Below the pieces are notes generated by a model. That model worked only from the letters and a program-made list of their open reading frames with translations. It had not been told where the DNA came from and made no database searches. From the NCBI GenBank assembly GCA_947565185.1, contig CANODU010000005.1:1-56656 (forward strand): a stretch of 56,656 bases of DNA. Reading direction: 5' to 3'. A program made the position numbers and the translations under genes. Positions 1 through 56,656 of this stretch are shown here, piece by piece (the stretch's first letter is position 1; each line of letters starts with the position of its first letter). Source of the DNA: an uncultured Eggerthellaceae bacterium. Lineage in GTDB: Bacteria; Actinomycetota; Coriobacteriia; Coriobacteriales; Eggerthellaceae.

Positions 1-5
1 CGGGC

Positions 6-56
6 GTATCACTCCTCCGTCCCCCTGATACAGACTGCCTCCGTCCCCCTGATACG
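6..56. repeat. R1 repeat, two truncated half copies
   Basis: Two direct half copies of the R1 element (CCTCCGTCCCCCTGATAC at 14-31 and 38-55) lie just downstream of the rpoC terminator. Neither has its opposite arm, so this is a decayed or rearranged copy. Confidence 0.8.
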
Positions 57-65
57 CTCAACATG

Positions 66-90
66 AAAAAGGCCCCGCCAAGGCGGGGCC
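66..90 (-). terminator. rho-independent terminator of rpoBC
   Basis: On the minus strand a GC-rich stem (GGCCCCGCC paired with GGCGGGGCC) is followed by a run of T, immediately after the rpoC stop codon. This is a classical intrinsic terminator closing the rpoB-rpoC unit. Confidence 0.9.
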
Positions 91-96
91 TGCATG

Positions 97-4512
<4,416 letters not shown>

Positions 4513-4514
4513 CC

Positions 4515-8147
<3,633 letters not shown>

Positions 8148-8200
8148 GAAGCTTTTCCTCCTTTGAGATTGCGGATCTTTGCAAAATACAGCGACCGTCT

Positions 8201-8229
8201 AAATTAGGCGTCCGCTGCGCAACCGTCAA
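8201..8229 (-). promoter_or_regulatory. candidate rpoB promoter
   Basis: On the minus strand TTGACG (8229-8224) lies 17 bp before TAATTT (8206-8201). The -35 is good and the -10 is weak. It is the only well-spaced pair I see in front of rpoB. Confidence 0.5.
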
Positions 8230-8295
8230 GGAAAAAATCTATGAAATATGGAGTTTTTGTGGATTCTGATGCGTCTGAACGCTCCAGCTGAGGAG

Positions 8296-9009
8296 CTAGA
8301 TGCCCAGAGCCTTCTTGAGCGCGGAAACGCGACGACGGCTGACAGGGATCTTCTCCTCCACGCCGTTCAACGTCAGGGACAGCGTACCACCCTTGATGGT
8401 CTCCACCTCTTCGATCATGGAGAGGTTCACCAAGTATGCACGATGCACGCGGAAGAATCCGTGTCCATCCAGGCGCTTCTCCAGCTGCGCCAGGCTGACG
8501 GTGGAGAAATAGCGGTCTGTATCCGTCTGCAGATAGGCATAGTCATCGCGCGCCTTCACGAAGCGGATGCTGTCGATGCCGATGAGGATCTTCTTGCCGC
8601 CCTTTTCCACAGGGATGCGCTCGCTCTTCTGCGCCTGTACATGCAATGCAACGTGTTCGCGAACGCGCTGGATGGCCTGTGCAAGACGATCCGTTTCGAC
8701 CGGCTTCACCAGATAGTCAAGGGCGTTCACTTCGAACGCATCAAGGGCATGCTCGCTGTAGGCCGTGACGAAGACGACCTCAGGCGGGAACTTCAGATGC
8801 TGGAGCGCCTCTGCCAGCTGCAGGCCCGTGGCCTCTGGCATGTTGATGTCTAAGAACATGACATCGCACGGATATTCCTTCAGCTTCTCGATGGCTTCGC
8901 GGACGCCTGCCGCTTCCGCGACCACCTCCACGCCGCCGACCTCGCCCAGAAGATACGTGAGCTCGGAACGCGCGGGGGCCTCGTCGTCGACGATGATTGC
9001 CTTCAGCAC
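8296..9009 (-). CDS. LytTR-family response regulator
   Basis: This is a 237-aa response regulator. An N-terminal receiver domain has the acidic pocket D8/D9, phospho-acceptor D54 (FLDINMP) and the conserved Lys of LVKPVE. A C-terminal LytTR DNA-binding domain covers about residues 135-237 (FFRVHRAYLVNL, VSRRR). I chose the GTG start at 9009 because GGAGG lies just upstream; a longer reading to 9123 has no ribosome site and adds non-homologous sequence. LytTR regulators usually pair with a 5TM or 6TM histidine kinase and control envelope, autolysis or quorum genes. No such kinase is adjacent, so this is an orphan within the window. It lies upstream of rpoB in the same orientation. Confidence 0.9.
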   Translation of the reverse strand: MLKAIIVDDEAPARSELTYLLGEVGGVEVVAEAAGVREAIEKLKEYPCDVMFLDINMPEATGLQLAEALQHLKFPPEVVFVTAYSEHALDAFEVNALDYLVKPVETDRLAQAIQRVREHVALHVQAQKSERIPVEKGGKKILIGIDSIRFVKARDDYAYLQTDTDRYFSTVSLAQLEKRLDGHGFFRVHRAYLVNLSMIEEVETIKGGTLSLTLNGVEEKIPVSRRRVSALKKALGI

Positions 9010-9063
9010 TGTTTCCTCCAAACGTTTACGCGCGCAGGGGGTCTGAGCGCGGGCATTGCTGTA

Positions 9064-9102
9064 GCAGCTATAAGCTGCCATGCTTGTTTGAGTGGCATTA
9101 TA
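9064..9102 (-). promoter_or_regulatory. -10 box and palindrome upstream of the LytTR regulator
   Basis: A perfect TATAAT lies at 9102-9097 on the minus strand. About 20 bp downstream is the 15-nt inverted repeat GCAGCT-ATA-AGCTGC (9064-9078), within the expected 5' leader. No good -35 is visible, so the promoter may need an activator. The palindrome could be an operator or a leader hairpin. Confidence 0.45.
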
Positions 9103-9239
9103 GACCAGTTTCGTGCCGTTCACCGAGAAAACGCAACGGCATGTAAGCGCATCAGTGTGCGTTAGCAGGAAATCAGGGCACGTTCACCGGAAACCCATTT
9201 CCCTTGAGAGGGGATACCCATGGAAGCAGGGCTCCGTGG

Positions 9240-9285
9240 GTGCTGGCAACTGGCGGCACGGATGCATGCGCGTCATCAGACGCGC
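9240..9285 (-). repeat. R2 element, class-2 linker, chimeric hairpin
   Basis: The arms of the main hairpin do not match: GTGCTGGC faces GGCGGCAC, each belonging to a different R2 subtype. The second hairpin GCGCGTC-ATCA-GACGCGC (9268-9285) is intact. This looks like a recombinant between two copies. Confidence 0.6.
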
Positions 9286-9315
9286 CACCGTTCGGCCTTC
9301 ATGGGGTGCCTTCAT

Positions 9316-9415
9316 GGGGGCATGGTGCGCGTTCGCCTCGACGCGTCGTCGCCTCGAACTAACTTGCTCCGAAGAGCGCGGAGCAAGTGGATTTCTCGGC
9401 TCCTTTGGCTTGACC
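9316..9415 (+). repeat. R5 element
   Basis: Starts with GGGGGCATGG and contains the hairpin ACTTGCTCCG/CGGAGCAAGT (9362-9388), then a conserved TCGGCTCCTTTGGCTTGACC tail. The 3' inverted end seen in other copies is missing. Confidence 0.75.
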
Positions 9416-9492
9416 TTGCTTGTTGCTTTTAGGGATGCGCATGAAGATCGCATGCGCATCTACGAAGGTCTTGGCCTTCGTGTCTTCGTAGC

Positions 9493-9510
9493 GCAGAGCT
9501 TTAGTTCTGC
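9493..9510 (+). repeat. R6 hairpin
   Basis: GCAGAGCTTTAGTTCTGC, an 18-nt hairpin with TTTA loop and one G-T wobble compared with the usual GCAGAAC arm. Confidence 0.7.
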
Positions 9511-9569
9511 CCCGTGTATACGCTGGGAATTGATGGCCTTCTCTGATCCCCACCATATGAAGGATGTGA

Positions 9570-9666
9570 TGGATCTGCGCTTTGCGCAGATCCATTGTTT
9601 TGCTCTCGTGCCGGCAGTTGCCGGCACTTTTGAATACAGTGCCTTTGCATAGATATGCAAAGGGCA
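9570..9666. repeat. compound R2 element, three hairpins
   Basis: Hairpin TGGATCTGCGC/GCGCAGATCCA (9570-9594), a central hairpin GTGCCGGCAGTTGCCGGCAC (9608-9627) and a third TGCCTTTGCAT stem (9640-9666). It reads as a plus-strand and a minus-strand R2 element sharing the central hairpin. Confidence 0.8.
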
Positions 9667-9828
9667 TAACAAACATCCTGTAAGGGCTTTGGTTGGACGA
9701 GCGAAGCGAATCCAACCTTCTCGCGCAGTGCTTGCACTGCGCTGTTAGTTTGTGCGGCGAAATTACCTTTCAGGTCAGATGACCTTTTGCGCCGCATCAC
9801 TTTCCAGACAGCAACAGAATGAATGTTA

Positions 9829-9885
9829 TAGGTTTGTGCAAGCACAAACCTATTGTTTTGAAAATGTGCCGCCAGTTGGCGGCAC
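9829..9885 (+). repeat. R2 two-hairpin element
   Basis: Stem TAGGTTTGTGC/GCACAAACCTA (9829-9852), linker starting ATTGTTTTG, then GTGCCGCCAGTTGGCGGCAC (9866-9885) followed by CCCAC. Confidence 0.8.
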
Positions 9886-9949
9886 CCACAACGACCGAGA
9901 TCCTATCCTTTGCAGATGCATATATTGGCAAGGCAACGACGTAGTGAAA

Positions 9950-10035
9950 TGGTGCCCGGGGTGGGATTTGAACCCACACGCTCTTGCGAGCGGCGGATTT
10001 TGAGTCCGCTGCGTCTGCCGTTCCGCCACCCGGGC
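9950..10035 (-). tRNA. tRNA-Leu (CAA)
   Basis: The minus strand folds as a class II tRNA: acceptor GCCCGGG pairs with CCCGGGC, the T arm reads GGGTTCAAATCCC, and a long variable arm is present. The anticodon loop CTCAAAA gives anticodon CAA, which reads UUG. The discriminator is A, as expected for leucine, and CCA is encoded. Confidence 0.95.
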
Positions 10036-10082
10036 ACGAAGGACGTCCGTGATTATAGCAGGGTGCTCATCCTTATGAGGCG

Positions 10083-11450
10083 TCAGGATCCGGGAGCGTC
10101 TTCTATCTCTACGGCGATCTTGTCCACGCGCAGCCGGTCCATGGCCACGACGGTGAACGTCGCCTTCGCTTTGCTGATGCCTTCGGCGTCTTCGATGGTG
10201 ATGGAATCCCCCTCATCCGGGATCTTGTCCAGCAGCATGAGCAAGAGACCCGCCGCCGTTTCCACGTCTCCCATGCCCGGAGGCGCGAATCCGATGAGCT
10301 CTTCCACCTCGTCGATGGACATGCTGCCATCGATGACCATCGTGCCGTCAGGCAGCTGCACCACCTCGTCGTCCGCATCATGGCGATACTCGTCGTCGAT
10401 CCGCCCGACGATCTGCTCCATGATGTCAGCCAATGTGACGATGCCCGCAGTGCCGCCGTGCTCATCCACCACCAGGCAGATCTCCGTGCGCTCTTCCTGC
10501 AGCACGTCGATCAGACGCGCGATGGGCACGCTTTCGGGAATGGGAGGCAGTTCGCGGATGTTCCATTCGCTCATGGGCGTCTCCGGCGGCAAGCCATAGA
10601 GATCCTTGATGTGCACGAAGCCGATCACGTGGTCGCGATTGCCGCGGCACACCGGATAGCGCGTGTACTTATGCTGCTTGATGGTCTCCATGTTCTCGGA
10701 GAGCGCATCCTCGATGTCCAAGAAGACCACATCCGTGCGCGGCGTCATGATGGATTCAGCATCCTTGTCGCCCAAATCCAGCACGTTGTCCACGAATTCG
10801 TTCTGCTCCGGATTGATGAGGCCGCTCTCGGTTGATTCGTCCACCAAGAGCTTGATCTCATCCCCCGTGTAGACCTCATGCTCGTTCGCCGGATCATGTC
10901 CCAGCAGGCGCACGAAGCCGTTCGTCAGCGTGTTGAACAGCCACATGATGGGATACGTTGCCTTATAGAAGAGAAGGAGCGGCGTTGCCGTGTGCAGCGC
11001 ATAGCTTTCCGTGGAGAAGATGGCAAGCGATTTCGGGATGAGCTCGCCTACCACGACGTGCAGACTGGTCATGATGAAGTAGCCCAAGGCCACTGCACAG
11101 ACCTCGATCACAGCCTCCGGAGCATGGAAGAGCTCGAATGCCGGACGGATGAGCGCGGCGAAGACGGGTTCACCGAGCCAGCCCAGGGCCAGCGAGGCCA
11201 GCGTGATGCCCAGCTGGCATGCGGAGAGATATGCATTCACGTTGTTCGCGATCTTGAGCGCGTTCTTGGAGCCTTTCTGCCCCTTGGCGGCCGCGATCTC
11301 AAGCTGGGATTTGCGCACGCGCACCAGCGCGAATTCCGCCACGACGAAGAATGCATTCATCAGCAGGAACAACACCACAAGGACAAGGCTCAAGAAGATG
11401 TATACGCCCTCAGACACCTGGATCACTCTCTCTTGCGCATTTCCGCGCAT
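10083..11450 (-). CDS. CorC/HlyC-family membrane protein with DUF21 and CBS domains
   Basis: This 455-aa membrane protein has an N-terminal transmembrane DUF21 (CNNM) region of about 15-200 with FFVVAEFALVRVRKSQ and the GITLASLALGWLGEP motif. A cytoplasmic CBS pair follows (about 215-340: MTPRTDVVFLDIED, then GTAGIVTLADIMEQIVG), and then a C-terminal CorC/HlyC domain (DGSMSIDEVEELIGF). Members of this family are linked to magnesium or sodium-driven magnesium export and are often mislabelled hemolysins. The substrate here cannot be read from sequence. It stands alone between tRNA-Leu and the VanZ-like gene, about 70 bp from the latter. Confidence 0.9.
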   Translation of the reverse strand: MRGNAQERVIQVSEGVYIFLSLVLVVLFLLMNAFFVVAEFALVRVRKSQLEIAAAKGQKGSKNALKIANNVNAYLSACQLGITLASLALGWLGEPVFAALIRPAFELFHAPEAVIEVCAVALGYFIMTSLHVVVGELIPKSLAIFSTESYALHTATPLLLFYKATYPIMWLFNTLTNGFVRLLGHDPANEHEVYTGDEIKLLVDESTESGLINPEQNEFVDNVLDLGDKDAESIMTPRTDVVFLDIEDALSENMETIKQHKYTRYPVCRGNRDHVIGFVHIKDLYGLPPETPMSEWNIRELPPIPESVPIARLIDVLQEERTEICLVVDEHGGTAGIVTLADIMEQIVGRIDDEYRHDADDEVVQLPDGTMVIDGSMSIDEVEELIGFAPPGMGDVETAAGLLLMLLDKIPDEGDSITIEDAEGISKAKATFTVVAMDRLRVDKIAVEIEDAPGS

Positions 11451-11520
11451 GCCGCTCTGGAATCATGTGCTCACATCGTAGAGCAAATACTGCGAACATG
11501 GGAAAATCGAAGAGAAGTTG

Positions 11521-12000
11521 TCATGTGAGATGGGGCGCTGATCCCTCTCGGCGAAAAGACCGCACCGCGCAGCTGACCCCAGCACCCAAAGCCGCTCCAA
11601 CAGTATCGGTCACCCAGTCCCACACATCGCAATAGCGCCCTTCAACGAAGAGCTGGTGGAACTCATCCGTTGCACCATAGAGGCTCGCCAGCGCGATAGC
11701 AGCGATGAGCGCCGCTTTACCCACACCCCACTGGTGCGCCAGCGCAGCGAAGAGGAGCACGCCGAGCACCAAGTATTCTGCGAAATGGGCCGCTGTGGAG
11801 ATGATGTCCACGTCGGGACCGAACGTGGATGCCTGCCAGTCTGCCAGCACCATGCGGATGCGAGAGAGAAGATCGTCGCCAGCAGAGAGATCGGTAGCCG
11901 TATGAGCCGATGCGAAGAAGATGAAGGCGCACCACGCTATCACCAGCGCCCAGAGGACGATGGCCTTGATCGTGCTGCCTTGGCTCTTCGCTTGTTCCAT
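11521..12000 (-). CDS. VanZ-like family membrane protein
   Basis: This is a small integral membrane protein (159 aa) with about four hydrophobic segments. The VanZ-like signatures are the FFASAHTA segment after the first helix, an internal HFAEYLVLGVLL helix, and the C-terminal YGATDEFHQLFVEGR stretch followed by DWVTDTVGAALG. The original VanZ gives low-level teicoplanin resistance, but most relatives have no known role. No van cluster is nearby, so a resistance function should not be assumed. The C-terminal tail is short and basic. Confidence 0.85.
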   Translation of the reverse strand: MEQAKSQGSTIKAIVLWALVIAWCAFIFFASAHTATDLSAGDDLLSRIRMVLADWQASTFGPDVDIISTAAHFAEYLVLGVLLFAALAHQWGVGKAALIAAIALASLYGATDEFHQLFVEGRYCDVWDWVTDTVGAALGAGVSCAVRSFRREGSAPHLT

Positions 12001-12082
12001 GCCTGCATTGTAATTTTTCTACCTTATGCGTATACCGTCACAGAACAGTTCGCAAAGGCACATGATGAAGGCCACGCACCCG

Positions 12083-12104
12083 TTTACCTCGTCCCTTTGG
12101 GTGC
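12083..12104 (+). repeat. R9 direct repeat, copy 1
   Basis: A 22-bp sequence containing CGTCCCTTTGGGTGC that recurs at 13268-13289 in the same orientation. The two copies flank rarD. A partial tandem copy of its last 12 bases follows directly. Confidence 0.7.
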
Positions 12105-12120
12105 ACCTTTGGGTGCATCG

Positions 12121-13143
12121 TCACACGCCTCCGTCCCCGTGATACATTGGGTGGGTGAGTGGGTCGGCGGAGGCTGTCTCTTCATCATAGGCAGCCTGTT
12201 CCCGCTCCAGCAAGGTTGGCTCAGACGCTGACGCCTTGCGGCTTGCACGTATCGCATCGACGCCCACCAGAGCAAGGCCGCACCAGATGCAGCCGAAGCA
12301 AACCGCGTGAGCCAACGTGAACGGCTCTCCGTTCACGAAGACGCCCAGCAGCATGGCGATGGTGGGGCTCACATACTGGATGAAGCCCAAGAGCGTGAGC
12401 GGAATGGAGTTCGCCGCTTTCGCGAACAGGATCAGAGGGATGGCCGTCACCGCACCGCCGCCGATGAGGAGCAGCGTCGTGCGCCAATCAACACCCTCAG
12501 GTCCCGCAGCCAGAAAGCCATGCGTTCCCGTCACGTTCGCCATGACCACAGCGAAGACGATAGCTGGCACCAGCATGAGCGTGTTCTCCACCGCAAGCGC
12601 CTCCACCGCGGGGTAGCCACCCTTCTTCTTGATGGCGCCATATATGCCGAACGAGAGCGCCAGCAGGATGGCGAGGAAGGGGAAGCTCCCGTAGTTCACC
12701 GTGAAGAACCCGATCCCAACCGCACAAAGCGCCACCGCCACCGCCTGGAGGCGCGTCAGGCGCTCCTTGAACACCACCACGCCCAGCAGGATGGAGACCA
12801 ACGGATTGATGTAGTAGCCGATGGCCGTCTCCAGGATGCGGTCCACGGCCACCGCATAGATATACGTGCCCCAGTTGAGCGTGATGAGCAGAGCGGCGGG
12901 CAGCAAGAAGCGGATGGCGCGCCCGTCGCGGAGCAGCCGGATGAAGTTCTGGCGCAGCAGCGCGCACAGGATGACCGTGAACACGAAGCACCAGATGATC
13001 CGATGAGCGATGATCTCAAGGGGGTCCACATTCGAAAGGAGCTTCCAATACAGCGGAAACGATCCCCACAGGACATAGCAGAGGAATCCGCAGATCGTGC
13101 CGCGCCGCAGCTGTCGTTTCGTATCCATATCCTGAACCGCCAT
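12121..13143 (-). CDS. rarD: RarD-type EamA/DMT permease
   Basis: This is a ten-helix drug/metabolite superfamily transporter (340 aa) of the RarD subgroup. Characteristic stretches are GFLCYVLWGSFPLYWK at the N-terminus, AHRIIWCF, NWGTYIYAVAVDRILETAIGYYINPL, and LLGFIQYVSPTIAMLLGVF. E. coli RarD is tied to chloramphenicol resistance, but the natural substrate is unknown. The last residues (MYHGDGGV) are encoded by half of an R1 repeat, so the repeat has been taken into the C-terminus up to the stop. The gene is flanked by two direct copies of the 22-bp R9 repeat, which suggests it could be a moved or duplicated cassette. Confidence 0.9.
   Translation of the reverse strand: MAVQDMDTKRQLRRGTICGFLCYVLWGSFPLYWKLLSNVDPLEIIAHRIIWCFVFTVILCALLRQNFIRLLRDGRAIRFLLPAALLITLNWGTYIYAVAVDRILETAIGYYINPLVSILLGVVVFKERLTRLQAVAVALCAVGIGFFTVNYGSFPFLAILLALSFGIYGAIKKKGGYPAVEALAVENTLMLVPAIVFAVVMANVTGTHGFLAAGPEGVDWRTTLLLIGGGAVTAIPLILFAKAANSIPLTLLGFIQYVSPTIAMLLGVFVNGEPFTLAHAVCFGCIWCGLALVGVDAIRASRKASASEPTLLEREQAAYDEETASADPLTHPMYHGDGGV
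12128..12145 (-). repeat. R1 half copy inside the 3' end of rarD
   Basis: GTATCACGGGGACGGAGG on the minus strand is translated in rarD as YHGDGG just before the stop codon. It is the CGGGG subtype of R1 and lacks the opposite arm. Confidence 0.85.
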
Positions 13144-13260
13144 GGCCCGATTATAGGCACCGAACGAACCAGGCCTTCTGCGGCATTCGGCGCATGGTGC
13201 CCGTCAAGGGCGATTCGTGAGCGCAGGTCTCACTTCTCCGTCCTCATGAAACCCATGATG

Positions 13261-16200
13261 TCACCCATTTACCCCGTCCCTTTGGGTGCGAGACCTTCGG
13301 CGGAGGATGAGGGAGATGCACGCAACTGCGAATGACGCTGATGCGACCCCGATGAGCAGAAGCAGCGTGCTTCCCGTGCTATCCGCTGTCTCTGCAAGAC
13401 CAGAACCAACGCGCTCCTGATTCCGTTCAGCATCGCCGCCAAGCGCGGGCGGATCATGTGGCTGGTTCGCATCATCCGAGCCGCGAGGAGGCTGTACGTC
13501 ATCCGATGGATCGGAACCACCCGGCGTCGGTGGATCATCCGAGCCTGATCCTTTGTTGTCCTCATCGTCAACCGGCACCAGCTCAAGCGTATAGTGCCGC
13601 GCAAAGTCCGGGTTCGCGGCAAATGAAAGCGTTATGTCCCAGAGATCGGAAAGGCTATCTGCTCGTTCCTGCAAAGAGTTCGACCGGGAAAGCAGCCGGG
13701 CAAGCGGATGTATGGCGAACGCGGCCACAGGCTCGCGCTTGACGATGCTGCACGCTATTCCCTCCGGAACCTCCAATATGAAGTCTTCGCTCTTCGCAGG
13801 CATCTGGGAACGCTGCACCTCCACACGCGCATAATCGTTCTCATCCCACGCGATAGCCTGCGCCCCGATGCCCTTGAATGCAATGGAGAGGATCGTCAGC
13901 TGCGCAGGATCCAGATCGCCGGGCTTGTCGGGACCAGGAGGCGTCACCTGCTCTTGCTCCCACTTCGCATAGAAGGTCTTGTCACCCGTCGACCCTGCGG
14001 CGACTGCCATCTCGGCCTCGCCCGCGAAATCGTCGTCGGTGAACCAGCCTTTGAACGCATACCCTTCGCGAACGATGTCATCTGCGCCAGGAAGCGCTAT
14101 ATCTCCGGATTCGATGGTGTAGCTGTCAGCAGGAAGGTTGGAATCATCGACCCAAACCCCTTCGTTCATGACGTAGGTGATGGCGTATTCCACAGGCGTC
14201 CACTTCGCGTAGAAGTCGACCGTTCCCACGAACAGGCTGATGCCTTGGACGGCTGACCCTGCACAGTCGGCGCTCTCGTACCACCCATCGAACGCATAGC
14301 CCTCGCGCGCGATGTCATCGGAGAGCTCCACCATCTGCCCAACGGAGAACCCGTCACCGAACTCATACACGAAGCGAGGCTCAGAGGCGAACTCCCCACC
14401 ATTCTCGTGGTAGTTGATCACACAGGCCTCGCCTGCCCACTTGGCATAGAGCGCGATGTCGCCATACCGGCCAGCAGGGATCTCTTGCAGGGGACGCCCC
14501 GTAAAGCCGGCATCCTCGAACCATCCAACGAAGGTATGCTCATCCCACTTCATGACGCTGGCATCCGGCAGGACGAACACCTCCCCCGTGACATACGAGG
14601 AGAACGCTGAGAGGTCGATGCCCACAGGCGAATCCGTGCCGTCACCACCAAGATCATAGGTGATCGAATACCTGATCGGATCCCACTTGGCGCACAGGCT
14701 CACAGCTCCCGTGCTTCCAGCGGCGATCTCGGTCACAGCGTTGCCGACAAGGTCTCCGTTCGCATCCTTCGCGAACCACCCCGCGAACACATACCCCGGA
14801 CGAGACAGCTCGTTGGCACCGGGTAGAACGAAGGTATGAGCGCTGCTATATTCCGTGGGCACGGTGTAGCCTTCAGCCCACGTGCCGCCACAGGCATCCA
14901 ACGTCAACGACTCAGGGAATACATCAACGTGCGCGGTCAGCCTTCCCTCGTTTCCGGCCACATCGAAGAACACGATCTCGTAGTCGCCATTGGCATCATA
15001 CGCATAGGTGCCGTTGCCCTCAGCAAAGGTTATCTCTTCGCTGGGATTGACCACCTGCACGATCATCTTGCCTGACGCCTCATCCATGGCATACGTGAGC
15101 TCAGCGGTGGGAGGTATCCTGTCTATCCAGTCCACCTTCGCCGTGGCAGAGCCCTTGTTCCCCAGAGCGTCTTCGAATTCGAAGATGAACTCGCCGTTGT
15201 CATCGAATATATGGGAAGAGCCGCCTTGGCTGGTGATGCTCACGGGCCCAGACGGATCCTCGAGCGCAAGCGTTGCCGTGACTGCCTGGTTGGTGGCCGT
15301 CGGCTTGTCATACGTGATGGTCGCCTTGGGCGCTTCGTGGTCGATCCAGTCCACCACGACGGAATAGCTGCCCTGCATGCCGTCGGGATCGAGATACTGG
15401 AAGGCGAACTCGCCGCTTTCGGTGAAGGTATACGTGTTCTTGCCGTCGTTGTTCATGATGCGATAACCCTCGGGAAGCCCGATGGTCACATCGACCGGGT
15501 CCTTCGTCATCGTGCCCGCCTCTGGCGAGAAGCTCACGTCCACCTTCGGCGTGCGCTTGATCCAGTACACGTTGGCGGTAGCCGTGCCCATGTTGCCGGC
15601 AGCGTCCACCATCTCGAATGTGAAGTTGCCGTTGGAGTCGAACGTGTGCGTTGCTCCGCCCTCGCTCGTGACGGTCACGCCTTCCTTGTCCGGTTCCACC
15701 GTTGCAACAACGGGCTGGTCGGTGACGTCGGTGGTGCTATAGGTGACCGTACCGGTGGGCTCCTCGCGGTCGATCCAGTCGACCACCACCGTCTTGCGGC
15801 CCACGTTGCCCACCGCGTCGACAAACGTGATGTCGATCGAATCGTTCTCGACGAACGTGATGTTCTTGGGGTCGGTGGGGTCAGACGTCAGCGTGCCGTC
15901 ATATGCCGTGCCGTCGCTGTTGAGCACATTGACGCCATCGGAGGTGATGACCACGGGTTCGGTGAACGTCATCGTGGCAACGACATCATTGTTGGTGGGT
16001 TCTGTCGTGCTGAAGGAGACGTCCATCTCAGGCGCCGTCTTGTCGATCCACGTAACAGTTGCCTCGGCAGAGCCTTGGTTGCCGCCCTCGTCGACGAATT
16101 GGAACGTGAAGCTGCCATTCTCGGTGAACGTGTGCGTGGTGGCACCGTTCTCCGTGTTCGTCACGGTGATGGGCCTGGTGGGATTGACCAGCTCCGCCAC

Positions 16201-19200
16201 GACATCATGATTCGTCCTGCTGGAGATGTCGTAGCGCACCTTCGCCTTCGGTGTGGGGTCAGCCGCTAAGTCCTCGTAGATCTTGACATCCGCGATCGAA
16301 ACCAAGCCCTTGGCTCCCAAGGGAAGGTTGTTCATGCTTTCCGCGGTCTTGCAGGTGAGCCTGACATATTTCGCTTGAACCGGCGTGAACGTCTCGGCGT
16401 GAAGCCCTGCACCTGTCTTCGCGGTACTTCCGTTCGCAACGACATCGGTCCAGTTCGTGAGGTCCATGCTCACGGAGATGGAGAATTGCTGCACGAGTCC
16501 GTAGGGCACGTTGATCGTCGAGTTCAGGCGCTTGGGAAGGAAATCGAAACCCGAGATGAACCTCGGTTCGTCCAGGCCGATGGTAACGTAATGCGGAAGA
16601 GCGCCCTTGCCCGTCAGCCAATACGTGTTAGCGTTGCCGTCGAGTATGTTCGCCGGTGCGCCCAATGCCGCTCCGCCGTGTGCTTCTGCGATCGTCAAAT
16701 GCGAAGGTTCGATGTAGTTGCGGTTCTCGACGATGATGTTCTCATGGTAGGTATACCAGACGTAGTTCGTCGCAAGCTGCGTTCCCGTGGCGCGGTTGCG
16801 AACGAACAGGCGCCTGTTCCCCTCAAGGTTCGGAGCTGTAGCGAATGAGGTCCATACCGCATCCGCAGGCACGACCGTCGAATCCACGTCTTCGCTGATG
16901 TAGTACTCCGTCAGGCTGGTCGTGCCATAGAAGCGGTTCTCGTCGTCATTGGGCGAGAATCCTGCCGTCGAGAGCGACGGCTGCGTGATGTCGATGGTGA
17001 AAATGTTCCCTTGGCGAGGCGCGCCGATGATGTGCACCTTGATGTCGTTCGCAGCGGTGATGCTCGCGATCTGCTGCCGTGTGAGTTCGACCGAGTCTTC
17101 GTGCACCTCGACCCACGTGCTGCCCCCGTCAAGGCTGTATTCCCAGGCTACACCTGAGCCCTGGAACGACTTCGCCAGAACGATCTTGTTCGCGTCCGCT
17201 CCGTCGAACGAGAAGGAGGCGATGCGGTTGTCCACATAGCCGAGCAACGCATTCGCAACGGCGTTGATCTCCTTGGCCTGGATGGACTGCGAGCTGTTCG
17301 CGCGAGAAGCAGCCTGCAGCGTGGACTGCACCAGCATCATGAACTTCGCCTTGATGGCAGGGTCGGTGATCTTGGCTCCGATGCGACGCGTGAGGTCATA
17401 CATCGGCAGCGGGTGGTACTTCATGTCGTTGGCGCACTGGACAGCGAGGTCATACAGCTGTTCCTGCGAGGAATTCGTGCGGGCATCCAGCGCGATGTTG
17501 ATGAGGCCGTTCCACGCATCCAGGTTGATGTGCTCCTGGTCATAGGCGTCGTTGTAGATCTGGACCAGCGCGTCCCAGTCGTTGCGGTAGACCTTCGCCA
17601 TGAGCATCAGCATGTTCGCCTTCTCGAACGTGTCATACTCGTTTTGGGCTTCCTGCGACAGGAACATATAGGAAGCGGATTGGATGGTGCCGTTATTGGT
17701 CACGTTCGCACCGCCTGAACCCCATCCGTAGGGCATGAGCGTTGGCGTGGTGTTCGCCCAGCCGTTAGCGACGATGCTGTTGGTCAGCTGCCAGGCATTC
17801 TTGCCGCCGCCTGCGTCGTACATATAGATATAGGCGCAGTGTCCAGGTTGGCCGACGGGAGTGGCCGGGTATCCCCATGCGCATTGGATGTTCGAGCCCG
17901 TCTTGGAAAGGCCGCCGCACACGGAGCCCTCTTCGAACACGATCCAAAGCTTCGGATAGCCGGACTTATAGGTGATGTTATAGGCGGACAGGTTGTACTT
18001 CTTATCCCACATGTCATAGTTTTCTGGAGCGTAGTATTTCGGGTTCCCGTACGAGTAGCCGAACCGGTACGTGATGTAGTTGTATGGATTGAAGCGCGCA
18101 CTCAGCTGGAATCCGTCACCGAACTTCGACGTGTAGTCACGAAGCCACAGGATCGACTCGTCATCCATCTGCGCCGTCATGACCCAGCGCATCTCTTCCA
18201 CGGTGAAATTCGCGAACATCCGAGGGTTACCCAGCTTGCCGTTCTCGTACATGCTCTTGAAGATCTCGTAGCGCGTCACCGGGTTCGAGGTCTGGTTGTT
18301 GAAGATCCAAAGATTGATGGGGCTTGCATGGGCAAGCGAAAGCGCCAGCATCATGTGCAGGTTCAGGTCGCCATTGCGCACGCCGTTTGCCACCGTGTCG
18401 TCTTGCAAGTCGTCCTTGTGCGCCGCGTAGAGGTTGCTCAGCACCTGAAGCGCATTCACATACGCTCCGTTGGGAGTGCCTCCCATCGTCCACAAGCGGA
18501 GCGCTTCCTCGTCGTTCAAGAACCACTCTAGCATCGTACGGTTTTCCGGGCTTTTCTCAACGAAGGTACGCAGCCCGTATTGCCCAACAGCAGCGATGAG
18601 ATTGCGCTGCAGAAGGGTCAGCTGCAGCTCCTCCGGCACGGGACCGCCCGTGTATTTTGACATGATCTCTGCATCAAGGTCTTCCACGGTCCTGACGATG
18701 TTGTCCTTGTAGCCCTCGTGCACCAGCTTGGTATCAGCCCACACGGAATGGTCGGACGCGTTGCTGCCATTGGCGTCTGCGTAGAGGCGAATGTATTTGA
18801 CGCCTTGGATGTTGATCCTGAACTGGCGAGCACCGTCGCCGCTTTTGATCGGCGTCGGATCCTCATCGGTCTTGAGCTCCCAATTCTCGCCGTCATTCGA
18901 AGTGAAAACGGAGAACTTGACGCCGTTGCCGACGTTGTTGTTCGTCGTATTCAAGCCGTAATACGTCACGAAATGGGAGTATTCGGAGCTGTACTGGCTG
19001 ATGTCGTAGTCGACCGCCGACGTGGCATGGGCGAAGATGCCCTTGTTGAACGTGGTAGCAGAGCCGTTGACGTTGAGCGTGATCCCACCATTGTTGACGC
19101 CGTTCTTGTCCAGCGTCAGGCTGCCCCACCCAACCTTGGCATTGGCGTAGGGGATGTCAGAAAGATAGACGACGTCGCTATCAGCGCCGCCGTTGTCGAC

Positions 19201-19353
19201 GAATATGTTCTTGTCCGTCTCAGCTGCAAAGGCGGATGGCGAACCTTCGTAAGCTATCGCTACGTGCAGCATGCATACGAATGCAATGCCGAGGAGAGCT
19301 GCCATGCAGAACTTCAAAAACCGCAACGGTTTCGATATCTTGACCATCAGCAT
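13261..19353 (-). CDS. giant secreted carbohydrate-binding surface protein
   Basis: This is a surface protein of about 2030 aa. A signal peptide ends near AFAA. Next comes an NPCBM-like sugar-binding module (about residues 45-215, DIPYANAKVGWGSL). A transglutaminase-like central domain has a candidate Cys near 480 (VCGGLSK) and His near 505 (GQPGHCAYIY). An F5/8 type C (CBM32) module spans about 880-1030, followed by about five or six Ig-like repeats ending FTFQFVDEGGNQGSA or similar (about 1040-1485). Then come InlB/Flg_new repeats with GYVFAGWF-type motifs (about 1485-1800) and a Pro/Asp-rich stalk. A hydrophobic helix and RRRSR at the C-terminus act as anchor. No LPXTG is evident. I chose the ATG at 19353 because GGGGG lies 8 nt upstream; a TTG 15 nt earlier has no ribosome site. 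It probably binds host or plant glycans, which is an inference. The C-terminal TQRDGVNG lies on the R9 repeat. Confidence 0.85.
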   Translation of the reverse strand: MLMVKISKPLRFLKFCMAALLGIAFVCMLHVAIAYEGSPSAFAAETDKNIFVDNGGADSDVVYLSDIPYANAKVGWGSLTLDKNGVNNGGITLNVNGSATTFNKGIFAHATSAVDYDISQYSSEYSHFVTYYGLNTTNNNVGNGVKFSVFTSNDGENWELKTDEDPTPIKSGDGARQFRINIQGVKYIRLYADANGSNASDHSVWADTKLVHEGYKDNIVRTVEDLDAEIMSKYTGGPVPEELQLTLLQRNLIAAVGQYGLRTFVEKSPENRTMLEWFLNDEEALRLWTMGGTPNGAYVNALQVLSNLYAAHKDDLQDDTVANGVRNGDLNLHMMLALSLAHASPINLWIFNNQTSNPVTRYEIFKSMYENGKLGNPRMFANFTVEEMRWVMTAQMDDESILWLRDYTSKFGDGFQLSARFNPYNYITYRFGYSYGNPKYYAPENYDMWDKKYNLSAYNITYKSGYPKLWIVFEEGSVCGGLSKTGSNIQCAWGYPATPVGQPGHCAYIYMYDAGGGKNAWQLTNSIVANGWANTTPTLMPYGWGSGGANVTNNGTIQSASYMFLSQEAQNEYDTFEKANMLMLMAKVYRNDWDALVQIYNDAYDQEHINLDAWNGLINIALDARTNSSQEQLYDLAVQCANDMKYHPLPMYDLTRRIGAKITDPAIKAKFMMLVQSTLQAASRANSSQSIQAKEINAVANALLGYVDNRIASFSFDGADANKIVLAKSFQGSGVAWEYSLDGGSTWVEVHEDSVELTRQQIASITAANDIKVHIIGAPRQGNIFTIDITQPSLSTAGFSPNDDENRFYGTTSLTEYYISEDVDSTVVPADAVWTSFATAPNLEGNRRLFVRNRATGTQLATNYVWYTYHENIIVENRNYIEPSHLTIAEAHGGAALGAPANILDGNANTYWLTGKGALPHYVTIGLDEPRFISGFDFLPKRLNSTINVPYGLVQQFSISVSMDLTNWTDVVANGSTAKTGAGLHAETFTPVQAKYVRLTCKTAESMNNLPLGAKGLVSIADVKIYEDLAADPTPKAKVRYDISSRTNHDVVAELVNPTRPITVTNTENGATTHTFTENGSFTFQFVDEGGNQGSAEATVTWIDKTAPEMDVSFSTTEPTNNDVVATMTFTEPVVITSDGVNVLNSDGTAYDGTLTSDPTDPKNITFVENDSIDITFVDAVGNVGRKTVVVDWIDREEPTGTVTYSTTDVTDQPVVATVEPDKEGVTVTSEGGATHTFDSNGNFTFEMVDAAGNMGTATANVYWIKRTPKVDVSFSPEAGTMTKDPVDVTIGLPEGYRIMNNDGKNTYTFTESGEFAFQYLDPDGMQGSYSVVVDWIDHEAPKATITYDKPTATNQAVTATLALEDPSGPVSITSQGGSSHIFDDNGEFIFEFEDALGNKGSATAKVDWIDRIPPTAELTYAMDEASGKMIVQVVNPSEEITFAEGNGTYAYDANGDYEIVFFDVAGNEGRLTAHVDVFPESLTLDACGGTWAEGYTVPTEYSSAHTFVLPGANELSRPGYVFAGWFAKDANGDLVGNAVTEIAAGSTGAVSLCAKWDPIRYSITYDLGGDGTDSPVGIDLSAFSSYVTGEVFVLPDASVMKWDEHTFVGWFEDAGFTGRPLQEIPAGRYGDIALYAKWAGEACVINYHENGGEFASEPRFVYEFGDGFSVGQMVELSDDIAREGYAFDGWYESADCAGSAVQGISLFVGTVDFYAKWTPVEYAITYVMNEGVWVDDSNLPADSYTIESGDIALPGADDIVREGYAFKGWFTDDDFAGEAEMAVAAGSTGDKTFYAKWEQEQVTPPGPDKPGDLDPAQLTILSIAFKGIGAQAIAWDENDYARVEVQRSQMPAKSEDFILEVPEGIACSIVKREPVAAFAIHPLARLLSRSNSLQERADSLSDLWDITLSFAANPDFARHYTLELVPVDDEDNKGSGSDDPPTPGGSDPSDDVQPPRGSDDANQPHDPPALGGDAERNQERVGSGLAETADSTGSTLLLLIGVASASFAVACISLILRRRSRTQRDGVNG
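13268..13289 (+). repeat. R9 direct repeat, copy 2
   Basis: The second copy of the 22-bp R9 sequence, lying inside the last codons of the surface protein gene and encoding part of its TQRDGVNG tail in the opposite strand. Confidence 0.7.
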
Positions 19354-19387
19354 AAGAGACGCCCCCAAGCCTATTACACTCGCGCAT

Positions 19388-19418
19388 ATTATACCAACGT
19401 GTCAACAGCCAAAATCAA
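19388..19418 (-). promoter_or_regulatory. extended -10 promoter of the surface protein gene
   Basis: TGGTATAAT (19396-19388) is a perfect -10 with the TGn extension. TTGATT (19418-19413) could be the -35 at 16 bp from the extension. The expected start site gives a leader of about 28 nt to the ATG at 19353. Confidence 0.7.
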
Positions 19419-19563
19419 CCCCCGAAGGCGTAAAAGATATGTAGTAGGGGTCATCCGGAAAGCAATGGCTTGCGGTTGTTCTCAGGGGTACATCTCATAT
19501 GGTGCGATGCGGGACGTTGCTGAGGAGAAGAGGGTGACGCGTACGCACGACGCGCATTCATCC

Positions 19564-19583
19564 GTGCCGCCAGTTGGCGACAC
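19564..19583 (+). repeat. R2 hairpin, one arm mismatch
   Basis: GTGCCGCCAGTTGGCGACAC has a single unpaired position against the perfect GTGCCGCC/GGCGGCAC form. It is preceded by the class-2 linker ATTCATCC and a GCGCGT-type stem. Confidence 0.65.
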
Positions 19584-19660
19584 CCACGAGGTCTCAAATG
19601 CATCCCTTTCGTAGATGCTGGCAACTGCCAATTCTCTAAGAGTTGCAGGATGACCCGTGG

Positions 19661-19720
19661 GTGCTGGCAACAGCCAGCACCTTTGAATGCAATGTCCTTT
19701 ACATGGAATGTAAAGGACAT
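19661..19720 (-). repeat. R2 two-hairpin element
   Basis: Hairpin GTGCTGGC-AACA-GCCAGCAC (19661-19680) plus stem ATGTCCTTTACAT/ATGTAAAGGACAT (19692-19720). The stem differs from the 51983 copy at paired positions on both sides. Confidence 0.8.
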
Positions 19721-19753
19721 AACAAATTTCAGGCAGCAGCAGGATAAGCGTTA

Positions 19754-19810
19754 TAGGTTTGTGCAAGCACAAACCTATGGTTTAGAAGATGTGCGGCCAG
19801 TTGGCCGCAC
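19754..19810 (+). repeat. R2 two-hairpin element
   Basis: Stem TAGGTTTGTGC/GCACAAACCTA (19754-19777), linker starting TGGTTTAG, then GTGCGGCCAGTTGGCCGCAC (19791-19810) and CCCACGAGG. Confidence 0.8.
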
Positions 19811-19832
19811 CCACGAGGGTTGGACCTCTTTC

Positions 19833-19942
19833 AAAACAAAAGGCACACGCCTTTTGTTTTAGGCCGTTCACCTTGAGCGCAGCGACAAGGTGTGAGGCCG
19901 TCATCAAAAGAGGCATTGCTTGCGCAATGCCGACACACTTTG
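19833..19942 (+). repeat. R7 hairpin array
   Basis: Three hairpins in series: AAAACAAAAGGC/GCCTTTTGTTTT (19833-19860), CACCTTG/CAAGGTG (19869-19892) and GGCATTGC-TTGC-GCAATGCC (19912-19931). They are joined by AGGCCGTT and GGCCGTCATCAAAAGA and end CGACACACTTTGAA. Confidence 0.75.
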
Positions 19943-19983
19943 AACAGGCAGAGAGACTGGTTGATGTGGGTATCAGAGGGGCG

Positions 19984-21924
19984 CTACGAGTGGTTGGCGA
20001 GGTATGACTCCATGGAATACTGGGTGATGTCGCTGCGGTTGATCACGCCGACGATCCGATCGTTCTCGATCACGGGCACCTTCTTCAAGTGGTTCTTCGC
20101 CAATACGCGGCAGACCTCCTCCAGATCAGCGTGGATGTTGACGCCGATGGTGCCCTTCGCCCCTATTTCAGACACCGGCAGATCCATGATCTGCTCCAGC
20201 TTCTCATCATAGGTGGACGTATCGTTCGCTGACATGGCGATGAGCACGATGGGATCCATGTATGAGCCGCTCTGGCGGGAGAGCTGCTTCAAGATGTCGC
20301 CGTCAGAGATGAATCCGACCGGTTCGCCCTGTTCGTCCACGATGGGACACGCGCTGATCTTCTTCGTGATGAAGAGCTCCATGGCATCATGCACCGTAGC
20401 ATTGGGATGCAGCGCATAGATATCCGTCTTCATGATGCGGCGCAGGAGCTCTTTGTTCTGCATGCTGTTACCCTCAGCGGTGGTTGCCGCATCAGCGCTC
20501 CCTTCGCGAGATTCGCGTCCCACCGCTTCGGTGGTGCCCGGCTTGTCCTTCACGTAGATGAACGTGAGCACGAGCCCCACGAGCACCATGGCGGCACAGA
20601 CCATGAATGCCACGTCGATCCCCAACATGGTGGCATCCGTCGCTCCCAGATCCGCTGTGGTGGCGTTCTGCACGCTGGTGGAGACCGACACCACGATGGC
20701 CGTGCCCAGCGAACCTGCCACCTGGCGCAGCGTGTTGTTCACGCTGGTGCCGTGATTCATGAGCTTCGTGTCCAGCGCATTCATGCCCCACGTGGTGATG
20801 GGCATGTTCACGAGCGCCATGGAGAACATGCGCACGATGTAGAGCACGACGACGAACCACAGCGCCGAGCGCAGCGACAGCAGGCCGAAGCCCACCGACG
20901 TGACGAAGAGCAGCCCCATGCCCACCAGACCCAGCGTCCGCGGCCCGTGCTTGTCGAAGAGCTTGCCCGCCACGGGGTTCATGATGCCCATGACGATGGC
21001 ACCAGGCATGAGGACCAGGCCAGACACCGTGGCCGACAGACCCAAGAGCGTCTGGATATAGATGGGCATGAGGATGGCCGCCGCCAGAAGCGAGCCTTGC
21101 ACCAGCATGCCGATGATGGTGGCCATCAAGAACTTGCGATTGTAGAGCACCTTCACGCGCAACATGGGCGTCTCCAGATGCGTCTGGCGAATGAAGAACC
21201 AGACGACGCACACGATGCCGATGACCATGGCCACGATGGAGATGACGTTGAGCCCTGTGCTGCCGAGCGCTGAGAAGCCATAGAGCATGCCGCCGAAGCC
21301 GAGCGTGGAGAGCACCACCGAAAGGGCGTCGAACGCTGCGTCGCCGGGAGTGCCGCCCACTTCCTTCTTCTCCATGAGCACCGCCGCCAGGAGCAAGACG
21401 ATGGCCACCAGAGCGGCGATCCCCAAGAACATGATGTGCCAGTCAGACGTGTCCACCACGATGCCGCCCACGGTAGGGCCGATGGCTGGCGCGAAGGCCA
21501 CCACCAGGCCGAAGACGCCCATGGCCGTGCCGCGCTTCTCGACGGGGAACGTGACCAAGAGCACGGTCATGGACATGGGCATGAGGATGCCCGCGCCCAT
21601 GGCCTGCACGATGCGGCCTGCTAAGAGCACCGGGAAATTCGGCGTCAATCCGCACATGAGCGCGCCCACCATGAACACGGCCATGGAGAACAGGAACAAC
21701 GCCTTGGTGGAGAAGCGGTCCTGGAGGTAAGCCGTGATGGGGATCATGATGGCGTTCACCAGCGTGAAGCCGGTGGTCAGCCATTGAGCCGTGGCCGCAT
21801 CCACGCCGGTATCCGCCATGATGGATGGCAGAGCCGGTGCCACGAGCGTCTGGTTCAAGACCGTGACGAACGTGCCGACGACGATGACGGATATGGCGAA
21901 CCATTGCCTGCGAGTGAGTCCCAT
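19984..21924 (-). CDS. DHA2-family MFS multidrug transporter fused to a CBS pair
   Basis: This protein (about 646 aa) begins as a 14-helix EmrB/QacA-type exporter. It carries the DHA2 motifs FVTVLNQTLVAPALPSIM, QWLTTGFTLVNAIMIP, AGRIVQAMGAGILMPM and GIVVDTSDWHIMF. After the last helix (about residue 480) a soluble linker leads to two CBS repeats at about 505-640 (MKTDIYALHPNATVHDAM, FISDGDILKQLS, VPVIENDRIVGVINRSDI). CBS pairs commonly bind adenine nucleotides, so export may be gated by energy state or a dinucleotide; that is inference. I chose the ATG at 21924 because GGGGGA lies just before it, although spacing is tight; a GTG/TTG-type start nine codons earlier is possible. The fusion is unusual for DHA2 pumps as far as I know. 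Confidence 0.88.
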   Translation of the reverse strand: MGLTRRQWFAISVIVVGTFVTVLNQTLVAPALPSIMADTGVDAATAQWLTTGFTLVNAIMIPITAYLQDRFSTKALFLFSMAVFMVGALMCGLTPNFPVLLAGRIVQAMGAGILMPMSMTVLLVTFPVEKRGTAMGVFGLVVAFAPAIGPTVGGIVVDTSDWHIMFLGIAALVAIVLLLAAVLMEKKEVGGTPGDAAFDALSVVLSTLGFGGMLYGFSALGSTGLNVISIVAMVIGIVCVVWFFIRQTHLETPMLRVKVLYNRKFLMATIIGMLVQGSLLAAAILMPIYIQTLLGLSATVSGLVLMPGAIVMGIMNPVAGKLFDKHGPRTLGLVGMGLLFVTSVGFGLLSLRSALWFVVVLYIVRMFSMALVNMPITTWGMNALDTKLMNHGTSVNNTLRQVAGSLGTAIVVSVSTSVQNATTADLGATDATMLGIDVAFMVCAAMVLVGLVLTFIYVKDKPGTTEAVGRESREGSADAATTAEGNSMQNKELLRRIMKTDIYALHPNATVHDAMELFITKKISACPIVDEQGEPVGFISDGDILKQLSRQSGSYMDPIVLIAMSANDTSTYDEKLEQIMDLPVSEIGAKGTIGVNIHADLEEVCRVLAKNHLKKVPVIENDRIVGVINRSDITQYSMESYLANHS

Positions 21925-22038
21925 GTATCCCCCGGAAGATGATGCGTGCAAGATCAGTGTCTTTGATGTTATACCGCAAATCGGAGAAAAGATGACTGCT
22001 CACATAAGGTTTGCCAAGCCGTCAGAGAGGACTGTCTC

Positions 22039-22060
22039 AGGTGCCGCTTACGCGTCACCT
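22039..22060 (-). repeat. R3 hairpin (AGGTG/CACCT subtype)
   Basis: Minus strand reads AGGTG-A-CGC-GTAA-GCG-G-CACCT: a GNRA-type loop on CGC/GCG, an A-G mismatch and a five-pair outer stem. The outer pair differs from the AGATG/CATCT subtype on both sides. Confidence 0.75.
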
Positions 22061-22077
22061 TGCGATGTCCACAACAG

Positions 22078-22099
22078 AGGTGCCGCTTACGCGTCACCT
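22078..22099 (-). repeat. R3 hairpin (AGGTG/CACCT subtype)
   Basis: Identical to the copy 39 bp upstream; the two form a tandem pair. Confidence 0.75.
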
Positions 22100-22140
22100 A
22101 CGGTGCGCACAGCAGATCATAGAAGAAGCGTACGGAATCC

Positions 22141-25011
22141 TCAGAGGACGAGCTGGTCGACCTCCACCTGAGCGAGGACCTCTTCATCCAGCGTGCAGCC
22201 GATGCCGTATTCGAAGCCCTCGGTGTTCAGCCGCACCGTACCAGCCTTCGCCGTGTAAGCCGGATAGGTGACATCCACGTCGAAGAAGCGCGACACCGCG
22301 CCCACATCACCCGGGAACACCATGTCAGGCAGCGTTTCGAACGCCGCCGCCACGCGCCGCGCAACGCCTGTATCGTACATGCCGCCCATCCAGACGACGC
22401 GGCCGCTCATCTTCGCGCGGGCCACGAACCGCAGCGCCTCGGAGATGCTGCCGAATTTCGGCGCCTTGACGGCCACGCAGCGGATATCCGGGAATTGCAG
22501 CAGCCGTTCTGCCTCGGCCGCGTTCGCGTAGGATTCGTCCGCGCACACCGGCGTTGCCATGTAGGGTTGCATGGATTGCATCTTGAGCAGCGCGTCGCGG
22601 CGCACGGCCGTGGAGCCGCCGCTGACGTCGAACGGCTCTTCGATCCAGCCGATGTTCAGCGCGTCGTAGGCTTTGAGCTCTGCGAATGTATCGTCCGTGA
22701 AGCTGCGATTCGCATCCAGCGTGATCAGGAGATTCGGGAACGCTCGGCGGATGGCCTCCACCGTTGCGTAGCCCACCCCGGGCGCCACCTTCATCTTGAG
22801 TCGCTTGTACCCGGCAGCCACGGCAGCCGTGGCGTTCTCCATCATGACAGGTGTAGGTGCAAGCCCGATGGTGGCACCGGAGGTGACGCAGGCCTCATTG
22901 CCAGAGACCTCCACCACGATGGGCAGCCGCAGGTACTCATCCAGCCTGCCAGCGTCTGCCCAGATCTGGCGGTATTCCTCCCCGATCAGCTGCCAGAGCG
23001 GACGTTCTGTGGCCTGTCCGAACAGATCCCACAGCGCGTTGTCGATGGCGCTGGATGCCATGGGGTGCGCAGCGGCATCAGGCAGCGTTGCCACCAGCTC
23101 AGCCGCTTCGCGCGGATGCAAGAACACGCGGTCGCGAATGGCCGGCACGAGCACGTCGCGCATCCATGCCACGTCTTCAGGCAGCGTCTCCGCCAGCCCG
23201 TAGCCTTCGCCGAACGCGACGCACTCCCCCAGCCCCGTGCGCCCGAGCGCGTCCACCACCTCCACGATGACGGTATCCCGCTCATGCAGCGTGCCCAATG
23301 CCGTCTGCAGCGGATGGTTGAAGGGGATGCGCACGTGATGCAGGATCACCTTCGCCACTTGCAGACGATTCTTGAACATCTCTTCGGTCAGTTCGCGATC
23401 CACCTTGCCATCTTCCCGACGCGGCAGCTGATCCACGACCACCACGCCGTCAAGCTGGCTGCGGCCACCCATCCATAGATACGCCGTGTCCTCCACCACC
23501 TCCGGCGTGAGCGTAGGATCATCCCGCTCCACGATAGCCACCGGCCGGCGCCCCTTCTTCGCATCCGGCACGCCGAAGACGTGCGCGCCGCTGACGCCTG
23601 GCACATGCCGGAGCACGTCAGCCAACTCTTCGGGATACACCGTCTCGCCGGCGCTTTCGAACATGTGCGCCGTGCGGTTGCGCACGTAGATGCAGCCGTC
23701 GTAGAGCGCGGCCACATCCCCGGTGATGAAGTAGTGATCCACCGTGAATGCGGTGGATGAGTTGAGATACCCGTCGAACACTCCCGGGCCCTGCACGGCC
23801 AAACGCCCGAAGCCATTCTCATCCGGGTCTATGATGTGCGCCGTGTAGCCATCCATGAGCCTGAGACCGCCACGGAAATCCGGCGTGATCAGCGATGTAG
23901 CGATGAAGCTGGAGGTCTCTGGCATGCCATAGCTGGCGAACATGCGCGCGCCCACATCCAACCCACGTCCGACCGTGCGAGGGTTCAGCTTGTGGCCAGC
24001 AAGGAGGATGCACTGATACGCGGCCAAGCGGCTGATGGCCTGCGGTTGGATATCATCACGCCACTCCTCCACCGTGAGCAGGTCCTGCATCATGCGGTCA
24101 GACACGGTGATGTGCGTGATCTGCTCTGCTTCGGCGTCGTTCAGGACCGCTTCAGCGTCGAAGCGCTCGTAGACCAGCAGCGGCGTGCGCCCGACCACCG
24201 ACCGCACGAGGATCTGGAAGCCTGAGATATGGCAGAGCGGCAGGACGCATTGCCACATGATGTCCGGGACGTTCGTGTTGGGGCCAGTGAGGTTAGCCAA
24301 GTTGCCACCGCGCCCTGACCGCGCCAGCGGGAGCTTCTCTTGCCAGAGATGGCTGCCGTGCTCGGCCAGCGAACGGTTCGCCTTCGCCGCAGCACCCGTG
24401 AGCTGCGCCCAGGTCAGCGGCACAGCGCGCGTCTTCGTTGCCGGCGTGGTGCCCTTCGTGAACAGGATGTTCGCGCGGGCTGAGCCGTCGAAGATATGCG
24501 CGGCGCGTTCGGCGAAATGAACGGTGTCATCCACGATGTCGCGCTGCTCCCCCATGATGGAGCGCGCACGGCCGGAGGACTCCAGGATGCTCTCCACGAT
24601 GGCGGCATCTTCGTCTTCGGTGACCGCCGGCGGAAGCTGACGGACGTCGGGCATGAGGTCGCGAGCACGAGCCGCGTCCACCTGCAGCCCGATGCGCAAG
24701 CCATCACGCTCCAGCTCCAGCACGCGCGCCAGCTTCTCCGTCTTCGTGAGCGCATGCTTGAGCGTGACCAGCGTGAAATCCCCGTAGGCAGCTGCAAGGG
24801 TCAGGAAGATGAATTCAGGGCAGTTCGGCAGGTCTACGACAACCAGTTCCCCAGGACGCACGCCTTGCTTGCGGATGCGCCGCGACAGCGCCGCTGAGAC
24901 CAGACGTGCCTGCTTGTAGGTATAAGGGATATGAGTACCATCTTCGGCGACGAAGGTGAAGAAGATGGCATCGGGATAGGTGCGAACCGTGCTTTCGAAG
25001 ACGTCTATCAT
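22141..25011 (-). CDS. MenE-MenC fusion, menaquinone biosynthesis
   Basis: This bifunctional protein has 956 aa. Residues 1 to about 545 form an acyl-AMP ligase like MenE (o-succinylbenzoate-CoA ligase), with a diverged P-loop (FTKGTTPATKTR), ITGDVAALYDG, and the C-terminal LPRREDGKVDREL segment with the adenylation Lys. Residues from about 552 form an enolase-superfamily o-succinylbenzoate synthase (MenC). Its catalytic set is KMK (near 740), LDAN (765), IEEPF (790), CADES (824) and VAVKAPK (847), all intact. MenC makes o-succinylbenzoate and MenE activates it, so the fused enzyme would carry out two consecutive steps. It stands alone; no other men gene is in the window. The ATG lacks a clear ribosome site. 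A broader substrate range cannot be excluded. Confidence 0.9.
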   Translation of the reverse strand: MIDVFESTVRTYPDAIFFTFVAEDGTHIPYTYKQARLVSAALSRRIRKQGVRPGELVVVDLPNCPEFIFLTLAAAYGDFTLVTLKHALTKTEKLARVLELERDGLRIGLQVDAARARDLMPDVRQLPPAVTEDEDAAIVESILESSGRARSIMGEQRDIVDDTVHFAERAAHIFDGSARANILFTKGTTPATKTRAVPLTWAQLTGAAAKANRSLAEHGSHLWQEKLPLARSGRGGNLANLTGPNTNVPDIMWQCVLPLCHISGFQILVRSVVGRTPLLVYERFDAEAVLNDAEAEQITHITVSDRMMQDLLTVEEWRDDIQPQAISRLAAYQCILLAGHKLNPRTVGRGLDVGARMFASYGMPETSSFIATSLITPDFRGGLRLMDGYTAHIIDPDENGFGRLAVQGPGVFDGYLNSSTAFTVDHYFITGDVAALYDGCIYVRNRTAHMFESAGETVYPEELADVLRHVPGVSGAHVFGVPDAKKGRRPVAIVERDDPTLTPEVVEDTAYLWMGGRSQLDGVVVVDQLPRREDGKVDRELTEEMFKNRLQVAKVILHHVRIPFNHPLQTALGTLHERDTVIVEVVDALGRTGLGECVAFGEGYGLAETLPEDVAWMRDVLVPAIRDRVFLHPREAAELVATLPDAAAHPMASSAIDNALWDLFGQATERPLWQLIGEEYRQIWADAGRLDEYLRLPIVVEVSGNEACVTSGATIGLAPTPVMMENATAAVAAGYKRLKMKVAPGVGYATVEAIRRAFPNLLITLDANRSFTDDTFAELKAYDALNIGWIEEPFDVSGGSTAVRRDALLKMQSMQPYMATPVCADESYANAAEAERLLQFPDIRCVAVKAPKFGSISEALRFVARAKMSGRVVWMGGMYDTGVARRVAAAFETLPDMVFPGDVGAVSRFFDVDVTYPAYTAKAGTVRLNTEGFEYGIGCTLDEEVLAQVEVDQLVL

Positions 25012-25282
25012 CGGGACGCACGCGCCCCGTGTACGATATGCTCGGGCAAGGTTGCTACGGTCATTCGTTTCCTAGATGGGTGCCCTATTTATCAGTGGTT
25101 AGATGGACGCAGCGGGCGGAGGATGTTTTTTGGTCGATTGCCCGCGGCCTCAGACATAGTAAACCCTCCGAGGGTGTTTTCGTGTGGGATTCCACATTAT
25201 CTTGTGAGTTTTTTTCTGTCGACCCACAACCAGTTGCCTTTGCACTGTGCTGGGTGCTCATATATATGGAGCAGCCAGAGGT
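25012..25282. other. AT-richer non-coding stretch upstream of menE-menC
   Basis: No convincing gene. Base composition is more AT-rich than the surroundings, with runs of T near 25125 and 25208. There is a GCGGGC/GCCCGC inverted pair (about 25112-25145) and a small palindrome ACCCTC-C-GAGGGT followed by GTTTTC (25163-25180) that could be a weak plus-strand terminator. It may hold the menE-menC promoter, but I see no well-spaced pair. Confidence 0.4.
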
Positions 25283-25345
25283 GTATCAGGGGGACGGAGG
25301 AGTGAGATGCGCGGCGCGCATCTCACTCCTCCGTCCCCCTGATAC
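25283..25345. repeat. R1 perfect inverted repeat (63 bp)
   Basis: Two perfect 30-bp arms around GGC. The arm starts GTATCAGGGGGACGG, continues AGGAGTGAG and ends in a variable ATGCGC that still pairs. It lies between menE-menC and uspA. Confidence 0.92.
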
Positions 25346-25360
25346 GCCGATACGCCCGGT

Positions 25361-25831
25361 CTACTTTACGACGAGGACAGGCTTGTTCGCCTTCTGCAGA
25401 ACGGAGAACGCCACCGACCCGAGCATGCCGCGGATCACGCCCATGCCACGATGCCCCATGGCGATGCAATCGTAATCCATGTCGCTGGCGTAAGCCACGA
25501 TGGTGTCATGCGGGCTGCCATTGACCACGGCGATATCCACATACGACACATCCTTCACGATATCGGCGATGCTCTTCGCGATGCGGTCCATCTCACGCAC
25601 CTCAGCTTCGTCCCCTACCTCTGAGATGGCATTCATATCCAGCGAATCTCCCAGAACGCCGCTCATGCGCGACGCGATCTTGAACGTCTCAGCGTTGTAA
25701 TCGTGCCAATCCACGACGTTCAGAACGGTGACCTGCGGATTCGCTGCCCCTTTGACCAGCTCGATCGCACTCTCCAACGCACGCCGCGCGGAATCGGAAT
25801 CATCGAACGGAACAAGGACCTTCTCATACAT
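25361..25831 (-). CDS. universal stress protein, UspA family
   Basis: This is a single-domain universal stress protein (156 aa). It opens with KVLVPFDDSDSARRAL, where the Asp binds ATP. It ends with the nucleotide motif GHRGMGVIRGMLGS, matching the G-2x-G-9x-G-S pattern of ATP-binding members, then KPVLVVK. A strong ribosome site (AAGGAGG) precedes the ATG. It lies 75 bp downstream of pspA in the same orientation, so the two envelope and stress genes may share a transcript. A role in survival under starvation or redox stress is typical of the family but not shown by the sequence. Confidence 0.92.
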   Translation of the reverse strand: MYEKVLVPFDDSDSARRALESAIELVKGAANPQVTVLNVVDWHDYNAETFKIASRMSGVLGDSLDMNAISEVGDEAEVREMDRIAKSIADIVKDVSYVDIAVVNGSPHDTIVAYASDMDYDCIAMGHRGMGVIRGMLGSVAFSVLQKANKPVLVVK

Positions 25832-25906
25832 GGCATCCTCCTTCTTTGCGCACGGCGGCCAAGCACATGCCGAAAGCCGCCATGACTACTGTAGCTCAGA
25901 TGCGGC

Positions 25907-26590
25907 TTACATGCCCATCTCAGCCTTCAAGCGGGCAAGGTCATCCTCTACTTCCGCATCCACGCCCATGGATTCGTACTTCTTCTCCAGCTCCTCAGTC
26001 TCAGACTTGGGCTGTGCGTTCAGCTGCTCCATGGCATTCGCGCGATCCAGCATCTCGTCGGCCTTCGCCTCCATGCGATCGAACGCGCTCATGGCGCCTT
26101 CTGCCTTATCGGATCCAGCCGTCATCTTGTTGACCTTGTCTTGTGTCTTGGCCACAGCGGTCTTCGCCTTGATGACCTCCTTGCGCTCTTGCAGCGTTTC
26201 GATGTCCGACACCAGCTTGTCGTGCATCTGGCGCATCTTCGACGCGTTCTCCTTGGCCGTGGCATAGGCCATCTGCAGGCCGGCGTCCTTGCCCTCTAGC
26301 TCCTGCTTCTTCTTCAGGAATGCGCGCGCATCGTCTTCATTGCCCGCCGAGAGCGCCTTGCGCGCCAGGTCCTCGTACTTGTCGATCTGCTCCTGGTTCT
26401 CGTCCAGGATGCGCTTCGTGCGAGATTCTTCAGCCATGACGGCCGCCGTGGACTCCTTGACCTCAGCTAAGCTCTCCGTCAGGTCGCGCATGTACTGCTC
26501 GATCATCTTCGAGGGGTCTTCCGCACGATCCAACAGGTCATTGATGTTCGCCTTGATGATGGTGGTGAAGCGGTCCAGTATTCCTGCCAT
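25907..26590 (-). CDS. pspA: PspA/IM30 (Vipp1) family membrane-stress protein
   Basis: This 227-aa protein is almost wholly predicted alpha-helical coiled coil. The PspA N-terminal amphipathic region reads MAGILDRFTTIIKANIND, followed by LLDRAEDPSKMIEQYMRDL, the family signature. PspA-type proteins belong to the ESCRT-III superfamily and assemble on the inner face of the membrane to protect it from stress. AAGGAG lies upstream of the ATG. No pspB/C or sigma-54 activator is nearby, as is usual for actinobacteria. It is divergent from the mechanosensitive channel gene at 26733, which fits a shared theme of membrane stress. Confidence 0.93.
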   Translation of the reverse strand: MAGILDRFTTIIKANINDLLDRAEDPSKMIEQYMRDLTESLAEVKESTAAVMAEESRTKRILDENQEQIDKYEDLARKALSAGNEDDARAFLKKKQELEGKDAGLQMAYATAKENASKMRQMHDKLVSDIETLQERKEVIKAKTAVAKTQDKVNKMTAGSDKAEGAMSAFDRMEAKADEMLDRANAMEQLNAQPKSETEELEKKYESMGVDAEVEDDLARLKAEMGM

Positions 26591-26719
26591 GTTCGTCTCC
26601 TTATCTTCGCCGCACCTTCGCAGGCGACAGGGTCATGATCTCAAGGATTGTGCCTCATCGCGTATGCGTTTCGCACGCTTTCTCAGAATTGTCACCGTTT
26701 TGTCCCATGGCGAAGCAAG

Positions 26720-26725
26720 TACAAT
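26720..26725 (+). promoter_or_regulatory. -10 box suggesting a leaderless mscS mRNA
   Basis: TACAAT ends 7 nt before the ATG at 26733, so transcription would start at or next to the start codon. No Shine-Dalgarno sequence is visible. The -35 is weak. Confidence 0.5.
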
Positions 26726-26732
26726 AGGCGCC

Positions 26733-27551
26733 ATGGATCTGGAGACCATCACAAACGGCTTCAAGGACTGGCTTGACAAGGTCCTCCACGTGGACTGGCT
26801 GAGCACGTTGATCACCATCGTCGTGGTGGCGGCGGTCACGGCCGTCTGCGCTCATCTGGTGACGAAGCTCATCAAGAAGGTGCTCCATGTGGACAACAAC
26901 CCCTTGCCCGCTTCCAGCATCTTCGTGAACATCGGGCGCGTCACCGTCTGGGTGATCGGGCTGTGCGTGGTCCTCTCCACGTGCTTCAACGTGAACATCT
27001 CGGCGGCTGTGACAGCGCTCGGCATCGGCGGCGTGGCCATATCCCTCGGCTTCCAGGCAACGCTTTCGAACCTGATCGCAGGCCTGCAGGTGAGCCTCAC
27101 GAAGCTGGTGGTGCCGGGAGACCGCATCCGCGTCGCGTCGAACGAGGGCATCGTTGATGATGTCACCTGGCGCCACACCTGCATCGTCAACGTGCGAGGC
27201 GAGCACATCGTCATCCCCAATTCGCTCATGAACACCGACGCTCTGATCAAGCTGGCGCCTGAGACCGATATCCGCATTTCCATCCTGGTGGAGCCCACGA
27301 ATGAGAGCATGGACAAGCTGCTGGCGGACATGGAAAGCGCCGTGGACAAAGCCGTCAAGGAATACGTGGCCATGAAGGATCCGGCGAAGATCCAGCTGAC
27401 GGAGATCACTGAACGGGGCTACCGCGGCACGCTCAGCTTCTCCATCACCGAAGGAGCGAACGCTGCCCAGATCAAGACCGTAGCGCTCAAGGCAGTCTCT
27501 GATCACGCACGCCACGCCCCGCACGTGACCCCTGAGCGGAAGAGGATATGA
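26733..27551 (+). CDS. mscS: small-conductance mechanosensitive channel, MscS family
   Basis: This is a short MscS-type channel (272 aa) with three N-terminal transmembrane helices. The third is the pore-lining helix with the Gly/Ala pattern AVTALGIGGVAISLGFQATLSNLIAGL. The soluble beta domain follows (PGDRIRV, GIVDDVTWRHTCI, IPNSLMN). It would release small solutes when membrane tension rises. The start at 26733 gives the expected MscS length and sits right behind a -10 box, suggesting a leaderless transcript. Its TGA overlaps the ATG of nrdG, so the two genes are probably translated from one mRNA despite unrelated functions. Confidence 0.92.
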   Translation: MDLETITNGFKDWLDKVLHVDWLSTLITIVVVAAVTAVCAHLVTKLIKKVLHVDNNPLPASSIFVNIGRVTVWVIGLCVVLSTCFNVNISAAVTALGIGGVAISLGFQATLSNLIAGLQVSLTKLVVPGDRIRVASNEGIVDDVTWRHTCIVNVRGEHIVIPNSLMNTDALIKLAPETDIRISILVEPTNESMDKLLADMESAVDKAVKEYVAMKDPAKIQLTEITERGYRGTLSFSITEGANAAQIKTVALKAVSDHARHAPHVTPERKRI

Positions 27552-28087
27552 CCATGACGCAGATCCGCCTCTATGGATGCGTACAGGATTCCATCGTGGA
27601 TGGGCCAGGGCTGCGCTACGCCATCTTCGTGCAGGGCTGCACGCATGGATGCCCCGGTTGCCATAACCCTGAGAGCCAGCCGGCGAGCGGGGGGCAGGTG
27701 CATGACCTTGAGGAGGTGCTGGCCGATGTGCGCGCGAACCCGCTGGTGAGCGGTGTGACGCTATCGGGTGGTGAGCCCTTCGAACAGGCGCACGCCTGCG
27801 CGCAGCTGGCAGCGGCGCTTGACGGGGAGGGATACGACATCTGGACGTATACCGGGTATCTTCTGGAAGACCTCCTTGCCTCAGAGGATGCGGATGTGCG
27901 CACGCTCTTGGAGCACACGCACGTGCTGGTGGATGGACCGTTCGTGGAGGCCAAGAAGTCGCTCGATCTCAAGTGGTGCGGATCGTCGAACCAGCGCTTG
28001 ATCGACATGCCGAAGACGCTGGCACAGGGAAGCGTGATCCTCTGGCAACCGGAGACGGTGCACATCGAACGCCCCAGCCGCTGGTGA
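27548..28087 (+). CDS. nrdG: anaerobic ribonucleotide reductase activating protein
   Basis: This is a radical SAM enzyme (179 aa) that installs the glycyl radical on NrdD. The CxxxCxxC iron-sulfur motif is C31, C35, C38 (GCTHGCPGCHN). The SAM-contacting GG motif appears as TLSGGEPFEQ. The ATG overlaps the mscS stop codon (ATGA); a second ATG two codons on is equally possible. Its partner nrdD lies about 24 kb away on the other strand and carries an NrdR-like box, so the two halves of the system are separated and may be regulated differently. Confidence 0.95.
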   Translation: MTMTQIRLYGCVQDSIVDGPGLRYAIFVQGCTHGCPGCHNPESQPASGGQVHDLEEVLADVRANPLVSGVTLSGGEPFEQAHACAQLAAALDGEGYDIWTYTGYLLEDLLASEDADVRTLLEHTHVLVDGPFVEAKKSLDLKWCGSSNQRLIDMPKTLAQGSVILWQPETVHIERPSRW

Positions 28088-28107
28088 TGCCCTCGCCCTA
28101 CCTCCGG

Positions 28108-28129
28108 AGATGACGCGCAAGCGGCATCT
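28108..28129 (+). repeat. R3 hairpin, GCAA loop variant
   Basis: AGATG-A-CGC-GCAA-GCG-G-CATCT. The loop is GCAA instead of GTAA, so the GNRA pattern is retained while the base changes. Confidence 0.75.
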
Positions 28130-28221
28130 GATCGCGCACCATGCATGCGCGAAGGCACATCCTGACCAACGGTTTCATGTCAAGGCTTTTCCTTGCAAAA
28201 CGATGCCCTTATACTGAGGGC

Positions 28222-28386
28222 AGGTTCCGCCCCACCTCATATTGCGATGGACCGACGCTTTATCTTAGGGAGCTCTACATTGCAGGTGAAATGGGGATTC
28301 GTGCCCGTTGGCACGAAAGCCAGGAAGCGTGCTGCGAGTACCCACCTTGACTGGTGGGTTCATCCTTTCAGGTGCGGGCGGGGCTT
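28222..28386 (+). ncRNA. ssrS: candidate 6S RNA
   Basis: A gene-free stretch of about 165 nt can fold into a long rod like 6S RNA, which binds sigma-70 RNA polymerase holoenzyme. The closing helix pairs CCGCCC (28227-28232) with GGGCGG (28376-28381), extended outward by AGGTT/GGCTT. Inside, CACCT pairs with AGGTG across one bulged C. The 3' side of the central bubble has a CCCACC-TTGACT-GGTGGG hairpin followed by TTCA, closely like the CACCTTGA...GGGTTCA part of known 6S RNAs. An apical CGTGCC/GGCACG hairpin is present. TATACT at 28210-28215 fits as the -10 box, but the -35 is weak. Not confirmed by a covariance model. Confidence 0.6.
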
Positions 28387-28402
28387 CATGCCGCATGCGA
28401 AG

Positions 28403-28424
28403 AGGGCCCCGAAAACGGGGCCCT
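28403..28424. terminator. bidirectional hairpin between 6S candidate and pknB
   Basis: Perfect 8-bp stem AGGGCCCC/GGGGCCCT with a six-base loop, placed between two convergent units. There is no clear T run on either side, so termination is inferred from position and stem strength. Confidence 0.55.
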
Positions 28425-28431
28425 CGTGCTC

Positions 28432-30453
28432 TCAAGCGGATTGTGCGGCGGGGGTGTTGCCTCCCTGTCCTCCGGATGTGCCGGAGTCTCCGCCTCCGCT
28501 GGGAGGCGTCGGTTGCGGCGCGGGACCTTCGGACACCACGATGAGCACGCGGTCGCCGCGTTCGGCCTGCCCAGTCCTGTTCTGGCTGATGACCAGCCCG
28601 GCTGCCACCGTGTCAGAGTTGTCCGAATCCACATCCACGATGAATCCAGCATTGCGCAGCGCAGACACGGCCTCGTCGCGCGATTGACCCACCACGTTCG
28701 GCACGCTGACGGATGTGTCCTCCTTGCCCAAGGAGACGACCACGCTGACCGACGAGCCTTCGGGGACCTGCGAACCCGCTGACGGCGACTGGCTGATCAC
28801 GCAATCCTTGTCGACGGAGTTGCTGTGCTGGCTGCCCGCCTGCGTGAGCTTGAGACCCGCGCGCTCTATCTTCGAACGCGCCGCGTCCAGAGAGAGCCCC
28901 TCCACATCGGGCACTTCCTTCTGGTCCGTGCCCTGCGAGATGACCAGGTCTATCTTGGAACCCTGCGCTGCCATGGACTTGGCCGAGGGCGTCTGCTTCA
29001 TGACCTTGCCCTCTTCCACGCTGTCAGAGTATTCCTTGGTGGTCTCGCCCACAGAGAACCCGGCCACGGTGATGGCCTTGCGCGCTTCGTCCAGCGTCAC
29101 CCCCATGACGTCTGGCACTTCTATCTCTTCGCTGCCTTGCGAAACGTCGATGTTGATCTTGGAACCCTTGTCAGCTTGCGTGCCGCCCTTCGGGTTCTGC
29201 CCGACGACGGTACCTGGCTCGGCGGTGTCATCGTAGACGTTCTTGACCTCGCCCACCTTGAAGCCATGCTGTTCGATGGTCATCTGCGCCTGCTCAGCCG
29301 TCATGCCCGTGACATCCGGGACATCGGCTTTGTCGCCACCCGCGCCGAAGGCGAAGAAGCATCCCAGTCCCAGAAGCGCGAGAACGGCCACGATGGCCAC
29401 GATGATGCCGGCCTTCTTCTTGCCGGACATGGGCTCCTTGCCCGCATCGCCCTTGTAGCTGCGCGCGTTGCCCGGCTGATTCGCCGCATGTGCGCCGGCA
29501 CCCGGCGTGATGGGCATGGTCTTCGTTGCGTCCGCATCCAGCGTGCCCACCGGCGCCATGACACGCGTCTGCGCACTGGTGAAGCCGTCCTGCGGAAGCA
29601 CTGCCGTTGCGCCCAAGGGGCGTCCGGCCAGGAAGTCGTTGAGGGCCATGCGCATGTCGTTCGCCGTCGCGAAGCGGCGCCCCGGCTCTTTCTGCATGGC
29701 GCACATGATGATGGATTCGAGCTCCGGCGAGATATCCGGATTGATCTCGCGCGGCGGTTGAGGCTCGTCTTGCACCTGCATGAGGGCCACGCTCACGGCA
29801 TCCGGCCCGTCGAAGGGAAGCTGACCTGTGGCCGCTTCGTACATGACCACGCCGAGCGAATAGATGTCGGACGCGGCCGAGAGGTCCTTGCCTTGTGCCT
29901 GTTCTGGCGAAGCATAGTGCGCGGTACCCAGCACCACCGTGGTCTTGTCCGCCGTGGAGTTCTTCGCTCGCGCGATGCCGAAGTCCATGACCTTCACATT
30001 GCCGTCCGGCTGGACCATGATGTTCTGCGGCTTCACGTCGCGATGGATGATGTCCTGTTGATGCGCAGCTGTGAGCGCCTGGCAGACCTGCGAAGCGATC
30101 TCAGCCACCTTGCGCTGATTGATGGCGCCGCGCTGCTGGATAGCGGTCTTCAGGTCAGAACCGCGGATGTACTCCATGACGATGTAGTACGTATCATCAT
30201 CATGGCCCCAGTCGTAGACGTTCACGATATAGGGGCTTTGCAGATTCGCAGCGGCAGCGGCTTCCTGACGGAAGCGACGGGCGAAATCAGGGTCGTCCGC
30301 ATACTGCGGCAACATCACCTTGACAGCAACGACACGGCCAAGCGTCGTGTCCGTGGCGGTATAGACCTCGGCCATCCCGCCGACGCCGATGCGCTCTCCT
30401 ACTTCGTAGCGCCCAGCGAAGACTCGGCCGGTCATGGGACCTTGTCTTGTCAC
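28432..30453 (-). CDS. pknB: serine/threonine protein kinase with four PASTA domains
   Basis: This is a PknB-type kinase (673 aa). The catalytic domain (about 10-275) has the glycine loop GERIGVGGMAEVY, HRDVKPQNIM near residue 138 and DFGIA. A juxtamembrane stretch leads to a single transmembrane helix near 375-395, then four extracellular PASTA repeats (each starting DVPDV-, EVPDV- or SVPNV-like) that sense muropeptides or lipid II. The GTG at 30453 is chosen because AAGGAG lies at ideal spacing; a further upstream start would add residues with no ribosome site. It follows the FhaA/FhaB/PP2C/RodA-PBP operon, but a 960-bp block of repeats separates them. It ends in a Pro/Gly/Ser-rich tail. 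Confidence 0.96.
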   Translation of the reverse strand: MTRQGPMTGRVFAGRYEVGERIGVGGMAEVYTATDTTLGRVVAVKVMLPQYADDPDFARRFRQEAAAAANLQSPYIVNVYDWGHDDDTYYIVMEYIRGSDLKTAIQQRGAINQRKVAEIASQVCQALTAAHQQDIIHRDVKPQNIMVQPDGNVKVMDFGIARAKNSTADKTTVVLGTAHYASPEQAQGKDLSAASDIYSLGVVMYEAATGQLPFDGPDAVSVALMQVQDEPQPPREINPDISPELESIIMCAMQKEPGRRFATANDMRMALNDFLAGRPLGATAVLPQDGFTSAQTRVMAPVGTLDADATKTMPITPGAGAHAANQPGNARSYKGDAGKEPMSGKKKAGIIVAIVAVLALLGLGCFFAFGAGGDKADVPDVTGMTAEQAQMTIEQHGFKVGEVKNVYDDTAEPGTVVGQNPKGGTQADKGSKINIDVSQGSEEIEVPDVMGVTLDEARKAITVAGFSVGETTKEYSDSVEEGKVMKQTPSAKSMAAQGSKIDLVISQGTDQKEVPDVEGLSLDAARSKIERAGLKLTQAGSQHSNSVDKDCVISQSPSAGSQVPEGSSVSVVVSLGKEDTSVSVPNVVGQSRDEAVSALRNAGFIVDVDSDNSDTVAAGLVISQNRTGQAERGDRVLIVVSEGPAPQPTPPSGGGDSGTSGGQGGNTPAAQSA

Positions 30454-30570
30454 AACGACTCCTTCAAAACACACATCATCTTGTTCGTTTGCTCTGCGTT
30501 CAATGCGTGCCTGACATGATAACACGGAAACCCTCTGCTATCCGGAGGGCCGAAGGGGCGTTCCGAGAGA

Positions 30571-30684
30571 GGCCGGAGGTCAAAAGGGCGTTCGGCCTTG
30601 GCTTCGCCCGGCGAAATCCATGATGATGTATATCATGGATTTCTTGGGCTGCAGAATCGGCCTCAACCCCTTCGCCCTCCGGCC
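30571..30684 (+). repeat. R8 structure, copy 1 (candidate structured RNA)
   Basis: Outer stem GGCCGGAGG/CCTCCGGCC (30571-30579 with 30676-30684) and apical stem GAAATCCATGAT/ATCATGGATTTC (30613-30643). Between them are conserved strands beginning AGGGCGTTC and TTGGGCTGCAGAATCGGC. The second copy at 40539-40650 keeps the interior but has a different, still paired outer stem. Confidence 0.7.
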
Positions 30685-30700
30685 TTGAGCATTTCCGTGC

Positions 30701-30778
30701 GATAGGCCGCAGATCCTGCGGCAGCCCCCTCCGGGGGCCACACACAGGATCTGCGGGCACCTGGCAGGAACCTGTTGC
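30701..30778 (+). repeat. R4 split palindrome
   Basis: CCGCAGATCCTGCGG near the start faces CAGGATCTGCGGG near the end. Each half can fold alone or the two can pair over 12 bp. The central insert is short (CCCTCCGGGGG). Confidence 0.75.
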
Positions 30779-30807
30779 TCTTCTGTGCTTGTTGCCTGTT
30801 CATATGT

Positions 30808-30907
30808 GTCGGCCTTGCTTTGCAATGCCTCTTTTGATGACGGCTTTACACCTTTCGCTCCGCTCAAGGTGAACAGCCTAAACCGAAGGGCCTTCGCCCT
30901 TCGGTTT
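30808..30907 (-). repeat. R7 hairpin array
   Basis: Minus strand: AAACCGAAGGG/CCCTTCGGTTT, then CACCTTGAG/AAGGTG-type, then GGCATTGC/GCAAGGCC with one mismatch. Order and linkers match the 19833 copy while the first stem is a different paired sequence. Confidence 0.7.
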
Positions 30908-30935
30908 GAAGAACGCACATACAGACCTTCGTAGT

Positions 30936-30953
30936 GCAGAACTTTAGTTCTGC
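30936..30953 (+). repeat. R6 hairpin
   Basis: GCAGAACTTTAGTTCTGC, the standard form, preceded by CGTAGT. Confidence 0.75.
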
Positions 30954-31011
30954 CCGTATATATGCAGGGAACTGATGGTCCCCTCTGATCCCCAGCATAT
31001 GAGGGATGTGA

Positions 31012-31069
31012 TGGATCTGCGCTTTGCGCAGATCCATTGTTTTGTTCTCGTGCCGCCAGTTGGCGGCAC
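31012..31069 (+). repeat. R2 two-hairpin element
   Basis: Stem TGGATCTGCGC/GCGCAGATCCA (31012-31036), linker ATTGTTTTG-like, then GTGCCGCCAGTTGGCGGCAC (31050-31069) and CCCACGA. Confidence 0.8.
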
Positions 31070-31082
31070 CCACGAAGTCTCC

Positions 31083-31174
31083 AACCGGGCGCAAGCCCGG
31101 TTAGGCCGTTCGCGCGAAGCGCGTAAGGCCGTCCCATACAAAGAGGTGCTGCGAAGCAGCACCGACACACTTTG
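31083..31174 (+). repeat. R7 hairpin array
   Basis: AACCGGGC-GCAA-GCCCGGTT (31083-31102), a CGCGC/GCGCG hairpin, then GGTGCTGC-GAA-GCAGCACC (31145-31163) and CGACACACTTTGAA. Stems differ wholly from the 19833 copy but still pair. Confidence 0.75.
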
Positions 31175-31184
31175 AAGAAGAGAT

Positions 31185-31255
31185 GCAGGTTCCTGCCAGG
31201 CGCCCGCAGATCCTGTGTGCAGCCTGAAAGGTTGCCGCAGGATCTGCGGCCTATC
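31185..31255 (-). repeat. R4 split palindrome
   Basis: Reverse orientation copy with a short central insert; CCCGCAGATCCTG and CAGGATCTGCGG face each other. Confidence 0.75.
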
Positions 31256-31271
31256 CATAAGAGTTGCAGAG

Positions 31272-31404
31272 CCGAATGGGGGCATGGTGCGTTGAGCCGA
31301 GGTCAAGCCAAAGGAGCCGAGAAATCCACTTGCTCCGTGGGTTTCGGAGCAAGTTAGTTCGAGGCGACGACGCGTCGAGGCGAACGCGTACCGTGTCCCC
31401 ATGA
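31272..31404 (-). repeat. R5 element
   Basis: Full-length reverse copy. The internal hairpin is ACTTGCTCCG/CGGAGCAAGT (31328-31354) with a different loop from the 9316 copy. Confidence 0.75.
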
Positions 31405-31416
31405 AAGCAAAGGATG

Positions 31417-34188
31417 TTATAAGGCGCCTTGGACTTCCAGGGCGGTGCGCATCACATTCGCAGAGAGTCCTGCCGCATGCACCTCACGGCCAGCACCCTC
31501 CACCATGATGGCCACGACCACGTTCTTCGCCCCATCAACATCTCCGATCCCGATGAACCAGCTGTCATCCGGTCGTCCCTCTTTCTCAGCGGTGCCCGTC
31601 TTGCCCGCAATGGTCACGCCCTCAACAGCCGCATCCGTAGCCGTGCCGGACGTGACCACGCCGCGCATGACATCCAGCACCTCACCGGCCACATCCGAAG
31701 AGAGCGGTTCGGCGAACCGCGACGGAGATGTGGAATAGCTCTTCTCGCCCGACGCGCTGTACACGCCTTCAACCAGGTACGGGGAGAGGATCTCTCCCTC
31801 GTGCGCCGCAGCGCATCCCACGAGCGCCATCTGCAAGACCGTGGCCTGAGGCCCTGCGGGAGAGGCGTGCTCGCCCACGGGTTCGCCATCGGCAGACCAC
31901 GCCGTCTCCCATGTGGTCATCTCAGCCGGGTCGGGCATGAGAGAGGTGGCCACCGGCAAGTCGAACAAGATGTCGCGGTTGAAGCCGAATCCCTCAGCGG
32001 TGCGTACGAGCGCCTCGCTTCCCATCTCAACGCCGATCTGACCGAACACCGTGTTCGCTGAGACCTCGAAGGCATCGGCCACCGTGATCCGACCGTAGCC
32101 GCGATCGTTGAAGTTCGTGACGGGCGCATTGCCGATGTCAATCTCGGCGGGCGCATCGTAGACGGTGTCCGGCGTGCAGATGCCGTCAGCCAGAGCGCCC
32201 GCCAACGTGACCGTCTTGAACGTGGATCCCGGCGCATAGAGCGACTGCGTCGCACGATTCAGCAGCTCCGACGAGCCACCGTTCGCCCCGCTGCTCGCGT
32301 TCGCGATGACCTCATCGAAATCAGCTGCATCGTAGGTGGGCGAAGACGCCATGGCGAGCACGGCGCCCGTGGTGGGATCCATCACCACGCACGCGCCCGT
32401 CAACCCCGAAAGCGCCTCTTGCGCCGCCGTCTGCACCTTGGAATTGATGGTGAGCGTGACATCATTGCCGGGATTGCCGATGCCCGCCAGCGCATTGATG
32501 ACGTCGGTCCAGTTCGCATAGTTCTCATGACCCCGCAACGTGTCGTTCATGGACGCCTCGATGCCGCTGGAGCCGTACCGGCTGGAGTAGTACCCCACCA
32601 CATGCGTGGCTAGATCCCCCGCCGGGTATTCGCGCTCATACGTGCCGTCCTCCTGCTCCACCGAGCGCGCCAGCACCACGCCGTCATAGGTGGAGATGGT
32701 CCCGCGCTCGGATTGCGACTCCTTCGCGATGGTGTGATTGTTGCCGGGCATGTTCTGGTACTCCTCAGCGTTCACCACCATCACCCACGTGAGGTTCGCC
32801 ACCAGCGCCGCGAAGAGGACAGAGAACATGATGATGGTGTTCGTGAGGCGCCGACCCAGGGCCACGCGGCCTAGCACGCTGTTCGCGTGGAGCGATACGC
32901 CCAGAGCGGACGTCATCTCCGCTTCGCGCCCCGTAGCTTCGTCGCCGATGCGCAGAAGCAGCGCCACGATGATGAAGCCAGCCAGAAGCGACGAGCCGCC
33001 TTGGCTCACGAAGGGAAGCGTGATGCCCGTAAGCGGAATGAGCCGCGTCACGCCGCCCACGATGATGAACGCGCCCAAGATGACGATGGACGTGGCGCCG
33101 ACGGCCGTGAACGAGCTGAAATCGCTCTTCGCACGTGCCGCCGTCAGGATGCCACGGATGGCGAAGCAGAGGTAGAGCAGGAGCATGCCGGCTGCACCCA
33201 GAAGCCCCGTCTCTTCGCCGATGGCCGCGAAGATGAAGTCCGATTCCACATACGGGATGTCCGTGGACATGCCGCGCCCGATGCCCTGGCCGAACATGCC
33301 GCCGTCGGCCAGCGAATAGAGCGCCTGCACGATCTGATAGCCCTTGTCCTGCGCGTCAGCGAACGGGTCCAGCCAGATATCCACGCGCGTCTGCACGTGG
33401 CTGAACATGAAGAAGAGCGCTACTGCTGCTATGGCGGCCAGGACGACGCCCACCACCAGATAGAGCTTCTTGCCCGTGGCCACGTAGAGCATGACCAGGA
33501 ATACGAGGAACAACACGAGCGCGCTGCCCAAGTCCTTCTCCAGCACGACGATGAGGAACGCCAACGCCCACATGATGAGCAGCGGCATCAGCGTAGCCAG
33601 CGAAGGCAGCTTCACCGGGCCCACCTGCCACGTGAAGACGGAGAGCATCTCGCGATTCTGCGCCAGGTAGGCGGCTAAGAACAACACGATGCAGATCTTC
33701 GCGATCTCACCAGGTTGGAAGGACAGGTCGCCTATCTTGAGCCAGAGGCGGCTGCCGTTGATCTCTGTGCCCACCACGGGCAGCATGGGCGAGAGCAAAA
33801 GCAGCACGCCCACGATCATGAGCGTGTATTTGTACTGCGCCAGCTTGTCCATGCGCTTGATGAGCCCCAAGAGCAGGATGAGCACGGCCACGCCTGCGAA
33901 GAGCCAGATCAGCTGGCGGCTGGCAGCGGCGGGCGCCAGACGCGTGACGAACGCGATGCCGATGCCGGACAGGGCGAACGTGATGGGCAAGAGCGCCGGA
34001 TCCGCGTTGGGCGCCAGCTTGCGCGTTGCCAGGTGCGCGGCCACGAACGCGATGAAGATGCCGATGGGCACGCCTAAGGTGTTGAACGAGAGCTCTTGAC
34101 CGCCAGTCACCACCATCATGGCGAACAGCACGATCACGATGGGGGCTGCGACGACGAGCAGCAGCAGTTCGATGTTGCGACGCGTCAT
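31417..34188 (-). CDS. RodA (SEDS)-penicillin-binding protein fusion
   Basis: This 923-aa protein joins a peptidoglycan polymerase to its transpeptidase. Residues 1 to about 430 are a polytopic SEDS protein of the RodA/FtsW type, with the conserved WLDPFADAQDKGYQ motif (catalytic Asp) and SDFIFAAIGEETG. After another transmembrane helix near 455 comes a class B PBP (to 923) with SxxK as STFK near 654, SxN as SAN near 709 and KTG as KTGTAEK near 863. The two activities are normally on separate, physically paired proteins. The ATG overlaps the stop of the PP2C gene (ATGA), so the genes are translationally coupled in one operon with fhaA, fhaB and the phosphatase. Confidence 0.95.
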   Translation of the reverse strand: MTRRNIELLLLVVAAPIVIVLFAMMVVTGGQELSFNTLGVPIGIFIAFVAAHLATRKLAPNADPALLPITFALSGIGIAFVTRLAPAAASRQLIWLFAGVAVLILLLGLIKRMDKLAQYKYTLMIVGVLLLLSPMLPVVGTEINGSRLWLKIGDLSFQPGEIAKICIVLFLAAYLAQNREMLSVFTWQVGPVKLPSLATLMPLLIMWALAFLIVVLEKDLGSALVLFLVFLVMLYVATGKKLYLVVGVVLAAIAAVALFFMFSHVQTRVDIWLDPFADAQDKGYQIVQALYSLADGGMFGQGIGRGMSTDIPYVESDFIFAAIGEETGLLGAAGMLLLYLCFAIRGILTAARAKSDFSSFTAVGATSIVILGAFIIVGGVTRLIPLTGITLPFVSQGGSSLLAGFIIVALLLRIGDEATGREAEMTSALGVSLHANSVLGRVALGRRLTNTIIMFSVLFAALVANLTWVMVVNAEEYQNMPGNNHTIAKESQSERGTISTYDGVVLARSVEQEDGTYEREYPAGDLATHVVGYYSSRYGSSGIEASMNDTLRGHENYANWTDVINALAGIGNPGNDVTLTINSKVQTAAQEALSGLTGACVVMDPTTGAVLAMASSPTYDAADFDEVIANASSGANGGSSELLNRATQSLYAPGSTFKTVTLAGALADGICTPDTVYDAPAEIDIGNAPVTNFNDRGYGRITVADAFEVSANTVFGQIGVEMGSEALVRTAEGFGFNRDILFDLPVATSLMPDPAEMTTWETAWSADGEPVGEHASPAGPQATVLQMALVGCAAAHEGEILSPYLVEGVYSASGEKSYSTSPSRFAEPLSSDVAGEVLDVMRGVVTSGTATDAAVEGVTIAGKTGTAEKEGRPDDSWFIGIGDVDGAKNVVVAIMVEGAGREVHAAGLSANVMRTALEVQGAL

Positions 34189-35411
34189 GCGCTCTGGCCC
34201 GATTGCGCGTCAGGGGCGGGCGGGGTGTCCGGAGTGGGTGATGCATCCGATGCGGGCTGCGCAGCCGCACCGGAAGAGGAGGTGGGCTCAGTGCCGTCAG
34301 CGCCATGCGCGCCATCCGCACCATCCGCGCCCTGATCCAAGTCTGCTTCCATCCGGTATTCGTTCACCAGATGGCGCGCTGCTTCCAAGGATTCGCATCG
34401 AACCTCTTGCTGGCGGATGCGCGCGGCGGTCCCCGGCTGCAGGACATCCAACGGAACGTCCGTCACCTCATCCAGATGCGAATACCCCATGCCCAGCACC
34501 TGCCCAGGAATGCCCTGGTACACGGCCACGTTGCCGTCCACTTCTCCCAGATAGGCGGAATTGGTCATCCACCAGTTCAGCGCGAATCCAGCTCCCCCCA
34601 AGATGAGCACGAGCCCGATGATCACCGTCACCGCGGCCACGCGCGTCTTGCGTGCCAGCTTGCGGCGCCGCCTCTTCGACCCGACGGCATCCACCACGAT
34701 CACGCTGATGTTGTCATTGCCGCCCGCCGCCAGCGCTGCTTCCGTGAGCGCGTCTGCAGCATCTTGCGGGTCAGCAGTATGCGTCAGGATACGGCAGATC
34801 TCCGTGTCATCCACCATGGAATACAACCCGTCGGAGCAGAGCATGAGCCGATCCCCCGCATCTGCTGCCAGCTCATAGAGATCCGCATGGATGCGCGGAT
34901 CCAAGCCCAACGCACGCGTGATGTACGAGCGCCACGGGTGCGTGCGCGCCTCCTCCGGCTGGATCTCTCCGCGTTCGATCAGATCCGCCACCAGGCTGTG
35001 GTCACGCGTGAGCTGTTGCAACGTGCCAGCATGCAAAAGGTACGCGCGCGAATCGCCACACTGCGCGATGGCCAGACGGTCGCCATCCAGCATGGCCGCG
35101 GTGCACGTGGTGCCCATGCCCTCACGCCCGATGCCCTCGGAAACGGCGCGGATGATGGCCAGATTCGCCTCATCCACCGCATGACCCAGCGCGTCAGCAT
35201 CCGGTTCGGCTGGCGCATGGCGCCGCAGCTCTTCAACGGCTATCTCAGAAGCAACTTCCCCTGCCTCGTGACCGCCCATGCCGTCGCACACAGCGTAGAG
35301 CGGCGGCTTGACCAGCAGAGAGTCCTCATTGTGCGCTCGCGTGTAGCCCACATCCGTGCGCGCGCCGAATGCCTCTTCACTGGAAGCGTGGAAATGGTCG
35401 GGCGCTGTCAT
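34185..35411 (-). CDS. pstP: PP2C-family protein serine/threonine phosphatase
   Basis: This 408-aa phosphatase (PstP/PrpC type) reverses PknB phosphorylation. The metal-binding motifs are RTDVGYTRAHNEDS, DGMGGHEAGEVAS, CSDGLYSMV and GGNDNISVIVVD. A transmembrane helix near 275-295 is followed by an extracellular part and a low-complexity Ala/Asp/Gly/Pro tail. It overlaps the fhaB stop and the rodA-pbp start by four bases each, a tightly coupled operon. The pairing with PASTA kinase and FHA proteins is the standard actinobacterial growth-control module. Confidence 0.95.
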   Translation of the reverse strand: MTAPDHFHASSEEAFGARTDVGYTRAHNEDSLLVKPPLYAVCDGMGGHEAGEVASEIAVEELRRHAPAEPDADALGHAVDEANLAIIRAVSEGIGREGMGTTCTAAMLDGDRLAIAQCGDSRAYLLHAGTLQQLTRDHSLVADLIERGEIQPEEARTHPWRSYITRALGLDPRIHADLYELAADAGDRLMLCSDGLYSMVDDTEICRILTHTADPQDAADALTEAALAAGGNDNISVIVVDAVGSKRRRRKLARKTRVAAVTVIIGLVLILGGAGFALNWWMTNSAYLGEVDGNVAVYQGIPGQVLGMGYSHLDEVTDVPLDVLQPGTAARIRQQEVRCESLEAARHLVNEYRMEADLDQGADGADGAHGADGTEPTSSSGAAAQPASDASPTPDTPPAPDAQSGQSA

Positions 35412-35821
35412 TCGTGCCTCACCCGGATGGCCACGTCGCCGATCTCCACCACATCCTTGTTGCGCAACGCTGTGGGATCGGTGATGGGGGCGCCATTCAC
35501 CATGGTGCCATTGCGCGATCCCAGATCCTCCACGAACAGATTCTGACCCATGAGCTGGAAGCGCGCATGGCGCCCTGAGACGAAGCCGGTGGCGATGACG
35601 ATGTCCGCCCCGGGAGCGCGTCCCACCACCACCGGGCCTGTGACCGGCATCTGCACGCCGCGCAGCTCATTCGGGCCCTCTTCGACGGCGATGGTCCAGG
35701 TCTTGCCCTTCTTGCGTGTGCCGCGGATCTGCCCGATGCCCGTGCGCACGATGGCGAACAGGAATAGATACAGCAGCGCTACGAAGAGCAGCCGCGCGAT
35801 CAAAAGGACGATATCGATCAT
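35408..35821 (-). CDS. fhaB: FHA-domain membrane protein, FhaB type
   Basis: This short protein (137 aa) has an N-terminal transmembrane helix (IDIVLLIARLLFVALLYLFLF) and a C-terminal FHA domain (about 60-135: VVVGRAPGADIV, SGRHARF, DLGSRNGTMVNG). FHA domains bind phosphothreonine; FhaB (FipA) links PknB signalling to cell growth and division in mycobacteria. It starts 3 nt after the fhaA stop and overlaps the phosphatase start by four bases. Confidence 0.93.
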   Translation of the reverse strand: MIDIVLLIARLLFVALLYLFLFAIVRTGIGQIRGTRKKGKTWTIAVEEGPNELRGVQMPVTGPVVVGRAPGADIVIATGFVSGRHARFQLMGQNLFVEDLGSRNGTMVNGAPITDPTALRNKDVVEIGDVAIRVRHE

Positions 35822-35824
35822 CCG

Positions 35825-36883
35825 CTACTGCTCCAGATCTTGGAACTCGAGTTCGGTGATGCCGATGCGGATCATGTCCGCATCGCGCAAGGGTGCGCTC
35901 TTGATGCGGCGACCGTTCACGAACACGCCGTTCAGCGATCCAAGGTCCGTGATGACCCAGGCACCCGTGGGTTCGCAGCGGATCTCTGCATGCACGCGCG
36001 ACGCGTTGATATCAGGGATGACGATGTCATTCGCGGATTCGCGTCCCATGCGCTCCGGCTCGCCCGTCAGCTGATACGCACAATCACGGGCCTCATCGTA
36101 GAGGTACACCTCGCGCAGATCACCGGCAATAGGCGCGTCTGCGTAACCCGCAGCCAAGCTGGTAGCATCCGGATCCGACTGGGGCATGGGCTGCGGCGCT
36201 GGTTGCGCGACCGGTTGAGCTGCAGGCTGCGGCACCGGCTGGGCGCGCCAATTCGGTTCCGCGATGTTGGCTGAGCTGATCTCATCCAGATCAGGATCAT
36301 AGGCATCTTCTACGGCGAAGCTGGATCCGCGCTGTCCCTGCAGCGGCACGAAGCTGCCGCCCTGCGCCGGAGCATGGGCTTGACGTGGCTGCGGCGCTGC
36401 CGACCGTGCGCCTTGCGCGCGTCGCTGTCCTTGCGGACCTTGCGGGCGTGCCGTACGCGGAGATGATATGCCGTAGCGAGCCATCTCATCGGCGCGCAGG
36501 CGCTCGACGATCTGCGCTGCCACCAGTTCGGCTACGATGTCGAACTTGCCGCGCTTGAGCTGATCGTCGGCGATGAATCGCACGAGCGGCTGCCCGTCCA
36601 TGGCGAACCCGTATTCAGCCGCCTTCGCCTGCAGGTACGTTTCCGTCTCCCCCGCAAGCGTGGGATAGTAGTTGAACATGCGCGCATCATCTTCGGGGCT
36701 GACCAACACCGTGTACAGCGTGGGCGCGTACTGCTTCCCGGCGCCCACCACCTTTTCGCGCTTCATCTGCTTTTCAGCCTTCTTGGCTATCTGGACGGGG
36801 GAAATGGACGCACCGCCAAGGCGCTCAGCTGCGCCTTCGACCGTGTCCTCCATCTTTCCTTCGAACTTAGAGAGGAACCCCAT
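35825..36883 (-). CDS. fhaA: FHA-domain protein, FhaA type
   Basis: This 352-aa protein has an N-terminal FhaA/DUF3662 domain (about 1-125, MGFLSKFEGKMEDTVEGA, QMKREKVVGAGKQYAPTLY). A flexible Pro/Gln-rich linker leads to a C-terminal FHA domain (about 270-350: GRESANDIVIPDINASRVHAEI, GSLNGVFVNGR). FhaA binds phosphorylated PknB substrates such as the MurJ pseudokinase partner in mycobacteria. It is the first gene of the fhaA-fhaB-pstP-rodA/pbp operon. AAAGGAG lies somewhat far from the ATG, so the start is likely but not certain. Confidence 0.93.
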   Translation of the reverse strand: MGFLSKFEGKMEDTVEGAAERLGGASISPVQIAKKAEKQMKREKVVGAGKQYAPTLYTVLVSPEDDARMFNYYPTLAGETETYLQAKAAEYGFAMDGQPLVRFIADDQLKRGKFDIVAELVAAQIVERLRADEMARYGISSPRTARPQGPQGQRRAQGARSAAPQPRQAHAPAQGGSFVPLQGQRGSSFAVEDAYDPDLDEISSANIAEPNWRAQPVPQPAAQPVAQPAPQPMPQSDPDATSLAAGYADAPIAGDLREVYLYDEARDCAYQLTGEPERMGRESANDIVIPDINASRVHAEIRCEPTGAWVITDLGSLNGVFVNGRRIKSAPLRDADMIRIGITELEFQDLEQ

Positions 36884-37003
36884 GACTGCGTCCTAGCTCC
36901 TTTTGTGCGTTAGCAGTTATCGGGTCATGATACCATTCCGGGCCCCGTTCCACATTCTTGTGGGTGCTGACCGCAAGGATCAGGCTGTCCCCCGTCCTCG
37001 TGG

Positions 37004-37049
37004 GTGCCGCCAACTGGCGGCACGGATGAATGCGCGTCGTCAGACGCGC
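37004..37049 (-). repeat. R2 element, class-2 linker
   Basis: GTGCCGCCAACTGGCGGCAC (37004-37023), linker GGATGAAT, then GCGCGTC-GTCA-GACGCGC (37032-37049). Confidence 0.75.
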
Positions 37050-37088
37050 CACCATTTTGCCTTCATGGGGCCTTCTGTGTGCTCTCAT

Positions 37089-37219
37089 GGGGGCATGGTA
37101 CGCGTTCGCCTCGACGCGTCGTCGCCTCGAACTAACTTGCTCCGAAGAGCGCGGAGCAAGTGGATTTCTCGGCTCCTTTGGCTTGACCTCGGCTCAACGC
37201 ACCATGCCCCCATTCGGCT
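37089..37219 (+). repeat. R5 element, complete
   Basis: Ends are inverted (ATGGGGGCATGGT and ACCATGCCCCCAT). The internal hairpin ACTTGCTCCG/CGGAGCAAGT is at 37135-37161. Total about 130 bp, so the whole element can fold as one closed structure. Confidence 0.8.
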
Positions 37220-37233
37220 TGATGATTTTTGTT

Positions 37234-37339
37234 GATAGGCCGCAGATCCTGCGGCAGCCCTGCTTCGCAGTGCCGGCAGTTGCCGGCACCTACAAGGGCC
37301 GCGCACAGGATCTGCGGGCACCTGGCAGGAACCTATTGC
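37234..37339 (+). repeat. R4 split palindrome with an R2 hairpin inserted
   Basis: The central insert contains CTGC-TTCG-CAG and the R2-type hairpin GTGCCGGCAGTTGCCGGCAC (37270-37289). This shows modules nest inside each other. Confidence 0.8.
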
Positions 37340-37365
37340 TTGACCTTGCTTGTTGCTTTCGTAGT

Positions 37366-37383
37366 GCAGAACTTTAGTTCTGC
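37366..37383 (+). repeat. R6 hairpin
   Basis: GCAGAACTTTAGTTCTGC, standard form, directly followed by an R1 element. Confidence 0.75.
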
Positions 37384-37389
37384 CTGAGC

Positions 37390-37452
37390 GTATCACGGGG
37401 ACGGAGGAGTGAGACGCGCGTCGCGCATCTCACTCCTCCGTCCCCGTGATAC
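37390..37452. repeat. R1 inverted repeat, CGGGG subtype
   Basis: Arms GTATCACGGGGACGG and CCGTCCCCGTGATAC: the G-C pair of the 25283 copy is changed to C-G on both arms. One mismatch near the loop. 63 bp in all. Confidence 0.92.
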
Positions 37453-37461
37453 GTACAAAGA

Positions 37462-37929
37462 TCAGACCTCTTCCAGCGTGGGTTCGGCTGGAGCGGGCAG
37501 GGTGGACGCGCAGTGGAAGCACTTCGTGGCACCCACATTGACCTCTTCCAGGCAATACGGGCACTTCGGCGCCACTTCCACTTCCTCTTTGCCGTCCTTG
37601 CGACGTACCAGCTTGCCCTTATCCTTCATGGCATTGAATGCCTTCACGATGAGGAACACGCAGAATGCCACGATCAGGAAGTTGATGATGGCGCTGATGA
37701 ATGCGCCGAAGTCGATGCTCTGCGTATCCGTCACGGGAATGGCCAGGCCGCCGACGTTCGTACCATTGCCGCCGGTGATCAGCGTGATGAACGGATTGAT
37801 GATGTTGTCCACCAGAGCCGTCACGATGGACGTGAACGCCGCACCGATGATGACGCCCACCGCCATGTCCATGACGTTGCCGCGGTTGATGAAGTCCTTG
37901 AATTCGGTGATGAGCCCTTTGCCCTTCAT
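37462..37929 (-). CDS. mscL: large-conductance mechanosensitive channel
   Basis: This 155-aa MscL homologue would form the emergency release valve for osmotic downshock. It has an amphipathic N-terminus (MKGKGLITEFKDFINRGNVMDMAVGVIIG), two transmembrane helices with the GNVMDMAVGVIIGAAF pore motif, and a charged cytoplasmic helix. The C-terminus carries an extra zinc-ribbon-like CPYCLEEVNVGATKCFHC, seen in some family members. The ATG at 37929 is preceded by GGGGAGG at good spacing; a longer start lacks a site. It is the second mechanosensitive channel in the window, besides mscS. Confidence 0.95.
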   Translation of the reverse strand: MKGKGLITEFKDFINRGNVMDMAVGVIIGAAFTSIVTALVDNIINPFITLITGGNGTNVGGLAIPVTDTQSIDFGAFISAIINFLIVAFCVFLIVKAFNAMKDKGKLVRRKDGKEEVEVAPKCPYCLEEVNVGATKCFHCASTLPAPAEPTLEEV

Positions 37930-37974
37930 GCGCGCCTCCCCTATTCCTGGCACAAGCAGCGCGCGAAGGCGCCG

Positions 37975-39414
37975 CTAGCCGTCGTATAGGGGAAGTGTGA
38001 CAGTAAACGTGGTCCCCGCCTCCGGCGAAGAGGCAACCGTAATTTCGCCGTTGTGTTCGTGGGCGATCTGTTGACCGATGGCAAGCCCAAGCCCATAGCC
38101 GCCCTTGCCGCCTGTGCGCGCCTTGTCAGCACGATAGAAGCGGTCGAACAGATGCTTCAGCTGATCAGCCGGGATAGCCTCGCCCGTATTGTGGACGCGC
38201 AAGCGCGCGACCGGCCCCTTGACCATGTTCGACGCATCCACATCCAGCGCCACGTCCACCAATCCGTTGTCCTCCACGTACTTGCACGCGTTGTCGATGA
38301 GCGTGGATGCCATGCGTCCCAGCTTCTCTGCATCGCCCCTCACCATGACGCCTTCCTTGATAGAGCTCTCGAGCAAGATGCCGCGCTCGAATGCCACGGA
38401 TTCGAACTGCAGCACCTCGCCTTCCACCAGGTCGCTGAGATCCAATTGGCGCATCTGCTCAGGCGCCGGCGCACCGCCCTTCGCCGTCCGTGCGCGCGCC
38501 AGGCTCAGCATGTCGTTCACCAGCGTCTGCATGCGTTCCGCCTCGCGTTCGGAGCTCTCCACCCACTGCATCTGCTCGGCCACGGTGGAATCAGCGTGCG
38601 ACCGCAGGATGGACAGGTTCGCCAGGATCACCGTGAGCGGCGTCTTGAGCTCATGAGATGCATCAGCGGTGAACTGCTGCTGACGGTGGATGCTCTGCGC
38701 CACCGGGCGCGTGGCCCACTGCGAGAAGGCGATGTTGATCAGGAAGAACACGATGAGCGCGATCAGCCCCACGATGGCCAACAGCACAGCCAAGATCTGC
38801 CAGCCGTGCGTGCTGGCGGCGTTCGCGTAGGCCACGTACCAACCGCCATCGGTCTGCAGCTTCTCATACATCAGGTCGAACTCGGCCAAGTAGCCGCGCA
38901 CGCTCGTGCTCTCCAGCACGGAAGCGTTGGCTCGAAGCAGGATGCTCTCGGGCATGGTGGCCGTGGTGTAAGCGGGAACGGTGGTATAGACGCCATCCGA
39001 ATCCACCTTGTACACCGCAGTCAAGATGGAGGCAGACGCTTGGCCGCTGCCGATGACGGGCGCTGAGACCGTACTGGGCGCGCTCCCGGCCTTCTTGGAC
39101 GAAGCGGTGGCGGCAGCGCTGGAACTGGCAGCGCCTTCATTCGATTCGACAACGCTCTCGGTGAGCGCGATATCGGCCGTTGGCACATTCGGTCGTTCCA
39201 AGGGCTGCACGCTCTCCACCTGGCCCGCTGTGTGCGAGGCAGTGACAGATGCGCGCGTGAGCACGTACGCCAGATGCTCGTTGATGGTGTTCACGCTGTT
39301 CATATGATTCAGCGCGCAGACCGTGCCGAACGTGACCAAGAGCACGAAGAAGGCCAGCGCCATGTTGATGGAGATGAACTTGATGCGCAGGCGCTTGATG
39401 ACCGTCTCTTCCAT
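37975..39414 (-). CDS. two-component sensor histidine kinase
   Basis: This 479-aa kinase has two transmembrane helices (about 12-35 and 215-240) enclosing an extracytoplasmic sensor of about 180 residues rich in Ser/Ala/Thr. The dimerisation box has the phospho-His (DASHELKTPLTVI, near residue 252), followed by the ATPase domain with the N box (LIDNACKYVEDNG) and G box (GYGLGLAIGQQI). It starts 21 bp after the regulator stop. Its ligand cannot be read from sequence. Confidence 0.95.
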   Translation of the reverse strand: MEETVIKRLRIKFISINMALAFFVLLVTFGTVCALNHMNSVNTINEHLAYVLTRASVTASHTAGQVESVQPLERPNVPTADIALTESVVESNEGAASSSAAATASSKKAGSAPSTVSAPVIGSGQASASILTAVYKVDSDGVYTTVPAYTTATMPESILLRANASVLESTSVRGYLAEFDLMYEKLQTDGGWYVAYANAASTHGWQILAVLLAIVGLIALIVFFLINIAFSQWATRPVAQSIHRQQQFTADASHELKTPLTVILANLSILRSHADSTVAEQMQWVESSEREAERMQTLVNDMLSLARARTAKGGAPAPEQMRQLDLSDLVEGEVLQFESVAFERGILLESSIKEGVMVRGDAEKLGRMASTLIDNACKYVEDNGLVDVALDVDASNMVKGPVARLRVHNTGEAIPADQLKHLFDRFYRADKARTGGKGGYGLGLAIGQQIAHEHNGEITVASSPEAGTTFTVTLPLYDG

Positions 39415-39435
39415 AGACGTAGGCTCCCGTGCGCG

Positions 39436-40104
39436 TCAGCCCACGAAGCGGTATCCCGCGCGGCGCACTGTCTCTATCTTGCAAGCGCTGCCCAGATGTT
39501 TCAGCTTCTTGCGCAGGAAGGAGATGTAGGCCTCCACGTTGTTGTCCCCCGCGCTGGAGGTGACCCCCCACGCCTTCTGGATCAGCGTCTCTTTGGAGAC
39601 GATGGTACCCGGGGCGGACATGAGGATCTTCATGATGGAGAACTCCTTGAAGCTCAGCGTGATGGACTTGCTTTCGCACGTGAGCTCGTAGTTCTCAAGG
39701 CCCAACGTGAGATCGCCCACGGTGAGGCTTTCGAACTGCACCTCCCCTTGCCGCCGCGAAAGCGCGCGCAGATGCGCCATGAGCTCGGCTGGCGAGAAGG
39801 GCTTGGTCATGTAATCATCCGCGCCCGCATCCAAACCGGTGATCTTGTCACCCACGGCATCGCGTGCGGTCAAGAGCAGGATGGGCGTGGAGATGTTCGC
39901 ACGACGGATCTGACGGGTGGCTTCGAAGCCGTCCATCTTCGGCATCATGACGTCCATGACGATGACGTCGTAGGCTTCGACGGTAGCATAATCCAAAGCC
40001 GCCTGACCGTCGGTCACCTTATCGATCTCGTAACCGTTGTCATTCAAGATCTTCTCGAGCGCGTCTGCCAGACGCTCGTCATCTTCCGCTATGAGAACAT
40101 GCAT
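39436..40104 (-). CDS. OmpR/PhoB-type response regulator
   Basis: This 222-aa regulator has a receiver domain with phospho-acceptor D51 (VIVMDVMMPK) and conserved Lys (TKPFSPAELM), and a C-terminal winged helix (TLSFKEFSIMKILMSAPG, ...RRAGYRF). The ATG at 40104 is chosen because AGGAGG lies 6 nt upstream. The upstream region holds paired TTTCAGG direct repeats at 11-bp period facing this gene, typical of an OmpR-type operator, so autoregulation is likely. A matching repeat pair faces the other way toward a candidate RNA. No structural target gene is adjacent. Confidence 0.95.
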   Translation of the reverse strand: MHVLIAEDDERLADALEKILNDNGYEIDKVTDGQAALDYATVEAYDVIVMDVMMPKMDGFEATRQIRRANISTPILLLTARDAVGDKITGLDAGADDYMTKPFSPAELMAHLRALSRRQGEVQFESLTVGDLTLGLENYELTCESKSITLSFKEFSIMKILMSAPGTIVSKETLIQKAWGVTSSAGDNNVEAYISFLRKKLKHLGSACKIETVRRAGYRFVG

Positions 40105-40129
40105 GGGGAGCCTCCTCGGAGTTTCCGAC

Positions 40130-40135
40130 ATTCTA
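40130..40135 (-). promoter_or_regulatory. -10 box of the two-component operon
   Basis: TAGAAT at 40135-40130 on the minus strand, about 25 bp before the regulator ATG. The TTTCAGG repeats lie at about -46 to -63 from the inferred start. Confidence 0.5.
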
Positions 40136-40168
40136 GCGCGGCTTCCCGTCATGGGGAGGGCAGGCGAA

Positions 40169-40216
40169 CCTGAAATCAACCTGAAAACACAAACGGTGTT
40201 TCAGGAAGGTTTAAGG
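40169..40216. promoter_or_regulatory. divergent OmpR-type operator: two TTTCAGG repeat pairs
   Basis: On the minus strand TTTCAGG occurs at 40186-40180 and 40175-40169. On the plus strand TTTCAGG and TTTAAGG occur at 40199-40205 and 40210-40216. Both pairs have an 11-bp period. The plus pair overlaps the -35 region of the candidate RNA promoter (-10 TATAGT at 40226-40231). Confidence 0.65.
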
Positions 40217-40237
40217 TATCGCGCGTATAGTGCATGA

Positions 40238-40436
40238 CAGTGTTTCCCAGCACTAGCGTGACGCGAAGCCAGTCGGAACAACCTTGGAAGCGTGTCACGC
40301 AGTTTGACAACCGAATCCGGGTGAATCTTAACAACCATAGTCGGTCTGACCAGCCGGCGAAGATTCCAACCAACTCACCCAGATGAGCGCGAAGGCACCG
40401 TGGAACCTCCTCCACCTCGGTGCCTTCCTTGTTTTC
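40238..40436 (+). ncRNA. candidate structured non-coding RNA
   Basis: A gene-free stretch has several helices in series: GCGTGAC/GTCACGC (40256-40300); a long stem in which GGGTGA and AATCTT (40319-40329) pair with AAGATT and TCACCC (40360-40380) across an internal loop; an inner GTCGG/CCGGC stem; and a strong terminator. TATAGT at 40226-40231 is a plausible -10 with operator repeats upstream instead of a -35. It is divergent from the two-component genes. I do not recognise the family; it is not an obvious T-box, tmRNA, RNase P or signal recognition RNA. Confidence 0.55.
40392..40436 (+). terminator. intrinsic terminator of the candidate RNA
   Basis: AAGGCACCG pairs with CGGTGCCTT (40392-40400 and 40418-40426), followed by CCTTGTTTTC. 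The T run is on the plus strand only, which fixes the direction. Confidence 0.75.
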
Positions 40437-40538
40437 GGACCAGATCATGATGCGTACCCTCTTGCGGGTGCAGCAGAAAGGGTATTCAGCTGCTTCGCAG
40501 TGCCGATGAAAAAGATATGAAACGAAGAGCTGGGCAGC

Positions 40539-40650
40539 GGGTGCAGCAGGAAGGGCGTTCAGCCTTGGCTTCGCCCGGCGAAATCCATGATATATATCAT
40601 CATGGATTTCTTGGGCTGCAGAATCGGCTTCAACCCTCCCTGCTGCACCC
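40539..40650 (+). repeat. R8 structure, copy 2 (candidate structured RNA)
   Basis: Outer stem GGGTGCAGCAGG/CCTGCTGCACCC (40539-40550 with 40639-40650), apical stem GAAATCCATGAT/ATCATGGATTTC (40580-40610). Interior strands match copy 1 almost exactly; the outer stem shares no sequence but still pairs fully. Confidence 0.7.
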
Positions 40651-40712
40651 TTTACATGCCTCGGCTTCGTCGGTGATCAAGGCGCAGATTGATGTGGGTG
40701 CTCTGCCTTCGT

Positions 40713-40734
40713 AGATGACGCGTAAGCGGCATCT
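40713..40734 (+). repeat. R3 hairpin
   Basis: AGATG-A-CGC-GTAA-GCG-G-CATCT, running straight into an R7 stem. Confidence 0.75.
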
Positions 40735-40766
40735 AACCGGGCGTAAGCCCGGTTAAACCGTTCACC
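40735..40766 (+). repeat. partial R7 unit
   Basis: AACCGGGC-GTAA-GCCCGGTT followed by AAACCGTTCACC; the remaining hairpins of the array are absent. Confidence 0.65.
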
Positions 40767-40803
40767 TTTGTGTGTATCAGCCAGAAACAGCGCCGATACG
40801 CTG

Positions 40804-41079
40804 TTACACCTCGTGCATGAAGCGGAAGACGTCTTCGCGCTGAATGGTCACTTGGCAGCCCAGCTCTTCGCCCGCTTCCGCCAACCGCTCCTGCACCTCA
40901 TTGAACGGACACACCTCCGGATCCAGCGTCACCAGCATGGTCATGGAGAAGAGCTCCTCCTGGCCCAAGATGGTCTGGTTGATGTCGTCGATGTTCGCCG
41001 CGCATTCGGTGAGCACGGTAGCCACCGCGGCCACGATGCCGGTGCGGTCCTTGCCAAGCACTGAGATGACGCATTTCAT
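40804..41079 (-). CDS. ACT-domain protein
   Basis: This 91-aa protein is a single ACT-type ligand-binding domain (UPF0237-like). It opens with the strand MKCVISVLGKDRTGIVAAVATVL, typical of glycine-cleavage regulator-like ACT proteins. Such stand-alone ACT proteins bind small molecules, often amino acids, but the ligand here is unknown. AAAGGA precedes the ATG. It ends 24 bp from folE in the same orientation and probably shares its transcript. Confidence 0.9.
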   Translation of the reverse strand: MKCVISVLGKDRTGIVAAVATVLTECAANIDDINQTILGQEELFSMTMLVTLDPEVCPFNEVQERLAEAGEELGCQVTIQREDVFRFMHEV

Positions 41080-41103
41080 GGGCGTTCCTTTCGTCCGTCT
41101 GAT

Positions 41104-41667
41104 CTATCCGCGCAGGATGAGGTTCAGCGCCTCGCTGCGTGTGGCATGGCGCCGTTCGAAGACACCGCGTACGGCGCTGGTGGTGGTCTTGCTGCCTGGC
41201 TTCTTCACGCCGCGCATGCTCATGCACAGATGCTCCGCCTCCAAGACCACCAACACGCCCTGCGGATGCAGCTCCTCCATGAGCGTGTCGGCCACCTGCG
41301 AGGTCAGACGCTCCTGCACTTGCGGGCGCTTGGCGAATGCATCCAAGAGCCGCGCCAGCTTCGACAGCCCGCAGATGCGGCCGTCCACGGCAGGAATGTA
41401 AGCGATGTGCGCCTTGCCGAAGAACGGCACCAGATGATGCTCGCACATGGAATAGAACGGGATGTCCCGCTCAAGCACCATCTCCTGATGGCCCTCGTCG
41501 AAGGTGGTGACGAAATGGCGGCGCGGATCCTCCGCAAGCCCGGCGAACACTTCCTCGTACATACGGGCCACGCGCGCGGGCGTCTTCAAAAGGCCCTCGC
41601 GGTCCGGATCCTCGCCGATCCCCTCCAGGATCAGGCGCACGCCCTCTTCGATCTTGGCTTTGTCCAT
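41104..41667 (-). CDS. folE: GTP cyclohydrolase I
   Basis: This 187-aa enzyme converts GTP to dihydroneopterin triphosphate, the first step of folate synthesis. The signature is present: [21 protein letters not shown] with the zinc Cys and His, [25 protein letters not shown], and the second zinc Cys in [16 protein letters not shown]. The ATG at 41667 is favoured by an upstream AAAGGAAG and by the usual family start; a start eight codons earlier is possible. No other folate gene is adjacent. Confidence 0.97.
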
Positions 41668-41732
41668 GCGCTTCCTTTCAACAGCGAACATCCTAGCAAA
41701 TCTGCCGAACGGAAACAGCGCGACGATGCGGG

Positions 41733-42644
41733 TCAGATGTCCAGCTCGAGGCCGACGGGGCAGTGATCGCTGCCCTCCACGTCATCGTAGATGGAAGCCG
41801 CCACGATCTGATCCTTCAGGCTTTCGCTCACCAGGAAATAATCGATGCGCCAACCGGCATTCGTGCGCCGCGCGCGGCGCAGATAGCTCCACCACGTATA
41901 GACGCCTGCCAGGTCAGGATGCATGAAGCGGAACGTGTCCACGAATCCCGCCGCCTGCAGCGCGTCCATCTTGGCGCGCTCCTCATCCGAGAACCCCGAC
42001 ATCCCGCGGTTCGGTCCCGGATTCTTGAGGTCTATGTCATGGTGCGCCACGTTGAAATCGCCGCACATGATAACGGGCTTCGCATCCGTTCGCTCTCCTT
42101 CACCTGTCTTCGGCAGCGCATCTGCAGCCGCATCCGCATCGTTCGTCTCTAGGAATGCCAGATACGCCTGCGCTTCCGCCGCATCGGCGCTCTGCCCGTC
42201 CTGCGCCCGGCTCACAGGCACGCCCGCCGGCACGATGCCCTCCTCAAGGCCCTTGCAGAAATCGCGGAACGCGTCGTCCCACTGCATGCGATGGTCGATC
42301 CGCGCAAGCTCGTTCTGCGAATTCGGCGTGTACACGTCCACGAACCAGAAACCGGGGAACTCCGCGGCCAGGATCCGCCCTTCCGTGTCCAGATACGCAT
42401 CCCCCAGCCCGTGGAGCACCTGCAGCGGCTCCTCCCGGCAGAACAGCGCCGTGCCCGAATAGCCGCGCTTCTGCGCGTAGCTGTAGAACTGATGGTAGCC
42501 CGGCAGATCAAGCGCCACCTGCCCCGGCTGGCATTTCGTCTCTTGCAGCGCGAAGATATCAGCGCCGAACTGGCGGAACACCTCCAGGAAATCCTTCTTG
42601 AGAACGGCGCGGATCCCGTTCACGTTCCATGAGATGAATCGCAT
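41733..42644 (-). CDS. xth: exodeoxyribonuclease III / AP endonuclease
   Basis: This 303-aa Xth/ExoA-type enzyme cuts at abasic sites during base excision repair. Motifs: [22 protein letters not shown] (metal Glu), [16 protein letters not shown] (catalytic Asp/Asn), TYTWWSYL-like region and the C-terminal [11 protein letters not shown] (catalytic Asp-His pair). An insertion of about 50 residues rich in Ala and Asp near residues 130-180 makes it longer than the usual 250-270. GGGGAGG precedes the ATG. Confidence 0.95.
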
Positions 42645-42695
42645 GCTGCCTCCCCTCGAACCGCTCCGCGCAAGCGAAGCGGCGCGCTCCGTGCG

Positions 42696-43169
42696 TCACT
42701 TATGATACGGCTCGCCGCGCTGGATCTTGAACGCACGGTAGATCTGCTCCAAGAGCACGACCCGCGCCAGGTTGTGCGGCAACGTGATGCGCCCCAACGA
42801 CCAGCGCGCCTGTGCCCGCTGCCGAACAGCGTCAGATACGCCACACGAACCGCCGATGATGAGCGCCACGTCGTTCACGCCATCCAACGCCAGCTCTTCC
42901 AGCGCATGGGCGATATCCGGACTGGATACCAGCTTGCCTCCGATGTCCAGCAAGATGGCGAACTCTCCCGGAGCCACAACGCGCAAGATGGCCTCACCTT
43001 CGCGCTCCCTCGCCTGCGCTTCGCCACCCGCCCGTGCCGGATCCACATCGGACAGCTCCTCCACAGAAAGGTGCGCATAGGGCGCCAAGCGCTTCACGTA
43101 TTCGGCGCACGCATCCTTCCAGAAGCGCTCTTTGAGCGCCCCCACGCAGATCACGCGCACATGCAACAC
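42696..43169 (-). CDS. rlmH: 23S rRNA (pseudouridine-1915-N3)-methyltransferase
   Basis: This 157-aa SPOUT methyltransferase methylates pseudouridine 1915 of 23S rRNA. The family marks are the central FAILLDIGGK, the SAM-binding IIGGSCGVSD and the C-terminal knot LPHNLARVVLLEQIYRAFKI followed by YHK. It is read from a GTG start; a second GTG three codons later would give the more usual family start (MRVICVGALKERFWK). It begins 11 bp after the murT-gatD stop. Confidence 0.96.
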   Translation of the reverse strand: MLHVRVICVGALKERFWKDACAEYVKRLAPYAHLSVEELSDVDPARAGGEAQAREREGEAILRVVAPGEFAILLDIGGKLVSSPDIAHALEELALDGVNDVALIIGGSCGVSDAVRQRAQARWSLGRITLPHNLARVVLLEQIYRAFKIQRGEPYHK

Positions 43170-43180
43170 AGACCCACCGC

Positions 43181-45505
43181 CTATCGGATGATCTTGCGCG
43201 CCATGAAGGCATTCGCCGCGCGCTCTTCGGCATCATCCAAGGGAGGCAGCGAGGGTGCTGCGCACCCCGTGCGCGCAGCGTAGCGCTCTGCCGCCCGCGC
43301 CAGCAGCCAGTCGGCCACCTCCGGATTCTTCGCGAGAAGCGGCCCGTGCAGATACGTGCCCACCACATTCTGGAACCGAATGCCATCCACCTGCTTATCG
43401 CCAGCCACCTCATCGGTGTTGCCGCACCCCGTGTGCGACACCACACGCCCGAACGGCTCGGCGTCCGGGTCCAGCACCGTGCGCCCCGCGTGATTCTCGT
43501 ACCCGATGACAGGCATCTCTGCCACTGGCGAGTTCAGCGCGATGTTGTCCACCAGCCGATCCGCCGACGTGCCCGGCCGGCGCGTCTCCATGGGCAGAAT
43601 GGAAAGCCCCGGCACCTCTTCGCCGTCCAAGAGCCAGATGCGCCCGAGCATCTGATAGCCGCCGCAAATGGCCAGGACCGGGCCACCCGCATCTACATAG
43701 GCCGCCAACGGCTCGCGCACCTTGGCAAGCTGCTCGCTGGCCATGCGCTGCTCACGATCCGGCGAACCGCCGATGAACACGAGGTCGGCCGCATCCAACG
43801 GCACCTCGTCCCCGTAGCGCACCTCGTGCACCCGCACCGGGATGCCGCGCCACGCCAGGCGCTGCGCCAGGATGCGCACGTTGCCGCCGTCCCCGTAGAG
43901 GTTCAGCAGGTCAGGCAGCATGTGCATGATGGTGATGGGTTCGCCCCCGTCGTGCAGCTCTTCGGATGCGCTGGCATCTGCATCGGGCATGGCGCTCGTG
44001 CCGCTTGCGTCGGGCGTAGCAGGCGCCTGAGACGCGGAGCTCTTCGTGGACACGAAGTCGTGCGGTGCTTTCGCGGCCGCCTTTTCGTGCGGCTCCGCCT
44101 CCTGCATCCGGTCCAACGCCGCATGCACGGGCGGCAGCGCCGTGTAGTTCGCAATGGCGTACACAGCAGCATGCGCGTCCACATCCGGCGCGTCCGCAAC
44201 GCGCGCGAACACCTCTTCGATGCTGTCCACCAACGCCGCCTTCACGCCCGCATACTTCAGGCGCACTTGCAGATCATTCTTGCGCTCGCCCCCGGCGAAC
44301 ACCGCCTGGATGTTCGGCTGAGCCAGCAGCTCTTCGAAATCGATGTCCCAGATCCACGAGATGTCGTGCCCGTCCACGTCGCGATCGTTGATGAAGAACG
44401 CCACCACCCGCGGACCGTCATCGGTGCCGACGATGCGCAGATTCTGGTTGAACCCGGTCGGGTTCTTCGCCAGGTTGAGCAGCACATCGCGTCCCTGGAT
44501 GCGGTACTCCTGCAAACGCCCGTTATGCGGGGCGAACGCGCTCACGGCATGCTGGACCTCCTCCGGCGTGCAACCACAGAGGGTGGCCGCCGCGAACACA
44601 GCCAGCAGGTTGTAGACCATGTATGTTCCGGAGAGCTTTGCGCTGAGGTGTGCCTGTCTCACTCCTCCGTCCCCGTGATACATGATGCGGAGGGTGAGGC
44701 CGCGCGCATGCAGGCGCACATCGTGAGCCGCGAAGGTAAGCGGCGGCCGCGTAAAGCCGCACTGCGGGCACGCGTAGGCGCCCAGCTGTCCGTATTGGCG
44801 GTACTCGTAGGTCAGCATATGCGAACACGCCTGGCAGATGGTGGCATCGGCCACTACGTTCTGCGCAAGGTTCATGCACCCTTCCACGCCGAATGGGATG
44901 AAGCGCCTTGGTGCTGGACCGCATCCGTTCGCATCCTGCGCGGCCGTCTCTTGCTCGCCTGCTTCCTGGACGCGGCGCGCCACCGTTTCGCAGAGCGGGT
45001 CGTCGGCGTTGTATATCAGCGTGGTTGCGGGAGATGCCAGAAGCCCCGCCACGATGGCATCCTGGATGCGGTCGATCTCACCGCAGCGATCCAGCTGATC
45101 CCGGAACAGGTTCAGGAGCACCATGCACGTGGGACGCAGATCCGGCAGCACCTTCGCCGACCACAGCTCATCGCATTCGATGACACCCCAATCCGCGCCG
45201 CGCGTGTGCAGCAACGCTGACGCCACGCCGCTGTTCAGGTTCGCACCCGTACGATTGCAGACGACGCTTTTGCCTGCGCCTTCCAGCACGTCAGCGATGA
45301 GGTTCGTCACGGTGGTCTTGCCGTTCGTGCCGACCACCACGACACAGCCTTCGTGCATGCGTCCCCGCAAGTCAGCGATGAGCTGGGGGTCCACTGCCAG
45401 CCCTACGATGCCGGGCAGGTTCGCCGCCGGCCGGCGCGCGATATGCCGCAGTCCCCAGGTGAGGACGCCGCTTGCCGCTTGCGCCACCTTTGCTCGGACT
45501 CCCAT
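43181..45505 (-). CDS. MurT-GatD fusion, lipid II isoglutaminyl synthase
   Basis: This 774-aa fusion amidates the glutamate of peptidoglycan precursors. The MurT part (1 to about 455) has the Mur-ligase P-loop VVVGTNGKTTVTNLI, a Cys4 zinc ribbon (CQACSHMLTYEYRQYG, then CPQC) and a DUF1727 region. A Ser/Ala-rich linker leads to a GatD glutaminase from about 535, with nucleophile Cys near 613 (LAICGGYQM) and His near 718 (YLHGPLL). The two are normally separate neighbouring genes that form a complex. AAGGAGG lies before the ATG at 45505. Residues of about 275-283 (YHGDGGVRQ) are encoded by an in-frame half R1 repeat and sit in a loop before the conserved SGTYMVYN motif. Confidence 0.95.
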   Translation of the reverse strand: MGVRAKVAQAASGVLTWGLRHIARRPAANLPGIVGLAVDPQLIADLRGRMHEGCVVVVGTNGKTTVTNLIADVLEGAGKSVVCNRTGANLNSGVASALLHTRGADWGVIECDELWSAKVLPDLRPTCMVLLNLFRDQLDRCGEIDRIQDAIVAGLLASPATTLIYNADDPLCETVARRVQEAGEQETAAQDANGCGPAPRRFIPFGVEGCMNLAQNVVADATICQACSHMLTYEYRQYGQLGAYACPQCGFTRPPLTFAAHDVRLHARGLTLRIMYHGDGGVRQAHLSAKLSGTYMVYNLLAVFAAATLCGCTPEEVQHAVSAFAPHNGRLQEYRIQGRDVLLNLAKNPTGFNQNLRIVGTDDGPRVVAFFINDRDVDGHDISWIWDIDFEELLAQPNIQAVFAGGERKNDLQVRLKYAGVKAALVDSIEEVFARVADAPDVDAHAAVYAIANYTALPPVHAALDRMQEAEPHEKAAAKAPHDFVSTKSSASQAPATPDASGTSAMPDADASASEELHDGGEPITIMHMLPDLLNLYGDGGNVRILAQRLAWRGIPVRVHEVRYGDEVPLDAADLVFIGGSPDREQRMASEQLAKVREPLAAYVDAGGPVLAICGGYQMLGRIWLLDGEEVPGLSILPMETRRPGTSADRLVDNIALNSPVAEMPVIGYENHAGRTVLDPDAEPFGRVVSHTGCGNTDEVAGDKQVDGIRFQNVVGTYLHGPLLAKNPEVADWLLARAAERYAARTGCAAPSLPPLDDAEERAANAFMARKIIR
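44656..44681 (-). repeat. R1 half copy inside the murT-gatD coding region
   Basis: A 26-bp R1 arm (CGGGG subtype) inserted in frame in the MurT part. On the minus strand it is translated YHGDGGVR, the same phase as in rarD. Confidence 0.9.
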
Positions 45506-45575
45506 CGGCCCTCCTTCCCCTGCCAGCACTACACCCGCACCGAATCGCATCTCTTTCGTAGTGCAGAACCGTAGT

Positions 45576-45593
45576 GCAGAACTTTAGTTCTGC
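45576..45593 (+). repeat. R6 hairpin
   Basis: GCAGAACTTTAGTTCTGC preceded by a broken half copy, suggesting tandem duplication. Confidence 0.75.
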
Positions 45594-45613
45594 CACCCCA
45601 AGGTTTTCCCGAG

Positions 45614-45631
45614 GCAGCACTGAAGTGCTGC
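45614..45631 (-). repeat. R6 hairpin, GCAGCAC stem variant
   Basis: Minus strand GCAGCAC-TTCA-GTGCTGC flanked by CGTAGC as in other copies. The A-T pair of the standard stem is replaced by C-G on both arms. Confidence 0.75.
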
Positions 45632-45666
45632 GCTACGCCCGCACTGAATCGCATCTTTTTCGTAGT

Positions 45667-45684
45667 GCAGAACTTTAGTTCTGC
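45667..45684 (+). repeat. R6 hairpin
   Basis: GCAGAACTTTAGTTCTGC preceded by CGTAGT. Confidence 0.75.
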
Positions 45685-45802
45685 CTCCTCGGCAACACGC
45701 AACATATTATGACCGCTGTCAAATGAGATACAACAAGACACTCAGGCCGTATTCGCTAGAATGCTGAAGGGTTAGGCGAAGATGTACCTGTAGGAGTCAC
45801 CG

Positions 45803-47077
45803 ATGGATGCAGCACAAATCACTTCAGTTGCCATATTCGTGATCGCGCTGGCGGTCATCATCTCAGAGAAGGTGCACCGCGCTATCGTGGCCTTGGCCGG
45901 CGCCGCGCTCGTGCTGATGCTGGGGGTCATGCCCTTCGAAGAGGCCATCGGCCACATCGATTTCAACACGCTGGGCGTGCTCTTCGGGATGATGCTCTTC
46001 GTGGGCGTCGTGAAGCTGTCAGGGCTGTTCGAATACCTCGCCGTCAAATGCGCGCATCTGGCAAAGGGCGAACCATGGCGCATCATGCTGCTGTTCGTGC
46101 TGCTCACGGCAGTGCTTTCGGCCTTCCTGGATAACGTGACCACCGTGCTCTTGATCGGACCGATGACGCTCAACATCTGCAAGCTGCTGAAGGTGGACCC
46201 CGTCCCCTTCTTCCTGACGGAGATCATGGCGTCGAACATCGGTGGCACGGCCACCTTGATCGGGGATCCGCCGAACATCATGATCGGATCCGCCGCGGGT
46301 TATGGCTTCGTGGACTTCATCGCGGTGGACGCGCCGGCCGTCATCATCATCTTGGCCGTCATCTGCGTCTGCTTCTACTTCCTGTACGGACGCAAGCTGA
46401 CAGCGCCTCAATCCGAAGTGGATGACGTGCTGGCGCTGCGCCCCGCCGACTACATCAAGGACCACCGCCTCCTGCGCATCTCCGTCGTCATGATCGCGTT
46501 GGTGGTCGTAGGCTTCATGTGCCACGACATGCTCGGCTGGGAATCCTGCGTGATCGCGCTGGGTGCCGCGGCCCTCATCCTGCTCCTTTCGCGCGCGTCC
46601 ATCGACCATGCACTGGCGCAAGTGGAATGGACCACGCTCGTGTTCTTCGCAGGCTTGTTCATCATCGTGGGTGCCATGACAGCCACGGGCGTCATCGACA
46701 TGCTGGCTGCGTGGCTGGTGGGCGTGACCGGCGGGAATGTGTTCCTGACCATGCTCGTGCTGGTGTTCGGCTCAGCCATCGTGTCCGCATTCTTGGACAA
46801 CATCCCGTTCGTGGCCACCATGATCCCCATCCTGATATCCATGGGCGCTACGGGCATGGACGTGACGCCGCTGTGGTGGGCGGTGTCCTTGGGTGCCTGC
46901 CTGGGCGGCAATGGGTCGCTCATCGGAGCTTCGGCGAACGTCGTGCTGTCGGACATCTCGCGAAAGAACGGGCACACCATCACGTTCGTGCAGTATCTGA
47001 AGGTGGGCTTCCCCATGATGCTCGTGACGGTCGTCTTGGCCGCCGTGTATCTGGTCTTGCGCTTCCCCCCAGCATAG
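45803..47077 (+). CDS. ArsB/NhaD-superfamily (ion transporter) permease
   Basis: This 424-aa membrane protein has about 11 helices. Two related halves each contain the superfamily's substrate motif: LLTAVLSAFLDNVTTVLLIGP with TATLIGDPPNIMIGS, and AIVSAFLDNIPFVATMIP with GNGSLIGASANV. This pattern fits the ArsB/NhaD ion-transporter group rather than a defined arsenite pump. Possible substrates are dicarboxylates, Na+/H+ or arsenite; no ars gene is near. TAGGAG lies before the ATG. It ends 10 bp from an R1 hairpin and faces the rubredoxin gene. Confidence 0.88.
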   Translation: MDAAQITSVAIFVIALAVIISEKVHRAIVALAGAALVLMLGVMPFEEAIGHIDFNTLGVLFGMMLFVGVVKLSGLFEYLAVKCAHLAKGEPWRIMLLFVLLTAVLSAFLDNVTTVLLIGPMTLNICKLLKVDPVPFFLTEIMASNIGGTATLIGDPPNIMIGSAAGYGFVDFIAVDAPAVIIILAVICVCFYFLYGRKLTAPQSEVDDVLALRPADYIKDHRLLRISVVMIALVVVGFMCHDMLGWESCVIALGAAALILLLSRASIDHALAQVEWTTLVFFAGLFIIVGAMTATGVIDMLAAWLVGVTGGNVFLTMLVLVFGSAIVSAFLDNIPFVATMIPILISMGATGMDVTPLWWAVSLGACLGGNGSLIGASANVVLSDISRKNGHTITFVQYLKVGFPMMLVTVVLAAVYLVLRFPPA

Positions 47078-47078
47078 C

Positions 47079-47155
47079 CGGAAGCGTATCAGGGGGACGG
47101 AGGAGTGAGACATCCGCAGGATGTCTCACTCCTCCGTCCCCCTGATACGCTTCCG
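47079..47155. repeat. R1 perfect inverted repeat, extended (77 bp)
   Basis: Perfect 37-bp arms around GCA, the longest copy. Core arm GTATCAGGGGGACGG; the loop-proximal part ACATCC/GGATGT is unique to this copy yet pairs. It lies exactly between two convergent genes and could act as a bidirectional terminator, though no T run follows. Confidence 0.92.
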
Positions 47156-47160
47156 TCCTG

Positions 47161-47838
47161 CTACAGCTCAATGCGTTCGAACATGTCCTTGCCAACGCCG
47201 CAGATGGGGCAGGTGTAATCATCCGGCAGCTCGTCCATCATCTCGATATAGCCGCAGAGCTTGCACCGCCATCCGTACTTCGGCGCGTCGGCTGCAGGCG
47301 CAGCCTCAGAAGCGGGATTCGCGGGTGCCTCCTCCACATAGGATGCAGCTTTCGGCGGCGTCTTCCCGCGCAGCACCTCGTGATAGTACGCATACGTCAT
47401 GGGCGCATCGTCGGCCGCCACATCTGCTTCTGTGACTGCCCCGACGAACATGATGTGCGTCCCCACGTCCACGCGTTCGCGCACCTCAACGACGAACTTC
47501 GCCACGCAATGCTCCAGCACGATGGGCAGATCTGCGCTGCACATCTCATGCTGGGTCTCCGCGAACTTGTCCACCTCGTTCGACGTCTTGAAGCCGAACA
47601 GCCCGATGAGATCCATGGTAGCTGACTGCCCGATCACGCTGACCGCGTACGTACCGCTCTCCAGGATGGCTTGCGTGGTGGCATTCTGTTTGTTGAGCGA
47701 AACGCTGACCATGGGCGGCTCGGAGGCCACCTGCTGGAACGTGTTGGCCACACACCCCACTTTCTTGCCGTCGGGCGTGCATGCCGTCACGAGATAGAGG
47801 CCATAGCTCAGCTTATGGAAGGCGGATCTGTTGATCAT
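47161..47838 (-). CDS. flavin reductase-like protein with C-terminal rubredoxin (Hrb type)
   Basis: This 225-aa protein has an N-terminal flavin-reductase/FMN-binding split barrel (about 1-155: [30 protein letters not shown]). An Ala/Pro/Glu-rich linker follows, then a C-terminal rubredoxin domain (about 175-225) with the two iron knuckles CKLCGYI and [12 protein letters not shown]. Such high-molecular-weight rubredoxins pass electrons from NAD(P)H to flavodiiron oxygen or NO reductases in anaerobes. No flavodiiron protein is in the window, so the partner is unknown. GAGAGG precedes the ATG. Confidence 0.93.
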
Positions 47839-47880
47839 GAGAACCTCTCTTCGTCCTGTTCCGCATTCTGATATGAAACA

Positions 47881-47906
47881 GGTCAGAAGCGAATGCGCTT
47901 CTGACC
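47881..47906 (-). terminator. terminator after tRNA-Thr
   Basis: Perfect 10-bp stem GGTCAGAAGC/GCTTCTGACC with a six-base loop, followed on the minus strand by TGTTTCAT, 11 bp downstream of the tRNA. Confidence 0.75.
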
Positions 47907-47917
47907 TGCAAGAACTC

Positions 47918-47993
47918 TGGAGCCAACGAGCGGACTCGAACCGCTGACCTACGCATTACGAGTGCGTTGCTCTACCAACTGAGCCACGTTGGC
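47918..47993 (-). tRNA. tRNA-Thr (CGT)
   Basis: The minus strand folds as a standard tRNA: acceptor GCCAACG/CGTTGGC, D arm GCTCAGTTGGTAGAGC, anticodon loop CTCGTAA giving CGU, T arm GCGGTTCGAGTCCGC. The discriminator is T and CCA is encoded. Confidence 0.95.
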
Positions 47994-48099
47994 CTGCCGT
48001 GCGCCGCCCGATGAGCGACTGAGCGGAAGTATATCGAACGCGCCAGCCCCGCGCAAGCATATGTGCGAGCACTGCAAAGCAGTGCCTCACCTTTTGTGG

Positions 48100-48145
48100 G
48101 TGCTGGCAACTGCCAGCACATTTGAATGCGCGTTGTCAGACGCGC
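48100..48145 (-). repeat. R2 element, class-2 linker
   Basis: GTGCTGGCAACTGCCAGCAC (48100-48119), linker ATTTGAAT, stem GCGCGT/ACGCGC (48128-48145). Confidence 0.75.
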
Positions 48146-48178
48146 CACCAGCATCACTGAGGCTTAGGTTGCTTGGTT

Positions 48179-48241
48179 GTATCAGGGGGACGGAGGAGTG
48201 AGATGCGCGACGCGCGTCTCACTCCTCCGTCCCCCTGATAC
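48179..48241. repeat. R1 inverted repeat (63 bp)
   Basis: Arms GTATCAGGGGGACGG and CCGTCCCCCTGATAC; one G-T wobble near the loop (ATGCGC against GCGCGT). Confidence 0.92.
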
Positions 48242-48344
48242 GCTAAAGTTCTGCACTACGAAGAACGAAGGTCCGAAGGCCAAGACCTTCGTAGATGCGC
48301 ATGCGATCTTCATGCGCATCCCTAAAAGCAGCAAGCAAGATCAT

Positions 48345-48450
48345 GCAACAGGTTCCTGCCAGGCGCCCGCAGATCCTGTGCGCGGCCCTTGTAGGTGCCG
48401 GCAACTGCCGGCACTGCGAAGCAGGGCTGCCGCAGGATCTGCGGCCTATC
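48345..48450 (-). repeat. R4 split palindrome with nested R2 hairpin
   Basis: Reverse-orientation twin of the 37234 copy, with the same nested GTGCCGGCAACTGCCGGCAC (48395-48414). Confidence 0.8.
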
Positions 48451-48467
48451 AACAAAAATCATCAAGC

Positions 48468-48598
48468 CGAATGGGGGCATGGTGCGTTGAGCCGAGGTCA
48501 AGCCAAAGGAGCCGAGAAATCCACTTCGGCTGGGTTTGCCGAAGTTAGTTCGAGGCGACGACGCGTCGAGGCGAACGCGTACCATCACCCCCCATAAA
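48468..48598 (-). repeat. R5 element, variant hairpin
   Basis: The internal hairpin is ACTTCGGC/GCCGAAGT (48523-48545) instead of ACTTGCTCCG/CGGAGCAAGT: new sequence, same pairing, flanks conserved. Confidence 0.8.
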
Positions 48599-48619
48599 GG
48601 CACAAGAAGATGAAGGTTA

Positions 48620-48676
48620 TGGACCTGTGCGAGCACAGGTCCATGGTTTAGTTCTCGTGCGGCCAGTTGGCCGCAC
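48620..48676 (+). repeat. R2 two-hairpin element
   Basis: Stem TGGACCTGTGC/GCACAGGTCCA (48620-48643), linker TGGTTTAG-type, then GTGCGGCCAGTTGGCCGCAC (48657-48676) and CCCACGA. Confidence 0.8.
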
Positions 48677-48712
48677 CCACGACCCCCGTGCCCCCATGAA
48701 GGCAGACCAGAC

Positions 48713-49774
48713 CTATTCGGAGTATTTCTCCTCCAGATCCTTCAGTTCGTCATCGCCGAATTTCTCGAGTGGCTTCGACAGGATCTCCTCTTGGCGCTTC
48801 AGCTCCTCCATGCGCGCGATGCGCCGCTTCCGCAACACAAGGGCCACCACGATGACCACGACGATCACACCCGCAACAACCGCGAACGTGATGTACACGG
48901 GCGCATTGCGCTTGGCATCCGTGGTCATGATGCGGTCGGCCGTCTGCGTATACGTGTCTGCGAAGATCTCCGTCTCAGACAGGGAGAAATCCAGGTAATT
49001 CGCATCCAGGCAATCCTGGAAGATGGCCAGCGCCTCCGAATCCATCACGGTCTTCGCCTGAGCCCCAACGGTATAGCCCACGTTGAAGCTGCCATTGTCG
49101 TCGTCGCAGAAGAAGACGACGAAGTGCGCTTCGTCGGTGATATTGTCCTGATAGAACTGCGATGCCAGCGAAGAGAGCTCCGAAGAGGACCGGTATGCGC
49201 CATTCGGCTCGATGAACAGGTATGGTTGCACGCCCGTCTCCATATAGAACTGGCGCATGGCTTGCTCCAATTGCTGCGGGTTCGCGATCCAGTCGCCTTC
49301 ATCGGTGAAGTATGGTGTCTCCTGAACGCTACCCTGCGGCAGCGGCGTACGCTCTACCGTTGACTGCGTGGAACCGGAGGTGCTGGCAGAACACGCGCCG
49401 CCATCCATGAGAGCCACCAACGCTCCGCAGAGCAGCATGGCGGCAAAGATGACCAGGATGGTGGTCAAACATCCGCCGGCGCCCGGACCGCCTGAGCCAT
49501 TGCCGCCTTGTGGGTTGCCTTGTCCGCCACCACCCGAGCCACGGCCACCTCGGTCGCTGAGCAGGCTGCCCAACAGGAATCCACCAAAGAAGTTGCCACC
49601 ACCGCCAGAGTGTCCTCCGCCGTAGCCGCCGGAACCGCCGAAACTGGGACCAGCCGAACGTCCGCCGCCGCCTCCGCCAGAGAATCCGCCTGTGGACCGG
49701 CCGCCGCCAGAGAATCCACCGGAAAAGCCGCCAAAGCCACCTCCGCCGAAGCCACCACCTGCGGATCTGCCCAT
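48713..49774 (-). CDS. Gly-rich membrane protein with a TPM-like extracellular domain
   Basis: This 353-aa protein begins with a Gly/Ser/Phe-rich low-complexity region of about 100 residues, then a hydrophobic helix (CLTTILVIFAAMLLCGALVAL). A folded domain of about 150 residues follows (ANPQQLEQAMRQFYMETGVQPYLFIEP, HFVVFFCDDDNGSFNVGYTVG), resembling the TPM domain group, then a second helix and a basic cytoplasmic tail. The function is not known; TPM proteins have been linked to membrane protein quality control and to phosphatase activity. The ATG at 49774 follows AGGAGG at 5 nt; an upstream GTG at 49852 has no site. It is divergent from the peptidase gene. Confidence 0.7.
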   Translation of the reverse strand: MGRSAGGGFGGGGFGGFSGGFSGGGRSTGGFSGGGGGGRSAGPSFGGSGGYGGGHSGGGGNFFGGFLLGSLLSDRGGRGSGGGGQGNPQGGNGSGGPGAGGCLTTILVIFAAMLLCGALVALMDGGACSASTSGSTQSTVERTPLPQGSVQETPYFTDEGDWIANPQQLEQAMRQFYMETGVQPYLFIEPNGAYRSSSELSSLASQFYQDNITDEAHFVVFFCDDDNGSFNVGYTVGAQAKTVMDSEALAIFQDCLDANYLDFSLSETEIFADTYTQTADRIMTTDAKRNAPVYITFAVVAGVIVVVIVVALVLRKRRIARMEELKRQEEILSKPLEKFGDDELKDLEEKYSE

Positions 49775-49880
49775 ATCAGCCTCCTCTTCACCGCCGGAAA
49801 CGGGCGATGAGGATCCCCCGATTTCTGTAACCTTGAAGGGTTTTCTGCTCACCAGATTCTAATGAATCCGCCCTCTGAAA

Positions 49881-49886
49881 TAGAAT
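49881..49886 (+). promoter_or_regulatory. -10 box suggesting a leaderless peptidase mRNA
   Basis: TAGAAT ends 6 nt before the ATG at 49893, with no ribosome site between. This mirrors the arrangement at mscS. Confidence 0.45.
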
Positions 49887-49892
49887 TCGCTC

Positions 49893-51830
49893 ATGAAAAG
49901 GTTACTTTCATATATCGCCGCATGTCTGCTGGCAGGAGCGCTTGCCCTGGCTTTGGCATTGCCTGGCTTCGCAGTGGAAGTCGGTCCGCAACCGGGCCCC
50001 CTCCCTGAATCGCCTTCGGCTGCGGCGCACACGGACGGGAACGCTGCGGCACCCGAGACGCCTGCTTTGGTCGATGCCACTGCTGCTCCACGCTACTTCC
50101 TCACGAACATCGGGCAGTCCACCACCGCGAAGATCCAGAAGCCATGGGGTGCCTGCTGGGCTTTCGCCGTAGCAGGCGCCATCGAAAGCTCCATCCTGAA
50201 GGCCGAAGCAGCACAGGCGGGCGCTGATCAAAGCATGCTCGCACCCGATTCGCCCGCTTTCGCTGAACCCGCTCTTGCCAACCTGCCGCTTGCACCGGAT
50301 GTCTCTGAGCGCGCCATGGCTTGGTTCGCCCATGAACCGCAGACGGAAGCCAGCGGCGGCGCGCAATCCGGCGAAGGCTATTTCCTGAACGCGCCTTCCT
50401 CAGAAGAGCAGCTCTCGGGCGGAAACTTCGCCACGGCGGCGTCCGCGCTCACCGCGTGGCAATCGCTGGTGGGCGAAGAGGCAGCTCCCTATGAATACAA
50501 CGGTTATGCACCGGGGCTGACCTATCCGTGGTATGGGTCGAACCCGGCCTACGATGCACGCCTTGAGGATTGGTCGCTGGCCGATGAGCTGCGCAGCGCT
50601 GAGGATCTTGGCTGGCGCGTGGATGAGGTGCTGCGGCTGGAAAGCCCCGCTCTGACCGATGCGGATCATGCGTATACAGGCTACGACGAACAGGCAACCG
50701 CTGCCATCAAGCGCACATTGGTGGATGTAGGCGGCGTGGCCGTAGCGCTGGCCATGGAGCAGAACATCCCCGCTGACGTCCTGGCGGGTGACCATTCAGG
50801 CGCCGAGCCCAGTCAGAGCTTCACGTTCTCAACATGGAGCCAATTCGACGCTGCATCTTCCGTCACGCAAGACCACGCAGCGGTGATCGTAGGGTGGGAT
50901 GACGCGTATCCAGCATCCAGCTTCCAGGGAACCGAAAGCGGCCAGCCGCCAGCCGACGGCGCGTGGCTCTGCAAGAACAGCTGGGGCAACGATGCGCTCT
51001 ATGACCGCTTGGGCAGTCCGGATGAAGCTACGCGCTGGGGCTTGGTGGACGCGCAAGGGCAGGCCAGCGGCTATTTCTGGCTCTCGTATCACGATCACAC
51101 CATCGCTGACTTGGAGGCCTTCGCCGTGACGCCTGTGTCTGAGAGCTACCAGAAGCTCTACCAACATGATTACGTAGGCGCATCCGAATATGTGACACCC
51201 GTGAAGTATCAGGGGCGCGTGCAGGCGGCGAACGTCTTCACGGCGCAAGAGACCGAGCTGATCCAAGCCGTGACCGCCTGGACGTTCCAGCCGAATACGC
51301 GCTGCGCTGTGACCGTCGGCGTGCTGCCGGCCGGATTCGATCGCGCGAATGCGACGCCTGATCAGGTCATGGCCGCATCTACGCCCCTCTCCCAAGCAGC
51401 GGCCACCTTCCCTGTACCCGGATTCCACACGCTTGAGCTGGATACGCCCGCGCTGGTGGTGAAGGGGCAGAGCTTCACCCTCACGCTTGAGATCCTCGCT
51501 GAGCCAGATGCGTCTCAAGACGGCGAACCTGCCGCCGATGCTTCTACCTATTTGGGGCTTGAGGTGGCTTATCTGGATGAGGCGAACCCTGAACAGGCCA
51601 CGTCGGCCAACGTGGTAGCCAACGAAGGTGAGACCTTCGTCTGCATCGACGGCACCACATGGATGAGCATCGCGGACCTCAATGCCGAACGCGCTTCTGT
51701 GCGCAGCCAATATGACAAGGAGGTCGATTTCGTCTACGGAAATGCCATTACGAAGGCTCTGACGAACGTAACCACCATGGCGTCTCCCGAACGCGTCTAC
51801 GAGGTGCTGCCTCTCCAGCCTGCCTCATGA
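49893..51830 (+). CDS. secreted papain-like (C1) cysteine peptidase
   Basis: This 645-aa secreted protein has a signal peptide (MKRLLSYIAACLLAGALAL, cut near AVEV). The C1A active site is complete: Cys88 (WGACWAF), His328 (DHAAVIVGW) and Asn362 (CKNSWGND). About 200 residues separate Cys and His, longer than plant papain, as in bacterial C1 peptidases with a lectin-like insertion. The C-terminal half (about 400-640) looks beta-rich and may bind a surface or carbohydrate. No anchor or LPXTG is seen at the C-terminus. It may degrade host or dietary proteins, or process surface proteins; that is inference. Confidence 0.88.
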   Translation: MKRLLSYIAACLLAGALALALALPGFAVEVGPQPGPLPESPSAAAHTDGNAAAPETPALVDATAAPRYFLTNIGQSTTAKIQKPWGACWAFAVAGAIESSILKAEAAQAGADQSMLAPDSPAFAEPALANLPLAPDVSERAMAWFAHEPQTEASGGAQSGEGYFLNAPSSEEQLSGGNFATAASALTAWQSLVGEEAAPYEYNGYAPGLTYPWYGSNPAYDARLEDWSLADELRSAEDLGWRVDEVLRLESPALTDADHAYTGYDEQATAAIKRTLVDVGGVAVALAMEQNIPADVLAGDHSGAEPSQSFTFSTWSQFDAASSVTQDHAAVIVGWDDAYPASSFQGTESGQPPADGAWLCKNSWGNDALYDRLGSPDEATRWGLVDAQGQASGYFWLSYHDHTIADLEAFAVTPVSESYQKLYQHDYVGASEYVTPVKYQGRVQAANVFTAQETELIQAVTAWTFQPNTRCAVTVGVLPAGFDRANATPDQVMAASTPLSQAAATFPVPGFHTLELDTPALVVKGQSFTLTLEILAEPDASQDGEPAADASTYLGLEVAYLDEANPEQATSANVVANEGETFVCIDGTTWMSIADLNAERASVRSQYDKEVDFVYGNAITKALTNVTTMASPERVYEVLPLQPAS

Positions 51831-51838
51831 AAGAGTGG

Positions 51839-51883
51839 CGCGTCTCGCGACGCACATTCATCCGTGCCGCCCGTTGGCGGCAC
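51839..51883 (+). repeat. R2 element, class-2 linker
   Basis: Stem GCGCGTC-TCGC-GACGCAC region (51839-51855), linker ATTCATCC, then GTGCCGCCCGTTGGCGGCAC (51864-51883). Confidence 0.7.
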
Positions 51884-51951
51884 CCACGACGATCCGCAAC
51901 CTTTCCCCGTAATTGCCGGCACCCACGGCAACGGAGACTCAACCCTCGTGG

Positions 51952-52012
51952 GTGCTGGCAACTGCCAGCACCTTTCAAAACAATGGCCTTTGCATATCCA
52001 TGCAAAGGCCAT
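51952..52012 (-). repeat. R2 two-hairpin element
   Basis: GTGCTGGCAACTGCCAGCAC (51952-51971) and stem ATGGCCTTTGCAT/ATGCAAAGGCCAT (51983-52012). Compare the 19692 copy: two base pairs differ on both arms. Confidence 0.8.
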
Positions 52013-52056
52013 AGCACACTAAGATGAAGTACCCGATCATCCGCAGATGACGCCGT

Positions 52057-52078
52057 AGATGACGCGTAAGCGGCATCT
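52057..52078 (+). repeat. R3 hairpin
   Basis: AGATG-A-CGC-GTAA-GCG-G-CATCT, standard form. Confidence 0.75.
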
Positions 52079-52112
52079 AGACCAGGTGTGAGCCCACTTG
52101 ACCCATCCCATG

Positions 52113-52138
52113 AAAAAAGCCCCGCCGAAGGCGGGGCT
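52113..52138 (-). terminator. rho-independent terminator of nrdD
   Basis: AGCCCCGCC/GGCGGGGCT stem with a TTCG-type loop followed by a run of six T on the minus strand, just after the nrdD stop. Confidence 0.9.
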
Positions 52139-52146
52139 GACACGCT

Positions 52147-54468
52147 CTAGATCTGATGCTTGACGCGTTCGCTCTCTTCGGCGCGCTTCGCATCGTTGAA
52201 GCGATCCAGCGTACCCACCAGATATCCCGTGATACGACGGATGCGCTCGAACCCTTGCCCGCCCTCATGTTCGCTGCGGCCGCACTTCGGGCACGTATCA
52301 CCGATGATGCCGTTGTAGCCACAGACCGGATCACGGTCGACAGGGTGGTTGATGGAACCGTACCCCATGCCGCTCTCCTTCATGAAGCGGATGACGGATT
52401 CGAAGGCCTCCAGGTTGTCCGTCGGGTCTCCGTCCAGTTCGATGTAGCTGATGTGGCCACCATTGGTGAGCGCATGATAGGGCGCTTCGCAGCTGATCTT
52501 GTCGAACGCGGAGATGTCGTAATAGACCGGCACGTGGAAGCCATTCGTGTAATAGTCCCTGTCCGTCACACCCGGGATGGATCCGAAGCGCTCGCGGTCC
52601 ATGCGCACGAAACGTCCGGACAGGCCCTCCGCCGGCGTGGCAATGAGCGTGTAGTTCATATGGCGCTCCTGAGAGATGCGGTCGCAGTAGCTGCGCATGT
52701 GGCCGACGATCTCAAGGCCCAGGCGCTGCGCCTCTTCGCTCTCACCATGATGCTTGCCAATGAGCGCCACCAGGCATTCCGCCAGGCCGATGAAGCCCGT
52801 GGTCAGCGTGCCATGCTTGAGCACCTCTTCCTGGGTGTCGTCATACTTCAGGTTCTCAGAGTCTATCCAGACGCCCTGCCCCATGAGGAACGGTGCGTTA
52901 TAGACATGCTTCTTCGCCTGGATCTGGAAGCGCTCATCCAGCTGGCCGGTGACCAGCTGCAGCTTGGAATCCAGCAGGTCGAAGAACAGATCCACATCGC
53001 CCTTGGCACGCAGGGCCAGGCGCGGCAGATTGATGGACGTGAACGAGAGGTTGCCGCGACCGGGCGTGACCTCACGGTCAGGATCATAGACGTTGCCCAT
53101 GACGCGCGTACGGCAGCCCATGTAGGCAATCTCCGTTTCCGGCGTGCCCTTGTAGTACTGCGCGTTGAACGGCGCATCCAGGAAGCTGAAGTTCGGGAAC
53201 AGGCGCTTCGCTGAGCAATGCATGGCCAGCTTGAACAGGTCGTAGTTCGGATCCTCCGGATTGTAGTTCACGCCTTCCTTCACGCGGAAGATCTGCACCG
53301 GGAAGATGGGCGTTTCGCCATGACCCAGACCCTCTTCGGTGGCCAACAGCATGTTCTTGATGACCATGCGACCCTCAGGAGAGGTGTCCATGCCGTAGTT
53401 GACGGAGCTGAACGGCGTCTGCGCACCTGCGCGGGAATGCATGGTGTTCAGGTTATGCACCAGCGCCTCCATGGCCTGGAACGTGGTGCGATCCGTGTCG
53501 CGCTCCGCGTTCTTCTGCGTGAACACCAGGATGGCCGCGATGTCAGCCTGAGAGATGCCCGCATCAGCCATGACGGCCTCAAGGTGCGCGCGATAATCCG
53601 CATCAAGGTCAAGAGAGGCCACCACGCCCGTGGCTGCTTCTGCCACAGCCGTGGCGTCTTCGGCGAACTGGCGGTCATCCTCCACATTGGTCAGCAGATC
53701 AACGGCCTCTGCCAGATGCTTCTTGAACAGGCGACGGTAGGTCTTGCGAACGCCGTCAGCCAGGCCATAGTCGAAGTCGCACACGGACTGGCCGCCGTGC
53801 TGGTCATTCTGATTGGACTGGATGGCGATGCACGCAAGCGCTGTGTAGCTGGCAATGTCGTTCGGCTCGCGCAGGACGCCGTGCCCCGTGGAGAACCCGC
53901 CCTTGAAGAGCTTGCGCAGCTCGATCTGGCAGCACGTGGTGGTCAGCGTGTAGAAATCCATGTCATGGATGTGGATGTCGCCTTCGCGATGCGCCTTCGC
54001 GAACTTCGGGTCGATCACGCACATCTCGTAGAACTGCTTCGCAGATTCGCTGCCATACTTGAGCATGGTGCCCATGGCAGTGTCAGCGTTGATGTTCGCA
54101 TTCTCGCGCTTGAGGTCAGAGTCAGCGGCCTTGCTGAAGGTGATGTCCTTCAGCGTTTGGATCAAGCGCGAATTGACGTCGCGCACGCGGTTGCGCTCTG
54201 CCCTATAGAGGATGTATGCCTTCGCCGTCTGGACGAAGCCGCTTTCGATCAGCGTCTCCTCCACCAAGTCCTGCACGCCTTCAACGGTGGGCGTGCCTTC
54301 GATAGCGCCGTCATCCAGCTTCTGCGCCACCTTCGCAGCGATCATGTCAGCCGTCTGACGATCCTGCATGGCGGCACACGCCTGGAATGCCTTCTCAATG
54401 GCGGATGCGATCTTCTCAACGTGGAACTCTGCTGTGCGGCCGTCGCGCTTGATGATGGCTTGTGGCAT
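52147..54468 (-). CDS. nrdD: anaerobic ribonucleoside-triphosphate reductase (class III)
   Basis: This 773-aa glycyl radical enzyme makes deoxynucleotides without oxygen. The N-terminal ATP-cone (about 1-95, PQAIIKRDGRTAEFHVEKI) is the allosteric site. The C-terminus has the zinc site (VCGYNGIIGDTCPKCG) and the radical loop RRITGYLVGTLDRFN with the glycyl position at G748. AAAGGA precedes the ATG. A palindrome like an NrdR box lies about 130 bp upstream. Its activase nrdG is 24 kb away. Presence of class III RNR indicates anaerobic life; no aerobic RNR is in the window. Confidence 0.97.
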   Translation of the reverse strand: MPQAIIKRDGRTAEFHVEKIASAIEKAFQACAAMQDRQTADMIAAKVAQKLDDGAIEGTPTVEGVQDLVEETLIESGFVQTAKAYILYRAERNRVRDVNSRLIQTLKDITFSKAADSDLKRENANINADTAMGTMLKYGSESAKQFYEMCVIDPKFAKAHREGDIHIHDMDFYTLTTTCCQIELRKLFKGGFSTGHGVLREPNDIASYTALACIAIQSNQNDQHGGQSVCDFDYGLADGVRKTYRRLFKKHLAEAVDLLTNVEDDRQFAEDATAVAEAATGVVASLDLDADYRAHLEAVMADAGISQADIAAILVFTQKNAERDTDRTTFQAMEALVHNLNTMHSRAGAQTPFSSVNYGMDTSPEGRMVIKNMLLATEEGLGHGETPIFPVQIFRVKEGVNYNPEDPNYDLFKLAMHCSAKRLFPNFSFLDAPFNAQYYKGTPETEIAYMGCRTRVMGNVYDPDREVTPGRGNLSFTSINLPRLALRAKGDVDLFFDLLDSKLQLVTGQLDERFQIQAKKHVYNAPFLMGQGVWIDSENLKYDDTQEEVLKHGTLTTGFIGLAECLVALIGKHHGESEEAQRLGLEIVGHMRSYCDRISQERHMNYTLIATPAEGLSGRFVRMDRERFGSIPGVTDRDYYTNGFHVPVYYDISAFDKISCEAPYHALTNGGHISYIELDGDPTDNLEAFESVIRFMKESGMGYGSINHPVDRDPVCGYNGIIGDTCPKCGRSEHEGGQGFERIRRITGYLVGTLDRFNDAKRAEESERVKHQI

Positions 54469-54597
54469 GTCTAAGCTTCCTTTTCTCCGTTTTTTGCGCT
54501 TTATCCGTCAGGCACTGAAATTCCATGCCTCAGCTGGAGAATCCTTTGTTCCTTCCACAAGGTTTCCACAGCCTTTTCACTGAGTTCTCAACACTTG

Positions 54598-54613
54598 GCA
54601 CAAGATATTGTGG
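54598..54613. promoter_or_regulatory. candidate NrdR box upstream of nrdD
   Basis: The palindrome CACAAGATATTGTG matches the NrdR-box consensus (ACACwATATnTTGTGT type) closely. A much weaker partner may lie about 34 bp upstream (near 54632-54647). NrdR represses nrd operons when dATP is sufficient. Confidence 0.65.
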
Positions 54614-54638
54614 TTCGCGTTGTTCTCAGCGGGTACAT

Positions 54639-54667
54639 ATAGTATCCGGAACATTCGAGATGCGCAA
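54639..54667 (-). promoter_or_regulatory. candidate nrdD promoter
   Basis: TTGCGC (54667-54662) and TACTAT (54644-54639) are 17 bp apart on the minus strand. The start site would fall just upstream of the NrdR-like box, which fits repression. Confidence 0.4.
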
Positions 54668-54740
54668 GGGAACAAACGATGTTTTTTGGAAAATGTCAGG
54701 TACCGGGAACCTCTGCATGATCATTGCGAAACGATGCCGT

Positions 54741-54762
54741 AGATGACGCGTAAGCGGCATCT
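54741..54762 (+). repeat. R3 hairpin
   Basis: AGATG-A-CGC-GTAA-GCG-G-CATCT; a second copy lies 53 bp on in the same orientation. Confidence 0.75.
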
Positions 54763-54793
54763 CTTAACCATGGCACTCCGCCCATGATTCCGT

Positions 54794-54815
54794 AGATGAC
54801 GCGTAAGCGGCATCT
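54794..54815 (+). repeat. R3 hairpin
   Basis: Same as the preceding copy, including the CGT upstream and CTC downstream flank. Confidence 0.75.
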
Positions 54816-54852
54816 CCCGCCGCATGGATGCATATCAAGATCGGATGCGCAT

Positions 54853-55158
54853 CTACGAAACGGTGCCGTAGACCTGTCCCCACGCGTGACCAGTGATGGC
54901 GGAATTGAGCTGATCAGTCAACGCCTGACGCGTGTATTCTCCCGGCGGCAACAACGACACGATGCGCAGCAGATCCTCCGGCAGATCTGCCGCCTCCGCC
55001 GCCAATACCACCTGCAGACGCGCCACCCGAAACGCCGCCTCAGGATCCACCTGCGCCAGATACGGCGCGTCGTCCTCCGCGAAGAGCGCGTCGATCACCT
55101 TCTGCAGCTCCCCGTAATGATCCGAGCGCTTCACATTCGAAGCCGCTTCTCCGCTCAC
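54853..55158 (-). CDS. small hypothetical protein
   Basis: This 101-aa acidic, mostly helical protein is not recognised. It is likely real because its ATG overlaps the stop of the upstream gene by four bases (translational coupling) and it has normal codon use. Sequence features: an amphipathic stretch around ELQKVIDALFAEDDAPYL, an Ala/Glu-rich middle helix, and PPGEYTRQALTDQLNSAITG near the end. It may act with the homocysteine methyltransferase-like protein. Confidence 0.7.
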   Translation of the reverse strand: MSGEAASNVKRSDHYGELQKVIDALFAEDDAPYLAQVDPEAAFRVARLQVVLAAEAADLPEDLLRIVSLLPPGEYTRQALTDQLNSAITGHAWGQVYGTVS

Positions 55159-56261
55159 TGCGCACCTCCTATTCCCAGTGCGTCGTTCACGGATGCCCGC
55201 AGGCGCGCACCCAGCGCGTCCACGTCAAGCGAGAGCGCGCTCTCCCCGCCGCACGCGGAAGCGCTTGTCTCCGTCGCGGCTTTCACGCCTACATCCCTGC
55301 CCGCTACTGCCGCGGCCAGAGCGCCCGTATGCGCCGGTGTGGCCTGCCCAGCTGCGCGCACGAACTGCACGCCTGATGCCGCCAACGCCAACGCCGCATC
55401 ATAGAGCGCATCCGGCTGCGCATACGCCCCCTCTGGCACCGAAGCATCATCTGATCCGCTCGCACGCACGAACAACTGGGCCATGACCGGCAGATACGCC
55501 GCCTTCGCCACGCGCTGCGCCAGCGCACATGCCTCCTCAGCAGGCGCGTCCGTGCAGAATCCAGCTACCTGTGCGCCGAATTCCGCCATGACGGCCACTG
55601 CGTCCTCCACCGTCTCCCGTACGCACGGGGGGTGCACGCTGGGCGTCAGGGGCCGCAGCACGCCAGCCGCATCCACGTCCACGCTGGCCAAGATGGGCGC
55701 GTCGCTCACCTTGCGAATGCCCATGAGCGCACACTTGAGGCTTGCCGCGCGCGTGAAGCCATTCAGGAAGAATGCGTCGAACGGGAGGTCTGCGAACAGG
55801 CGCGCTGCGCGCTCATATTGCACGCGGTGCTCCATCAACGACGACTTCGAGGCCACGTCCAGCGGCAATCCGCACGGTGCCAGCTCCACCAGCACATGCT
55901 CCGGCGTGGGCGCATGCGCCACCTGCACCGCCGCCTCCGCCAGCGGGACCGCCGCGTCGCGCATGCCCGTGTGCGCCAGGCGCGCAGGCGTCAGATTCGC
56001 CGTGGGTGCCACCAGGCACTGCGCTCCCGCCGCCTTCTCCAGTTGGAACGCGTCTTCGAACACCTCCGGCTCCAAGATGAGCGACAGCTCGGTGTCGAAC
56101 GGAGCGTCAGATGTAGGTATCTCGCGCGACCCAGGCATCAGATCCGCACCGACGATGTCCTCCAACTCATCAAGATCAGCAGCCATCGACGCCAACGACC
56201 ACGTCACCGAACCACCGATGACCAGCATATCCTTGCCGAATCTGAGCTGAATGTCCGCCAT
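55155..56261 (-). CDS. homocysteine S-methyltransferase-like protein (divergent)
   Basis: This 368-aa protein resembles the homocysteine methyltransferase barrel (MetH N-terminal/BhmT family): LVAPTANLTPARLAHTGM, PFDAFFLNGFTRAASLKCAL and APILASVDV match the expected beta-strand regions. The zinc-binding Cys pattern is not intact: near the end ACGGES stands where GGCC is expected, and the upstream Cys sits in GFCTDAP. Catalysis of methyl transfer from a corrinoid is therefore doubtful. The ATG at 56261 follows AAGGAGG. It is in an operon with a small unknown protein. No corrinoid protein is adjacent. Confidence 0.55.
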   Translation of the reverse strand: MADIQLRFGKDMLVIGGSVTWSLASMAADLDELEDIVGADLMPGSREIPTSDAPFDTELSLILEPEVFEDAFQLEKAAGAQCLVAPTANLTPARLAHTGMRDAAVPLAEAAVQVAHAPTPEHVLVELAPCGLPLDVASKSSLMEHRVQYERAARLFADLPFDAFFLNGFTRAASLKCALMGIRKVSDAPILASVDVDAAGVLRPLTPSVHPPCVRETVEDAVAVMAEFGAQVAGFCTDAPAEEACALAQRVAKAAYLPVMAQLFVRASGSDDASVPEGAYAQPDALYDAALALAASGVQFVRAAGQATPAHTGALAAAVAGRDVGVKAATETSASACGGESALSLDVDALGARLRASVNDALGIGGAQ

Positions 56262-56281
56262 GGAGCCTCCTTGATGCGAAA

Positions 56282-56302
56282 GAACCCGCACGCGGCGGGT
56301 TC
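56282..56302 (-). terminator. terminator after tRNA-Arg
   Basis: Stem GAACCCGC/GCGGGTTC with a five-base loop, then TTTC on the minus strand, 9 bp after the tRNA. Confidence 0.75.
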
Positions 56303-56311
56303 GGGTATTGC

Positions 56312-56386
56312 TGGTGCCCCCGATAGGAATCGAACCTACACACCCGGTTTAGGAGACCAGTGCTCTATCCATTGAGCTACGGGGGC
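56312..56386 (-). tRNA. tRNA-Arg (CCT)
   Basis: The minus strand gives acceptor GCCCCCG/CGGGGGC, D arm GCTCAATGGATAGAGC, anticodon loop CTCCTAA with anticodon CCU (reads AGG), T arm AGGTTCGATTCCT. Discriminator A and encoded CCA. Confidence 0.95.
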
Positions 56387-56514
56387 GAGTGATGCGTATT
56401 CTAACACGCCCCCTACGAATGCCGGTTGTGGTAGGTGCTGGCAATGGGGATCAGGCTGTTCCCCATCCTTGTGGGTGCCGCCAGTGGGGACCAGGCTGTC
56501 CCTCCTCTTCGTGG

Positions 56515-56571
56515 GTGCCGCCAACTGGCGGCACATCTTTTAGACAATAGGTTCGTGCTTGCACGAACCTA
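56515..56571 (-). repeat. R2 two-hairpin element
   Basis: GTGCCGCCAACTGGCGGCAC (56515-56534), linker, and stem TAGGTTCGTGC/GCACGAACCTA (56548-56571). Compared with the 9829 copy one base pair is changed on both arms. Confidence 0.8.
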
Positions 56572-56592
56572 TAACATCCTTTGCCTTCGCGG

Positions 56593-56656
56593 GGGGGGCA
56601 TGGTACGCGTTCGCCTCGACGCGTCGTCGCCTCGAACTAACTTGCTCCGAAGATCG
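56593..56656 (+). repeat. R5 element, truncated by window end
   Basis: GGGGGCATGG start, then the CTCGACGCGTCG block and the first arm ACTTGCTCCG of the internal hairpin. Confidence 0.7.

Follow-up and report, generated by a model that had tools for sequence, protein, structure and literature searches.

A putative two-component-controlled small RNA in Eggerthellaceae that probably originated as an mRNA leader

Eggerthellaceae are a gut family that includes drug- and bile-transforming members, and our literature search found no regulator-controlled small RNA for this family. The window analyzed here (a stretch of 56,656 nt from the uncultured Eggerthellaceae genome G000) has about 200 nt without a gene, divergent from a two-component system. 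What does this interval produce, what controls it, and on what could it act? The original prediction proposed a candidate new structured RNA, possibly of the neighboring regulator's regulon; the lack of an Rfam match, purifying selection, covarying stems, and a promoter repeat found across the family support that reading at the level of sequence. The features of the locus are as follows:

37975–39414, minus strand: sensor histidine kinase gene (HisKA and HATPase_c)
39436–40104, minus strand: OmpR/PhoB-type response regulator gene (PF00072 and PF00486)
40169–40186, minus strand: TTTCAGG-N4-TTTCAGG, another direct repeat, oriented toward the regulator gene
40199–40215, plus strand: direct repeat TTTCAG-N5-TTTAAG in the RNA promoter, where the response regulator would bind
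40226–40231, plus strand: −10 element TATAGT, 10 nt past the second half-site
40238–40436, plus strand: predicted structured small RNA, about 199 nt, proposed from its fold, its conservation, and its siting beside the orthologous regulator
40239–40254, plus strand: hairpin P1, AGUGUU UCCC AGCACU, with a C-rich tetraloop; proposed main pairing site
40256–40300, plus strand: hairpin P2, 10 bp, GCGTGACGCG (40256–40265) with CGTGTCACGC (40291–40300) in the predicted minimum free energy (MFE) fold
40301–40388, plus strand: linker and hairpin domain P3, hairpin at about 40317–40383, inner GTCGG/CCGGC
40391–40436, plus strand: terminator-like hairpin P4 (GC-rich, 40391–40427) and U-rich tail CTTGTTTT

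Structure and conservation of the interval

The 5′ start was set 7 nt past the −10 element and the 3′ end at the last base of the U-rich tail, both as predictions. On the plus strand, 40238–40436 folds into the four hairpins P1–P4 with an MFE of −69.8 kcal/mol (z −3.1; 0 of 200 shuffles this low); the minus strand gave a z of −2.2. In the MFE fold, the P3 helix pairs GGGTGAATCTT (40319–40329) with AAGATT (40360–40365) and TCACCC (40375–40380), and all the perfect helices named in the original prediction are present both in the sequence and in this fold. P4 holds CCTCCTCC at 40406–40413, partly in its loop. The strong intrinsic terminator claimed for this end held only in part: the GC-rich hairpin with a U-rich tail is there, but the U-run is interrupted, and a simple consensus terminator scan did not detect the P4 end. 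The U-run is weaker still in Adlercreutzia relatives. The RNA is present in a single copy in G000, and the viral contigs searched had no copy of it.

An Rfam scan of the whole window gave only three tRNAs at gathering score and none on the RNA, as expected if it lies outside the known classes. At E values up to 10, three alphaproteobacterial sRNAs and one microRNA appeared, all far under threshold. The best weak hits fell on P3–P4 and were CcsR1 (18.2 bits; gathering score 65.3), ar14 (17.9; 58.8), and CC3664 (16.6; 60), so the RNA is not a member of these families.

Conservation was found in related genomes, where the original prediction had suggested looking: the RNA is carried with 86% identity by G001, another species of the same genus, and its 5′ domain also occurs in other genera. 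Between the window and G001, identical bases amounted to 17/18 in P1; 10/10 in the 5′ strand, 14/24 in the loop, and 8/11 in the 3′ strand of P2; 84/88 in the linker and P3; and 39/44 in P4, with a 3-nt gap and one compensatory change from A-U to G-C. The upstream repeats and −10 region were identical at 64/72 positions. Conservation stops at the terminator, with 35/100 identical in the 100 nt downstream. In the neighboring regulator and kinase genes, four-fold degenerate sites were identical at 54/101 and 109/194 (53–56%). The RNA is far more conserved than these, and it therefore evolves far slower than nearly neutral sites, which indicates that it is under strong purifying selection.

Promoter and kinship with VTC mRNA leaders

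The regulator and kinase stand head-to-head with the RNA, and their domains bear out the OmpR-type regulator and kinase originally read there. The regulator matches at E ≤ 1e-60 in 92 of the 138 family genomes; its best NCBIfam model is RppA (215.6 bits, under the cut-off of 250). A −10 element just upstream had been recognized correctly, and the first reading missed the TTTCAG-N5-TTTAAG repeats ahead of it and the UCCC-loop hairpin P1; kinship with VTC mRNA leaders and a candidate target also went unseen.

The pattern TTTMAG-N5-TTTMAG-N10-TANNNT was present in 48 of the 69 regions upstream of the orthologous regulator. The spacing to the −10 element was N10 in 48/48, in a search that allowed 7–12; a few of the genomes are near-identical. 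At these loci the promoter mostly drives a VTC-domain gene, and in the window's genus and Adlercreutzia it drives the predicted RNA. No sigma-70-type −35/−10 pair was found at the RNA promoter, which fits an activator-dependent promoter, since this is expected of such promoters. The RNA thus appears to be switched on by the neighboring regulator, which would act as an activator and not as a repressor. Exact repeat matches in G000 occur only at 40199–40215 and 40169–40186; the latter possibly serves autoregulation of the regulator, and repeats of its type are also present in G001, G022, G099, and others. A repeat search for further regulon members gave few hits.

The interval lies between the regulator gene and a minus-strand ACT-domain gene (40804–41079), past which come folE and then exoIII, both on the minus strand. 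G069, a genome of the Adlercreutzia group (g17), has an identical arrangement of regulator, RNA, ACT, folE, and exoIII. Since these downstream genes are encoded on the minus strand and none on the plus strand follows closely, the RNA would be free-standing. Just 3′ of it, the window (40464–40650, plus strand) has three related arms of 17–27 nt, GGGTGCAGCAGNAAGGG, two direct and one inverted, plus a 12-bp palindrome; the 17-mer is confined to this place in G000. Several dispersed intergenic palindromic elements, GTGCAAAAGGGA...TCCCTTTTGCAC, MITE- or REP-like, occur in G001 (L004 3789–4250; L113), one of them directly 3′ of the RNA.

Named records with the 5′ motif belong to Adlercreutzia sp. 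ZJ304, A. murintestinalis, and uncultured Eggerthellaceae MAGs. Without mismatch, the 24-mer motif is limited to the window's genus (g1) and Adlercreutzia (g17); with three mismatches it adjoins the regulator in G082 (g23). It sits beside the orthologous regulator in all g1, g17, and g23 cases, and a stand-alone RNA or leader adjoins this regulator in six genomes of three genera. Folding z scores ranged from −3.4 to −9 across the g1 and g17 RNAs.

Most other genera have a VTC-domain gene head-to-head with the orthologous regulator. The long VTC mRNA leader of g5 (four genomes) and g23 opens with the hairpin GGTGTTYCCCRRCACC, followed by a second stem. The P1 loop is YCCC in 10/10 relatives, with UCCC in g1, g17, and g23 and CCCC in g5. 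A covariance model (R1) built only from g1, g17, and g23, with g5 left out, found the four VTC leaders of g5, each in its expected position and orientation, in a search space of 137 kb (E values of 3e-4, 0.013, 0.075, and 0.22). Among eight sequences, nine P1/P2 pairs changed on both sides, a number reached by 0/500 shuffles, and P2 had compensatory double changes in 8 of its 10 pairs; this alignment was assembled by hand with the g5 bulges removed, which favors pairing. The natural alignment without g5 had four pairs with double changes (6/500 shuffles).

The regulator tree groups g1 with g17 as sisters (support 0.98), nested in a clade with g23, g5, g6, g14, and g34 (moderate support, 0.76). 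A VTC gene adjoining the regulator is common across the tree, and loss of the VTC gene with the leader kept is therefore the simpler reading. Because the 5′ domain also opens the VTC leaders of two other genera, the RNA probably began as the leader of a VTC-domain mRNA once under this regulator and later became free-standing, an origin that is unusual and fairly well supported by these comparisons. Of the five g1/g17 genomes, four retain a VTC gene elsewhere, and its contig also carries a regulator paralog with 48–51% identity. Such a regulator near a VTC-domain gene was seen on contig C47 of G000 (4043–4702 and 7014–7706) and on contig C21 of G068 (Adlercreutzia).

C-rich stretches that are apparently unpaired lie 3′ of P2 in the g17, g5, and g23 relatives. 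VTC leaders without the P1 motif, in L076 and L077 (g22) and L069 (g60), also have long C/U-rich stretches, CTCTTCCCCTCCTCCCTTTCC and CCCTTCCTCCTTGCCCCTCC, a hint that leaders rich in C may be common to the regulon as a whole.

Candidate target, proposed action, and alternatives

In the predicted fold, the RNA exposes UCCC at P1 and CCUCC at P4. Its nt 3–26 are complementary, through 24 uninterrupted pairs (22 Watson-Crick and 2 G-U), to the 5′ UTR of a giant gene on contig C46 of G000, whose open frame exceeds 3,000 codons and encodes BspA-type leucine-rich repeats. Among the stretches tested, no other site had more than 16 uninterrupted pairs; these run lengths were used in place of simple duplex energies without accessibility, which did not discriminate. 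In G000, the 11-mer CTGGGAAACAC occurs only in the RNA and at the giant-gene site. The orthologous UTR of G001 keeps the site as 14 continuous pairs, a mismatch, and then 6, while CCUCCUCC in P4 is shortened in that species.

The best predicted target is thus the 5′ UTR of this giant BspA/LRR surface-protein mRNA. The site in G000 does not cover the proposed start codon but lies about 100 nt 5′ of it; both repression and structural opening are possible effects, and position alone does not predict which. The site was found only in the window's genus, so the giant gene alone cannot explain the 5′ conservation in Adlercreutzia. As to targets there, the four other exact CTGGGAAACAC sites are all inside coding sequence, and none is proposed. 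The giant BspA/LRR_5 frame was seen on the plus strand of L112 (5176–14540) and L113 (5630–12001), with more than 3,000 codons and truncation by the contig end; it has a conserved stretch of about 100–150 codons ahead of a second start (MNEFTE) that resembles a signal peptide.

On the minus strand of C46 in G000 and of C8 in G001, a model hit (28.4 bits) was considered as a paralogous RNA and rejected: the match is limited to the 5′ part and has neither the P2 partner strand nor a promoter. The plus strand there carries a promoter-like TTGAAA-N18-TATAGT and the giant gene, and the hit was read as the target site.

On balance we favor the RNA as a regulator-activated, trans-acting sRNA, by descent a former VTC leader, that would pair with mRNAs through C-rich loops. 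The response regulator would bind the direct repeat at 40199–40215 and activate transcription of an RNA that would end at the P4 hairpin. The pairing elements would be the P1 UCCC loop with the adjoining P2 5′ strand, and CCUCCUCC in P4. Pairing with the giant-gene mRNA may start as a loop–loop contact of UUUCCCAG with CUGGGAAA and then spread. In the window's genus and Adlercreutzia, the VTC gene would have been lost while the promoter and 5′ RNA domain were retained. Our more tentative proposal, which we put at somewhat less than even, is that one 5′ RNA domain acts in cis in some Eggerthellaceae VTC leaders and in trans elsewhere, with the 24-nt complementary site of the giant mRNA in the window's genus.

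P3, the part most conserved within the genus and absent outside it, is nearly invariant there (84/88), which pairing does not explain and which would suit an orphaned riboswitch- or sponge-like RNA that senses directly or binds a protein via P3 without pairing to mRNAs. We consider this unlikely, because no riboswitch or protein-binding family of Rfam matched even at E 10, Adlercreutzia lacks P3 yet keeps the promoter and 5′ domain, and a cis switch would need a plus-strand gene close behind. Homology with the VTC leaders, and the VTC gene found elsewhere beside a paralogous regulator, could also mean a relic leader that is still transcribed after loss of its gene and has no function in trans. 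A relic would not be expected to be conserved between two species far above four-fold sites or to be kept in two genera, and the RNA ends like a terminator and carries P3 in the window's genus; this reading too seems rather improbable.

A reading of the conserved DNA as chiefly a binding site for proteins, or as GC-rich structure arisen by chance, and not as RNA, could appeal to the promoter part, which is conserved too. The compensatory P1/P2 changes across genera, the z scores of the g1 and g17 RNAs, and the end of conservation at the terminator make it very improbable. A small protein is hardly credible: the interval has a 50-codon ATG frame (40234–40386, plus strand) and a 90-codon minus-strand frame, but in G001 the plus-strand frame meets a stop after 12 codons, and indels shift the one on the minus strand. 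No reading frame on either strand is common to G000 and G001, in agreement with the original view of the interval as noncoding.

The analysis yields a defined RNA, a likely promoter code common to 48 loci, and one candidate target. The comparison suggests a stepwise path by which an mRNA leader becomes a stand-alone RNA, traceable across living genera. On the more tentative proposal, a promoter used family-wide by this regulator would have converted the leader of an mRNA into a regulatory RNA that stands alone.

Comparison with known systems

Among the nearest comparable RNAs are the VTC-domain (PF09359) mRNA leaders of g5 and g23, which have the same promoter, the same place beside the regulator, and homologous P1 and P2. 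Those leaders run on into the VTC gene, whereas the RNA of the window ends in a hairpin with no gene behind.

The csRNAs of the CiaRH system in streptococci offer a parallel in layout. CiaR-dependent promoters have TTTAAG-N5-TTTAAG with ten bases to the −10 element (PMC3091779); the RNA promoter is alike, with C for A in the first half-site. Like the RNA, whose own drive is predicted, csRNAs depend on an OmpR-type regulator, are intergenic, and end in a terminator hairpin, and they have sequences able to pair with translation start regions (PMC3091779; PMC8186281). They are recognized as intergenic, terminator-ended RNAs of 51–202 nt, a range that includes the predicted RNA of about 199 nt with its hairpin and U-rich tail. 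Streptococcal genomes have two to six csRNAs each, most of which form one or two stem-loops, whereas the RNA has one copy and four hairpins; the phylum differs, the regulator is only generically similar, and there is no sequence match.

LhrC of Listeria is controlled by LisRK, has UCCC in its loops, that of the terminator among them, and targets the mRNA of an adhesin; C-rich motifs of LhrC and RsaE pair with Shine-Dalgarno regions (PMC4132741). UCCC in an exposed loop is common to LhrC and the predicted P1, without homology. LhrC is multicopy and blocks the lapB Shine-Dalgarno sequence, whereas the RNA is single copy and its predicted site is distant from the start codon. CcsR1, ar14, and CC3664 share with the RNA the CCUCCUCC motif in the 3′ hairpin, and one of the alphaproteobacterial sRNA hits is named after the CCUCCUCCC motif. 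As judged from these comparisons, the kind of object would be ordinary, a two-component-controlled C-rich sRNA, and the RNA family itself appears to be new.
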